DNA of 64,000 bases from Arenicola marina (lineage: Eukaryota; Annelida; Polychaeta; Arenicolidae): NCBI GenBank assembly GCA_964019135.1, contig OZ025248.1, forward strand, positions 55,297,670-55,361,669, read 5' to 3'. The notes beneath the pieces are model-generated. The model searched no databases. It was given only the letters and a program-made list of their open reading frames with translations, and was not told the DNA's origin. How positions within the stretch are numbered: position 1 is the stretch's first letter; each line of letters starts with the position of its first letter. A program made the translations under genes and the position numbers. Below, one piece after another: positions 1 through 64,000 of this stretch.

Positions 1-46
1 CGCATGCGTGACAGACGCGTTTTGTGACAAGCAACACGCAGTGCTT

Positions 47-1006
47 ATATGGCTATACAGTTCTCGAGATCGGGCCGCGAGACTTCAGTTTTGGGGACAA
101 ACAAACACACGTGCTCCTTGTTGAAGTATAGGCAGCTAGAAGTCAATTTCTTTCCAGGTTTATTCTAAAGACTGAGTATCATTTCACTAAACATGGCTAT
201 GGGAGATATACGTTAAAATATTTGGAGGCGATGAAGCGCAGAACTTTGGGAATATACAAGGAAAAATCCGTCTTCAAAACACTCGAAAGCTAAAAATAAC
301 GTTCTAAATTTAGCCCTGCACCCGGGCTTTCGCAAGTTCACCAAACAGAGAGTGACGTCACAGAGTTTCGCGTGCCTCCGCGGTAACAAAAATGGCGAAA
401 GCAAGTGAGCGACTTAACCATTCCGCTGTCAAAATGTGCAGTGCATGGAGTAACAACACACGGGTGCGTCATTAAACCACATGGTAAAGATAAAATAAAA
501 CCAGTTGGATGTTTTCGTATCACTTTTGGATCACGAAAAGATCAAGTTTCTTCATTTTTGTAAGTTTTCTGTTTGAAGCGTTGCGCCAACGTTGTCACCG
601 GGGAGAATCCGTGTGACGTCATAATGCCTCGTTTTCGTAGGAAATGCAAAAAAACGTTAGTTTCTCAGTCTTATTGTCCCGTCGTAACAAATATTCGTCA
701 TTGTGATGGCGCAAACGAATAAACAATATGTCATCTATCCGTTTTGTGAAGCTATATTTCTTAAATATTCTTAATCATAGCGCTAGGCTTTCCGCAATGG
801 ACCCACCCGTCGGCGCCTGGCTTTTGCGCAGTTAGTCTGGTTCCCAGTGTCTCTCCTTGCGTAACATACACGTCACGCCTACGTCACAGATAGTCAGGAT
901 ACCAGTATGCGCAGAGATTCTAAACTCGTTCCGAACACGTGCTTCGTTTGTTTGTCCCCAAAATGAGTTAACCGGAAGTCTAATCGAACGAGACTTTATA
1001 GCCCTA
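47..1006. mobile_element. Possible non-autonomous DNA transposon with degenerate terminal inverted repeats
   Basis: The left part (about 47-115: GGCTATACAGTTCTCG, then TTTTGGGGACAAACAAAC and CACGTG) recurs inverted at about 938-1006. Related ends occur at 22095-22165 and 38040-38115. It lies in intron 14 and has no coding capacity. Borders are approximate. This also accounts for most of the exon-free stretch 1-1057. Confidence 0.45.
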
Positions 1007-1057
1007 TTGTTGACGATAGATGTCGAAATGGATATTTGAAATGGTCTATGGCTTCAC

Positions 1058-1226
1058 CTCTGTTTTTCTGGTAGACGCCTGCCTCCGCGTGGTCTTGGTA
1101 ACGCCTTCTGAGGGTCTGCAGTCCGTAGTCCGTCACTTTCAACATCCAGCGGTTGTCAACCTGGCATGTGTCACTGGTTAGGTTGCCAAGGCTACGGAGC
1201 GGACTGGAGTGCAAGTAATGCACTCC
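1058..1226 (-). CDS. Receptor guanylate cyclase exon 14 (kinase-homology domain, pseudo-catalytic loop)
   Basis: After CCTTCTCACAG it encodes GVHYLHSSPLRSLGNL, then WMLKVTDYGLQTLRRR. The HGNLKSSN-type loop of the family is LGNLTSDT here, and DYGL replaces the kinase DFG. The likely donor AGAG|GTGAAG leaves 56 codons plus one base. The next expected segment (a WTAPE-type motif) was not found in positions 1-1057, so the gene continues off the left edge. Confidence 0.9.
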
Positions 1227-4200
1227 CTGTGAGAAGGCGAAGAGGTGGGTGGGTGGATTAGTAAGAACATGGTGCACATATACTATGGCTAATGAAAGTA
1301 GCACAATATGATGGTGGTTTGGCATGCGTTAATTAATCGCTGAGCAAGTAAGCTCTGGGGCTGTCCGGTATTTAGCCTGTCGTATTCATGTGCGCTGAGT
1401 TGTTATAATGTTAGTTTTGGGGGCAAAATTGCTTCAGTAGGCGCTGTCACGATGTATAAGGTTAGTTTGTTTTGACAGCTTAATCAATTCAACATGACAG
1501 GCTGAACTTATTGACAGAAGTGACGTCATACTAAAATCTACTCTTGCCGGCCTTTTCCGACCGGTTGCCAAGTTTCAGCGTCCATATTGAGCGACCGGTG
1601 GCTGTTCTGACCAAGATAATGCCCGGAGTCCATTTCCCCATTCACTCATCATGGGCAACCGAGTGCATATAACGAGCAATTTATGCGTTAATCGAGTAAA
1701 ATTAGAATAATTACAGCCTTAAGCGGCCAATTTGGGCTAAACGTGACCTTCAATCGGCAATTTGGGCTCAATAGGGCCTTCATCGAGCAATGCACGCACT
1801 TTAGACTTTCATGAAGGGCAAATGGGGCGCCGCAGGCACTATTTTGAACGCACTGTATAAACCGACATAATTTTATAGGTAAAACCGTGTTTTTACTACC
1901 GTCACTCCTGGAACGGCAAGTAAGATTGGGACGTATTGTTTTTATTATTCAGATGGCCATTCCGCAACTCTTGATGCATTTGGAACTCGATATCTGAAGG
2001 CGTTCGAGTCCAAATTGCCCACTGAAAGCTGTATTGGGCTCGCTGAAAGCTGTATTGGGCTCGCTGAGAGCGCAATTTAACCCAAATTGGACCTCTGGGA
2101 TTCGGACGCTGGATAAACACAATCTAATGGCTGCTGTTCAACGCGGACTGTTTTTCCAGATAGAGGGAGCCATTTCGAGTGAAGGTCACGCCCTAATCCC
2201 TCTTTTCATACTCATCATTGCTAAGCCATCTAGCACCGAAAGTAAGCGTGCTAGGCTAAAAGTCTGCCCGTCTTTTGCAACCAGTCCCGAATCTCTAGCG
2301 TCGCTATTAAGCGAACGGCGGCCATCGCCACCCAAAGGAGTGTCGATATCGCCGTTGACTCATAATGGGAGCGTTAGCACCGAGGGGTGCACCTCTTGCG
2401 AGCGCCATAGCCGCCAAACTAAGCGTCATAACGCAATTCTACATTCAAATCGATGCCGAAAGCCTTCATGTCACGCTTACAAACATTGTTAAACTTGAGC
2501 TTTGGGCCGTCCAGTTGAGCTGTTGCTGGCGGCAAGCTCGCCGTAGAGCACACCCTTTGTTGTTATATACATTACGCCTAGTATAATTGAGAGCGAGCAG
2601 CCACCCAACACTCGACACTGTGTGTGAGTAAATAACGGAGGGGCAATGGGGTGACGTCATTGTGGATATAACTTTACCCAACACTCGACAGGGACACTGT
2701 GCGCGAGTACATAACGGAGGGGCAATGGGGTGACGTCATTGTGGATATACCCAACACTCGACAGGGACACTGTATCCCTACGGTGGACCGAATACTCCCA
2801 TTACGCTTCGGTTCTCCGCCCGACACTTGTTTCACCCGGGTATGTGTGCGCACGCATCCATTTGGTATGTCGATGTGCTCCGTTCAAAACAGCACGGGAC
2901 ATTCGGAAGAAGATGGCGGCTGATTGAAAGGTGATGAGAGAAGGTTGGTTCCTGTGCCCTAACGTGCACCGGATGTGAACGGTGTGTGCATTTCATTGGA
3001 ATAGGCATATCCCTATCGGCAAACTCGGAAGTTCCCTGTCACGTGTTCCGGGCCCGGGGCGGGGTACCAAACCTGGCCCAAAGAAAGGCGCCCACTGTCT
3101 GTGCGTGAATAAATAACGGAGGGGCAATGGGGTGACGTCATTGTGGATATAACTTTACCCAACACTCGACAGGGACACTGTGCGCGAGTAAATAACGGAG
3201 GGACAATGGGGTGACGTCATTGTGGATATACTCAACACTCGACAGGGACACTGTGCGCGAGTACATAACGGAGGGGCAATGGGGTGACGTCATTGTGGAT
3301 ATACCCAACACTCATCAGGGACACTGTGCGTGAATAAATAACGGAGGGGCAATGGGGTGACGTCATTGTGGATATAACTTTACCCAACACTCGACAGGGA
3401 CACTGTGCGCGAGTAAATAACGGAGGGGCAATGGGGTGACGTCATTGTGGATATAACTTTACCCAACACTCGACAGGGACACTGTGCGCGAGTAAATAAC
3501 GGAGGGACAATGGGGTGACGTCATTGTGGATATACAGTTCAAACATGCTATGTTATTAAACCCGGTTAACCACAACGAACATTGCAACACACTTACATTA
3601 ATCAGGTCGATTATGAGGGAGCATTTAAACGTCCAATCCAACTTGATGTCATCGTTGTTCAGAATATCCTGCAAAATAAATTTCTGATGTCATACGTCTT
3701 GCGGCACACATGTTTCTCTCCCGGTAATGTAATTGCAATTGTCAGTATCCTTTTGATTGATGATGAATCGTGATAATAATAATGCCATGAAGTTATTTAG
3801 GGGTGTCATCACACCTTAAGGATTCTTCGGGAGCAGTAGGTCATCAGGATACACAACTGAAGGCATCCTTTGGAGCAGTAGATCATCAGGATACACACCT
3901 TAAGGATTCCTCTGGAGCAGTAGGTCATCAGGATATAAACCTGAAGGCATCCTTTGGAGCAGTAGATCATCAGGATACACACCTTAAGGATTCCTCTGGA
4001 GCAGTAGGTCATCAGGATACTCGCCTTAAGGCTTTCTCTGCAGCTGTAGGTCATCAGGATACTTACCATAAGGGTTCCTCTGGAGCAGTAGTTCATCAGG
4101 ATACTTACCTGGAGGCTTCCGCTGAAACAGTAGGTCATCCGGATACTTACCTGGAGGCTTCCGCTGAAACAGTAGGTCATCCGGATACTCACCTGAAGAC

Positions 4201-7200
4201 TTCCTCTGGAGCAGTAGGTCATCAGGATACTCACCTTAAGGCTTTCTCTGCAGCTGTAGGTCATCAGGATACTTACCATAAGGGTTCCGCTGGAGCAGTA
4301 GGTCATCAGGATACTTACCTGGAGGCTTCCGCTGAAACAGTAGGTCATCCGGATACTCACCTGGAGGCTTCCGCTGAAACAGTAGGTCATCCGGATACTC
4401 ACCTGAAGACTTCCTCTGGAGCAGTAGGTCATCAGGATACTCACCTTAAGGCTTTCTCTGCAGCTGTAGGTCATCAGGATACTTACCATAAGGGTTCCTC
4501 TGGAGCAGTAGGTCATCAGGATACTTACCTGGAGGCTTCCGCTGAAACAGTAGGTCATCCGGATACTCACCTGAAGACTTCCTCTTGAGCAGTAGGTCAT
4601 CAGGATACACACGTTTGGGACGTCCGGGCAACACCCAACGAAGGTTGTTATATTTTCGTGGTTTAGTTGTCGCATCTGCAACAGTTTATTTGCCTGACGT
4701 TATTGACTAAATCTCTTCGTGCAAATTCAAGTTCGAAATATTGTGACTCTCTACAATAATTCAGAAGTGATTCTAGTATAAGAAGCTACCAATGAGAGCA
4801 CATAAGTAATCTGCCACAAAATATAACTGTACTTGAAATGGAACAAAATATTTAGGCACCCATATCTTATGACCTTTACGCAACATCAACATTTACTTTA
4901 ATCAGAACACAAGTAAACATTAGCATTAACCAGAACATATAGTGGCCGGCTTTCCGGCGAAAGATAGAGAACATTCAATAAATATACTTTCATAATTAGG
5001 AAATGCCACAATTTTTGTCAAAGATGCTAAAGTTACATTTATTTAATAATTGGACAAGGATTTTCTAGGTCTAAAAGTGGATGTGGATTGGTTGCACTTA
5101 GCGTTCCATGAGTTAACTAAGGTTAAGTAGTGATTATGAGCACGGGACCGTGACCGACATTAAGACAGCGACGCCACGTGGCTTGATGTCCTACTTACGG
5201 CGTTGAGTTGCGCGTACTCCCTGGCGGTCAGCTTGGTCAGGGTGTTTCCGGCATAGCGAATGGTCACCATGTTGCCCTTGTATACGCCCACCGTGGACGC
5301 CAGCTGCCCCCCGGTCTCAGCGTCAGTGTTGGGGCTCGTCTTCACCGAGGCGGTGGCCGTCCCACCCAGGCTCTGCATGGTGATCTGTCACAGGACATCA
5401 CCATCAGGCGGTGATAAGACTAATTTGTATATCATTATCAATACGGGGCACGGTGGGGGGCAGGGGCGGCTCTATAATTAGCAGCTGACGGGGTGGGATT
5501 GTCAGGTGGGATATGGTCCGTGCTGGTGCCATATTGTCTCTCTTGTAGGCTACTACCAGACACCAGTCTACGGCTCTAAATAATGCTCTGCTATCACCTC
5601 AGTAAAAAAATAGTCAGTATAGATGCTACCCTGAGTTAATTAAAGGAATCTAGAAGATAGTATAATAATATAAAACATATTTAACTAAATAAATAAACGA
5701 CAATACTGTAGACATAAAGACGTTTATACCTTGTTACCCTTAACATGTAAAAAATGTTGTTAGTCGTTAATAATATACATGAACAAGACAGCCGTAGGCT
5801 GAGGTACTGACAGAAGTGACGTCATCTTTGACACACACGTCAGTGGCGTCATTTATGCGACGAAACTATGGTACAGACGATGAAATGCAGAAACACATAT
5901 ACTATAATCTTCCCTTGCCTCATGCTGGCCACACGAGGCCTTCATTTATCAGATGAGGTTTAAACAGTTCCTTCAACGAACAATTTGGGCTCAAACCGCA
6001 ATTTAGCCCAAATTGGACGGATAGTATCCGGATGCTGGATGAGCACAATCTAACGGCTGCTGTTCAATGCGAGCAATTCTATCGCGATTTACGTCAACCT
6101 TACATTTGCCTCTCGCTTCATGCCAAATCTGGGCTCCCTAGATCAAATATTAACCGAGTTATGGCCCTACGAAGTTCAATACGCCGTTTAACGCGATGTG
6201 GACGTCAGTTTTGACGCACACGTTTCGGTACCGCAAAAAAAGTTACGCATCGCAGCAGTTGTCCCTTGATATAAGGTATAGCGTCAAATCAACCGGTAGT
6301 TGCTATGAAGTATAATAGTCGAGTAATAGAGGTTATAAAATTATGACGTCATCACGTCATGGTGACGTCATGGCGTGACGCACGGAAATGTTCAAATATC
6401 TAAACACAAACATTGGTGCCCTCAATCCAAAACGTTGATTAGAACGGCGGTAGGACTCTCAGTTCTTCAGATATAGCTTCATCTAAGTACCGAAAATTGC
6501 TATTGTTCACCATTGCGGATAACTGAAAAACGAGCAGACGAACAAAGGACTCTGCAGCCAAGATAAGAAGGATAATAATGCTTTACTGCCAATAGTAATC
6601 TGGAAACATATCTTCCCTACCATTATACGCAAAGATCGAAAGTCTAGCTAGTTTTTCCGATTTTTGACGAATTTTCTAAGTTAGAGGGAATGTGTATACT
6701 TTATCATTGGGCAAATCTTCGGTTGCCATGGAAACGAAACTGAGCCGCGCGTTTGCCGTCAGCCTACCCTGAGTCTCTTGTACTCGTCCACATCTCGCAC
6801 CGTGGTAAAGCAAAGTGAGATCGCTCAAACGAAAGTAGGTCACATTGAAGGAAGTTTGACTATCTCCATAGGGTCCTATGTTAAACGCGTATGACTATAT
6901 ACCGAAATATTACCGGGCTATGTCGCCGTGTTTATACTTATTGGCTGATCCTACTAGTATCCACCTACAACAGCAAGCATAGAGCGATGGCTTCAATAGG
7001 ACGATCGTGGGAGCCCCTGTAAGCACCAAAAATCCCCATCTTTCACAATAGAGCAAATTTCAAAAAAATCCTGTGACGTCATTTCTTATCCGAATTTCAA
7101 CTAGTAAGGACCATGGTTACCGGGTACCATGTTTATCTAAGGAAAAAATCCCGAAACTGTTTAATCCAGCCTATGAAATACGGGGCAAACAAATTTCCCC

Positions 7201-10200
7201 AGCCTGAGAGATTGAGGGCTTTAACATTGGAGGTCCCATAGGGAATTGCCGTCACCCCTGGAACCGGAAGTAAGATAGGAACATACTATTTTTATAATGC
7301 GGGCAGGCATCGGACCCCATTTCCTACAAAATGACGTCACTCTCGATTTTTAATTTTTTTTTGCCGATTTTTGACGATTTTTTCAATGTACCAAAAGTGA
7401 CGTCATCGTGACGTCAGATGACGCATCCGAAAAATCTCAGATTTCACAAAGCCTATTGCCATTCATATTTCTATGAGAGCCCGGAACACCAAAGCGATAC
7501 CTTCAACCTAAATAGGTCAAACCGAAGAAAAATGGTTCAAGGTCACCTTTTGCGTTTTTCTGAAAATATAAAACGTCATGCCTGCCCGCATTATAAAAAT
7601 AGTATGTTCCTATCTTACTTCCGGTTCCAGGGGTGACGGCAATTCCCTATGGGACCTCCAATGTTAAAGCCCTCAATCTCTCAGGCTGGGGAAATTTGTT
7701 TGCCCCGTATTTCATAGGCTGGATTAAACAGTTTCGGGATTCTTTCCTTAGATAAACATGGTACCCGGTAACCATGGTCCTTACTAGATGAAATTCGGAT
7801 AAGAAATGACGTCACAGGATTTTTTTGAAATTTGCTCTATTGTGAAAGATGGGGATTTTTGGTGCTTACAGGGGCTCCCACGAGCGTCCTATTGAAGCCA
7901 TCGCTCTATGCTTGCTGTTGTAGGTGGATACTAGTAGGATCAGCCAATAAGTATAAACACGGCGACATAGCCCGGTAACTTTTCGGTATATAGTCATACG
8001 CGTTTAACATAGGACCCTATGGGGATAGTCAAACTTCCTTCAATGTGACCTACTTTCGTTTGAGCGATCTCACTTTGCTTTACCACGGTGCGAGATGTGG
8101 ACGATCTGTCACAGGACATCACCATCAGGCGGTGATAAGACTAATTTGTATATCATTATCAATACGGGGCACGGTGGGGGGCAGGGGCGGCTCTATAATT
8201 AGCAGCTGACGGAGTGGGATTGTCAGGTGAGATATGGTCCGTGCTGGTGCCATATTGTCTCTCTTGTAGGCTACTACCAGACACCAGTCTACGGCTCTAA
8301 ATAATGCTCTGCTATCACCTCAGTAAAAAAATAGTCAGTATAGATGCTACCCTGAGTTAATTAAAGGAATCTAGAAGATAGTATAATAATATAAAACATA
8401 TTTAACTAAATAAATAAACGACAATACTGTAGACATAAAGACGTTTTTACCTTGTTACCCTTAACATGTAAAAAATGTTGTTAGTCGTTAATAATATACA
8501 TGAACAAGACAGCCGTAGGCTGAGGTACTGACAGAAGTGACGTCATCTTTGACACACACGTCAGTGGCGTCATTTATGCGACGAAACTATGGTACAGACG
8601 ATGAAATGCAGAAACACATATACTATAATCTTCCCTTGCCTCATGCTGGCCACACGAGGCCTTCATTTATCAGATGAGGTTTAAACAGTTCCTTCAACGA
8701 ACAATTTGGGCTCAAACCGCAATTTAGCCCAAATTGGACGGATAGGATCCGGATGCTGGATGAGCACAATCTAACGGCTGCTGTTCAATGCGAGCAATTC
8801 TATCGCGATTTACGTCAACCTTACATTTGCCTCTCGCTTCATGCCAAATCTGGGCTCCTTAGATCAAATATTAACCGAGTTATGGCCCTACGAAGTTCAA
8901 TACGCCGTTTAACGCGATGTGGACGTCAGTTTTGACGCACACGTTTCGGTACCGCAAAAAAAGTTACGCATCGCAGCAGTTGTCCCTTGATATAAGGTAT
9001 AGCGTCAAATCAACCGGTAGTTGCTATGAAGTATAATAGTCGAGTAATAGAGGTTATAAAATTATGACGTCATCACGTCATAGTGACGTCATGGCGTGAC
9101 GCACGGAAATGTTCAAATATCTAAACACAAACATTGGTGCCCTCAATCCAAAACGTTGATTAGAACGGCGGTAGGACTCTCAGTTCTTCAGATATAGCTT
9201 CATCTAAGTACCGAAAATTGCTATTGTTCACCATTGCGGATAACTGAAAAACGAGCAGACGAACAAAGGACTCTGCAGCCAAGATAAGAAGGATAATAAT
9301 GCTTTACTGCCAATAGTAATCTGGAGACATATCTTCCCTACCATTATACGCAAAGATCGAAAGTCTAGCTAGTTTTTCCGATTTTTGACGAATTTTCTAA
9401 GTTAGAGGGAATGTGTATACTTTATCATTGGGCAAATCTTCGGTTGCCATGGAAACGAAACTGAGCCGCGCGTTTGCCGTCAGCCTACCCTGAGTCTCTT
9501 GTACTCGTCCACATCTCGCACCGTGGTAAAGCAAAGTGAGATCGCTCAAACGAAAGTAGGTCACATTGAAGGAAGTTTGACTATCTCCATAGGGTCCTAT
9601 GTTAAACGCGTATGACTATATACCGAAAAGTTACAGGGCTATGTCGCCGTGTTTATACTTATTGGCTGATCCTACTAGTATCCACCTACAACAGCAAGCA
9701 TAGAGCGATGGCTTCAATAGGACGCTCGTGGGAGCCCCTGTAAGCACCAAAAATCCCCATCTTTCACAATAGAGCAAATTTCAAAAAAATCCTGTGACGT
9801 CATTTCTTATCCGAATTTCATCTAGTAAGGACCATGGTTACCGGGTACCATGTTTATCTAAGGAAAAAATCCCGAAACTGTTTAATCCAGCCTATGAAAT
9901 ACGGGGCAAACTAATTTCCCCAGCCTGAGAGATTGAGGGCTTTAACATTGGAGGTCCCATAGAGAATTGCCGTCACCCCTGGAACCGGAAGTAAGATAGG
10001 AACATACTAGTTTTATAATGCGGGCAGGCATCGGACCCCATTTCCTACAAAATGACGCCACTCTCGATTTTTAATTTTTTTTTGCCGATTTTGACGATTT
10101 TTTCAATGTACCAAAAGTGACGTCATCGTGACGTCAGATGACGCATCCGAAAAATCTCAGCGCGTTATAAGATTTTTCTTCAAAAAATCGCGGTGACCTT

Positions 10201-13200
10201 GACCTTTGACCTATATATGCCAATAACGAACTTAGCCGAGCTATTCCATATATCTATCGCTAGGTTAAGTCTGACAACCGTAACTGTTACCATGCGCCCT
10301 CTATCCATCTGACAAACATACAAAAAAACAAATTTACAAACCGAACATAGCACTATACTGACAGAAGTCTTTAGACTTCTGTCAGTAATAACATAGAGCT
10401 TGCCTGGCTGAAGAAACTGGATCCCTTGTTAGTCTTCATCAATTCAATGTCGTTGAAAACGACCTTCCAGAGCATGTTCTTCTCGTCCGTCATTTGCCTC
10501 TGTTTCCTGCCATCACATGACGACAAGCGAGACATCTGTAGCCATTCACCATTATGTTTGAACTTTAAATACATCATAGTTTAGGTGTACAGAAGACCTG
10601 ATCAGACAGCGCAATGAAACAGCGAACTGATAAAACGGCCAAATTAAAATGCTAACCCAACAAACCGTTAACAAAACCCTAAAACTAATCTCACAATGTT
10701 ATAAAACGGTAGAACAGATATCACAGGGCAGTAAAAGTGGTGCTACTCGCTTGTTACACATTAGTCTTGAATTCATTAACTGTAATTCACTTGGTCACAT
10801 CACCAAACTGATCACGTGATAGTTACCTAAGTATGTATATCGCTGTAGCAAGGAGCAAGATAACAAACACGCATGCGCAGACGCCACCCACAATCATGGC
10901 CAGGCGCCCTGAAAATAAGTCATATCACAAATTTAAGGCAAGACAAATATATGTCCACAACGTTTACAACAAATAAAGGAGCTTTGTTCGGTAAAGTCGC
11001 GTCCATCCGATGACTACTACACAAAATCAAGCAAGAGAATAAATGCGTTAAGTATATTAATTAGAATTGAAAATTACATGAGTGTAGGTGGATCCAGAAT
11101 TTCGTCCACAGGGTGGGGGCGGAAGCGGGGGTGTAAACTAGTTAAAGGAGAAGAACAGTCACATGATTCTCGGGAAGGGAGGTGCAGGGGGGAGGAGAAA
11201 GAGTGATCGGTCGCACCCTGGCTTCGCGCATCCAGTAAACAGTAAACAGAACATCTCGGAATCAGTTCTCGGATCTGGGTAATGAAGTAGGCTACTGTCA
11301 TTGCTTTGATTCTATTTAGTGGGTGAACGATGTCACTCACGTGGCTGGTCTTCAGGGCAGAGTTGGTTGAAGAAGCCACAGGGAGGAGTGTCCTTGGGCG
11401 GCTGCCCGTCCGCAGTGGCCCACTGCCGGGGGGTGTCAATGATCACCCTCTACCGGGGGAAGCAGGCAAGGAAGTAAACCTCACACCTCATTGTGTGCAA
11501 TTAGCAGTCATATTTTTACGTTTCCAAAAGATTAGGTACCGTATGTGCAAATTAGTGAACGGTAGCTGCCCCGTGAGGGGGGGTATTGAAACTGAACCAC
11601 CCATCCAGTCGAAGTTTTCCTAACCTTCTCAAAGTGAACCCCCCTCCCCCTTTCCAAAATCCGGGCTCCACCCCTGGATCAAATAACACACAAATATGAC
11701 CACGCCAGAAGTATTGCTAAAATATTGCTATTAATTGTAACAGGCACATGACAACATGTTTTCATAAACAAATAAGCCTGACTTATATCTAAATGAACAT
11801 GATTGCGGAGTGAGAAAAAGCTGGTAAAAGTTATGTTCACCATCATTGGTATCTGCGCAGTCACAAGCAATCACGCATTCACAACTTTTGGTAAGTTGAA
11901 AAGAAGTCAGGATACCGGTAACCGGCATATAACTGGAGATGGCGTAGTTGGATCCTTATTAACCAAATACATTTGTATATCGTGGAATAAATAAAGAACC
12001 TGCTTTCGAAATGTGTTTTGCCAAAGAGGCTCTCCTGTGTCGAACATCTTCGCAATAGGGACATCGCATCTGCTTTGTTCTTTGTGACGTCAAGGAAAAC
12101 ATGACCATGCATGCAATCGGAATTGCTTTGAATGAAAGAGATTACGATACAATTATTTAACGTTTCTTATTTGATTTCTAGATTCTACTTTGGGTTCAAT
12201 TAGTCTCCGTATGTAAATATTTTTCTTCATTTCCATGGATTGATGTAGGCTATGTTCAACATTCAAAGACATTTGACTATAGTGAATCAAATAAATTTAG
12301 TGCCATTTTCCTTCGTGGCGGATCCAGACGGGGGACGACCCGGCCCCGACCCCCCCTTTTAGGGCCAAAATTTATACCATTTAACATACGAAAACCAAGA
12401 GCTAAGCAATCGCTCCAAAACGGCCCCTCTATCCAGCATATCTGGATCCGACCCTGTCGTTCTCCATTTGAATTCATCCGGATAGCTTGAATGACGTGTG
12501 ATATTTAAAATCGTGCATGAGAGATCCAGGGATTTTTCTTAGCAGCGGTTACATCCTCTAATTCTCTTCGCCATCACCTGGATTCGACCCAGGCTTCCCC
12601 CCTATACCCCTGGCGCCCCATATTAATTGATTACTTGTAGAGAGAATGAGGGCGCATACAGAGTAAACATGTGATCGACCCACCTGTCCAGGGGGATCGG
12701 TCATCTTGATTTCAGTGAGGACCGTGAAGGCCTCTCCTTGCTGCGCCACGTGCCACACCCAATAGTTAGGGTCCCTGTCCCCATTGGCGTCCATGACAAC
12801 ACGTCCCGTCATACCTGATCCAAGGGGGGGGGGGGTCGGGTAGAGTGGGTACATCAGAGGGCGTGGTGGGGTGGAGCACATTGCGTGAAAACAGTGAAGG
12901 AGCAACACAAGCAGTTCATATATCCACATTGTCTTCAGAGAAAAGGAATATAGGACTCCACGGTCAATAAATGCAAGGCAATATGAGTTACAGAAAACAG
13001 GCACGGTTACGGTATTGGTTATTACGTCAACAACAATGTGAATAAATGTGTAGCGTATTTGTCACGTGTGTGATATTCATTTCCCATATAGCACTGGCGG
13101 GTTCATTTGGGGGAAATCAACATGGAAAAAACATACAGCTATTCTTTATACACGTACTAGTGTGTAGTTATTATTCCGACCTTCAAAACTTATGTGCGTG

Positions 13201-16200
13201 GCAGTGCGCAGCATTTGAGAGCCATTCCTGGGTTCATGACCTTGAGTCAGTGTCTCGTTCAGGGTCAATGCGTATAGGTAGACGGCGTCGTAGAGGAAAG
13301 CTGAATACTCGGAACCCTTGTTAACAAAACGAAAGTAAATGCAAGTTGATATATTTCAAATTATTTGAATGCAAATCCATCTGTGGTTATCTCCTTGTGT
13401 CCATTTATTTCAGACATGCTTACGTAGATGATCGTTTCATTCTTTTAATTTTATTAGCGGAATTCCGTATACCGCGTAGTATTTTTGTTGCCCTTTACTG
13501 GCCCATCCATTCAAAGTTACCAATGCAAAGATTTTTGTAGCCTACTTGTTGTGAATGGGTTATATTCCTTCGTCCAGATACGCCACTGTTTTGTGTGATT
13601 TTTACCGCATTCGACACCACAATTCTTGAGCATGCCCCATTTTCATTGGTATGCACAATTGTCGGTAAAACAACTAATAATCAAACATGTATTTAATATA
13701 CAAATCTAGTAGTATGTAATGAACGTAGTTTATGCAATAGAGAACCCTGAGTTCGTCGACGATCTGAGCAAGCGGAGCCACGACCAGGAAAGACGTTAGC
13801 AATAGTTACTTACAATATTTACAGACGACCTTGCTAAGATCATAGCAATGTTTTTCATACTACTTACGATTTTGCCGGCAGCTAGAGTACCGTTGTAAAA
13901 CCAAGGGGCTTCGGCCATCTTTACCGGAATCTCCTTGCGAAACGCTTCAACGCGCGGCCCAGCCAAAGACGCCAGTGTCACCTTAAATGACATGATATCA
14001 ACAATGTTTAGAGTTAACCAGTATAAATAGCATTAAATCTGAAGGCGGCTAAAATCGTGTAATCTGATCCAAACCGCAATGCCGCCCCTTAAATGTACAA
14101 CCGTTGCCATAGTGACATATTGCGTAGAACAATGAAACAGAAGAATTGTGGTTATAGATTTAATTAAGAAGGCCGAAGGGTTAATCCCATAGGGAACATT
14201 GCATGTGGTTCAAAAATCTAAGATCCGCCTGCGTCCAAGAGTAAGATAGGCGACTATCTGCCAGCTGCCAGTCACCAAACGGGAAGTTTGGGGGACCAGT
14301 TTTTGCAGGGTAACGCTGTGTCACAGATTCGCCTCCGGAAGTTGCCGAGTCGGCACACCTTTGGCAGATGGTCCATTAACTGCGGATGTCTGGGGAAGTC
14401 CCGCTTTTTACCAGCTTTTATAATCTTGCACAACTAAGTAGCGGCGAAGGTATTTTATAGTCACACATCTTGCATCAAGTTTTTGCCCTATAACATTGAT
14501 GCTAAAGGGCATCCTCCCTCCACAAAGAGACACCCTAAGCAAAATAGGGCCCGGAATTAGCTTCATTGATAGGAGATTACGCCCCACATAATAAGACAGG
14601 TGATACACTAGGAGCCACACCTTATACAAAAACATAATGTCAGCATTAGAAGCCATGAAAAGCCCCGACTGATACACGCGCTGATAGGATGAACGCCCTG
14701 TAGATTAAAATGCGCAACATGAAAAAGCGTGCAGGAAGACACGCTCTTTGCCCGAAGCCACACCCTATGACACGACGTATACAGCAAGACACGAACTATA
14801 AAGGGTGACACGACCTATACGGGAAGACACGACGTATACGGCAAGACACAACCTATAAAGGGTGACACGACCTATACGGGAAGACACGGCCTATACGGGA
14901 AGACACGACCTATACGGGAAGACACGACCTATACGGGAAGACACGACCTATACGGGAAGACACGACCTATACGGGAGGACACGACCTATAAGGAAAAACA
15001 CGATGTATACGGCAAGACACGATGCATACGGCAAGACACGACCTATACGGGTAGACACGACCTATAGGGGAATATCCGACTTATAGGGGAACACACGACA
15101 TATAGGGGAAGACACGACCTATAGGGAATACACGATCTATAGGGGAAGACACGACCTATAGGGAAAGACACGACCTATACGGGAAGACACGACCTATAGG
15201 GAAAGACACGATGTATAGGGGAAGACACGACCTATAGGGAAAGACACGATGTATACGGCAAGACACGATGCATACGGCAAGACACGACCTATACGGGTAG
15301 ACACGACCTATAGGGGAATATCCGACTTATAGGGGAGCACACGACCTATAGGGGAAGACACGACCTATAGGGAATACACGATCTATACGGAAAGACACAA
15401 TGTATACGCCAAGACACGACCTATAGGGGAGGACACGATGCATACGGGAAGAAATGACCTATACGGGAAGACACGGCCTATACGGGAAGACACAACCTAT
15501 AGAGGAAGAGACAACCTATAGGGGAAGACACGACCTATAGGGGAAGACACGACCTTTAGGGGGACACGACCTATAGGGGAAGACACGACCTATACGGGAA
15601 GACACGACATATATGGGAAGACACTACCTATACGGAAAGACGTGATCTATAGGGGAAGACACGACCTATACGGGAAGACACGACCTATAGGGGAAGACAC
15701 GACTTATAGGGAAAGCCACGATGTAAACGGCAAGACACGATGTATACCGCAAGACACGACTTATACGGGAAGACACGACCTATACGGGAAGACACGACCT
15801 ATAGGGGAAGAGACGACCTATAGGGGAAGACACGACCTATACGGGTAGACACGACCTATGGGAGAAGACACGACCTATAGGGGAACTCGACATACAGGGG
15901 GACTCGACCTATAGGGGAAGACACGACCTATACGGGAAGACATGATCTATAGGGGAAGACACGACCTATACGGGAAGACACAACCTATAGGGGAAGACAC
16001 GACATATAGGGAATGCCACGATACAAACGGCAAGACACGATGTATACGGCAAGACACGACCTATACGGGAAGACACGACCTATACGGGAAGACACGACCT
16101 ATACGAGAAGACACGACCTATACCGGAATACATGACCTATAGGGGAAGACACGACATATAGGTGAAAACACGACCTATACGGGAAGACACGATGCTTTAC

Positions 16201-19200
16201 GGCAAGACACGATGTATGCGGCACGACGCGACCTACATAAGTAGACACGACCTATAGGGGAATACACGACCTATAGGGGAAGACACGACATATAGGGGAA
16301 GACCCGACATATAAATGAAAACACGACCTATACGGGAAGACACGATGCATACGGCAAGACACGATGTATGCGGCACGACGCGACCTACGTAAGTAGACAC
16401 GACCTATAGGGGAAGACACGACCTATAGGGGAAGACCCCACATATAGGGGAATGTACGACCTATAGGGGAACACACGACCTATAGGGGAGGACACGACCT
16501 ATAGGAAATACACAATCTATAGGGGAAGACACAATCTATAGGGGAAGACACGACCTATACGGGAAGAAACGACCTATATCGGAAGACACGACCTACACGG
16601 GAAGACACGACCTATACGGGAGGACACGACCTATAGGGGGACACGACCTATAGGGGGACACAACCTATTGGGGAAGACACGACCTATAGGGGGACACGAC
16701 CTATAGGGGAAGACATGACCTATACGGGAAGACACGACCTATACGGGAAGACACTACCTATACGGGAAGACACGACCTATAGGGGAAAACACGACCTATA
16801 CGGAAAGACGTGATATATAGGGGAAGACACGACCTATACGGGAAGACACGACCTATAGGGGAAGACACGACTTATAGGGAAAGCCACGATGTAAACGGCA
16901 AGACACGATGTATACGGCAAGACACGACTTATACGGGAAGACACGACCTATACGGGAAGACACGACCTATAGGGGAAGAGACGACCTATAGGGGAAGACA
17001 CGACCTATACGGGTAGACACGACCTATGGGAGAAGACACGACCTATAGGGGAACTCGACATACAGGGGGACTCGACCTATAGGGGAAGACACGACCTATA
17101 CGGGAAGACACTACCTATACGGGAAGACATGATCTATAGGGGAAGACACGACCTATACGGGAAGACACAACCTATAGGGGAAGACACGACATATAGGGAA
17201 TGCCACGATACAAACGGCAAGACACGATGTATACGGCAAGACACGATCTATACGGGAAGACACGACCTATACGGGAAGACACGACCTATACGAGAAGACA
17301 CGACCTATACCGGAATACATGACCTATAGGGGAAGACACGACATATAGGTGAAAACACGACCTATACGGGAAGACACGATGCTTTACGGCAAGACACGAT
17401 GTATGCGGCACGACGCGACCTACATAAGTAGACACGACCTATAGGGGAAGACACAACCTATAGGGAAAGACACGACATATAGGGAATGCCACGATACAAA
17501 CGGCAAGACACGATGTATACGGCAAGACACGACCTATACGGGAAGACACGACCTATACGGGAAGACACGACCTATACGAGAAGACACGACCTATACCGGA
17601 ATACATGACCTATAGGGGAAGACACGACATATAGGTGAAAACACGACCTATACGGGAAGACACGATGCATACGGCAAGACACGATGTATGCGGCACGACG
17701 CGACCTACGTAAGTAGACACGACCTATAGGGGAAGACACGACCTATAGGGGAAGACCCCACATATAGGGGAATGTACGACCTATAGGGGAACACACGACC
17801 TATAGGGGAGGACACGACCTATAGGAAATACACAATCTATAGGGGAAGACACAATCTATAGGGGAAGACACGACCTATACGGGAAGAAACGACCTATATC
17901 GGAAGACACGACCTACACGGGAAGACACGACCTATACGGGAGGACACGACCTATAGGGGGACACGACCTATAGGGGGACACAACCTATTGGGGAAGACAC
18001 GACCTATAGGGGGACACGACTTATAGGGGAAGACATGACCTATACGGGAAGACACGACCTATACGGGAAGACACTACCTATACGGGAAGACACGACCTAT
18101 AGGGGAAGACACGACCTATAGGGAATGCCAAGATGTAAACGGCAAGACACGATGTATACGGCAAGACACGACATATACGGGAAGACACGACCTATACGGG
18201 AAGACACGACCTATACGGGAATGCACGACCTATCGGGGAAGACACGACCTATAGAGGAAGACCCGACATATAGGTGAAAACACGACCTATACGGGAAGAC
18301 ACGGTGTATGCGGCACGACGCGACCTACATAAGTAGACACGACCTATAGGGGAATACACGACCTATAGGGGAAGACACGACCTATAAGAGAAGACACGAC
18401 CTATAGGGGGACACGACCTATAGGGGGATACGACCTATTGGGGAAGACACGACTTATAGGGGGACACGACCTATAGGGGAAGACACGACCTATACGGCAA
18501 GATACGATGCATACGGCAAGAAATGACCTATACGGGAAGACACGACCTATACGGGAAGACACGACCTATAGGCCTATAGATAGATGATCTATAAGCGAAG
18601 ACACCTATAAGGGGAAAAACAACATTAGAGACTTATTGCACTACGTTTTCTGCGGCACTGATACGCACCCCGATCCCTTAGCGCCGATACGTTTACGTTC
18701 CGGTTCTTCGCGCTCGCGCGGCGCACAAATGAGTTGTTGCGGTCGGCTATTTATGTAACGCCCTTTTTGCAAAGTTTCTACCTTCTTTCTGGTATTTATT
18801 TCGGATTTGGATGGCTCGGGAATGGCGGGTGGAAAGTGAGAGAGAGAGTGGGCCGGGGGGGGGGGAGGGCGTGGGGAGATGAGAGGGGTGCTGGTCTAAA
18901 TGTCGTGGACATGCGGTTTCTATTGTGTTATCTAAAGAGGAAGTCCTAGGTATTGTTATGTATAATCATGTTATTTGGGGAAAGAAATTGCAAATGGTAA
19001 TGCTTCTTTGTGAGGAGAGTGTTTATAGGAAACTTGAGTTGCTGAAATTATAAGCAACCCACCATTTTCCATTGTCTCTCTTTCTATAGTGCGGTCAGTC
19101 TTAGTAGCAGTTATAAACACACATAAATGTTTCAACAACGCTGGTGGTCGAGTTTTACTGGTCTGTGCGGCATTGTGCACTGGGTGACTGGCCACTGCGC

Positions 19201-22200
19201 CCACTACCACTGCAGACGGCGGAACACTTCCACTTTCGTTCAACAAATTCTTTGTCTAAAGACATCCAATGCAAAATATAAGCAATTGTGAAGTATCCTC
19301 TTTCGATAGCTGCAAAAACTGTGACATGTATTCGCAGAAAACTAAAAGATATGAAGGATCTTCCCTGGGGCTGTGATACGTACGGGCAAAACGTCCGAAA
19401 GGCGATTTATACGTTGTGCCGCAAACGGATCCCTCAAACGTATCTATGTAGGTCAAGAAACACCCCGACTTCTGATGACGTAATGCTCATCGGGTTACGT
19501 TTACGGCATACGTTTAATGGAAAACGTTGTGCAATATAACTCCCTCATAATACAAATTATTCTTATGATACAGTATTAACTTAATTAATTTTATGTATAT
19601 ACTTGTGCTGCATTTTGTAACATAATATTGCACAACATGATTATTTTAATCAGATATTCCAAGAACTACGGAAAAAAGATACGAAGCAAACTTTCTGGAG
19701 AATTGTAACCTCTGACCTTTATGCTGCACGCACATTTGCACCAAGCAGCCAAACAGACGTAACGAATGTAAGTCGCAATGCTGATCTCTATTTATACTAA
19801 TATCGTGTATACGTTTACCAATCAGACAAGACGAAAACACGATAAATGGTTGGTTCCCTAAACAGCAATTTCCAACGGTACCAACAAAAATGATTTCCCG
19901 AATGCATCACCGTATCACGTGACACGCCGACACTATATTATACCTGGAGAACCCTGCGGTATACCGCCTGGAGAGCTGCCAGGTTTGGTACGGGGGGCTG
20001 GTGGCTGCCCCATGGGGTGGTGACATCGACTTGGGGCAGGTGGTCCAGGGCCAGGTACAGGTAGTCTTCCCCAGTCATGTCAGCCTCGCGAGCCCGCAGC
20101 AAGAAAGCGTTCTCGTCCGCTCGCGCCAGACAAAGGATCACAACTGCGGTGGTTTATGGAAAAAACTAGTTTATCAGAGGCACTCGCTGCTACCCCATGA
20201 GGGTATAAAGTATCAGGAAGGAAACCTGTGTTCCACAATCTCCGGGCAATACTAAACAACCGGTTTATGGATTCATCCCCTTACTCACACACAACTATAT
20301 TCACCACTGACTGCCATTTTATCTTGTATGAGTAGTCATGTTATTATTGATGGAAGGGTTTCTAATAATAAGCAGTAGAGGTGAAAAGTAAAATAATGAT
20401 AAGTTAATCAAGGAGGCTGGGAGTGGTATTCGTACTTCTGCCTCTGTGCCTAGTGCGTTCGAGGATGTCATCCAGATCGTCATCGGGGAAGCCGAACGAG
20501 GTCTGCATCCAGGCAGCGAGAGTGACGTTGGAGCTACGGAATTGCTCCTCGATGCTGCGGGCCGCGTAGTCGCAAAATACGTCACGTGACCCCATCCGGC
20601 GCTGCGATACCATGACGAAGCGATGCCACCGGAAGTGACTGAAGAGTTCCGCTATGGCGGCGCCCATCTTACTGAATGTAGGGCTCAGTCGGACCAGAGT
20701 GGTGTAGACTGACTTGTCGCTGAGTAAAGGATCGGTCGATGCCTGCGTGAACATGGGAATGTTCCAGAAGGAGGCTAGCAATCCGGCTGATGTGGTCGCT
20801 GAAATGAAATACTTGTTTCATACATTGATACGTTGCTTGCAGTATTTTTATGGCCCGAAATCGAAAATATTTCATTAAAAACGAGCGTGTGTAAGTGCGG
20901 ACAGGGGTTGGGGGGGGGGGGGGGGGTGTAGGGGGGGGGGGTTCAGGGGGGTATCATTCATCTATTCATATCGTTCCGGGAGGTTCCTGGGCCCAGGTTG
21001 GCCCCCATGGACATAAATGTGGCTTAAAACACTAACTTATTTTACTTAATTACGACTTCAACTTTTAACGTTCAACTTGCGCCGTTTGTGAACAAAGTTT
21101 ACACAGAGCTAATATATAGCCGGAATATTGAGCCGGAATTATATCAACATCTTCGTCCATTATAGCTTAGAAGAGAGGGCAGGAGACAGATGGCGCCTCT
21201 AGCAAGTGTTTCAGCGGACAGTCCATTATAAGTCATCTTAATTGTTATTTACAGCGGGAACTCCATGACGTCAAATGTTAGATTTTCACCCGCTGGGGCC
21301 CGACATAAAACTCCAGCCTACGGATAAAGGGAGATGGTGTTTTGATATTGTACTATATATAGAGCTGTACAGTCACTTCGGGATCTTATCGAGACCCCAC
21401 GAGACAGGGATACCTATGCGCTGCGTGCATGCCTAGCATCAACGGCCTGTACGTGCTGCCTACCTTCCGGTTGTTTGACTTTACTCGCCTCGTACACAAG
21501 ATCGGCTAAAGCTGTCCTTGGAAGCACAACTAACCACTGAAGTTCTGTGCACATCCGAATTATAACCATCCGAGTAGATTTATGTGATGTATGAGCGGTT
21601 AGGCAGTTGATAAATCAGAATGCGGTCGACTCATGAGCGACTGTCAGTGTCAGGCGATCTAATGTGCTGCGCGGGGTTTTCCATGTCGTATGACGTTATA
21701 ATCATCCTGACGCGCGTGTCTGCGCGAGGTATCTATGGTTACGTAACAACGCTCCTTATATGGACTGGGCAGGTGACGACAATGGTGCTCCGTTTGTCGT
21801 AAAACTGTAATAATCGATGAATTGGTTCAAAATACAACGCTTCCAACAGTCTCATCGAACGGACCACATGCATTATGGAGAGATAAAGGTCTTATCTTTA
21901 TCTATATTATGATTTTATGGTTAACAATGCCTGGACCAAAGCAAATAAAAAATAGTTTCACACCCACTCGATTCTTTGTGCACAAACCGCGCAGCGCCAT
22001 GGCCGGTTCCCAACACTAAAACACTGACTACAATGAGTGCGCGTCACGTAATTGCAGCAAGGCACCAGCGTGATGCGCACTCGTGAGAGAGCACGTGTTT
22101 TTTTGTTGGTCCCCAAAAGAACTAAACCGGAAATAGAACCCGCGAGAACTGTGCAACCCTATTAACTATATTATGTTCGCCTTTATTACCGGTTTCCACG

Positions 22201-25200
22201 TGTTGAGCTCGACATATAATGCCTATACAACCTAGACGCGCGTTCAGTCGGATGGCACTTACAAGCCGAGCAGGGGGGACCCAAGTAGCAGTCTATGTCC
22301 TCTGTATCTCTGAGGTCAACGGCCATGCCTGCGCCGAACTTACTGCTGCACAAATCATCCCGCCACACGAGGCTGGCAAACAAGAAAGAGAAATGGTTAA
22401 CAATGTAACAATTTTACTCGTTGGCTGACAGTAGTTTTCGTGCAGCCATGTTAACTTCACGACGCTCACTCACTTAACCAATGGTCGTGCATCCGTCCCG
22501 CGGGTGCAATATGTCCGCAACGCCGTTGTGCCAACAAAAACTTGCCGTCTCGTGTTGGATTTTGCAATGCGATAAACGTGTTTTACTTTTTGTTACGGGG
22601 GCGTCAACAAAGGAGTTCCCACCAGCATTTATGAAGATATTGCCCGTCGTAAGTGCTGTGGAGTCATATATAGCGCGAATAATATGAAGTTCTTATTTCT
22701 CGGCCCCATTTTTGGAACCATGTTACCGCTTTTCATTTCACCGTGAACTAAGAATGAGGGAATATGATATTAACCGACCGCCGTGATAAAGGATTTTTAT
22801 TAATCGTGAACTGGGAATTTTAGTATTAAATAACCGTGAATCGGGAAATCGTCAATTTAGCATCGTGTATCCGCCCTTCCATTGCATGCGGAGAGTTCTG
22901 CTTTTAGTTCATCGTGAGCTGGGAATAAAGAAATTTATTCTTCGTGATCTGGGAACACGACCCTCCTTGCGTAAATGGAAGCGTCGCAGACATTTAGACG
23001 AAGCAACCGAATATATTCGATGACATAGATCCACCACGTGCCCTCTGGAAAGGAATCAGATATTTTAACTGGTCATAAAATGTGTTATCCCATTTTAAGG
23101 CGAAGTAACATGTTCATGTACTGGCCAGTCTCATGTTACGAGAGCATTCCGTGCGACGCTATCAGAAATCTGTCTCGTCAATATGAGTAGGTCGTTCGTC
23201 GGCCAGTCCTATTGTCGCTTGGCCAATTGGGTTCGACCGTACGCGGGACCAGTGTAGGTAAAGAGTGCAATCGGCTGTTGTCGAGCGTGCTTTGCCAGGC
23301 CAGCCTACAGAATGCATAGTATTACTTGAAGAGGTAAATATGAAAACATTCATAGATATTAACATGTATTGTGTAATTGTACACTTGTTTTCGAAAATTG
23401 GAATTATTTACAGGCAAGCAGAATAGCCCACTATAAATATGTTTGACCCCAAGTTGCGGAACACACAGAACGTTTTCTGGAGAAAAACTTGTGACCCGCA
23501 GTTATAGAAATTTCTATTATTTTGCCGGATCACTAAAGTAAAACGTGTAACAAGAAACATCAAATAACCCTAACAGAATCAAGTGACTGTGACCGACTGA
23601 AGAGCAATCGTAGTCTCGTGATCCATGAAAGAGGAGGTGTAATTTACAGTAGACAAGGCTGCCACAATTCACACAGATCTAACCTTCTCTATGGGAAGCT
23701 TACGCCTGTGTACTGATTTCTTCCCTTCCATTCACGCCAGCTGCTGCCCTACACTCACAACAGTGGTCGGGTGTATCACAGCAACTACGCTGATTGGATA
23801 AGAGAACTAATCGATGGAAACCCGACACCCACCATGCGAAGCACAGATAGGGTGTCATGAGTACGAGCCGCAAAAGTGATGTCGCTCTGATCTGTTGCAC
23901 AGGTGCAGAGATCGCGAGGCACTGGTATCTTACGCTTGGAACGCGTATTGTTGGAGAGGCAGCAATTTGTATACTGAATTATACATGGAGCCATGATAAA
24001 GTTTAACATCCGATGAAGTAACCAGATACTTTTGTTAATGGAATCGAACTACTTCACTGTCCAGTATCAGGAATCGAACTACTTCACTGTCCAGTATCAG
24101 GAATCGAACTACTACACTGTCCAGTATCAGTAAACCCTCTAGTTACGATGCCTCAGACGGCCTAAGTCAAGTAGACGATCGCTCTGATTGACTTGAATAA
24201 CAAATAGAACATGCATTCATTAACAAAATATGTACTTAAAACGCACACAGTTATTTAAAATAACATGTTTAAAATAAAAACATATATTATTAAATTTGTT
24301 AAAGGGGAAGCCAATTCCGGCCGTAAGGGCAGTGCCAATGAGAGAAGAGAAGTCTAAAGATACGCTTCCTCAAAAAATTCTAGTTACGAATTCTCTGAGA
24401 ATGTTTTTTTAGGCCTAAAAAGCCCCATTCTCCAAGTAATCAAATAATGTATTTTGCAGCCATGATTCCTCCGTTATCAGATTCATAACAAATATGTCCT
24501 TCTGGCGATGAGCTCCTTTGGTTTCATAATTTCAATAAAAAAATCATTCATCGCTAGTCTTGGCTTTCCCTTTAACTACAAAAAACTATATCCGCAAAAA
24601 GAAAAACAATACCAGCAACAAAAGTGCATGGAATAAACACTTGTCTATATAGCAATGCACAGAACGATTTGAATGTATATCTATGTAAATCAGTTGAGTA
24701 AGGATTTCAGACTTAACTTGAAGTATGTAACACCAGAGCATGTATGGCGTCAAATAGAGCGACTTTGCCACCAAATTAATCTATATGATAGTTTCAACTG
24801 CTTATTCCGCACATTTTATAACTGATGCAATTCGTCCATGCTTGACCTTTTTGTCATCACACAGGTGGTCTGACAAAGAATTCCCATCGCTGTGTTAGCT
24901 GTGTAAGGTACGACATTTACCTTATACAGAGAGCTATTGAAGGAGAAGCCTTATCGTATGGCATATGTACCCTAGGCGTATCCAGGAAGGCACAGGTGAC
25001 ACCCCCTTTCAAGAATTTGTGCACACGCCCCTGTGTGCCATATGATGATAAAAGACTGATTGATGTCATGTGGCATGCAAGCGGATACAAAGTATCACTG
25101 ATAGGCCTCCCCTTTGACGTGCTTCTCGCGCAAGGTTGGGTATAGGGGAGGTAGGCATTAGCTGTGCCATTTGGGAGCAGGTGCCTATAATATGATAATA

Positions 25201-28200
25201 TGATTATATGCAAGAACGTGAGAACGCGAAGAGGAGAACGCGAGGAGCAGAACGCGAGGAGAACGCGAGAACGCGAGAAGTACGCGAGGAGAACGCGAAA
25301 ACGCGAGGAGGAGAATGCGAGAACGCGAGGAGGAGAACGTGAGGGCGAGAACGCGACGGAGAGAACGCGAGATTGACCTCGCCCTCGCATTCTCGCGTTC
25401 TCGCCCTCGCGTTCTTGCCCTCGCGTTCTTGCCTTGGCGTTCTGGCGATCTCGCCCTGGCGTTCTCATCCTCGCGTTCTCGCATGCACATATATGCTATC
25501 ATTATGGTTGCATATATGTGCCACTCGCTATCTCGCATTCTCGCCAGGCACGCGAGAACGCAAAAGCGAGGACGCGAGAAGGCGAGGACGAGCCACAGAA
25601 AGCCATAGCCCGCGCCCGAAGCCATTGCCCAGCGTATGGAACCACAGCCCGGAGCCTTAGCTCGCCCTCGGAGCCATAGCCAGGAACTTTAGCTCGCGCT
25701 CGGAGTCATAGCCCGGGGCAATAAGCCGCACTTGGAATTATAGTTCAGCGCAGGGGCCCATAGCCCAGAGCCATAACCCAGAGCCATAGCCCAGAGCCAT
25801 AGCCCAGAGCTATAGCCCGTGCCCGGAGCTTAGAGCACAAGTTCAGCATACGAAGCCATAGCCCGTGCCAGGAGTCGTGGCCTGCGCCGCAAACTACAAA
25901 AAAAAATCCTACAATAAACAGTGGAGTGATTGCTCCAAGCACTGGGCTATGACTGGGCGCGGACTATGGCTCCAGGCTATAACTCCGGTTGGGGGATATG
26001 GCTCCGTACACTAGACTATGGCTCCCTGCGCGGGACTATAGCTCCGTGCGCCGGACTATGGCTCCGGTCGCCGGGATATGGCTCTGGGCGTGGACTAGGA
26101 GAACTACGACCGGAAGCATAGCAAGCGAGAACGCGGGAACCAGAACGCGAGATCGGCACAAATATGCCACCATATGCCATAGTTGGTTGATAAGATTAAC
26201 GGCATTTGCAGCCTTTGAATCAATGGCGAGTACACCATCAAACTAAAAACAATACCAGAAAAGTCCTTGGCGGATGTATCTTGGAGAAAACTTAAGAAAA
26301 GGTGTGGTCACTCACTATGGATTCATCTTGGGTTCATCGTAGAAATCACCATGCACAAAGGCCTCCAAACCTTGCATTGTATTTGAAGTTCTATTTTTGG
26401 TTTTTGCATTCCTCTAATAGACAGAATCTTTGCTTCTTTTGGAAATTTTGGCCGAATTACAGGTTCAAAACATCGTAAAACGCTGGTCCACCATTCAACG
26501 ACCACCGCATTTTAGCGACACTTCGTCGTGCGATGCAGTGCCGATAACCGAATAACGAAGAACACAATCAATGAACAAAATCATCATCCAGCCATTCGGA
26601 AACTTTTTAGCGCATGCGAGTAGACATAAATGAATACAGTGCCATCTCTCTGCCCGACCACTTCTCAAACCCATCGATTTTGTGTAAGTCTAGGCTTAGA
26701 ATAGAGAAGCTTTACTGTACATCTGTTAAGTATTTGTTTCCTGAGCACTTTTTCTGAGCATCGGATTTACTTAAAGCAACCACCCTAATTTGTTTCTTTG
26801 TGCATAAATTTGCAAACAATGACTTTAACTGAGGGCAGGAAACAGGCAGTGGCAGCGCGCAAGAGGGTTAGTGCGACAAGAGCGACACTTGCAACTTGTC
26901 TGCCCCCCCCCACCCCCTACCCACCCACCCGATCGTCAATATTTCATCGGAAATTGACCCATCGGGCTCCAAGTCTTATAATTTTCTCGGAGATTCATTT
27001 CGGACCATTCCGCAATGTTGAATACGATATTACTCTCCTTTGTAATACTGGAGAATGCACGACTTCCTTGGGAGAATGGATGGACTGTTTATGTGTGCCG
27101 GCGCTGTAGATCACCAGTGTGGGCCAAGGAACCAGCTGCCACTGTAAGCTCGTCTGGCTGCCGTGTCTCCACCCCCGTCCAGGCAGGACACTGGGAGCGG
27201 GTTCATACATCTTCGGCTGAAGGCCACTCTGTCAACAGACGGAGCGCATTTCTGACATCACCTGTGCCCTTCGTAACTGCCAACCTCAACGGTACTGGGG
27301 TCACGAATGGTTTTCGTGGGTTGATTAGGTTCAATTTAGCACTTTCGATGGCAAATTTTACAAATGTAGTACAAGCACTATTAAGGAGTTAAAAAAAAAA
27401 TCGAAATAATACGGGGTTCAAGTTTAAAAGGCTTCTGGCGTTTTGCCTCGATCGAACTCGAAACACAGTTCGATAGTAACATGGCCTCTAATTAATCATT
27501 GTCGATTGAATTTGTCCGATGCGGTCGGATAGCACAGTAGACCTATATGCTAAATGTGGTGCATTTGATGCCAAACTTTTGATGAAAATATCTTCGATTA
27601 GCTTCAACTTTCGCGTACGAAGAACAATTTTGATGGTTAAATATGACGTGCGGCACAGAAATTATAACGTAGACGGAGCGCCCTCTGCCGGGAGATCGGC
27701 TAAAAGTTGTATTAGTCTGCGCGGAGCCGCGGTAGCGCCGAGCAGCGGCAGTTTGCCAAAGCGACTCAAAGCGTCATCAACCATGGAATTACTGGCCCCA
27801 CCTGGTGAGAACACAGGTGTGTGGAGCGGTTTGGCCCTACGGCGAGGCTCTATGATCTTGTCTCTCATGAGACCCTCAGACGCGGGGCATGCTTGACATT
27901 AGACATCCTGTAGAAAACGTGCCTCGTCGCCTATTCCATCTAAAATGCGTTACCTACTTTCGTTGCCTTGCCAACCTGTACCTGCTGCCCCTCTGTGCTA
28001 TTTTGCATCAGCCGCGACATATATTACGACAGGCCAATATCCGTTCGGACGGGGTATTTTTACACGGCAACCCGCTCTATGAAAGCATATTTTCAGAGCC
28101 CCTCCCCCCGCAAGTCGGAAAATTTCAAATATCCGCTCTATAGGGGTATCTTTTTCATCATAAATGTCTGCACTATAGGGGTATCTTTTTTTCATAAATG

Positions 28201-30671
28201 TCCGCTCCTTCCGGCATCAAGGGGCAACCGCGGAACCCTCCACCAGATTCGTATAACAGTGCCCCCCCCCCCACCCCCCTACCGGGATGAGGGATGATGT
28301 ACGCGGACTATCCCATAGACAGTATCAAAGACTATCAAACGTCGATATTAATCGGTAATAACCTAGCTCACATAGGTTTCATTATTTGCAACGAGAAGAG
28401 CCAAAATTAGCTCGACCTGGTGACGCCTTGGACGTAACTGGCACGCACCACCAATGACCTTCACCTTTCTGAGCTCTGGGATACACGCGCCGGCTTTTGG
28501 CCCAATGAATATCACGTAATATGGCATTTCGATATAGAGTCCGTCGCCGACCCAGATGTCCCCGACTGGAGAGCATGTACCAGAGGGACAATACATAAGG
28601 CCCAAATAACATATGTTCTTATCCTAATCGGGCCAGCTCACCTAGGGCCGCTAGTGATACCGGAGTGTTGCTTAGTCGCATTGAATGAATTGGGCCCAAA
28701 GGCGTGATCGGGTGCCGAATGAATTAGACTTGTACTTGAACAGTGGCTGTAGCTGTAGCCATCTGTGGGATTGGGCACCGCTTCAGGGTCAAGGTCGCTT
28801 TAGAGTCAAGTCAAGTTGATACATCTGTAGATGTAGGTGTATGGCCCCGGGATGGCGTGGGGGGGGGGGGGGGGGTACTTAATACAATGCTAGGTTTAGG
28901 GGGTTATGCGGAAAATCCCTCCTTTGTCACCGTCAAAACCCGCTTGGTCGGGCCCGGTTTCCCGGCAAAATCCGCTGGGAAGGGGTATTTTTTCGCCGCA
29001 ACCCGCTCTATGAACACACATTTTCGGCGCCCCCCCCCCCCACCCCCGGTCGCCATTTTTTTAATATCCGCTCTATAGTGTTATCTTTTTCATCATAAAT
29101 GTCCGCTATACAGGGGTATCTTTTTCATCACAAATATCCGCTCTCTCAGGCATCAAGACACCCACACCAGATGCGTATACTTGTTCTCCCCAGGAGTATG
29201 GTCTGAGACTTCCGTTTCCTGTGATGGCCATATAAAGGTGCCGCGATCACTCGGGTCTGACATCTTTTTGCGGATGACTTTGTGGATAACTACTTCCAGC
29301 CAGTGTAGCCAATGAACAGAATTACCAGCCGTCTCTCTGGTCAATGGTTGTATCAGTTTTGGTTTACCATTGGAACATGATGTAACGTCTTCTACAAGGC
29401 AATTTATCCACTAATGTTGAAGATTAGGAACAACCGAAATAAGCGTTATGCAGCGATTATTAAAGTTAAAGAACTTTTTTTCAGTCAATGTCATTTTATT
29501 AATGTAATGGAATTTTGAGTAAAATGCCGGTGCAGCAACTAGACGTTTCACTATGACATGAAACTATGTTTCGTGTACATGAACAGAAAACTGCAATGAA
29601 ATTAATTATTGATGTTGTAGGTAATGTTGTGCACATGACGGCTAAATGGAGCCAAGAAGTCCTCCCGGGACCTCAACATGGGGTTGGACTGAAACATGTC
29701 CCAGATGCTGGGGTATTACACGACAGGCCAGGAAAATAGTACAATGCGAAAATAACAGTAATCGTAACATAGGATAGTAACATGATCACATTGTCTTCTG
29801 CGGCCATGTCTTATGTGGCCATGTTTGTGTGGTCTGTGTGTCGTTCTTTGCAAAGAGTAGGGGGTTACCCCCGGGGACATGGCTCTACTCTGCCTTCCTT
29901 CTCTCATTAGGCGTCCTGAATATACAACCAATCAACCGAGCCCTCAGGGACATCACTATTGTCCCAGTCATGAGAGGGCCTTTGGTGATGCTCTATTATT
30001 TTCGACGCCATGTTCGTTAATTGACTTCATCGGTGGAATCCCACTGGTATCGGTATTCAATGATGTTCACATCATGTGTTTCGTACGTACCCGGTCACAA
30101 ATCTGTAGTGCAGATATAAAGTGATTGTGGTCCAGGTTGTACGGAACGCTAACGATGCTGTAAATATTGCTGGGCAGAGGTATACGAAGACGCATTTTAT
30201 TGTATTTGACTTCAAATTATCCAAAAGTAAGTAATTATCCAACAGTGTATAATAAACAAGAACTGGATCATCAGAGGGTGCATGGGAGGGACAGCGAGTG
30301 AAGGTGAAAATATTCAATTTGAACTTTGGAAATTGTAACAACAGACATGCCGACTGTACCATATATATACGTCTCCATCGAGGCTTCATCCATCACACCT
30401 TGACGCATACCTAATTGATATTTGTTCAATTTCCTGCCTACCTGATGTTGTGGCCCGGAAGAATGCCATCTTCGGTAACCTTAGCGACAGCCATGGAGGC
30501 TGCAGCAGCATTGATATCCCATCCGAGCCGGATGTGGAACCTCGGATTCAGCATTCCGACCTTGAAGGTCCGCCCCTGAGAGCAGGTGAAGGTCATGGCC
30601 AAGGCCAGCCAAGTTATCCACACTGCCAGATAACGCCTCTTGCTCTTCATCTCCACCGCGACGCTTTTCAT
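1058..30671 (-). CDS. Receptor-type (membrane) guanylate cyclase, 14 amino-terminal exons; 3' end outside window
   Basis: Single-pass receptors of this family bind an extracellular ligand and make cGMP with a cytoplasmic cyclase domain. Fourteen exons join in phase into 694 codons: signal peptide (about 1-34), ANF-receptor-type ligand-binding domain (to about 455), membrane helix (about 459-481), juxtamembrane segment and kinase-homology domain (about 500-694). Every junction has AG acceptor and GT donor except intron 10 (GC). Diagnostic motifs are NPRFHIRLGWDIN, YLGPPCSA, FWNIPMFTQAST, DAVYLYALTLNETL, NGDRDPNYWVW, CGFFNQLC, HENITTFVGC, TYCSRGSLQ, DWTFKCS, GVHYLHSS and KVTDYGL. The kinase-like domain is degenerate, as in the whole family. 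The end of that domain, the coiled coil and the cyclase domain must lie left of the window. Which subtype or ligand it represents cannot be told from this part. Confidence 0.93.
1440..2170. repeat. Dispersed repeat shared with 5760-6240 and 8480-8960
   Basis: The block around 2040-2130 (CAATTT..CCCAAATTGGAC, then GGATAAACACAATCTAA and GGCTGCTGTTCAA) recurs with substitutions at about 5990-6070 and 8710-8790. The motif GACAGAAGTGACGTCAT also precedes each copy. No coding function is evident; all copies lie in introns of the receptor gene. Confidence 0.5.
2419..2515 (-). pseudogene. LINE ORF2 carboxy-terminal fragment
   Basis: On the minus strand a short frame reads KLKFNNVCKRDMKAFGIDLN before a stop. 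The VCKRDMK.(F/L).I motif is typical of the extreme C terminus of several non-LTR retrotransposon ORF2 proteins. A near-identical DNA stretch occurs at 56976-57011, so both come from the same LINE family. Too short to class further. Confidence 0.6.
2630..3535. repeat. 73/79-bp minisatellite, each unit with a CRE palindrome
   Basis: Units share GGAGGGGCAATGGGG-TGACGTCATTGTGGATATA followed by an ACACTCGACAGGGACACTGTG segment. TGACGTCA centres occur at 2652, 2731, 3133, 3212, 3285, 3358, 3437 and 3516, i.e. spacings of 79 or 73 depending on a short ACTTTAC insertion. Two units (2630-2775) are separated from six (3105-3535) by unrelated sequence. It lies in intron 13. Confidence 0.9.
3597..3668 (-). 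CDS. Receptor guanylate cyclase exon 13 (kinase-homology domain)
   Basis: After TTTATTTTGCAG the 24 codons read DILNNDDIKLDWTFKCS to LIIDLIN, matching the DIL.N..I.LDW.F..SL..DI segment that follows RGSLQ in receptor cyclases. The donor is AAT|GTAAGT. Phase 0 on both sides, so any extension of exon 12 by the 42-bp units stays in frame with it. Confidence 0.92.
3815..4570 (-). repeat. 42-bp tandem array of exon-end plus 5' splice site, 18 units
   Basis: Eighteen 42-bp units follow exon 12 without interruption. Each contains a degenerate copy of the last 13-14 codons of exon 12 and the start of its intron, so each carries a potential donor. Reading on from exon 12 in phase 0 there is no stop, giving 14-residue units of the form VSI(L/R)MTYC-x-x-G(S/T)L(Q/M/K). 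Including the exon 12 donor, thirteen consecutive exon/intron borders (exon ends 4571, 4529, 4487 ... 4067) have NNG|GTRAGT. The distal six have decayed (GCGAGT, GTGTGT, GTTTAT, TTGTGT, GTGTCA). Confidence 0.93.
4571..4675 (-). CDS. Receptor guanylate cyclase exon 12 (kinase-homology domain hinge)
   Basis: Acceptor CTGTTGCAG; 35 codons MRQLNHENITTFVGC to CILMTYCSRGSLQ, the family's HEN...F.G.C...PN.CI...YC.RGSLQ motif. The upstream-most donor is CAG|GTGAGT at 4571/4570. The last part of this exon and the start of the intron have been tandemly amplified 18 times downstream, so later donors in the same frame could extend the exon in steps of 14 codons. Confidence 0.92.
5199..5384 (-). CDS. Receptor guanylate cyclase exon 11 (kinase-homology domain, N lobe)
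   Basis: Sixty-two codons starting ITMQSLGG; the segment STVGVYKGNMVTIRYAGN corresponds to the ...YKGN.VA(I/V)K segment of the pseudokinase, with Arg where many paralogues have Lys. It ends EYAQLNA before GCC|GTAAGT. The acceptor is CCTGTGACAG. Its acceptor side sits at the edge of a 2-kb duplication that carries a second copy of the acceptor at 8103. Confidence 0.9.
5382..7440. repeat. Intron 10 duplication, copy A
   Basis: 2,059 bp nearly identical to 8103-10160 (copy B). Homology starts at GATCTGTCACAGGACATC, inside the exon 11 acceptor region, and ends at AAAAATCTCAG. Differences are scattered single bases. It includes a copy of the dispersed repeat seen at 1440-2170 and several CRE-like TGACGTCA sites. 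No gene was seen in it. Confidence 0.93.
7578..8102. repeat. Inverted copy of 6786-7310 in intron 10
   Basis: 525 bp collinear, without gaps, with the reverse complement of 6786-7310; paired positions sum to 14888 at both ends. The 267-bp spacer 7311-7577 includes 137 bp (7441-7577) absent from copies A and B. At several informative sites the inverted copy agrees with copy B rather than A. Confidence 0.93.
8103..10160. repeat. Intron 10 duplication, copy B
   Basis: Direct copy of 5382-7440, starting exactly where the inverted arm ends. It carries the duplicated acceptor-type sequence CCTGTGACAG (minus strand) but no exon 11 sequence beyond three bases. Downstream 10161-10355 holds a GACCTTGACCTTTGACC motif of a type also seen at 38648. 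Confidence 0.92.
10356..10387. other. Perfect 15-bp inverted repeat next to the GC splice donor of exon 10
   Basis: TACTGACAGAAGTCT, two bases, then its exact reverse complement. It starts 16 nt into intron 10 on the minus strand, so the pre-mRNA could form a stable hairpin just after the GC donor. Confidence 0.85.
10404..10506 (-). CDS. Receptor guanylate cyclase exon 10 (juxtamembrane / start of kinase-homology domain)
   Basis: It encodes KQRQMTDEKNMLWKVVFNDI and ends KGSSFFSQ; the E...LW.V...D motif is typical just inside the membrane. The acceptor is GTGATGGCAG. The only good donor is CAG|GCAAGC, a GC-type 5' splice site, which gives phase 0 and joins cleanly to exon 11. A 15-bp-stem hairpin starts 16 nt into the intron. 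Confidence 0.8.
10827..10908 (-). CDS. Receptor guanylate cyclase exon 9 (transmembrane helix)
   Basis: After TTATTTTCAG the 82-bp exon encodes RLAMIVGGVCACVFVILLLA followed by TAIYIL, a single membrane helix of about 23 residues followed by basic residues from exon 10 (RKQR), as expected for the cytoplasmic side. The donor is TTAG|GTAACT. Both split Arg codons with exons 8 and 10 are intact. Confidence 0.88.
11089..11680. other. Inverted GGATCCAG-type ends flanking exon 8
   Basis: TGGATCCAG at 11089 and CTGGATC at 11674-11680, each next to a purine/pyrimidine-rich tract (CCCCCTCCCCCTTTCCAAAA at the right end), resemble the CAGGGGYGGATCCAG ends of widespread invertebrate DNA elements. They may be two unrelated ends rather than one element. 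Exon 8 lies between them. Confidence 0.3.
11341..11422 (-). CDS. Receptor guanylate cyclase exon 8 (juxtamembrane cysteine segment)
   Basis: Twenty-seven codons plus one base starting WATADGQPPKDTPPCGF, ending FNQLCPEDQP. This matches the W....PP.D.P.CGF....C motif just outside the membrane in natriuretic-type receptors. The acceptor CCCGGCAG has a C-rich tract; the donor is CCAC|GTGAGT. It is too short for ORF scanning and was found by motif and phase. Confidence 0.85.
12313..12464. mobile_element. Small TIR element (MITE-like), about 130-150 bp
   Basis: CGGATCCAGA at 12319-12328 is repeated inverted as TCTGGATCCG at 12441-12450. The right end extends as CAGGGTCGGATCCAG on the minus strand, a common MITE terminus. 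It lies in intron 7. No coding capacity. Confidence 0.55.
12684..12814 (-). CDS. Receptor guanylate cyclase exon 7 (end of ligand-binding domain)
   Basis: It encodes MTGRVVMDANGDRDPNYWVW, the G-x-TG-x-V-x-x-D-x-NGDRD...W motif of the family, and ends DPPGQ. The acceptor is TTGGATCAG|GT after a pyrimidine run; the donor is CAG|GTGGGT. Length 131 bp, phase 1 in and phase 0 out. Confidence 0.92.
13181..13316 (-). CDS. Receptor guanylate cyclase exon 6 (ligand-binding domain)
   Basis: Forty-five codons plus one base after acceptor TTAACAAG. It contains EYSAFLYDAVYLYALTLNET, the highly conserved helix of ANF-receptor domains, and ends SFEG completed by exon 7 (G-MTGRVVMD). It has no ATG, so simple ORF scans miss it; it was found by looking for the helix expected between exons 5 and 7. 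The donor GAAG|GTCGGA is weak, but the junction is exact in phase. Confidence 0.85.
13868..13981 (-). CDS. Receptor guanylate cyclase exon 5 (ligand-binding domain)
   Basis: Thirty-eight codons: VTLASLAGPRVEAFRKEI, then VKMAEAPWFYNGTLAAGKI, like the VL-x-LA...F...V..RM segment of natriuretic-type receptors. The acceptor is CATTTAAG|GTG and the donor AAAATC|GTAAGT, phase 0 on both sides. NGT is a possible glycosylation site. Confidence 0.85.
14760..18615. repeat. 19-bp satellite array, about 200 monomers
   Basis: Monomers of the type ACACGACCTATACGGGAAG or ACACGACCTATAGGGGAAG repeat for about 3.85 kb inside intron 4. Because 19 is not a multiple of 3 and most units lack stops, ORFs of 60-75 codons appear (RHDLYGKTRPI...); they are artefacts. 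Larger duplications are superimposed: 16321-16800 equals 17641-18120 with about two differences (offset 1320), and 15642-16240 matches 16810-17427 (offset 1168-1187). Confidence 0.95.
19944..20143 (-). CDS. Receptor guanylate cyclase exon 4 (ligand-binding domain)
   Basis: It encodes VILCLARADENAFLLRARE, then MTGEDYLYLALDHLP, the strand-helix-strand that opens the second lobe in this family. The acceptor is ACCACCGCAG and the donor CAG|GTATAA. Two leading bases plus 66 codons end in phase 0. Intron 3 before it is only 292 bp, while intron 4 after it is 5,962 bp and mostly satellite. Confidence 0.9.
20436..20798 (-). CDS. Receptor guanylate cyclase exon 3 (core of ligand-binding domain)
   Basis: The largest exon, 120 codons. 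After TTCATTTCAG it reads TTSAGLLASFWNIPMFTQAST, then KMGAAIAELFSHFRWHRF, the conserved core of the first ANF-receptor lobe. A glycosylation sequon (SNVTL) lies near its end. The donor AGAA|GTACGA is weaker than most here, but it leaves one base that with exon 4 makes Ile and keeps RHRGR-I-VILCLARAD continuous. Confidence 0.9.
20905..20955 (+). repeat. Long G-tract cluster (G-quadruplex-prone)
   Basis: Several G-runs, the longest well over ten bases, interrupted by TGTA and TTCA. It lies in intron 2 just upstream of exon 3. Similar runs are frequent elsewhere in the window. Confidence 0.8.
21362..22165. mobile_element. Dispersed ~0.8-kb repeat, copy 1 (probable DNA transposon)
   Basis: Matches 37397-38115 over its length in the same orientation, with substitutions and indels: CGAGACCCCACGA, CAACGGCCTGT, TACCTTCCGG, TATCTATGG(T/C)TACGTAACAACG, TTGTTGGTCCCCAAA. 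The right end (ACCGGAAATAGAA, CGCGAGAACTGT, CCCTAT) resembles the ends of the element at 47-1006. No transposase was seen. It occupies most of intron 2. Confidence 0.65.
22263..22372 (-). CDS. Receptor guanylate cyclase exon 2 (ligand-binding domain)
   Basis: It encodes LVWRDDLCSSKFGAG and ends in DIDCYLGPPCSA, the conserved cysteine and GPPCS loop of ANF-receptor domains. The acceptor follows a pyrimidine tract (TTTGCCAG); the donor is TT|GTAAGT. The leading C completes a Ser codon with exon 1, giving GHNIS-LVWRDD without a gap. The 110-bp length fits phase 2 in and phase 1 out. Confidence 0.88.
22700..22970. repeat. Repeat with recurring GTGAACTGGGAAT motifs, copy 1
   Basis: CACCGTGAACTAAGAATGAG, CGTGAACTGGGAATTTTAG, CGTGAATCGGGAAATCG and CGTGATCTGGGAACACGACC are spaced along 260 bp. 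The same order recurs split around a satellite at 44150-44290 and 45505-45575, and as a fragment at 52915-52950. Possibly the end region of a DNA transposon. It lies in intron 1. Confidence 0.6.
24043..24131. repeat. 30-bp tandem repeat, three copies
   Basis: Unit GAATCGAACTACTTCACTGT plus CCAGTATCAG, three times with one substitution in the third. Intron 1. Confidence 0.9.
24299..24575. mobile_element. TTAA-flanked MITE, 277 bp
   Basis: The ends are TTAAAGGGGAAGCCAA and, inverted, TTGGCTTTCCCTTTAA: 15 of 16 bases match, including a TTAA at each end as target duplication. No ORF of interest. Same TTAA-AAGGG style as the insertion at 35694-36358. It lies in intron 1. Confidence 0.7.
25205..25570. 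repeat. GAGAACGCGA short-unit array with mirror-oriented halves
   Basis: From about 25207 to 25373 units of GAGAACGCGA dominate; from about 25378 to 25480 the complementary form (TCGCGTTCTC) dominates, so the two halves can pair as a long hairpin. A few units recur at 25549-25590 and 26108-26155. ORFs of 95-180 codons here are repeat artefacts. Confidence 0.85.
25600..26105. repeat. AGCCATAGCCC short-unit array with mirror-oriented halves
   Basis: 25600-25880 is built of AGCCATAGCCC(A/G) with GCCCGGAGC variants; 25930-26100 contains the opposite orientation (GGGCTATG, GGACTATGGCTCCG). With the adjacent GAGAACGCGA array this makes a 0.95-kb low-complexity block with two-fold symmetry. Intron 1. 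Confidence 0.75.
28045..28270. repeat. Direct repeat, copy 1 (CCGCTCTATAGGGGTATC)
   Basis: CAACCCGCTCTATGAA, AATATCCGCTCTATAGGGGT, ATCTTTTTCATCATAAATGT and GGCATCAAG recur in the same order at 28995-29175. Intron 1. No coding capacity was recognised. Confidence 0.7.
28995..29175. repeat. Direct repeat, copy 2
   Basis: Second copy of the 28045-28270 block, with a C-tract expansion at 29031-29046 and internal duplications of the ATCTTTTTCATCA segment. A G-tract of about 18 bases lies upstream at 28859. Confidence 0.7.
29815..29960 (+). mobile_element. SINE-like element, 5'-truncated copy
   Basis: TTTGCAAAGAGTAGGGG-TTACCCCCGGG-ACATGGCT and GCGTCCTGAATATACAACCAA match, in opposite orientation, the copy at 40020-40290. 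The tRNA-like head is missing. Intron 1. Confidence 0.6.
30442..30671 (-). CDS. Receptor guanylate cyclase exon 1: start codon, signal peptide, start of ligand-binding domain
   Basis: The ATG at 30671 is the first after an in-frame TGA nine codons upstream and has G at -3. A second ATG at 30650 is a weaker alternative. A basic stretch (KSKRR) precedes a hydrophobic core (YLAVWITWLALAMTF), as in a signal peptide, with the mature chain starting near SQGRTFKVG. FKVGMLNPRFHIRLGWDIN matches the first strand and helix of ANF-receptor domains. The donor is CAG|GTAGGC, phase 2. Residues 1-76 plus two bases. Confidence 0.88.
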
Positions 30672-31110
30672 TCCCGTCAATAGCACGAGGTACGATCAAC
30701 CCAAGTAGCGATAAGTAGTCTAAGACTGTTTACTGATTTGAGGAAGTACCGAGCCGCGCGACTGAATCGCTAGACTGGGTTTTCCTCCCGCGGTTGTTTG
30801 TCGCTCGCTTGGTAGACAGCAGCTCCGTCGGTGCGTGATTTATCAGACGGCAACGCCTCCAATCGGGAAAAAATTGTCTGCCTGCAGCGCCACCAACGAA
30901 CGAGCGGCCGGCATGCAGTCACGAAAGATGACTGCGCATTTGCGACGGAAGCCGAGAACGTAATCTTTGTTATCCCCTCCCCCAACAACCCTCCTCCCAC
31001 CACGCCCAACCCTGTAACAGAAGCTGATTGGCTGTCAGCTCTAGGCATGAGGTGTCTGCCTGTCGCGTCAGCTCCAGTGTCGCTGAGCAGTCACACTGGG
31101 CGTCCATGGT
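30672..31110 (-). promoter_or_regulatory. CpG-rich 5' flank of the receptor cyclase gene (possible promoter/5' UTR)
   Basis: Immediately upstream of exon 1 the sequence becomes noticeably rich in CG dinucleotides between about 30740 and 30965, unlike the AT-rich flanks. I see no clear TATA box. A CpG-rich, TATA-less promoter is a reasonable inference from position only. An extra non-coding exon further upstream cannot be excluded. Confidence 0.35.
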
Positions 31111-31379
31111 AACCCCGTTTTGTCCTCCTAACTACCATCAGGATACATGACCTGGAAAATGCTTCAGTTAAAACAGGATCCAAAATAGACACTGACAACA
31201 ATGGCCAAGTATATGGAGGTTTATCATTTGAATACTTTTAATGTCAACTGAAATGTTAATGACGAGAAGAAACTTCGGCCTCAAATGGGCACATCCAGAG
31301 GAATTGCAGATTTCCGCTCCGGGGATGGAGAGAAAACAGATACATAGCACAGAGGGGACAGGTTCTCCTCGCCATTAGG

Positions 31380-31700
31380 TCTCCGATGCCTCTTTGGCTA
31401 TGACATGTCAATAGGATATTCCTCATCCGAGACTGACGACTACAGTCTTAACTCTGACGCCTCAGCAGTGTGTACACGATCAGATACATCATTTTGAGCC
31501 TCATACTCATCATATCCTACTTCAGTCTCCAAGGCTATACTAGCATCAGGAGCAGTCCTGTGTGCTGACCCGGATTCTAAAGATACCTGTGTACATGTCA
31601 CTGTGAGCCTCATACTTATCATATTCTACTTCAGTCTCCAAGGCTGTACTAGCATCATGAGTAATCCCATGTGATGACGCGGATTTTTCAGGTACATACA
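31380..31700 (-). repeat. Fragment of the LTR element's internal region
   Basis: Nearly identical to 33949-34275 inside the LTR element described below (same orientation). Both contain an acidic repeated frame on the minus strand (ASIALETEV(G/A)YDEYEAQ). It is a solo internal piece outside the complete element. Confidence 0.85.
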
Positions 31701-32871
31701 GGCAAGGCAACGAAAACATGGCGCAAAAGGGGGTCATTTGGGGAGCACATATGTATATACTTAACTATGGGTAGTGCCCCACCCCGAGGAAGAATGCTAC
31801 CGTTTGCTACCTTCTGCTGTTGTACATGCCCTGCGCCAGAAAACAAAGTAGAGCCGACCATAAAAGAATGGAAATGCATGGGATAACGATTGTCATTATT
31901 CCTCGCTCCTCTATCGCCCCATAAAACGGCCATGAATGAGACAATTTTTTCGACGTCGATTTTTCCATAAACACCTGAGTTAGATTAGCTATATGGCCTG
32001 CTTTTGGTAACTTCTTTGTTTTAATTATTGTTATCATATGAGGTTGCTACATACGCTATTATAACGAGCAAAGCGTGGCTTCTGTAGCAAAATACCTGTA
32101 TGTACGTAATAAATGTTCATATATACACCTGAGCGATAATACCCAATTCTCACACAGCTCGTGGTGTTTGGGGGACTCAATATTTTGACCAACCGTTTAA
32201 GCTTAAATTCACCCCGAATAAAAAAAAAACACCATCTGGCCATTAGCGGCGCGTAATTGTAAACGGTCGAGGTGGCGAATGCTTCAACGACAATGTGATT
32301 AAAGCAACTCATCTTCGAAAAGACTACCTAAGATACGAATAGCACAAACGTCGTCGTCAACGCAAGGTACCTTTTAGCATTTTTCTGATTGAACAGCCAT
32401 TGTCATTGTCATTATAACACTGTCCCTGACGAATATTCATTGGTCCCCTGGCGGACCCCTCCTTTGTTGACGTTCACCCAGCCGGTTTTGGTTTGGTCCA
32501 AACCACCAATCTTTTGTATTGCCCCACCCCCCTGCCCTGTTGTTGGCGAACCTGATCTATCCTTGTACATCCATCGTAAGCTCTTTTATGAAATATAAGT
32601 CGAGCCAAGACCATCTAAAATATCGCCTGCTAAATGAATACAAACAAGGCAAGGCATATCGATATGGCATTAGTTTGTCACAAATTCTTGTTGGTAGAAA
32701 GCCGTTCCTGGAAATATCGTTCACTAAATTGCTTTCCGGGTAATGCGCTGGAATTATAGCCCAATTCTTTCTGGCATGTGCAGAACTGAGAATTTAATTT
32801 AAGCTAACCTTCGACACTATTTCTTCATTGTCTGTCACTTGATATTCAATGCAAAAATTCTATGGTATTAC
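31701..32871. other. Intergenic stretch without recognised genes
   Basis: Between the internal-region fragment and the LTR element. ORFs up to 92 codons on both strands have no recognisable motif, and I see no RNA gene or clear repeat. Confidence 0.5.
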
Positions 32872-33515
32872 TGTAACAGAGCCTACGGCACGCAAACAAC
32901 AGCAACGTATTACTGATGTGCTGGCTGGCAGCGATGGTTTTATTAATCTATAAAAGGAAAACGAGGCAAAGAACATGTGGTTACATAACCGATATGAAAC
33001 GCATATGCCACCTCAAATACTGATAACTGACAATTTATAACACATTATTAATGCTATAAGTCACCCATAACGTGAACTTCCTAAACAATACAATGGTAAT
33101 TAAGTGCAACACGTACCTATAAAAGGCCCTCTCCTGTCGTGCCCTCTCCACGCCACGCAAGGAGAAGGTTCCAGCTCACTGGAGCCTTTGTGGCGGCCGC
33201 ACCCGGTCCTGTGAGGACCGAGTTGAAAGAGGGACGAGAAACCCGCGCGCACCGGCTTATATATGGAGGAAACTCATTCCCGACATGCTCTGCTCTGGCC
33301 TAATTATGACGTTTTAATTGGTCCCGTGTACAAACAAAAGCCACATGGCGGCAGACACTCGATCCCACAAACAGATCGTTACGGGTTAAAACCAGAGAAC
33401 ACTAAATGGGTCGGTAATGGCAGGATATAAAATAAATGCAGCAGGTATGAACTAATTTACTAGAATATAAAAATACAGGTTTCTTGCGGCGGGAAGGATA
33501 TTTCACTCCGTTACA
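32872..33515 (-). repeat. Left LTR (3' LTR on the minus strand), 644 bp
   Basis: Starts TGTAACAGAGCC and ends CACTCCGTTACA. Matches the right LTR throughout apart from scattered changes, a few small deletions and the insertion at 35694-36358. Contains TATAAAAGG- and TATATATGG-like stretches. Confidence 0.9.
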
Positions 33516-34539
33516 CCGCCCCCATCAAGAAAATAATTGTCCCCTGACAATTCCAATACTATTATCAAAACAGCAGGTAAATTCAATATACAGTTCAATA
33601 TTATTCAACTATCAGATTACGATCAGTAGCGTTACAGACACATCAGCTTTCTCGTTAATACATAAGTATAGTAACAACGTTGTGCTTATTAACATGTGAT
33701 GAATACATTGTGGATTCGATTGACTGAATATATCGACAATAAATGACACGTGGCACTCTGTACAGCACCGGACACTGGCACAGTGGAAGTGACACTGACA
33801 GACATTTAAAAATGAGAACGAACATAAAAGGAACTTATCTGTATCAATGACCAATAGACAGGTACTAACACAAGCACCCAGCCATTTCAAGAATAAGACA
33901 TTGACAATTGAGATGCAAAATTGGGATCTCGATAACGAGCTGGAGCTCTCCGATGCCTCTTTGGCTGTAACATGTCAATAGGATATTCCTCATCCGAGAC
34001 TGACGACTACAGTCTTAACTCTGACGCCTCAGCAGTGTGTACACGATCTGATACATCATTTTGAGCCTCATACTCATCATATGCTACTTCAGTCTCCAAG
34101 GCTATACTAGCATCAGGAGCAGTCCTGTGTGCTGACCCGGATTCTAAAGATACCTGTGTACATTTCACTGTGAGCCTCATACTTATCATATTCTACTTCA
34201 GTCTCCAAGGCTGTACTAGCATCAGGAGTCATCCCGTGTGATGACGCGGATTCTACAGCTACATACAATGGCAAACATAGGTGTTCTAGGCGAAACGAAG
34301 GCCAACGAAGACACAGGAGAAGAAGGACATATCTCGAACAGCTGACCGGTGACAGTCAGACGGCGTGCGCTCAAGGGCAGAGTGTGGTGGGGGTTCGACA
34401 ACGGGTGGAACAATCGGCTCCGGGGTCACAGATGGTAAATGAACAGACGAGGTTTGAGTGAGAATAGACGTCACACATGTAGCCCCAGGCGTTGCCGAAG
34501 TCCAAGACAAACGAACCTGACAAATCTCGCAGACAACTT
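33516..34539 (-). other. Rest of the LTR element's internal region
   Basis: Holds broken minus-strand frames (34286-34543, 34371-34565, 34007-34189) with no recognised domain. 33949-34275 is duplicated at 31380-31700. The frames may be decayed continuations of the upstream ORF. The purine tract adjoining the LTR is at 33516-33526. Confidence 0.6.
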
Positions 34540-34923
34540 TCACTTCTTCCTGGGAAGCCCGTCAAATAACGCCTTTAACATTTCTCGGGGTAGTATCTGT
34601 TCTGCCTCAGACTCCTCTTCACCAATAGGAAGATCTACCTCCCCTAGCTCAGCTCCCTCCTGAACTACCTCACCACTGTCAACACAAACTTCTGATATGT
34701 GGGGAGATATATTAATGGGATGGTTCTCAACTCTCTCCCCATTAAGAAAACTCACCACCTCTTCTGCCCCCTCTGCACTATCATGATGCATAACGGCGAG
34801 ACCAATGGGGCGTCTATTACGACCCAACGCTATTACAACTCCACTGCCGACGGAAGCAAGGTGACCCCTAATCATTCCCTCCGAGCTATTCTGAGGGAAC
34901 CCCGTAACATACGCGGACGACAT
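34540..34923 (-). CDS. RRM-like ORF of the LTR element (127 aa)
   Basis: Begins MSSAYVTGFPQNSSEGMIRG. The order beta-strand (AYVTGFP), helix (SSEGMIRGHLASVG), strand, then NRRPIGLAVMHH, then a helix (AEGAEEVVSFLNG) and a final strand (HPINI) fits an RNA-recognition motif: AYVTGFP at the RNP2 place and RRPIGLAVMHH at the RNP1 place, where aromatic residues are mostly replaced. The C-terminal third is very acidic (EEVDLPIGEEESEAE-like composition). It lies just downstream of the primer site, where gag would be. The RRM assignment is by eye; other alpha/beta folds are possible. Confidence 0.5.
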   Translation of the reverse strand: MSSAYVTGFPQNSSEGMIRGHLASVGSGVVIALGRNRRPIGLAVMHHDSAEGAEEVVSFLNGERVENHPINISPHISEVCVDSGEVVQEGAELGEVDLPIGEEESEAEQILPREMLKALFDGLPRKK

Positions 34924-35460
34924 AGCAATTCTCTTGAGCTGACCTAACTTAATTAACAATGCATGTAATGCTGTTCACCTGTGTGTTCAGCCTACAATAT
35001 CATATCGCGCCAGGTGAGTGAACACAAGACAATCAATGACAGCTCACACTCGACAAATACAATTACATCAAATACAAACTCTTATAACGCGTACATGGGG
35101 CAACACCTGAGTAAAAAGTCAGTTGCGCCGGCTTGAGCAAACAGAAAGCGACTCACGCGGTTACTCGGGATGCCCTCTGAGACAAACCCAATGACAAAAG
35201 AAGCTGCGAAGGTATACAGAGACAAAGAGCAGAGTTACTCACTCCACTCGGACGCGGCTGGCTTCACACTCGTCCCGGCCACCCGTGATCCTACATGAGT
35301 TCTTCGGGTAGAGACGTCGTGACTGCGGGCGGCTCAGCACAGCAATAGGCAGGACGGCCAGACGAAGCGTGCACTCTTCGCGGCTCATCAGCTGCTCATC
35401 ATTTCTTCGCCAACAGGAGGGCCTATAAAACCATCGCTAACCAAGCCAAGTACCGTATTG

Positions 35461-35478
35461 GCCCACCCAGGGACGCCA
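35461..35478 (-). other. Primer-binding site for tRNA-Asn
   Basis: The plus strand reads GCCCACCCAGGGACGCCA, which equals the 3' end of animal tRNA-Asn (GUU) with its CCA as I know it. On the minus strand it lies two bases after the LTR. This fixes the element's orientation. Confidence 0.8.
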
Positions 35479-35480
35479 AA

Positions 35481-36790
35481 TGTAACAGGGCCTACGGCAC
35501 GAAAACAACAGCAACGTATTACTGATGTGCTGGCTGGCAGCGATGGTTTTATTAATCTATAAAACGAAAACGAGGCAAAGATCATGTGGTTACATAACCG
35601 ATATGAAACGCATATGCCACCTCAAATACTGATAACTGACAATTTATAACACATTATTAATGCTATAAGTCACCCATAAAGTGAACTTCTTAAAGCGGGT
35701 GTCCAACCTAATTTAATCGCGATCTGCACCGAAAGTTTATATCTTAAAATTAAATTGGCGATTGTTAACGCTTCGTTTCGGCCCACTGGTAAGGAGAAAA
35801 AAATGAAGGCAACCCGCCCCCAGCAATGTCAAGCAGAGCGCCATTTTGCCGGGAGCAGTGACGCATATTGTGACTATTCATATGGCGCCGCCTTACGTTA
35901 TAACTCGCGGAGAGAGAGAGATTGGGGCAGCGATTTACAGAAGAACAGCGGCAGTTCCAAGCCTCGCAGTAGCGCAAGATCTTAGTGGTTCATGGAAAGA
36001 TACCGTCCAAACAAATTGATATACGTCTTGCGACAATTGACTCTGCAACAATGCCATGATTGGAGTTAGAATCGCTGCTATTTATATTAGCGATTATCAC
36101 GCGCTCTTGTTTTGCTCACACAATAGGCGCAATTTCCGGTTTGAATAAATTAGAGTATCGCCTCCTGATTGGTCAATTGCGGACACGCCTCCAAAAAGGG
36201 CTGCCGCCTGGGTAGACGGCGAAATCGTGCCTGGCGGTCACTTCTAAATTTTATTGTGAGCTATAGATAGAACGAAAAATTCTATAATTTGGAGGATAGA
36301 CAATTGGGTATTATATGAATCGGTAAAGCAGCGTTAGAGGCCAGGCTGGCGGTTCCCTTTAAGCAATACAATGGTACTTAAGTGTAACACGTACCTATAA
36401 AACGCCCTATCCTGTCGTTCCCTCTCCACGCCATGTGAGGAGAAGGTTCCAGCTCACTGGAGCCTTTGTGGCGGCCGCACCCGGTCCTGTGAGGACCAAG
36501 TTGAGAGAGGGACGAGAAACCCGCGCGCACCGGCTTATATATGGAGGAAACTCACTCCCGACATGCTCTGCTCTGGCCTAATTATGACGTTTTAATTGGT
36601 CATGTGAACAAACAAAAGCCACATGGCGGCAGACACTCCCATAAACAGATCGTTACGTGTTAAAACCAGAGAACACTAAATGGGTCGGTAATGGCATGAG
36701 ATAAAATAAATGCAGCAGGTATGAACTAATTTACTAGAGTATAATAAATACAGGTTTCTTGCGGCGCGAAGGATATTTCACTCCGTTAAA
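35481..36790 (-). repeat. Right LTR (5' LTR on the minus strand), interrupted
   Basis: About 641 bp of LTR after subtracting the TTAA-flanked insertion. Starts TGTAACAGGGCC; the far end reads CTCCGTTAAA, so the terminal CA is lost or mutated. Confidence 0.88.
35694..36358. mobile_element. TTAA-flanked insertion inside the right LTR, 665 bp
   Basis: The left LTR reads GAACTTCCTAAACAATAC; the right LTR has TTAA, then 665 extra bases, then TTAA and GCAATAC. The insertion begins AGCGGGTGTCC and ends GGCGGTTCCCT, so the ends share only short inverted similarity (AAGCGG / AAGGG). TTAA target duplication is typical of piggyBac-type elements. No transposase ORF. Confidence 0.8.
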
Positions 36791-37396
36791 GTGAATAACG
36801 AAAGGAAGCATTTCGTGCTGGGTCTCGCTTCTGATAACCGCCGGATCGTCGGACCCCCATTCCCCCACCCTCACCCTGGGTCCGCCACCGGTTTATCAGG
36901 GTTTTAGGATTGACTCTTTGAGTTTTTTAGAATGAACTAAACCAGTATGGCACGATATAGCCTTACAGGCTAAAAGTGCCGTTTAACCCTAATCAAATCA
37001 ACCGACACCGGTTTAATGAAACTGCTCCTTGTGGGGCGGCCAATATAATCGTTTTTTTTTCTTGGTGGTTTTTGCATCCGTGTATGTACTTGGGGGTGGA
37101 TCCATGCCAGTATACTTAGGCTATATCGTCGGTTTAGGCCTGTCTGTTTGTTATATTCACATTGCTATGCCGTTATGTAACAAAAGAGAGGGAGACCTGT
37201 CATAAAACTCACTAAATGTTACGTAGTTAAGTGGCGCCAGTCAGTGGTTTTCCCCTTGTGACCTTGAACTTTGATATCGCGTTGTTTTAAAGTATTCAAC
37301 AGATAGTGGTTTCAATGGTGCATTCAATGTTCATATATCGGCCGTCCGAACTTCAGTTCTGAAGGCCAAGTAGTAGATGAACACTAATTACGGTAT
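36791..37396. other. Intergenic stretch, no feature recognised
   Basis: No ORF above 60 codons, no RNA gene. A short inverted motif (ACCGGTTTA... near 36890 and 37010) may mark a small MITE but is too degenerate to call. Confidence 0.4.
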
Positions 37397-38115
37397 AGGG
37401 CTGGATTGTCACCACGGGATCTGATCGAGACCCCACAAAGCAGGGATAGGCCTTATGCTCTACGTCAATGCTATAGAACCAACGGCCTGTGATGCGTACC
37501 TTCCGGTGGTTGTTTACCTTCACGCGCGTCCCACTAAAAAATTGGCTTTGACGGGCAACTAACCACTGAATTTGATGCGCGTATTAAAAATATAACCATC
37601 AGAGGCGGTTTATGCAATGGATGAGCGGTTAGACAGTCGATAAACCAGAATGCGAATGTGAATTCATGTAAGTGTCATGTGCGGTTCTCCCTGTCATGTG
37701 ACGCAATAATAATCATGACTCCCATGTCTGCGGGCGGTATCTATGGCTACGTAACAACGTTGCTTATATATTGGACTGACCAGGCGAGGATCCGTTTGTC
37801 GCAGTTTGTAAACATCGATGATTCCTCTCAAAATATAAAGAAATGTGTTATATTTAACCATATTATGATTGTATAGTTGGGAATGCCTGAAGCAAAGCAA
37901 ACAAAAACCATTTTCACACCCACTCGATTCTTCACGTATAAACCGCGCAGCAGGCCAGTTCCCAACACTCAAACGTTGACTACATTGGATGTGCGTCACG
38001 CAGCTGTAGCAAGGCACCAGTGTCATGCGCACACGTTCAAAGAGCACGCGTTTTTTTGTTGGTCCCCAAAGCACCCAGGCCGGAAATAGAATTCGCGAGA
38101 ACTGTAACGCCCTAT
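37397..38115. mobile_element. Dispersed ~0.8-kb repeat, copy 2
   Basis: Second copy of the element at 21362-22165, same orientation. The overlapping ORFs have no transposase motif. A G-tract follows at 38236. Confidence 0.65.
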
Positions 38116-40019
38116 TGTATTCACGAAAAACCGAATCCATTGGGTGCGAGTTGCCATAACATAACATAATGAACATAACTGAGACAATGGCGACAACATA
38201 CGTGACAACCAGCGCTCATTCTAACTTGATGGCTTTGGGGGGGGGGGGGGGTGAGGGGCGGGGGCTGTAATATCTATATACCCATATATAATCATGACCA
38301 AAATAACCATTTTTCTAACCCTAACGGGCATGATAATTAATTACCTGTTTTAGTGAAGTTTCTTGATATGCAATATTTCTTTGGATTTTACAGAAAGAAA
38401 AGATCGCCGAATAAAAGGAAGGTACGACTTAAGCGACGGCTTCCATTTTAACGACAAGAGCGGCAAAATACGAGGTGAATGAGTGAATATGAGTAGCCCT
38501 GTGTTGTCTTTCCCGTGTGCTTCCGTGTTGTTGGATTCTATAGATTGACGGCGTGTTTTAGTGGCGACAAAAGTTCCTCAAAGGGTAGCACATTCGGAAA
38601 CTTACCCGAGATCTTTAGCCCCAATATTACCGTTATTGCAATCGCTGTGACCTTGACCTTTAACCTTTTGACTTGGGTGACGAGTTTGTTGCAGCTCTAT
38701 TGCGTAACTATGAGACACTAAAGACATCAAGCCCTTGTGTGTAGCAGGGAGACCTGCAATTTTCGAGTGAAACAGACGTACATACTTACAAACACACTAA
38801 CAAAGAAACCAACCGACATATATCGAAAATTTTAAATTTTCGTCATAATAATTCCATACGTCTTATTTGATTACAGCGTAAGAAACGACACACTAATTTA
38901 ATTCAATAGAGGGAACTGAATAATAAAAATGGAAGGCACCGTGCGTCATGACGGCACAATGGTGACCATGGTAACGGCTGTAAGATGACGGTGTCAAAGC
39001 GTTGGTGGTCGATGGCAATAAAGGCCTTGGGATCTGCCGTTGTATTCGGCTTGGCTTGTCCTCATGGGCCGGATGTTGCGTGAAGGTTATCGCTGTTGAC
39101 ATTGCTGTTGCAACCCCTAGCGTCGCCTGCTTTCTCAGACAGGGTGTGGCCCATTGAGAAGACTATTATAATGGGCTTCTCACGCGGATAAAATAACGAG
39201 AAGGCATCGCAGCTGACGAATGGTTGGATGAGACTGTAGCATTCGCTGCCTGGTCTCATGGTTTTAGGCCTATGCTTATATTCTACCTGGTCGGTATCTG
39301 GGGCGTAGCCTCAGTTCTGTGGTTGTAGAAAGAACAAAAAAACAGTGCCCGTCTACAGCCATAGAGCCAACCAAGTATTTTACCCCTGAACGTCTTGGGT
39401 TTCCGTCAAAGGGCTGCTCTGTAAAACAAACTAAGCAACTCTCACCGCCAAATCCATTATTTATATTTTTAACTTCATAGATGTTATGTCCCTCGGTAGC
39501 ACCGTTGATAACTTTCAACAGACTGGTTGTTCCATGACTTGTCCACACGGAACAAATTCCTTATATGTATTATCCGCGTAAAAGAACATGTCATTGCCAA
39601 GAACCTCGAAAAGAAGGGACACAAGATTAAGGAACACCAGCATTGATATTCTTGCTTTTCTAGGCACATCTGTCACGCCGTGGCTTGCTGGCTACGAATA
39701 TATACCAAGCAGCCTATCTTTTTTGGAGAAGCACTTTATAAATGTTATGATCTCCCTTCATATTAATTATTGTCGGCGCGCAACTAAATCGTTGTCAAGA
39801 ACTGTCCTCTTCAAGCTGTTCAAATATTTGGGAATGAACGCCATTGGTATTGTTAACCTATGCATGGCCCCCATATACTTCACTACTACTACTGAATTGA
39901 CACTGTATCGCTGCTTAGGACATATATCTCACATACAAGATGGACTCCAGAGCCTCACTTGAAGGATAAATCTCTATCGATTGAAGATTGAACAAAGTTC
40001 AATGATGTGAATGACACCT
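38116..40019. other. Intergenic stretch without recognised genes
   Basis: Contains a GACCTTGACCTTTAACC motif at 38648-38668 related to 10190-10215, with an ACAGACGTACATACTTACAA tail, possibly a retroelement 3' end. The ORFs here (up to 124 codons at 39588-39962) show no motif I recognise. Confidence 0.4.
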
Positions 40020-40290
40020 ATAAGGTTCGTTGGTTGGTTGTGTATTCAGGACGCTTCAACCACTTTAGGTCATATCGCGTCAATTGGAGAAGGAAGGAAG
40101 AGTGAAGCCATGTCCCCGGGGTAATCCCCTACTCTTTGCGAAGAAGGAAATGGGATCTTTATCCTGCGACCACACAGATATGGCCACAGCGGGGATGGAA
40201 CCACTGACCCACGTGCCGTCAGGCTCTCAGGTGGCCAGAGCACTCAATGCGAGCGCCCTAACCCACTGAGCTATCGGGCCGGCCCCCGGG
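40020..40290 (-). mobile_element. tRNA-derived SINE-like element
   Basis: On the minus strand a tRNA-like head carries an A box (TAGCTCAGTGGGTTAGGGCG at 40253-40272) and a B box (GGTTCCATCCC at 40192-40202), the internal RNA polymerase III promoter. A body follows (TCTGTGTGGTCGCAGGATAA, CGCAAAGAGTAGGGGATTAC, GCGTCCTGAATACACAACCA). The A-B spacing is longer than in a true tRNA and no cloverleaf closes, so this is not a tRNA gene. Related copies lie at 29815-29960 and 43250-43390. Confidence 0.7.
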
Positions 40291-41700
40291 CACCAAAGGC
40301 CACGTCAAGATGTTTCATATCAGGCCGAACCACGGACATGGAGACTCGTGCACCTCCGTTTTGCGGATTTCATTATTTATAAAATAAAATTTTCTGGGCG
40401 GAAATTAGCATATTTGGCCGAAAATGGGTTAAAATGGGCGTTATAGTTTCAAAATAAGACTCGTTGCCACTTTACCATGACGCCAGAGTTTTTCGCTGTA
40501 CACCATAGCGACGTAGGTCATGTAGCGTTATGTTCATACCAGCACGTTATGATCCGTGATGACGCTAATCGGAATCAAACATGAATATGGGCACATTATG
40601 ATATTAAATGTTTATCTGCATATACCATTAGATTGACATTTAAGGTGTTAATGCCACCACTCTTTTAGCAGATAAACAAATAAGAATGTGTTTCAGTGGG
40701 AGTTTACAGTTTTTGTTCCACGTAATCACTACATAAGCGTTCATCGAACAAGTAAAAATGAGGCCCGGCGGGTTGATCTGTTAGAGCATTGCATCTGAGC
40801 CTTATTTGGAAATTCCCCAATGATCTCACAAGATGACAGGTGAGCTTTCATGCAGTGCGTAGGCATCTGTTGTCTAGGGAATGGTGTTCTCATGGTTGAG
40901 GGCTGTTCGTTGAGTTCAACCCAATGAGCACAGGGAACATAAGGAATCTCAAGGTAAAAGCGCATGCGCTTTTATTCCCCTTTGACGTCTCTTTTCGCCC
41001 TCCCAAAACTTAAATTGCTTGATGCGAAAATAAGTGGAAAAAGTATGGTCTTCTACTCTTTGGGGCGTTATAACTCAGGACTGTAAGCGGGGAAGCACAG
41101 AAGAAAAATATGAGCTAAAGTTGTTTTGGCGTGGCAACAATTGTTTAAATGCATATTAAATCACGTACAGAAAGTTAAATCATCTTAATGTGACACTATT
41201 ATAAGAATGCGTTATGATTTGACCATATTTGTAATCACCAAGCAACATTAACTTCATTTAATATATTACTATTATATGATTTTTAAATTTCTATTCAACA
41301 GTTTCCTGTTATTATTATCGAATGACGGTGAACTTGGGGGAAGTGGCAGTAGCTTTATATATCCCTGTTCACTCAACCCTATGTTCGCTGCTTCAACTAT
41401 CATCTCAACAAAGTTGACAATAGCTAGGCCACAAATAAACCTACCATGTATCTCATCCCGCATGAGAAATGCAACAACAGATATGTATATTTCTGGACGC
41501 TTCCGCTTGGAGGGGTCATTCCACGCTGTTTGTTTCTCATTCACACCGTCAACTTGTTCCTGGCTAAAGCGTCAACTAGGATAATAATTGACCAGAATGA
41601 TACCACTTCGGCTTCAATTAGTCTTGGCCAGACATGTGCACCTGGTCGTGACGTCAGCACATGACACGTGGTCCGTATGACAAAAACATTGTTTACGGGC
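40291..41700. other. Intergenic stretch without recognised genes
   Basis: AT-rich, with ORFs of 60-102 codons on both strands and none with a domain signature. No repeat recognised apart from short simple runs. Confidence 0.4.
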
Positions 41701-41704
41701 AGTC

Positions 41705-41925
41705 AATGACGCGTCAACAGTCAGAGATCAACAGTCAGCGGTCAACAGTCAGCAGTACACAGGCAGCGGTCAACAGTCAGCGGTCAACAGTCAGCGCTCA
41801 ACAGTTAGAAGTCAACAATCAGTAATCAGCGATCGGCAGTCTACAGTCAACAATCAGTAATCAGCGATCGGCAGTCTACAGTCAACAATCAGTAATCAGC
41901 GATCGGCAGTCTACAGTCAACGATC
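41705..41925. repeat. Tandem repeats: GGTCAACAGTCAGC units, then a 35-bp unit x3
   Basis: 41705-41810 repeats (G)GTCAACAGTCAGC with variants; 41816-41920 repeats AATCAGTAATCAGCGATCGG plus CAGTCTACAGTCAAC three times. Confidence 0.85.
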
Positions 41926-42053
41926 CAACGTTAATCAGAAGCTATACAACCCCGTTACGCCGAAAAATATTCAAATGCAATTAAGTTTCCGGAACTCACC
42001 GCTCCAGTTGCACTCCTGCGGCATCTTCTCTCACATCCTGCAGCCCGTTGGTG

Positions 42054-42485
42054 TACCACTACATGCAGCCTCTGATGTACCACTTCCTGCAGCATCTGGT
42101 GTACCATGTCTTGCAGCCTCTGGTGTACCACTTCCTGCAGCCTCTGGTGTACCACTTCCGGCAGCCTCTGGTGTGCCACCTCCTGCAGCCTCTGGTGTAC
42201 CACTCCCAGCAGCCTCTGATGTACCATGTCTTGCAGCCTCTGGTGTACCACTTCCTGCAGCCTCTGGTGTACCACTTCCGGCAGCCTCTGGTGTGCCACT
42301 TCCTGCAGCCTCTGATGTACCATGTCTTGCAGCCTCTGGTGTACCACTTCCTGCAGCCTCTGATGTACCACTTCCGGCAGCCTCTGGTGTGCCACTTCCT
42401 GCAGCCTCTGGTGTACCACTTCCTGCAGCCTCTGATGTGCCACTTCATGCAGCCTCTGGTGTACCACTTCATGCAGCCTCTCCTT
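42054..42485. repeat. 24-bp minisatellite, about 18 copies
   Basis: Unit CCTCTGGTGTACCACTTC plus CTGCAG with variants. As 24 is a multiple of 3, each open frame repeats an octapeptide; two frames on each strand are open over 130-173 codons (VPLPAASG on plus, VVHQRLQE on minus). An upstream exon was not found, so I treat it as non-coding. Confidence 0.9.
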
Positions 42486-42609
42486 GCTTCATGTAAGAGA
42501 TACCTTTTTATGCAAATCAGTTTCTACCCATTTCTCTGCATTTCTATTCATCTATGACGTCACAACATACCCTCTCTCACACTTTTATTTCACGATTATT
42601 ATATTCACC

Positions 42610-42845
42610 ATCCTTCTGTACTATCAGAACTCTACATCTGACCATCAACAACATACTATTAGAACTCTACATCTGACCATCAACAACATACTATCAGAAC
42701 TCTACATCTTATCATCAACAAGATACTGTCCTCACCCTTCTATTGATAACCATCGGAACTCTACATCTGACCATCAACAACATACTGTCCTCACCCTTCT
42801 ATTGATAACCATCAGAACTCTACATCTGACCCTCAACAACATACT
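42610..42845. repeat. Imperfect ~35-bp tandem repeat
   Basis: AGAACTCTACATCTGACCAT plus CAACAACATACTATC, with a variant carrying an inserted CCTCACCCTTCTATTGATAA segment. About seven units. Confidence 0.8.
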
Positions 42846-43249
42846 TTCCTCACCCTGCTACTGCTGGTAACGAGAACTCCAGCTCTACCGCCCTTTCTAC
42901 GGACATACAATCGGTCTAATGTCCTTCACCTTCTCCGGGAGATGTCGCGATATATTACTTCCGGGTAAGTTAACGCGCAGTTGGTGCCAGCGACGTCACT
43001 TCCGCTGGAAGGCAACTGACGACAGAGACCAGCTGATCATAAATTTAATGACGCGTGGTTCGCTGCCTTAGCCTTTCGTCCTTGTCGAGAGTGTTTCGCT
43101 GTCTGAAGCAAGCGCGCGAGAACAATACGGATTACCATGAAACTGTTTTTTTGTTACCAGCTCCTACCAGACATTCTACACTGCACCGATATATAGAATA
43201 GAAAAGCTGCATGCAGCAAAGTTGGTCTAAATTAGTCAATTCATATCTC

Positions 43250-43390
43250 CGGGAGTAATCCCCTACTCTTTACGAAGTAAGACAATTATCCCGCACAGAC
43301 CTCGCCACTTGCACAGCTATGGTTCGAACCAGGCACCGGCGGCTTGGGCTGGCCTAGCGGTGTACATTAGACAATAGCCGACCGCGTTAT
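43250..43390 (-). mobile_element. SINE-like element, third copy (degenerate)
   Basis: Shares the body CGTAAAGAGTAGGGGATTAC and the preceding tRNA-like B box (GGTTCGAACCA at 43319-43330, minus strand) with the 40020-40290 copy. The A box is decayed. Confidence 0.5.
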
Positions 43391-43888
43391 TTAACCAATA
43401 AATGTCTTCTTGACGGTGATAATGTTTACTTCATTGTGCGATGAATACAATACAGGCTTCGACTTGCTCTTGTTTCAGTGATTGGAATATTTATCACCCG
43501 AGTAGTAAAACTTTGCTACCTTTTAGCTGTCGTTGTGCTTAATATGGTGGACACATCTGAACTTCAGCTCTCTTGCTGTCGGACTGTTGTCGGCAGTTAT
43601 GTCGCTCTTGTGGTCGGTTCTCAAATGTAATGTCCGGCAAACAGCGGTGATCATGCGAGGACAAACTTAACTGAGCGATAAAACGTCGATGAGAAGTACA
43701 TTCCAAAGTGGCGTCCTTGCGTTAACTTGAGTCGCAAGACGGCCTGCTTTATACCTTGCTTCAGCTTGTTGTGGTGGATGATTTTGTTATGTCGCTCGTT
43801 TGAACTGTTCCGAAATGTTCCCATCATGGCGTCAGGTGGTAGGTGGGGAGTGTGTGTGTGTGGGGGGGGGGGGGGGCGATAGGTCGTG

Positions 43889-44075
43889 ATACAGTCAAAC
43901 CCTGTTTATCCGACACCCGTTAATCCAGAAACCCCGCTACACAGTTCGACCTGTAACGGATTTCCACAATGCTAATTGCACTCTTTAATCCGACATTCGC
44001 TCTCCGACACCGACAGGGCTTTTCTGCAACCAAAGTGCCTATTTCTCTCGTTTATCCGACCAATTGGCCGTGAAG
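43889..44075 (-). mobile_element. Tigger/pogo-like transposon end
   Basis: ACAGTCAAACCCTGTTTATC-CGACACCCGTTAATCCAGAA and repeated TCCGACA motifs resemble the inverted ends of Tigger elements (pogo superfamily). A similar weaker motif (CGTTATCCGACAC) is at 46239-46251. No transposase domain was identified, so it is a fragment or an internally deleted element. Confidence 0.5.
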
Positions 44076-44149
44076 TTGAGCCGTGTTAAATGCTTTTGCC
44101 CCATTCTTTTGTTGTGATAAGTGGCCTGCGGACTTCCTCGGAAATGGGC

Positions 44150-45575
44150 TTTTCAATTCACCGTGAACTGAGAATGAGGAAAATAATTCTGTGAACTGGG
44201 AATATGGTATTAGCCGACCGCCATGATCAAGGATTGTCATTAATCGTGAACTGGAATCTTCATATTAAATAACCGTGATTCGAGAAATCGTCAATTTAAT
44301 ATTTTTTGTAGCTTGCTGAGTGTGTAAATGGCCAAATCCCACCGCTGCCACCAAACTGTAGCGTAACGGTTGTATAGTTTGGGTAAAATGTCAGGAAGGG
44401 GGCATTTTATGCCGCGATATTGTTAAGCATTCTCGGTTTAACCCAGATTAAATAACCCAGCAATAAGGCAAATAAAGTAGGTACAATTCAAATGATTTAT
44501 TCTGGATGAACCATCAATCGCTGCAACCACATACAAATATATGACAAATTTCTCCATGTTACTTGAATATTTCAATTGGAGGTACCAATAACATAAGTAT
44601 CACTGCAACTACTGCACATATTTTCTCTTACTAATTCAATCTGTCCTCTCATTGCCTAATTGCTGGCCTGATCTATCTCTCACACTATTTCTCTTATTCC
44701 CAAGTGAATTCTCCATATTTCATTTGCTGATTCCACTAAATATAGCTCCACGTATATCTTTCTGATCTAGACCCTCTTATATAAGAGTATGGAAAAGCGG
44801 TGCGCGGGTGAAGCGCAAGGAATGGAGAGAAAAGGAGTGCGCGGGTAAAGCGCAAGGAATAGAGAAAAAAGAGGTGCGCGGGTGAAACGCAAGGAATAGA
44901 GAGAAAAGAGGTGCGCGGGTAAAGCGCAAGGAATAGAGAAAAAAGAGGTGCGCGGGTGAAACGCAAGGAATAGAGAGAAAAGAGGTGCGCGGGTAAAGCG
45001 CGAAGAGGAGAGTAAGAGGTGTGCGGGTGAAGCGCAAGGAATGGAGAGAAAAGAGGTAGGCGGGTAAAGCGCGAGAAATAGAGAAAAAAGAGGTGCGCGG
45101 GTGAAGCAGAAGGAATAGAGAGACAAGAGGTGCGCGGCTGAAGCGCAAGGAATAGAGAGAAAAGAGGTGCGCGGGTGAAGCGCAAGTAATAGAGAGAAAA
45201 GAGGTGGGCGGGTAAAGTGCAAGGAATAGAGAGAAAAGCGGTGCGCGGGTGAAGCGTAAGGAATAGAGAGAAAAGAGGTGCGCGGGTAAAGCGCAAGGAA
45301 TAGAGAGAAAAGCGGTGCGCGGGTGAAGCGCAAGAATGGAGAGAAAAGAGGTGGGCGGGTAAAGTGCAAGGAATAGAGAAAAAAGAGGTGCGCGGGTGAA
45401 GCGCAAGGCATAGAAAGAAACCTACTTCTTCCCGCCATTACGCTTGTCCTCATATGCTGTGCTATTTATCATTCCGCTAATTCCCCTATGCAAATTCGCT
45501 ACATTTTTAATTCATCGTGATCTGGGAATCAACAAAAAATTATTCCTCCTGAACTGGCAACATGACCCTTCCTGC
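44150..45575. repeat. GTGAACTGGGAAT repeat, copy 2, split by a satellite
   Basis: 44150-44290 matches the left part of 22700-22970 and 45505-45575 matches its right part. The 1.2 kb between them holds AT-rich sequence and the 37-bp satellite. So sequence was gained inside the repeat, or lost from the other copy. Confidence 0.55.
44795..45412. repeat. 37-bp minisatellite, about 17 copies
   Basis: Unit GAGGTGCGCGGGTGAAGCGC plus AAGGAATAGAGAGAAAA. All three minus-strand frames stay open for 186-228 codons because the period is not a multiple of 3 and the unit lacks minus-strand stops. A repeat artefact, not a gene. Confidence 0.92.
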
Positions 45576-47160
45576 CACCCACCCCGCTAAAGATGTCTTT
45601 GTGTACTTTACACAAATTCCAAAGAGCTTTCAGACTGTAATCGTTAAACAATAAAAGGGTTTCTTGAAGTTATTAATTGGATAACGCCATGTCACACTTC
45701 TCTTAATTTCTCTTCAATCAACACATCGAACCATAACCGATCAATCCAAATGATAACTTCAGGTAGCTTCCTATAAAACGAATGATAGAGCCGTTCCTCG
45801 TCACGGCAACTCGGCTCCACTGTTGACAATGTTACGTCAGCCCAGGCGTATGACGCTATTTATGACGCTATTGAAACCAGTGATGCTTTGACATTCCGAC
45901 ATTTTCGCACGCGCCTCCCTGCCAACGGAACAGTGATGGTGCGGGGGGCGACGATGACGACGAGTCACCAGCTCATGTCAATCCTTTCATATAAAGAGGC
46001 ACGGATGGTAGTCAGTACGGCGTCAGAGGTCGTCCAGTGTAATGCAAACGTGTGCGCCAAACACCTGAAGCATATCGCAAGTTTGCTAAAAGAACTAATC
46101 TGCCAATATTCGTATGCAATGCGCTTGCGATTCTTTCTTACAAATTGAAGTTTTTCCACATGTGAACGATCGCTTATTGCCGAAGGGTCATTCAAGTCAC
46201 ACCAACACATAGAATTTCTGAATTCGTTAATCAGACATATTCGTTATCCGACACAAAATCATGTGTAACCGAATGTCTCGGATTAGCTTCGTGAACGGTA
46301 AAAATTGGAGACTAACACGATATCCATTCAGAATACTACCAACGCCCCCATCCCAACCCATCCACGTTCTCCACCCCCCCCCCCCCGCCCGCCTGTAGCT
46401 AGTCCTCCACTTCTCTATGGTGAGACACAACAGCGAGCGCCCGGGCGTGTTGACGAAGGAAGGCGGCAAACACCCACTAGGTCGGTGAGAGGGGAAGGTT
46501 GGGAGGGGGGGGGGGGGGTGGAAGAAGGGGTGGTGACATCACTGTGGAAGTAATGGGTCGCGGTAGGAAGGGTGGTGTCGGGGGGCGGGGGGGGGGTAGA
46601 GGGGTAGGGTATTACTCGGTGGGGGGGTTGGGGGTTGGGAGGGGGTAACAGTGGCGATGGAAAAAATAAATAACTTGTATTTGGATGAGTGGCGTGAGGA
46701 AGGACAGAGGAGGTGGAGCTCCGGCGTATGGGTGGGTGGGGGTGAGGGGGTGGGCCAGACCATAAGGGACTCGGAGGAGCGGGTGGCAGTCCCTACCCCA
46801 CGGCTCTCTGACCCTTGGGGGTTGGTCCACAACCTCGATCCCAGCTGGCAGACATATCTGGGATAAGCAAATACAACGTGACTTATTATTCCATAATGTA
46901 TTTCGAAACATACTTTTTTTAGTTGTGTATTGCGTAGACCTGCGTTGGGGAATGAGATAAGGAAAGGGCGGTTGAATGGTGCTAATCAGACACAGTCGTG
47001 TCAACTGGTGCAGACTTGTCCATTGCTGGTGAACGAGTCAGGCGTATAGTGCTGTGTATTGTAGCACACACAAATTGTAGTCAATGAGCCGCTGTATAAT
47101 ACAACGATGCCAGCTGCTGGCTAAAATTATTTCCGAGAATCCTAATAGTAATAAAGTGAT
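45576..47160. other. Intergenic stretch, G/C-tract rich, no recognised genes
   Basis: Contains a C-tract near 46373-46387 and purine-rich G-tracts at 46500-46640. The 86-codon plus ORF at 45888-46148 and the minus ORFs at 46539-47004 have no recognised motif. Confidence 0.4.
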
Positions 47161-47164
47161 AGGC

Positions 47165-47305
47165 AGTGGTAAGTGGTAAGTGGTGTGTGGTATGTTGTAA
47201 GTGGTAAGTGGTGTGTGGTATGTTGTAAGTGGTAAGTGGTGTGTGGTATGTGGTAAGTGGTAAGTGGTGTGTGGTATGTGGTAAGTGGTAAGTGGTGTGT
47301 GGTGA
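47165..47305. repeat. 28-bp GT-rich tandem repeat, about five copies
   Basis: Unit GTGGTGTGTGGTATGTTGTA plus AGTGGTAA, with G/T variation. Confidence 0.88.
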
Positions 47306-48019
47306 GCAGCCAAGTAGTTTGAACCTATATCCTTAGCTGAATTTTTCTGGCTAAGCATGGTGAGGTCACTCATTTTTGGAGTTGGGGAGTTCTTGTGATC
47401 AGGCTTGATTTTGTGTTTTTATCTGCAAAGTGTATTCAATGTGATAGTACGATAGCATGATTTTTTTTTAAATAGAGGACAACATTTTTTAGTAACATGC
47501 AACGCAAGATTGTCCTTGCGCAAGATTTTTTTTAAAGTTCAGAGCCAGAATTTGCTTTCCCAAAATAATTTTGCCCACCTGAATATCAAATGGCCAGCCC
47601 CTAAGGGTCAAGTCACCTTAAGAGCCACCGCTGCAAGCCACTCGCCCCCTCCCCCCAGCTACCAACACAACTCTTCATGAACCAGGACGAGAACAAAATC
47701 CTCATCACATAAACTTACCCCCCAAACCACCAGTTTACGCCAGGTATCAAGCAGGTTGTCCGGCGAAAGTATTCTTTATGACCCCCGTGGCATTTGTAAC
47801 GGGACACCACTTGGGAATCTGCTTCTCCGCTGTTTTATCGCTCAGTTTAGTCTGGCTTCGCATAGAGTCTGTTGTTTGCCGGACGTTAGAAATGGGAACC
47901 GGGCACAAGAGCGAAATAACTTCCGACAAGTATCCCACAGCAAGAGAGCTGAAGTCTTAAATCTATATTCATTTGCAAGAATGATCTAGTTTTGTTTGAA
48001 TCTGACCAGGACTCGTCGA

Positions 48020-48265
48020 TTGAATCGAATCCGCAACGCTGTCAACCGTGACTGAAACCAACCAACAATCCTGTCAACCCTGACTGAAGCCAAGCAGCAA
48101 TCCTGTCAACTCTTCTTGTAGTCAGGCAGCAATCCTGTCAACCCTGGTTGTACCCAGGCAGCAATCCTGTCAACTCTGATTGTAGCCAAACAGCGGCTCA
48201 GATGATTGGATCTCACTCACAATCCTGTGAACGTTGATAACCGAACCAGCAATCCTGTCGTTCAT
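48020..48265. repeat. Imperfect ~34-bp tandem repeat
   Basis: Units around GCAATCCTGTCAACCCTGAC plus TGAAGCCAAGCA, six to seven copies with drift. Confidence 0.75.
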
Positions 48266-50915
48266 TGAATCTAACTTATGGCTCTAATGGAGCTATATTT
48301 GATCTTGTTTCTTTTGCCTCCATTGATGGCTTCATGTGTCTTTTTGCTTCCCCGATATGATCGAACACATCCCTAGAAAGTGCCTTGTTTCATTAAATTA
48401 AGCTTAATGGGAGTCCGTAAAACTTCAAAGGTTCAACGAATACAAGCAAAGACAGAGACAGTAAAGTTTATCTTCCCTCGTATTCCCCCTAACGGCTGCA
48501 GAGCGAGTCAGACTGTACCAATAAGGCGTGACGCCCTCTAGCGGTAAACCCGACATCATCAAGATCAAAACGTCAGCCGGCAGTCACACTTGTCACCTCA
48601 TAATTCACAGACACACAAGGAAGCAATCCTTGCCCTGCATGGACACAACAAATATGACATGTCGGCGGGGGATGGGGGTGTCTGCAGCGGGGGTGGGGGG
48701 GGGGGGCGGGGTTAATGCTCAATGTCCCAAACGTTGACTTTGATCATGATGATTGATCGCGGGATTGATGTCACAGACGGCTGATCAAACGGGCGCGATT
48801 ACACATTTTTCAGTCAATTTAAGGGAAATATGTCTCTCTGTCTCACAGTTTAGCGACCCTGCCAACGCATCTAATTATGGGGAGGCTGTCTCTGCGCAAA
48901 CACAGTCACACGGCACTTCGAAGGGTGTTAATTGCGGCTGCGAGATTGAACGATTGCGATAGCGACGTCACCGTGCAGCAAAATGAAGCATTGGTCCAGC
49001 ATTCCGTCACGTTGTCTTGCTGCCGTCTGGCGGTCTGGGCGGCTGTGTCTCCATCCGAGCCGTGTGCTGGATGGCATATTCTGACTGGGATGTGATGACG
49101 GTGGTGGACACTCCACCAGAGCGATTCAATAGTTGGTTCTAGCGACCGCCTAGCTCTGCTTACAACCATCAACATGTAACACAATAAATGGCGGGCGAGC
49201 CAGCTTATCGTTATGACTTCATGGAGAGATACATAAAGAGTTTTCGCCGTAAACTCCACTCCACGACGTCTGGATGCCATGCGACAGTGAGTCCAGACAT
49301 TTCGTCGTCTCTCAGTACCCCACTCTTCCCATGAGCTGTCTGATCCCCCCAGCAACATAGCTGTCCACTGCAGCCCCGGCGGACAGACAGTGGGCAGTTA
49401 CGTGGGGCGGAGGTGGTGTGAGGAACACTAAATGGTAACGCTGTGCGCCACAATGAATGCACGGCTCTCAACATCTTCTCTGTGACGCTCATGCAGATCA
49501 CGAGGCTCGCAACGAGTATAGCACAGGGGGGTTGAAGCTGGCGGAAACCCCCCCCCCCACCCTAGACCCCGGCATGGACAAGGGTCCTGGTGTGTTTACG
49601 GTGACCGCATTGTAACCAGCCACGGACAGCATGCCCACACCACCACTCACCCGCCGACGTAGTCCTGCAAGCAAGCCGCTGTGGCTACCGGCAACAGCGT
49701 CTTGCTTCCAAGCGCACCCCGCTCTTTAGCAGAGCGAAGCGACAACAACACCCGGGACGTTTTCCATGGCTTAAGTGAGTCTACACATTGTACAGCGCTC
49801 TCTTACCCATATAACTTGCAGGAAAAGGTATTAGCATTTATTTTCGCCAAGTAGAATTGTTGTCAGGCGTTCTGGAGCACGAGAAACAACAACTTTGCAC
49901 CAGTAACAACCGAAAACGAATCAAGCTCCGCCATGTTTGAGTTGCACTTCCTGCCGAGAAGCGGTGCGCACTAACGTACAAATTGTGTGCTTGCCGTAAC
50001 TGAAAGGGACTCCTCGCTGGCTTCCTGCCGCGGGGTCGCCCAGCGTGATGAACGCGCAGTATGGAGGGGGTTGATGGGGTACCCGCCCAAATGTAACCAA
50101 AATTTCCAGACGTTCTCTTCTAGTGTTGGCTTACATGTGAAATTTGTGGATTTACTTTTTTTAGGAATATTTTATTTCTGAAGGTGTATTTTGATGAAAA
50201 AAATCCCCCCCCCCCCCACTCCCGCGGGAATAAAGGTAGCTGACGGTCGGAGCGGGATCAATTGCTACTTTTCCGGCATTTTCCAAAGGTGGATGCTCGT
50301 CTTAACCGTTAATTCCCCATCCGTTTCCGAGGAAGTGGAATACACCTGATGCCGCGAATACCCACAAATTAGTGAGAGCAGGGGCTGACACAGTGGCGGG
50401 AGTCCTCACCCGCCCGCTTTTCTGAACCGTCCATAAGCCTGTTTGTACTGGACCCCCTACTTTGTTGGTATCAAACTCGGAAGGTGGGGACAGGGGGTGG
50501 GGGGCAAGACTGACAAGCGTAAATTCGGCGTGAAATTACGTTCGGCCGCTGGGCTCTTGTAGGGACGGGGGGAGGGGGTACTTAATTCATTGCAAACGAC
50601 CGTTAAACTACCATGACATGCTGTTTGATGTGATGTAAAATCCGTATTCTTTTTATTCTTCCGGTGCGCGTGAACCCAATCAAAACTTGGCGCCCCGGGC
50701 AGCCAAAAAAGCTCAGAAATCACACAGCAGAGGGAAAAGTTATCAAAACAGAAACATAAAGCAACGTCATATCCCAAATTGGTAACAAATCAACAGAAAA
50801 TAGCTTTATGTAAATATGTAGTTCATTGCTAAATATCGAGGTGAAAAAGTAGTTTTATGACCGTGTAAAGGCCGACCAGATTTCGGGCGCGATTCTGCTA
50901 ATGGAAAGAGATTGC
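48266..50915. other. Intergenic stretch without recognised genes
   Basis: Several G- or C-tracts (48690, 49549, 50202). ORFs up to 150 codons on the minus strand (48906-49358) and 96 codons (49211-49501) have no domain I recognise and no convincing splice context. Confidence 0.4.
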
Positions 50916-50916
50916 T

Positions 50917-50973
50917 AGGAGATGTAACGTAGTTCCGCGACTGGACCCATATCGGAGCGGACTACGTTACATC
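50917..50973. other. Inverted repeat: 14-bp arms, 29-nt loop
   Basis: AGATGTAACGTAGT and its reverse complement ACTACGTTACATCT surround a loop containing CCGCGACTGGACCC. It could be a short hairpin or the remnant of a MITE. Confidence 0.8.
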
Positions 50974-51023
50974 TATGGAACTACCCCCGACTGACTCACG
51001 ATGGCATCCTGTTTTTTTCGTCT

Positions 51024-52061
51024 TTAAGGTAAGCCACCCATAATAGCAAGGTAAAAGAACTCTATATTTGTGATTATTTTATGAAAGTATACCCAATTAC
51101 ACACCTTCTGGTGAATTTTTAGAATACTTTACCGTCCCGTTAAAAAAATATTTTCCATTTTCCAAGTATACCCCCATATCACAAAATGACCAAAACTTGA
51201 CACCTACCACGAATATGTAATTTTGCTACAATTCAGCTCAATATTAAGTCATTATCATCAGTAATAGCTCTTTGGAAAGCTTAAACATAGTGTAATACAG
51301 GAATGATATTCAACAATGTAAATAGTAGCCACAAAAAATAACAGAATGGCAATAATAAAGTGCAGTTATGCAAAAACAGGACCGTTTTTGCCAAAATTCG
51401 AAATCACCACCTTCACAATATTGGCTATAATTTCATCAAAAATGAAAATCTTGACACCAAACCACGTTTAAAAACTTCTAAAAACATAGTTCTTGTATTA
51501 AAAATAAAGAAAAATATAGGTAGCCGTGCAAATTTACCGAGAAAGACGTCCTGAAACTTGAAAATGTTATTTCAGAAATATTTTTTGGAGCAGCTTATTT
51601 CACACCAATTATCAGTAATTTACGCCTTGTGCTCCGATTTTGATAAATCTGGTTATATATAATGGTCTCCGATATAATTATGATCTACAGGAATGTTTTC
51701 TGAACTATTTACACGTTTTCTCCATGTTTTTTTCTTGAATATTCGGAATTTATCACGAAGAGCCATTTTCGGGGAAATACCCTGTGAATGACGTCACGAA
51801 TTGGGGATTCCCTGTGAATGACGTAACGAGTTAGCGCCGATGTTTGTCGATGTATACCGAGGTCTTTTATAAATCGTCGAAGCTTATTATACGATGTTCT
51901 ATATATTTTACCTATGTCACCACTTCTTTTGCTGTGTTTTATTCGTGCTTTGTTTCATTAAGTCTGCTTAAAATATCAGGGCTACAGCCCGCCGATGTTT
52001 GCCGATGTTTACCGAGGTCTGCTCAGAATCGCCGAGGTTCATTAAGGGTGGCTTACCTTAA
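51024..52061. mobile_element. TTAA-flanked transposon with perfect terminal inverted repeats
   Basis: TTTAAGGTAAGCCACCC at 51023-51039 and its exact reverse complement at 52046-52062: a TTAA on each side and 12-bp inverted ends GGTAAGCCACCC. The 1.03-kb interior is AT-rich with no transposase. Two related subterminal blocks (GATGTTTGTCGATGTATACC and GATGTTTGCCGATGTTTACC, each followed by GAGGTCT) lie at 51839 and 51993. TTAA duplication suggests piggyBac-type mobilisation. Confidence 0.8.
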
Positions 52062-55000
52062 AATCTTTCTTTTCGGTAGACTTTACTCCCCAAATGAGAG
52101 AAATTAAAAAAAAAAGAATCGTACCACATTGCATGGGCTTTCTTCCCTTTCATGTCATGTTTCGGTTGAAATTTAGAACTGTGTCTCTGTCTTCGCCTCT
52201 CAGTTTGCACCATAAGTGTGTGTGACGTACGTGCATTCGCATGTGTTAATCTACTGAACACCGAACAGAGGTCCTACCGATGAACTCCGTCACATATCGC
52301 CGTCACATGTTGGAAGGATAAAGTAGGAGTGGTGGGGGGGGGGGGGTGCAGGCTATAACTGCCCCGCAATTTTCTGATATGTGAATACCTCTTTCTGATG
52401 GAAATTACTCTCCCATGAGATGGCGTGCCTCCTCCTCCTCCCACTCGTCCCCGTACTCGCGCTCCCCCTCCTCCCTCTCCCCGTCCTCCTTGCTCCGCTC
52501 GCCCTCCCCCCTTCTCCCCCTCCCGGCCCCTCCTCCTTGTAGATGGACCTACTTCCGGTTATCAGTCTTAACGGAACACCCCCCCCCCCCACCCCTCCTC
52601 CCGGTCGTTATTTTTTGGAGAGCTCATCTCATCGAAAATGGATTCTGCCTATGTCAGTGGAAGCACAGGCTGACCATTTGTCGATAACTGAAACAAATGA
52701 CTGGCGTTAAAATAGTAGGCAAAGGGGATTGGCTCTCTGGTGCATTTTAGTTGATTACGTTTAACTCAGACGTATAAGAATAGCTATATAGAGCATGTCT
52801 CGACGTCATAGTCCATTAAGCTACCAAGAAGGCTTATCATTATCAAGAGAATTCAGGCGCCGCTTGGGATTTTAGTATGATCAGGACGTACCCCTGACCT
52901 GGAAATAAGGAGAGTTATTCTTCGTGATCTAGGAACACGACCACCCTTGCCCCCCCCCCACCCCCCACACACACAGATAGTGACATTTTTGAAAAAAACC
53001 CACTAAAACTGAAAAAGCGATGCGGAATGTCGTGAAAAATCGACATTCGACATTGAGAATTTTGAAAAATCGACACTGGTCAGCAAGCCAACCAATGCTC
53101 CAACACCATGGCCACGATGTGATCATCAGAAGAGTACTTAATGTTAACAGCTGTAGCTTGTGCAGCATCTACGTTAGATTTACAGATAATGCCAAGTGGT
53201 CACCTCAACACTGACTGGCTAAAATGCTCGACGCTAGTTTTAGGCCTACGATTCGGACAAGGTAAAGTTGATCGAAACCTTAGAACATGCGTTCAATTTA
53301 CACTGCATCGCAAACCGGCCCTTTGGTTGCAGAGATCGTTGAAAGGTTGATTTGTTGCAACGAAGTTCTTAACGTATAGACCGTCTCAGATACCTCAGGC
53401 GACATCTATCGTCAAAAATATACACTGCGTGTTACGGGTTAGAAAGCAGATTCTCTCATGCGTTTACTATGCATGGCTATGGAGTTAGTTCAGGTGCCCG
53501 GCTTCAACGTGTCTTTTGCCAGGGGAAGGTTGGTTCTATGGCATTGTTATTCACAGAACTAACACACGCAATGTCTCTATAAACGTTCCTGCAAGTATTA
53601 TATTATATAATAGAATCATTTCACTAGATTAACAACAGTTTAACAATCCTATCTGTTCGGCTCCCCGTTCGACATTCCTGGTTGCTACGCAACAGGGCCA
53701 CTTCACTACACTCTGATTCGTATTGAAAAGACAGTGTATACCGATCCATATAATCGCTTTATAACAAGTTATAATAGGTACACATCTGGAACCAAGTTTT
53801 CATGTATTCTGTACAGCATATATCCCTGAATCAGATTTTAGCATATCTAGACAAAATAGACTCCAGAACGATCATTATTTCCGCACTGAAGAACAGCAGC
53901 AAACCTAGAATATGACCGCTTTCCTGCCACTCGCCGCGTTGTGACAATCATTACTTTCGCCGGTTGGCAGCTGTTTTCTCTGGTTTTATACCTCCATCTC
54001 GTTCTTCAAACGGTATTATTTGACAGTCAAGATATTTATCTGTACAAAGTGGTTTTTTTGTCTTTTTGTTGACCTATGATAAACTGTTGAAAATTATGCA
54101 GCTATAAGTCAGATCAAGTCCGTACTCGCCTGTTGCATGTTATGCAGCACAGAGCGAGCTAGAGCTACCCGAAACACGCGCCTGCCAGGATTTCCCTAGT
54201 AAACGGTCCATTGCGTCGGATGACTTGCGCATGAAAGGCCGATATGTCACAGCTCTATAATGAGCAAGAAACGCCCAATCAGCTGAACGAAGCAATTTTG
54301 CCATAAGTTAGGGTGAATGCAAAACCCAGGAATATTCCAAGATTAGTTTCTTACATTCGAATATGATATCTTGCAGGGAACGGCAAAATTGTGTTGGCAA
54401 TCATTTTCAATGCGACACAAAACTAGCCGACAGCGCTGTCCACCTGTCCGCAGCGCACAATAGACCACTTCGCTAATCTTAGTTCCAATTTTGCCACCGT
54501 GAGGCGCCACTGCATGTGCAATGCATTCTGGGTATTATTTTGGTCTTTGCGAGACGTCAAGATGGCGTCATCGCCTGACAACGTATTTTGTAGACATTTA
54601 AACATGACATAGTGTCATCTATGTAAAGGAAAAGTTACGTAATCTGAATGTAAGTTAGATATGCTCATTAATTGTATACATGCCTTGCCAATAACGTGGT
54701 ATTTATCTCCATAGCAAAAGTCAAGAGAACACCGAAATATTTCCCATAACTCTTTGCGCCAGTCTCGATTTTTCCAAGATGGCGTATAATTGCGAAGTCG
54801 TGTATGGCTAAGAGTGGACGTTCCGTTTTGAATACGTTGGGCGCACTCTTCCCACAGCCTGTAATTGGAGAACGGATGATGACAACAAACTGGTGGTGCC
54901 GAAATACCAGACAGTGGACACATGCTATGACATATGTTAAAGTAACAATATGTAGGCGCATATTGATTTTCTTGACAATATGACCTTTCCACGAAGAACA

Positions 55001-55199
55001 TAAATTCGTGTGAATTAAATCCTGCAAAGAATGCCTTTCGTAATGTTTCTCCTGCATTGGCAAACGACGCCTGTATTTAGAATGTCCTGGGTAGGACGTA
55101 TTACAGATATCACGTATTTTACGGATTAGGACGGTTCCATGCTTTGTGAAGCGAGAGGCTGGGTAGGCGCCATGATTCTAGAAGATTTCTCAATACAAT
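52062..55199. other. Intergenic stretch without recognised genes
   Basis: Simple C/T-rich sequence at 52425-52540, G/C tracts at 52334 and 52578, and a fragment of the GTGATCTGGGAA repeat at 52915-52950. Minus-strand ORFs at 54615-55063 (128 and 131 codons, overlapping) have no recognised motif; they adjoin a LINE remnant and may be part of it. Confidence 0.4.
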
Positions 55200-56190
55200 A
55201 GACCTGTTTCAAAAAACGAAACTCATGCTTAACACTTATTTTCCTCCAGCACATCTAGCTCTATAAATAAATCTTTTGAAAATGAGGAACATATGGTATA
55301 TCAGTAGAGTTGTGGGTGTCTGTTACCCAAAATGATAGTAACCTTTGATAAGTATCTGCTGAGTAATGTCGATATATGGCCATAGATGAGCTTTTACTTG
55401 CTGCCATAATAACTGAGTTTCTTGGCAGTCCTAAAAAAAGGTGTTCAATTATTTCGAGTTCCCTTCTGCAAAATGAACATAAATTTTATGCAGTTATTCC
55501 CCATTGATACAGTTGGTATTTTAAAGGGAAAGTTAATTGCAGAATCTTAATTATATTGAAAACTAACATGCTTTGTGTTTTTATCGTTTTAAAAAGACTA
55601 GTGTAGATTTCCCCCCAATCTATTTTCTAAAGTCAGTTGATAAGATTTTGTTCGATCTCACCCTCCTATTTTCAACTAATGAATCATTTTCTAACAGTGC
55701 TCTATACACAAACCTACAAGCACGTTGGCACAAAAATGGCAAATGGTCGCTTTTACGGCCTTGATCTTCGGCGTCCAAATTTGACCAACGGTGTTTAATT
55801 ATTTTGACAAAGTAGAGGTAATCAAGATAATTGATCTTAGTGTTATATTTATTTTAAAATCTTTCATACGTTTTCAATTTACCTTGCTCTCCCAGATCTG
55901 ATATCAAAATACAATTATTTCGTACCAGCTGTTTTTTGTTACTTAATATGGTTGAGTTATTTGTATAGCAAGCGTTCCAAAAACTGTAATGTACTTCACT
56001 GCCCGGAGTGTATATTATTTTCTGGTAGATGCTCCACAACATTCAGACCTGTTTGTGTCTGTTATAAGTTGTGTGGAATGTTCTTAGAATATCTTATCAG
56101 TGATACAGGATCAAGTTTCCAAAGAAGAGCCGTGTTATGTTCTGATAGAATATGTCTAGCGGGTCTGGGCCAGCATCCGTCCCCCTGACA
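55200..56190 (-). pseudogene. LINE ORF2 3' remnant (zf-RVT region), minus strand
   Basis: Fragments in shifting frames give, in order, FWNACYTNNSTI..., VRNNCILISDLGEQGKLKTY (like the LW...I...G.I.V.DL....G.....Y.F segment of L1/Tx1-type LINEs), then CSFCRRELEIIEHLFL with a frame break before LLWQQVKAHLW, and IFKRFIYRARCAGG. This is the C-terminal zinc-finger-like region of LINE reverse transcriptases. Several stops and shifts; dead copy. Confidence 0.7.
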
Positions 56191-56409
56191 TTTATCAAAA
56201 CGTTTTATCCAAGTGATTTTCAGAGATTTAGATAGAGTTGCGACATGCGTGCATTTTATCCCCCGACCCCCCGTTTATATATTCTTGTGCCATTTGACGA
56301 GACGCTTTCTTGGGCCGTCTGTCATACCAAATGAAAGTATGAGATGTTTATAAAATATATGTAAAGTACACGACAATGCACGCTTTATCTATAGGCCAAC
56401 CGTGATATT

Positions 56410-56670
56410 CAGATGTGTAGGACATAGCCACCGATGAATGGAAAGTCTTCTTCATGCTTCCAAGGATTGTAACGAAGGACAGTGCACTCGATGATTTCCG
56501 GTACCAAATTTTGCAATTTTGCAGGTGCTTGCTAACGAACGAGAAATTAAAGCAATATAGGCTAGCCAGTTCAACTAGATGCGACATGTGTTATATCCAG
56601 AGAGAAACTATAGAACATATATTGGTAGAACGTTTCCCAATGACATTTTGGTGGCTTGAATTGTCCTGAA
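56410..56670 (+). pseudogene. LINE ORF2 3' fragment (zf-RVT region), plus strand
   Basis: Reads KDSALDDFRYQILQFCRCLL, TNEKLKQYRLASSTRCDMCY, then ETIEHILVE and FWWLELS, a clear zf-RVT module (C..C....ET.EH......FW). It is in opposite orientation to its neighbours on both sides. Only the 3' piece is present. Confidence 0.75.
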
Positions 56671-56714
56671 TGATGCAATACAAATTTAAACTCACACCGA
56701 AACATATCAAAAGG

Positions 56715-57028
56715 CTGGTTGGCATCCGTCCGTCTAGGAAAGATGCGTCGCAGCATTTGCGCTTATGACTAAACAAGCCTATCTGTGACCGACAGAGCTT
56801 CCCGCCGTCGTCGCATCGATGACCTGTCGATAGGTCCGGGTTTGTACTCACTGGGCGCCTAGATTGGCGTTTCAAGTCCAGCTTGTCAAACCAGAGCCCG
56901 TTGTGGTGGGCCCTTCCCTCACGCGCGACACGTGACCATTCCCTCATTTCAATTGCTAGGTCCTCCCAAGAATTTGTATCGATGCCGAAAGCCTTCATGT
57001 CACGCTTGCAAACATCCTTAAAGTCCAT
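56715..57028 (-). pseudogene. LINE ORF2 extreme C-terminal fragment, minus strand
   Basis: MDFKDVCKRDMKAFGIDTNS, WEDLAIEMREWSRVAREG, then CRSQIGLFSHKRKC: the terminal W...A..R..WR helix and C..C-H-C motif of a non-LTR retrotransposon. It shares a 36-nt block with the fragment at 2419-2515. Confidence 0.75.
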
Positions 57029-58106
57029 CTCTTATGTCCTATGTTACTTTGCATATACTTGATCCATTTGCACTATATTAACGAAATTCCATACGCACTG
57101 AATTTATTCGCCATGAATATTAACAATATTAGCCATTTAATCACATACCTACGCAAAAAAGTAGAAGATAGACAGGGGCAATTTTTTCATTGATTCGTGA
57201 CGTCACAAGATGAACCGGTTTTGTTGCGCAATATGGTTAACGCGTCTTTGAGCATGGCGTCTATAGGATGGTCAGCGTCCTTCTGCATCGATCGGGATGT
57301 AGCGATACGCGCCCGATTATTTGGAATTAATGATAGTGAGGGTGAGAAAGAAGAAGTGGAGGATTCAGGCAACCGGAGCATGTATTCTCTCGCCCTACGT
57401 ATCGCTTCGAGCCACCTCGAATGAAGACAGATTGCTAAGCCTAAGGGACTGTAAACGTTGAAAACCTCGAAACGCCCTACGCAAAACAGTATTTTCGGAA
57501 GAAGTGCGAACGCTTCATTCATAAAAAGTGAGGCTTATTGTATCATGAGATCTAGATCAAAAACCTACAAATATGCCTTGTAATCATATAAAGTATTCAT
57601 TCGGCGACCAGCAGACACATTAGTGAAAAGCTACTTAGTTGTTTGTCCTAACCGGACACCATAACGTTCGGGTGTCCACAAGCATTACTATAAAAAGTAC
57701 GCGATGAAGAGTATTGTAAGGAATACCCTTAGTCTAGGTGTCGTAATATTGGATCTACTTTATTTTGACGGACGAAATATATTGGGGATGTCTTTAAAGT
57801 GACATATTATAGCAGATATTCGTATTGTACCTGTTGTACGCGGATAACGTTCAGCTTTTAGGTGAATAGACGCAGTCGTAGCAACGGTTGTTATGGTAGT
57901 GACGTCAGATCAATTATACTGTTATCGCGTCATGGTAACGGGCGCGCTTGTTACTATGTATGTCACTATGTTGCAATTTTCCACCACGGTAGATTCCACA
58001 AGCCGTGGAACGGTAAGTTTGTATCATTAACTGTTGATGTACTGAGGCCATATCAATATTTACATTTCCTTCGGTGCTATCTAGTAGCGATTATATTCAC
58101 GATATG
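57029..58106. other. Intergenic stretch without recognised genes
   Basis: Minus ORF 57187-57522 (111 codons) and overlapping plus ORF 57197-57424 have no recognised domain. No RNA gene or repeat seen. Confidence 0.4.
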
Positions 58107-58246
58107 CATATGGCATTGCGTCGAGTGCGAGATGGGTTTATCTCAGCACAAGTCTCCAAAATCCTGTCTGAGCCTTCAGGCGAAGGCAGGATTTCGGAGT
58201 TGCGTGCTGAGATAAACCCATCTCCCACGAGAAACAATGCCATATG
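58107..58246. repeat. Near-perfect 140-bp hairpin (fold-back element)
   Basis: CATATGGCATTG at the left and CAATGCCATATG at the right. The arms of about 65 bp include GATGGGTTTATCTCAGCAC / GTGCTGAGATAAACCCATC and AAATCCTGTCTGAGCC / GGCGAAGGCAGGATTT, with a loop of only a few bases and few mismatches. Likely a fold-back MITE; a hairpin transcript could resemble a small-RNA precursor. Confidence 0.85.
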
Positions 58247-58956
58247 TATTTTCTCGCTCGAATAGAACTTCAAACGTTGCCCTTAAGACAACACGGAGAT
58301 CTCACGATGATAATAATACTCACGACTGCACGTAAATATTTGGTCAAAATCATACCAGTGGCGCTCAATAGCACCTGTAACTAAGTGTTGCGCGCGACGT
58401 GTTTCCAAGGAGATATGACGTCGTCAAAGTGGTTACTGCGGAGGTATTCCTAACGAATATATTGGTTTAGGCCAAATGGTATTCATTTCTTAACATAAAC
58501 CTGTTGTTTCGTAAATTGTAGCTATTAGTTCTATAGTTGGAATTCACATGATTCATTTCTAAATCTAGATCTATTAATTTCGGTTGGTTTGTTGGGACTA
58601 TTTATGTAAATATTACGCGCATTGACACCGCGGTGAGCACTGAGTGACAAGATCTGTAACGTGAATGGCGACAGCAAAACAACGCACGATTGGAAAACTA
58701 AAATGGATTTTACGAAGTAAGTTTCAGCTTTTAAGCCGCCAAACTTCGCCACATGAACTAATTTGTCAAACTGTAACAAAATTTGATAAAATCTCAATTT
58801 CTGACACGTATACCGGGATGGGTTTTTCCCGGACCTGGTGTCAACATTGGCCACTGACAACAGAGTGCGAGAAAGAGTCTTACCAGCCTGTTAGGACTGC
58901 AATTTGTGTATGTTGCCGTTATAATGAAGTGACTATCTATTAGGGCTTAGCTTACA

Positions 58957-59711
58957 TGTTATGGTGGAAATTTAGTGGAATGCGAGTGGAATTATGGTGG
59001 AAGGTAAAGTTGGTGGAATATGGTATTGGTGGAAATATTGTGGAAATGTCTGAGGTATAAAAGGAGTGCGAACGGGCGGACAAGCAGTTCGCGTGGGTTA
59101 CTCTCACGGTACTCATCTTAGGTTACATAAACTGGTTATTTCAGTTTGGGAAATATATTAGCTCTCATCAATTCGTCATGCTTTATAGGTGTGGGACATA
59201 TGCCGGTTAGGCTAAGACTATGACTGGGTGAGCCTGCTGATGTATTAAATTAATTATAAGCTTAATTTGATTCACGGTCTAAGTGCATACGGGCTGCAGG
59301 TCCTGGTATGGTGCCTCTAGAACATTAGTGGCCTATTTTACCGGTGTCATTGACGTCCAGATGTTTATTCCTGGTGGCACTCGGGTATTAATTTAGGACG
59401 CTAGATGGATAGTTTGGACTGGTTTAAGCCGCCACGAGCAGGTTGCGGTGAAGGAACCACGGTCAAGAGGTAGAGGGGCTGAGTAGAAGTATAAACGGAT
59501 GCCAGTTAATGAATCACAAAGACTTATTTTACGTATATGATTGCGATTATTCCGGGGGACTTATTCTTTGCGTCTGTATAACTGCCTTTACGTATCTAAC
59601 TGTATATAGGTGTATGATACTACGTTGGTTTATCACCATAGCTAATAAACGGGGCAACCCAAAAGTATTTCACGCCGTTGGTTACTCGAGTCCTTGCGAA
59701 AACCCGTTACA
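58957..59711 (+). repeat. 5' LTR, 755 bp
   Basis: Starts TGTTATGGTGG and ends CCCGTTACA, five bases before the primer site. The 3' LTR is outside the window, so the left border is set by the TG and by similarity between the ends, and may be off by a few bases. Confidence 0.7.
59056..59063 (+). promoter_or_regulatory. TATA box of the LTR promoter
   Basis: TATAAAAG in the context GAGGTATAAAAGGAGTGCG; start of transcription is expected about 25-30 bases downstream, near 59090. Confidence 0.65.
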
Positions 59712-59716
59712 TAAAT

Positions 59717-59730
59717 TGGTGTCAGAAGTG
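59717..59730 (+). other. Primer-binding site for tRNA-Leu
   Basis: TGGTGTCAGAAGTG is the complement of the 3' end of an animal tRNA-Leu (CACTTCTGACACCA), 14 of 14 bases, located just after the LTR. Confidence 0.75.
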
Positions 59731-59833
59731 TTAACTTCAGATAGGCTGATTGTCTGTCTGATACAGCGTATCTCATTGCCTGTCGCCAGGGCTCACAAGT
59801 AGACCGGTGTGTTAGAAATAATTATAGATCGTT

Positions 59834-61509
59834 ATGGTTAAGAACAAAGGTAAAAGTAAAAGTAAAGCTAAGGTTGCTGAGCCTGCGACTGTGATTACAA
59901 GCGGTGTTACAAAAGCAGTAGATCTAGATAAAATGGATGTAGAACACGCTCATGGGGATTCTACCCAGTCATATCTCCGAGGTGGGGGAAGCATATACTC
60001 GAGCCATTATAGTCCTTATTGCAAGAGAAGGGAGAGTTCATTTGGAATGATACTACCCAATGCACATTCGAGGAAATTGTAGGAAGTTTGGCCAAGGTGA
60101 TTCCATGGCAAATGCCCGATGCGATTTCAAAGGAATGTGACATGCATGAGGTTGGTTCATCTCTGAGTAAGGCGACAGTGTCCCATGGAAATAAAGGTCA
60201 CCCTGTGGGTGAGCCTAACAGGTGCACAGTGGATAATGGAATCGTTACTACAGTTAAGGCTGCGGTCCAGGGGGCATTGAAGGAAATGTGGCCGGGCCAT
60301 ATGCCGGGTGGACGTAGTGCTGTAAGTGAGAGTTTTCACTGTCAAGGACAACGGTCAAATGACAGAGCTCGTGGGAGTTATCAAGAGCGGGAAGGTAGAC
60401 GATCTACTAGTAAAGGAGCGTTAAGAAGAAATTATACAGATAGTAGTTCTAGTCTTTCGGACTCCTCAAGTATCGAGAGTGATAGCGAGGTCAGCATACC
60501 GACAAGCCGAGTAATACGGGATTCAAACCGTTTCCATGGCAATGTAAAGTTGCCCAACTACACGGGGAAAGAGTCATGGAAGGTGTGGTTCAATAGATTT
60601 ATAGAAATTGCAGACAGACATGATTGGGGGGAGGAACAAAAGTTAGATGAACTGCTTCCCCGACTACAAGGTGGTGCGGGAGATTTTGTCTTTGGTCAGT
60701 TGCCGAGGAGAGCAAGATCTAGCTTTCGCTCTCTGGTGAACGAGCTTGATAGCAGATACAGGGTGGTAGAAACTACAAAGGGCTATAGTGTGCAGTTTAG
60801 TCGTAGGTCTCAACAACCGGGCGAATCCATTGAGGATTATGCTGCTGACTTGAAGCGTCTTTATGACAAAGCCTTTCTAAACAGAGATGTACAAACCAGA
60901 CGCGAAGATTTCTTGCGTCGGTTTCTAGATGGGTTAAAAGATGATCGCGCTAGCTTCCAAGTGGAGTATATCAAGGACCCGAAGAACATCGATGACGCAG
61001 TCTTTGAGGTAGTTAACCTAATGGAAACTAAAAGGAGAGCCGGTAGAGAGATTGTGACTAATGGTGAACCTACCAGTTCCTTACGATATTTGAGTTATGG
61101 TGACGCTGATGCTAATGAATTTGAGGAAGGACAATCAGAGGGTAGAGCTCGCAGAGCACCCATTAAACCCACATGTGTGGCAAATGACAAAGTTCCCACC
61201 ATATCAGAACTTGAGTCAAATGTACCAGGGTAAGTGCGGAATCAGGCGTTAGAGAAACAAATCGTAGAGCTTCAAAAACGGTTGGCTGAGCTAGAACGAA
61301 ATAATAAAAGTAAACAAACTCCTTTTAGCCCATGGGCTAAACAGGGTAGGAAATGCTATACCTGTGGGGGAGAAGGCCATTTTGCAAGAAATTGCCTAGA
61401 GCAGGGAGCAAGTGGTAAAAGGAAAGATGCATATGGTGCTAACGTAAAGCGAAATGTAGGGGATGAGCATTTAAACCGGACAGGGCTCACCCAGCAGGCC
61501 AACGGGTAA
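59834..61509 (+). pseudogene. gag: gag of the Ty3/gypsy element, with a frame break and an in-frame stop
   Basis: An ATG at 59834 opens a basic start (MVKNKGKSKSKAK). That frame ends at 60082, while the main frame is open from at least 60019 to 61233, so one frame shift lies near 60000-60020. The middle part (VKLPNYTGKESWKVWFNRFI, later RSQQPGESIEDYAADL) is a retrotransposon capsid domain. A TAA at 61231-61233 interrupts the frame before a coiled stretch (LEKQIVELQKRLAELER) and the zinc knuckle CYTCGGEGHFARNC (CCHC, 61354-61395). The last stop is at 61507-61509. Gag builds the particle and the knuckle binds RNA. This copy could make at most truncated pieces. Confidence 0.88.
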
Positions 61510-64000
61510 GCTCAATTCCAGATGGCCACAAACAAATAGGATCAAAGGCGTCTAAAAGTAAATCAAAAGCAGGCGGGGTACGAATAAATACAGTCAAAAG
61601 AAAGTTGCCTATATACCATGGGATTTATGTGGCAGGTTCTGTGCAGAATGTAGATCTGTATTTCACTGCCGATACGGGCGCCACAAGGACTATTCTCGCA
61701 AGTAAAGTATACCACAACATGGCGGCTGCTGAGCGGCCGGAGCTGACACCGTCGGGTTGTCTTAAAGGTGCTGGCGGCAATCCACTCAAGGAATTGGGTA
61801 AAGGTATATTTAAAATAGAAGTGGGACCTTTAAGCCTTGAAAAAGAGCTCATATTGGCCGAGATAGAGGATGCCGGTCTGCTCGGAGTTGATATACTCCA
61901 GCAAGATGCCGGTGGTCCAGCCGATTTAATGCCGAGTGAGGGAATCATAAAGCTATGTGGAAAAGATATCCCTTGTATTCAGGTTTTACCCAAAGCAGTA
62001 CGCAAGGTCAGCTCAGCTGATGGTTACCAAATTCCCCCTTTTAGTGAGGCATTACTAGACTGTTATGTAGCTAGGGAGGTGAGGGATGATATCCTTCCAA
62101 ACATGGATATGATTATAGAGCCGACGTCTCACTTTAAGGCAACCTACCCTTTGATAATGGCAGACACCCTGGTTGATATAAGGTATGACGCCACGGTTAA
62201 GGTGAGGGCGATTAACCCAACATCGAAGGAGGTTTTGGTAAAGCAAAATGCGGTATTAGGACAGGCCTATGCTATAAAAGAGAGTCCACAAGTATTGTTC
62301 GACGTTGAAGATATTAGGGACGCCAACAATTATGACTTAGTGAGGAGGACAGCGCCTGTAGAGCAACGGATCGAAAACCAGAAATTGGATCCGACGAGAC
62401 GTAGTTATGCCAAAAAGGACAAGGATATCCCTGAACATTTACAGGCTATGTGTGAGGAGGCTAGTAACTCTAAATCACCAGAACAGGTGATGGCCATCAA
62501 AAGTATGCTGACACAATATGAAGATGTTTTTTCTAAAGATGATACTGACCTTGGTCTTACTACATTGACAGAGCATGTAATAGATACAGGTGATGCTAGA
62601 CCGGTTAAACAAGCACCGAGACGTGTGCCTCTAGCTTTTGAAGGGGAAGAGAAAGAAGCTATCATGACTCTACAAAAACAGAAAGTGATACGGCCGTCAA
62701 CATCCCCTTGGGCCAGTCCACTGGTACTTGTGAGGAAGAAGAATGGAAGAAAGGTCACTAAACCAGACGCTTATGCCATTCCAAGGACGCAGACTTGCCT
62801 CGATGCAGTCGCTAGTTCAGTATTATTTTCTACCTTTGATTTAACATCCGGGTACTATCAGGTACCGGTCAAAGAAGACGATATTCATAAAACTGCCTTC
62901 ACATCTAAATACGGCTTGTTCGAGTTTACAGCAATGCCATTTGGGCTCAGTAATTCGCCGGGTTCCTTCCAGAGAGTTACGGAGATGGCTTTGCGGGGTT
63001 TACAATGGGTGACATGTCTGATCTATCTTGATGATGTTATTGTGTTTTCTAGCACTTTCGAGGAGCATATTCAAAGAGTAAAAAAGGTATTCGATAGATT
63101 GAGGTATGCGAATTTTAAGCTCAAAGCAGAAAAATGTCACATATTTCAAGAAGAGGTAGAGTTTTTAGGTCATGTCGTGTCTGCCAGAGGACTAAGCCCC
63201 ACGTTGCATAACATAGCGAAGATACTTAACTTCCCAGTACCGACGAATGTCAGTGAGGTACGTCAGATTGTGGGCATGGGAAGTTACTATCGCAGGTTTG
63301 TGAAGGATTTCGCGGAGATAACAAGACCTCTCGTTGACTTAACAAAGAAGGATGTAGCCTTTAAGTGGACATCAAAATGTCAGAAAGCGCTCCAAACTTT
63401 AAAACTAGCACTAACAGGCCCAGAGGTCATGGCATACCCACAAAATGAGGGTGAATATATACTTGATACCGATGCAAGCGATGTGGCCATAGGAGGTGTG
63501 TTATCACAGGTCCAGAACGGGCAAGAGCGGGTGATAGCATATGCTAGTCGAGCGCTTAATCGCGCTGAGAGAAACTATTGTGTGACCGATCGCGAGCTTT
63601 TAGCGCTCAGGTATTTTGTAGAATATTTCCGTCACTACCTGTTAGGTAGACACTTTCTCGTCAGAACTGATCATCAGGCACTGATATGGTTGTTCAGTCT
63701 GAAGGAACCAAAAAATCGCATAGCCAGGTGGTTAGAGATACTGTCCGTGTATGATTTTGCGGTTCAGTATCGACCTGGAAAGAAACACGAAAATGCAGAC
63801 TTTATGTCCAGGTGTCCTAACCCTAAAGATTGCCAATGCCCCGATGTTTATTCATTAGAAGAACTTAAATGCGGACCTTGTAAGAAATGTAAGAAGAGAG
63901 CAAGCGAAATGAGAAGTGAATTTCCAGTCACAACAGTCGTTAAAAGGGTTAGTTCAAGCCAGACAGAGGGTGGTTTGGTTTATAAGAAATGTAATGCCAT
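61467..64000 (+). CDS. pol: pol of the Ty3/gypsy element: protease, reverse transcriptase (internal deletion), RNase H; partial
   Basis: One frame without stops to the window end, in the -1 frame relative to gag and without its own start codon. Protease: FTADTGATRTIL (DTGA active site) near 61670, with GLLGVDILQ downstream. Reverse transcriptase: TSPWASPLVLVRKKNG, then FDLTSGYYQ, FTAMPFGLSNSP, LIYLDDVIVF (catalytic YLDD near 63030), VEFLGHVVS. Between KKNGR and KVTKPDAY the conserved block with the CVDYR-type motif is missing, about a dozen residues without a frame change. RNase H: LDTDASDVAIGGVLSQ, RELLALRYFVE, RTDHQAL. A cysteine-rich linker (CPNPKDCQCPD, CGPCKKCKK) leads toward integrase, which is outside. 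The product would copy element RNA into DNA, but the deletion should inactivate it. Confidence 0.93.
61470..61527 (+). promoter_or_regulatory. -1 ribosomal frameshift signal between gag and pol
   Basis: TTTAAAC at 61470-61476 is read in the gag frame as (CA)T TTA AAC, the canonical X-XXY-YYZ heptamer. After 6 nt, GGGCTCACCC (61483-61492) pairs with GGGTAAGCTC (61504-61513) in 9 of 10 positions including one G-U. The loop GGCCA (61497-61501) can pair with TGGCC (61523-61527) to give a pseudoknot. The pol frame is open from 61467, so slippage joins gag to pol, and the gag stop lies inside the stem. Confidence 0.75.

Follow-up and report, generated by a model that had tools for sequence, protein, structure and literature searches.

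A donor-spanning minisatellite at an exon–intron border of a receptor guanylate cyclase gene in the annelid Arenicola marina

The closest known systems to the array described here are the mirage minisatellites of amphioxus, found in Adh3, the globins BflGb6 and BflGb9 and TnC (compare PGBD5). Several other reports offer further likenesses. In human segmental-duplication genes, a minisatellite of ~30 bp sits on an exon–intron boundary and is reported to alter intron/exon structure (PMC2812944); competing-donor minigenes place two identical CAG/guaagu donors at a spacing of 52 nt (PMC9225289); an earthworm metallothionein, likewise an annelid gene, has large minisatellites in its first intron (PMC12783039); and the intronic minisatellite CeRep25B of C. 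elegans lies near splice decisions and has been linked to alternative splicing (PMC4039745).

The array analyzed here, located in a 64,000-nt stretch of A. marina DNA (the window), is a minisatellite-like repeat that overlaps an exon–intron border and carries copied splice signals, and is probably a border minisatellite. It differs from the amphioxus mirages in its host, an annelid rather than a cephalochordate, and in a unit that appears to consist of exon sequence only, its donor apparently having arisen by mutation. Also in contrast to amphioxus, where the globin mirages occupy both borders, the arrays of this genome are strongly biased to the donor side, and one at another locus reaches up to 76 units. 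The human boundary repeats are associated with new introns and with alternative transcripts, whereas the intron position here is conserved and the array is known from genome sequence alone (PMC2812944). The minigenes are laboratory constructs with two donors, whereas the window holds 13 natural ones (PMC9225289). The metallothionein repeats are placed inside the intron, and the available part of that report describes exon-4 duplications that are absent from the final transcript but no copied donors (PMC12783039); CeRep25B units bear splicing regulatory motifs, with no donor array described in the accessible text (PMC4039745). Amphioxus, the host that the mirage literature would suggest, was rejected: COX1 (contig C762) is 91% identical to that of Pilargis wolfi, and among the 120 matches listed of 7999 other annelids have 82-90% and gastropods 82-84%. 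The gene order nad3-nad2-cox1-cox2-atp8-cox3, with genes assigned by eye, is that of annelids. A GFP family search gave 0 matches, but the control genomes gave none either.

Layout of the array and its host exon

A first-pass annotation had assigned the host gene to the receptor guanylate cyclases, and the array-bearing exon indeed matches atrial natriuretic peptide receptor 1 (9bcv_A residues 555-589, E 6.2e-9, phmmer). Exon numbers 12 and 13 follow that annotation and serve as labels. The features, in window coordinates and all on the minus strand, are listed below.

5199..5384 (5' edge approximate), minus: "exon 11", the exon before the array exon, ending GCC|GTAAGT; from the sequence
4571..4675, minus: exon 12, MRQLNHENITTFVGCCPDVPNVCILMTYCSRGSLQ, kinase-homology domain; phmmer, with a similar segment in 19/19 other long loci
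4571..4612, minus: seed 42-mer in exon 12, VCILMTYCSRGSLQ, homologous to a whole array unit; unit alignment
4607..4612, minus: exonic GTGTGT (Val-Cys), a donor-like hexamer at exon position -42; from the sequence
3815..4570, minus: array of 18 further 42-bp units after exon 12; Tandem Repeats Finder and unit table
4061..4573, minus: NNG|GTRAGT at each of the 13 proximal borders, with exon ends from 4571 down to 4067; from the sequence
3809..4027, minus: the six distal borders (exon ends from 4025 down to 3815), T at +4 in 5/6; from the sequence
3669..3814, minus: remainder of intron 12, 146 nt, starting GTGTGATGACACC; from the sequence
3597..3668, minus: exon 13, DILNNDDIKLDWTFKCSLIIDLIN; acceptor TTTTGCAG|GAT, and 19 other loci have similar segments

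Tandem Repeats Finder reported 3812-4612 both at period 42 (score 1028, 19.1 copies with 85% matches) and at period 210 (3.8 copies, 91%), confirming the annotated array, in which 18 copies follow exon 12. Read unit by unit, the exon ends fall at 4571-42k (k = 0..18), with the array starting 42 nt inside exon 12. The annotated run of 13 consecutive consensus donors was recovered in full: the borders of k = 0-12 all read NNG|GTRAGT, using four different nine-base donors of near-equal predicted strength (scores 10.5-12.7 with a donor matrix). The borders of k = 13-18 read GCGAGT, GTGTGT, GTTTAT, GTGTGT, TTGTGT and GTGTGA, and GT is present at 17 of the 19 window borders. Exon 12 is 105 nt long and is flanked by introns of 523 nt (intron 11) and 902 nt (intron 12; 146 nt without the array). 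Codon borders coincide with the end of exon 12 and the start of exon 13, and the phase-0 reading stays open, as annotated, from exon 12 to 3 nt beyond the last border, the first stop occurring +759 nt from donor 1. Window units also end in an acceptor-like CAG, a candidate for the internal acceptor that intron gain by tandem duplication would use.

Units u1-u13 comprise only 7 distinct sequences and form a 210-bp higher-order repeat (unit types BCD-ABBCD-ABBCD), with five distal units behind them; the 13 window donors are therefore not independent of one another. Some copies in the array are identical, which points to recent change, and their arrangement in 210-bp blocks is a sign of the unequal exchange that the annotation had envisaged.

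Origin of the repeat unit

We regard it as fairly probable that the array is a border minisatellite of the mirage kind, with an origin in short repeats, behaving as a passive intron spliced at donor 1. The 42-nt stretch of exon 12 running from the GTGTGT (Val-Cys) codons to the last base would have been duplicated beside itself, probably through mispairing of the exonic GTGTG with GTGTG at the intron start; given such pairing, each copy would again abut CAG and read as a donor. One copy lineage may later have become consensus donors through a T>A change (GTGTGT to GTGAGT), and blocks of consensus copies could then have been amplified by slippage or unequal exchange. The exonic 42-mer (unit 0) and unit 4 differ at 2 of 42 sites, and 9bcv_A reads Ile-Cys at the exonic Val-Cys site (phmmer alignment).

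The first-pass annotation had instead joined the end of the exon and the start of the intron in one unit, with the distal six borders decayed. In this form—a unit of exon end and six intron bases, from an intron that once began GTGAGT—the explanation is possible but doubtful. It gains from the 60-, 63- and 66-bp units of arrays at other loci, which include intron sequence, and from +4 A being commoner than other states among the listed donors of other genes. At the window, however, it loses support because the full 42-mer, with its leading GTGTGT, already sits inside exon 12, before the donor. Distal decay is probably wrong as well, since five of the six distal borders (the last of the six is where the remaining intron begins) share the exonic T at +4. 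A single change followed by amplification, rather than retention, probably produced the consensus proximal donors; between the two causes offered for their consensus, younger proximal units fit better than selection.

The proposed short-repeat origin can also be viewed across related genes. Of 18 genes interrupted by an intron at this position, only 2 (the window gene and L011) have exonic GTGTGT at -42, and both carry an exon-12 array, as against one of the 16 genes without the hexamer (Fisher p 0.020); because of this one gene, L025, the match is not exact. The link could also run in the opposite direction, with array copies converting the exon. L019 follows the same pattern, its 66-bp unit spanning exonic GGCA to GGCA just behind its donor. 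With L019 and L025 included, the GTGTGT link is weaker, and the donor bias described below and the short-repeat origin (through L019) are stronger.

Donor-spanning arrays at other loci

Donor-spanning arrays were found at 10 of the 25 loci matched by exon 12 (window included; five of the 25 scanned with 1.5-kb flanks only, the L019 and L025 arrays among these), compared with one possible acceptor-spanning case (L045, 1781-1970, 3 units, acceptor position not pinned down). The resulting bias is 10:1 (p 0.012), or 9:1 without the window (p 0.021). Left out of the donor-array count were the single L044+L048 array (C7, 44-bp units, ~108 copies, CAG or CGG|GTGAGT), where no exon was seen at the start, and L037, L038, L041 and L046, where the arrays begin inside the intron and the donor is not copied. 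L018 showed no array across the border, and the array of L024 begins well inside the intron. An ALDH1L1-type exon also bears a donor-spanning array (unit 39 bp).

In the window array and several others the phase is kept and the reading stays open. Across the related cases, however, no general preservation of frame was found: units of 42 (window), 63, 60, 21 and 66 bp keep the frame and units of 55, 37, 43, 31 and 46 bp break it, with multiples of three in 5 of 10 arrays (p 0.21). A "multiple of three" survival filter, promising on the units of 42, 63 and 60 bp, fails on this count, and adding the ALDH1L1 unit gives 6/11 (p 0.12). Because other arrays have units of 31, 37, 43, 46 and 55 bp, their distal donors would shift the frame.

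At a larger scale, 5 of 94 array consensus units in 246 kb score at least 10 as donors, a weak excess over 30 shuffles, which averaged 1.8 and never exceeded 4, and over the reversed sequences, with 0. Donor triplets outnumber the reversed control genome-wide. In a rough count by locus from the first 100 matches of each list, the initial 1.75 Mb of C1 gave at least 4 loci with donor arrays, versus at least 6 control loci in 100.7 Mb; the end of C1 may be repeat-rich. Three of the control loci lie on C2 and have a unit in common, and GGTGAGTGG or GGTAAGAC occurs in the control units themselves. For the acceptor pattern, the genome search returned 1479 matches versus 729 reversed, and the 100 of the 1479 matches listed represent 4 loci, all also reading CAG|GT.

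Donor choice, constraint and implications

Under the preferred reading of a passive border minisatellite, the splicing machinery would define the exon and pick the 5'-most of the equal donors (4571). With that donor taken, the whole array would leave as intron and the protein would be unchanged, and donor-side arrays, being removed as intron, would therefore be tolerated and free to grow. Acceptor-side copies would mostly be purged, as an upstream copy would lengthen the exon. We infer that donor 1 alone is used, and the array is most likely a passive intron spliced there. In the minigene report, the upstream of two identical donors was used alone under exon definition, and upstream preference is likewise given for 3' splice sites (PMC9225289); amphioxus mirages are said not to disturb regular splicing (PMC3087553). 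The present lengths of the introns flanking exon 12 were counted for exon definition. Against the use of donor 1 alone stands the finding of the same report that the downstream donor is favored in about 60% of human 5' competition events overall and that intron definition favors it even when the two sites are equally strong (PMC9225289); a pre-array intron 12 of about 146 nt would have been short enough for intron definition. Additionally, mirage copies could serve as cryptic sites, according to the globin paper (PMC3087553), and human exon–intron boundary repeats often yield alternative transcripts (PMC2812944).

A broader proposal, which we consider unlikely, is that 5' splice sites are preferred minisatellite birthplaces genome-wide and that donor rows are non-neutral, serving as platforms for U1 binding or as a store of in-frame variants in length that differ between alleles. 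The length-variable module of the first-pass annotation, in which the use of several donors would lengthen the kinase-homology domain at its hinge by n x 14 residues, is quite unlikely. Phase 0, the lack of stops and the near-equal donors 1-13 fit it, as does the report on boundary repeats in human genes, where 66% of 27 intron modifications also have repeat-retaining transcripts (PMC2812944). However, it is left unsupported because pN/pS among distinct window units is near neutral (0.67 and 0.75, simple pairwise counts, with no strong protein constraint), donor columns show no significant constraint and frame-shifting units occur in half of the ten arrays. Moreover, the L019 66-bp unit carries an in-frame stop, a stop-free window array has a chance of about 0.16 under neutral change, and strong-site minigenes used the upstream donor exclusively (PMC9225289).

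Across eight arrays (190 units), variants were not significantly depleted at the donor GT (6 vs 7.9 expected, P 0.28) or over the nine-base donor (34 vs 35.6, P 0.42). Counted as mismatches, the nine-base donor again showed no deficit (100 vs 87, P 0.75), while the donor GT gave 6 vs 19 (P 0.07), which hints at either donor constraint or young copies. These figures bear on a role as RNA, whereby many U1 sites would strengthen exon definition or guard the long intron from premature 3' end formation. We hold this to be very improbable: GT is kept at 207/213 borders in the eight arrays and the genome-wide triplet excess agrees with it, but the depletion of donor variants is not significant and the L011 (mostly CCG|GTAACT) and L022 (GTACGC) arrays carry weak donors. 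Finally, the array is almost certainly no assembly artefact: tandem arrays are hard to assemble and this one is known from the assembly alone, but it has one match there, its varied units form higher-order blocks and several chromosomes carry arrays of the same class in other genes.

A row of equal donors behind a single exon, repeated in many genes of one genome, amounts to a natural in vivo test of the choice among identical 5' splice sites. If the first donor alone is used even with frame-breaking units, the exon-definition rule of the minigenes would hold widely and would explain why donor borders, and not acceptor borders, are amplified. In the open-licence literature, the uses found of the name "mirage" concern cephalochordates, and the related repeats found are the human boundary repeats and the intronic minisatellites of earthworm metallothionein. 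Many mirages in a bristle worm would mean that the process has recurred in animals that are only distantly related.

The host gene and its array

The array lies in a receptor guanylate cyclase gene on the minus strand, the relevant parts of which are listed below.

Host-gene features in the window
20817-20407 and 13355-13149, minus strand: ANF-receptor exons (Pfam PF01094)
Down to ~1.0 kb, minus strand: kinase-homology exons (conserved-segment comparison of loci)
4675-4571, minus strand: exon 12, similar to atrial natriuretic peptide receptor 1

Starting at the end of exon 12 (105 nt), 18 more 42-bp units follow and fill 756 nt of the 902 nt of intron 12; intron 11 measures 523 nt. Among units 1-13 there are seven distinct sequences, which fall into four types arranged as B C D, A B B C D, A B B C D (units 4 and 9 are identical, as are 1, 5, 6 and 10, and 3, 8 and 13), in agreement with the 210-bp period detected by TRF. 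The 13 good donors are thus a few sequences multiplied; the five distal units belong to a separate set. Counting the copy inside the exon, the 19 units hold 12 distinct sequences, connected by a minimum spanning tree of 38 changes. Under neutral change the array would escape stops with a chance of ~0.16, which makes its open frame unexceptional. The pN/pS ratio is 0.67 for distinct proximal units and 0.75 for all units. The first-pass annotation had proposed a module that varies protein length; reading phase and donor strength are what speaks for it, nothing further was found in its favour, and such a module in this gene is possible.

Other repeats were also observed in the window. A 3.8-kb array of a 19-bp unit (~200 copies, 81% matches; 14769-18570) lies between exons of the cyclase gene, and 79-bp tandem repeats (2614-3534) are intronic, ~60 nt beyond the exon 13 donor, without spanning the border. 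A ~2-kb stretch is present twice within ~5400-10070, ~2.7 kb apart, with the same peptides at 5407-7349 and 8128-10070; inverted copies lie at 7.1-7.9 kb, and the arrangement looks like nested mobile elements. A GTAAGT-rich 7/28-bp array (GTGGTAAGTGGTAAGTGG) occupies 47165-47303, and open frames resembling those of an LTR retrotransposon (gag followed by protease, reverse transcriptase and RNase H) span 60013-63998, reaching the window end.

Gain or decay of donors

The last 42 bases of exon 12 run from GTGTGT ATCCTGATG to CTTCAG and differ from unit 4 at two sites. The PDB receptor matched by exon 12 has PNICILTEYCPRGSLQ where exon 12, in the alignment, has PNVCILMTYCSRGSLQ, so Val-Cys is ordinary exon here. 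The distal borders read GCGAGT, GTGTGT, GTTTAT, GTGTGT, TTGTGT and GTGTGA (the last being the start of the remaining intron), and five of the six carry T at +4, as the exon does. A single T>A change among the proximal copies accounts for this pattern. Decay of the distal donors, as previously annotated, would require the T of the exon to have arisen anew both in the distal copies and where the intron begins. Mispairing at the short repeat GTGTG may have duplicated the stretch of exon 12; as would be expected, the duplicated stretch is bounded by two GTGTG words, one exonic and one at the intron start. A parallel is offered by L019, another locus matched by the exon-12 protein, where a 66-bp unit spans exonic GGCA to GGCA behind the donor GTGAGGCA. 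In 18 genes an intron follows GSLQ (the residues ending exon 12) or its equivalent. Only two of them, the window gene and L011, have GTGTGT at exon position -42; both have an exon-12 array vs one of the 16 others (L025; Fisher p 0.020)—a suggestive association, based on two cases.

Recurrence of donor-spanning arrays

The genome comprises 867 Mb in 762 contigs; its COX1 comes closest, among the matches listed, to that of Pilargis wolfi (91%), which points to a polychaete annelid, most likely in Phyllodocida. Searching this genome with the exon-12 protein returned 25 places, window included. Nineteen of the 24 others were taken with 9-20 kb (flanks added for two); for the other five the scan reached no more than 1.5 kb into the flanks. 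Twenty long loci were taken as guanylate cyclases from shared exons, their cyclase domains being putative; L023 resembles an ordinary kinase. All-against-all comparison of these 20 yielded 95 conserved sense segments when support from at least 9 loci was required, or 130 with a minimum of 5, and these uncurated segments served as stand-ins for exons. TRF detected donor-spanning arrays at 10 of the 25 loci (nine of 24 without the window) and a single possible array on the acceptor side, at L045.

Donor-spanning arrays (a slash marks the border)
Window, exon 12: 42 bp
L011, exon 12: 63 bp x 60 (42 exon + 21 intron)
L008, exon 11: 60 bp x 76, GAG/GTAAGT at most borders
L010, exon 13: 55 bp x 19-20
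L015, exon 14: 37 bp x 5
L020, exon 14: 43 bp x 15
L014: 21 bp x 12
L022, catalytic exon: 31 bp, at least 6 units
L025, exon 12: 46 bp x 3
L019, 1585-1984, border other than GSLQ: 66 bp x 6 (61 bases exon + GTGAG)

A tree of 17 of the 25 loci, weakly resolved as a whole, groups L011 with L004 (support 90/90), where the array is absent; the exon-12 arrays therefore likely, if not provably, arose separately. Donor constraint was assessed in eight arrays (window, L011, L008, L010, L015, L020, L014 and L022; 190 units), with exon borders, odd-length units, L019 and L025 excluded. GT is retained at 207 of 213 borders in these arrays, and no significant donor constraint was found across the 190 units: variants numbered 6 in the GT columns, where random rotation predicts 7.9 (P 0.28), and 34 in the nine-base donor, where it predicts 35.6 (P 0.42), with mismatch counts of 6 vs 19 expected (P 0.07) and 100 vs 87 (P 0.75), respectively.

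Genome-wide, runs of three CAGGTRAGT spaced 24-54 bp apart number 4975, vs 1409 for the reversed pattern; a stricter triplet gave 379 vs 106, the 100 listed matches representing three loci, mostly one. The matches are clustered. The first 100 donor matches listed fall in four loci within 1.75 Mb of contig C1; the first 100 control matches listed fall in two loci over the whole of C1 and four within the initial 23.7 Mb of C2. One of the four donor loci begins at an ALDH1L1-type exon (ladlmdehkeel...yfagwcdkiQ/GTAAGT; E 4.6e-24 to 7yjj), with 39-bp donor triplets listed over ~6.5 kb, the stretch near 609-611 kb being a gap outside the DNA read. Another begins at an exon that is probably of lustrin type (its score of 24.8 bits is under the Pfam cut-off of 27), and the 0.8 kb examined of each of the other two lies entirely within the array. 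In the DNA examined, G+C is 45-46%, and 94 tandem arrays sum to 53,855 of 246,018 bases.

Two further kinds of array were noted. At C7:12,100,600-12,105,400 (L044 and L048), ~108 copies of a 44-bp unit with CAG or CGG/GTGAGT lie upstream of another locus's exons; no recognisable exon was found at the array start. Two arrays 1 Mb apart (C3:2286213-2288094 and C3:3303360-3305389) have a common 47-bp unit reading TTTTACAG/GTGTGT, with an acceptor-like and a donor-like word in each listed unit.

Splicing and place among known systems

In one study (PMC9225289), constructs carried two strong donors of identical sequence, separated by 52 nt; under exon definition all of them used the upstream donor exclusively, and competing 3' sites favoured the upstream one, less so under exon definition. 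Evidence to the contrary comes from the same paper, which reports the downstream donor as preferred overall (~60%) and under intron definition. Donor 4571 comes first and no other is stronger, and the introns on both sides of exon 12 are long, so this donor would probably be chosen and the whole array removed with the intron. Every L019 copy ends CAG/GTGAGGCA and carries an in-frame stop, so that locus could show more cleanly than the window whether the first donor is the one used. Under the same upstream rule a copied acceptor would be harmful and such copies purged, a possible reason for the bias towards the donor side. What the analysis shows is the anatomy of the array, its recurrence and the absence of measurable constraint; donor choice, the order of events and purging are inferred.

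Amphioxus mirages, minisatellites that overlap an exon-intron border, are said to leave regular splicing undisturbed (PMC3087553, PMC3902484). The window array is real and is best grouped with these mirages. It comes from a phylum for which the literature searched held no such report, and it is accompanied by many further cases and a donor-side bias.
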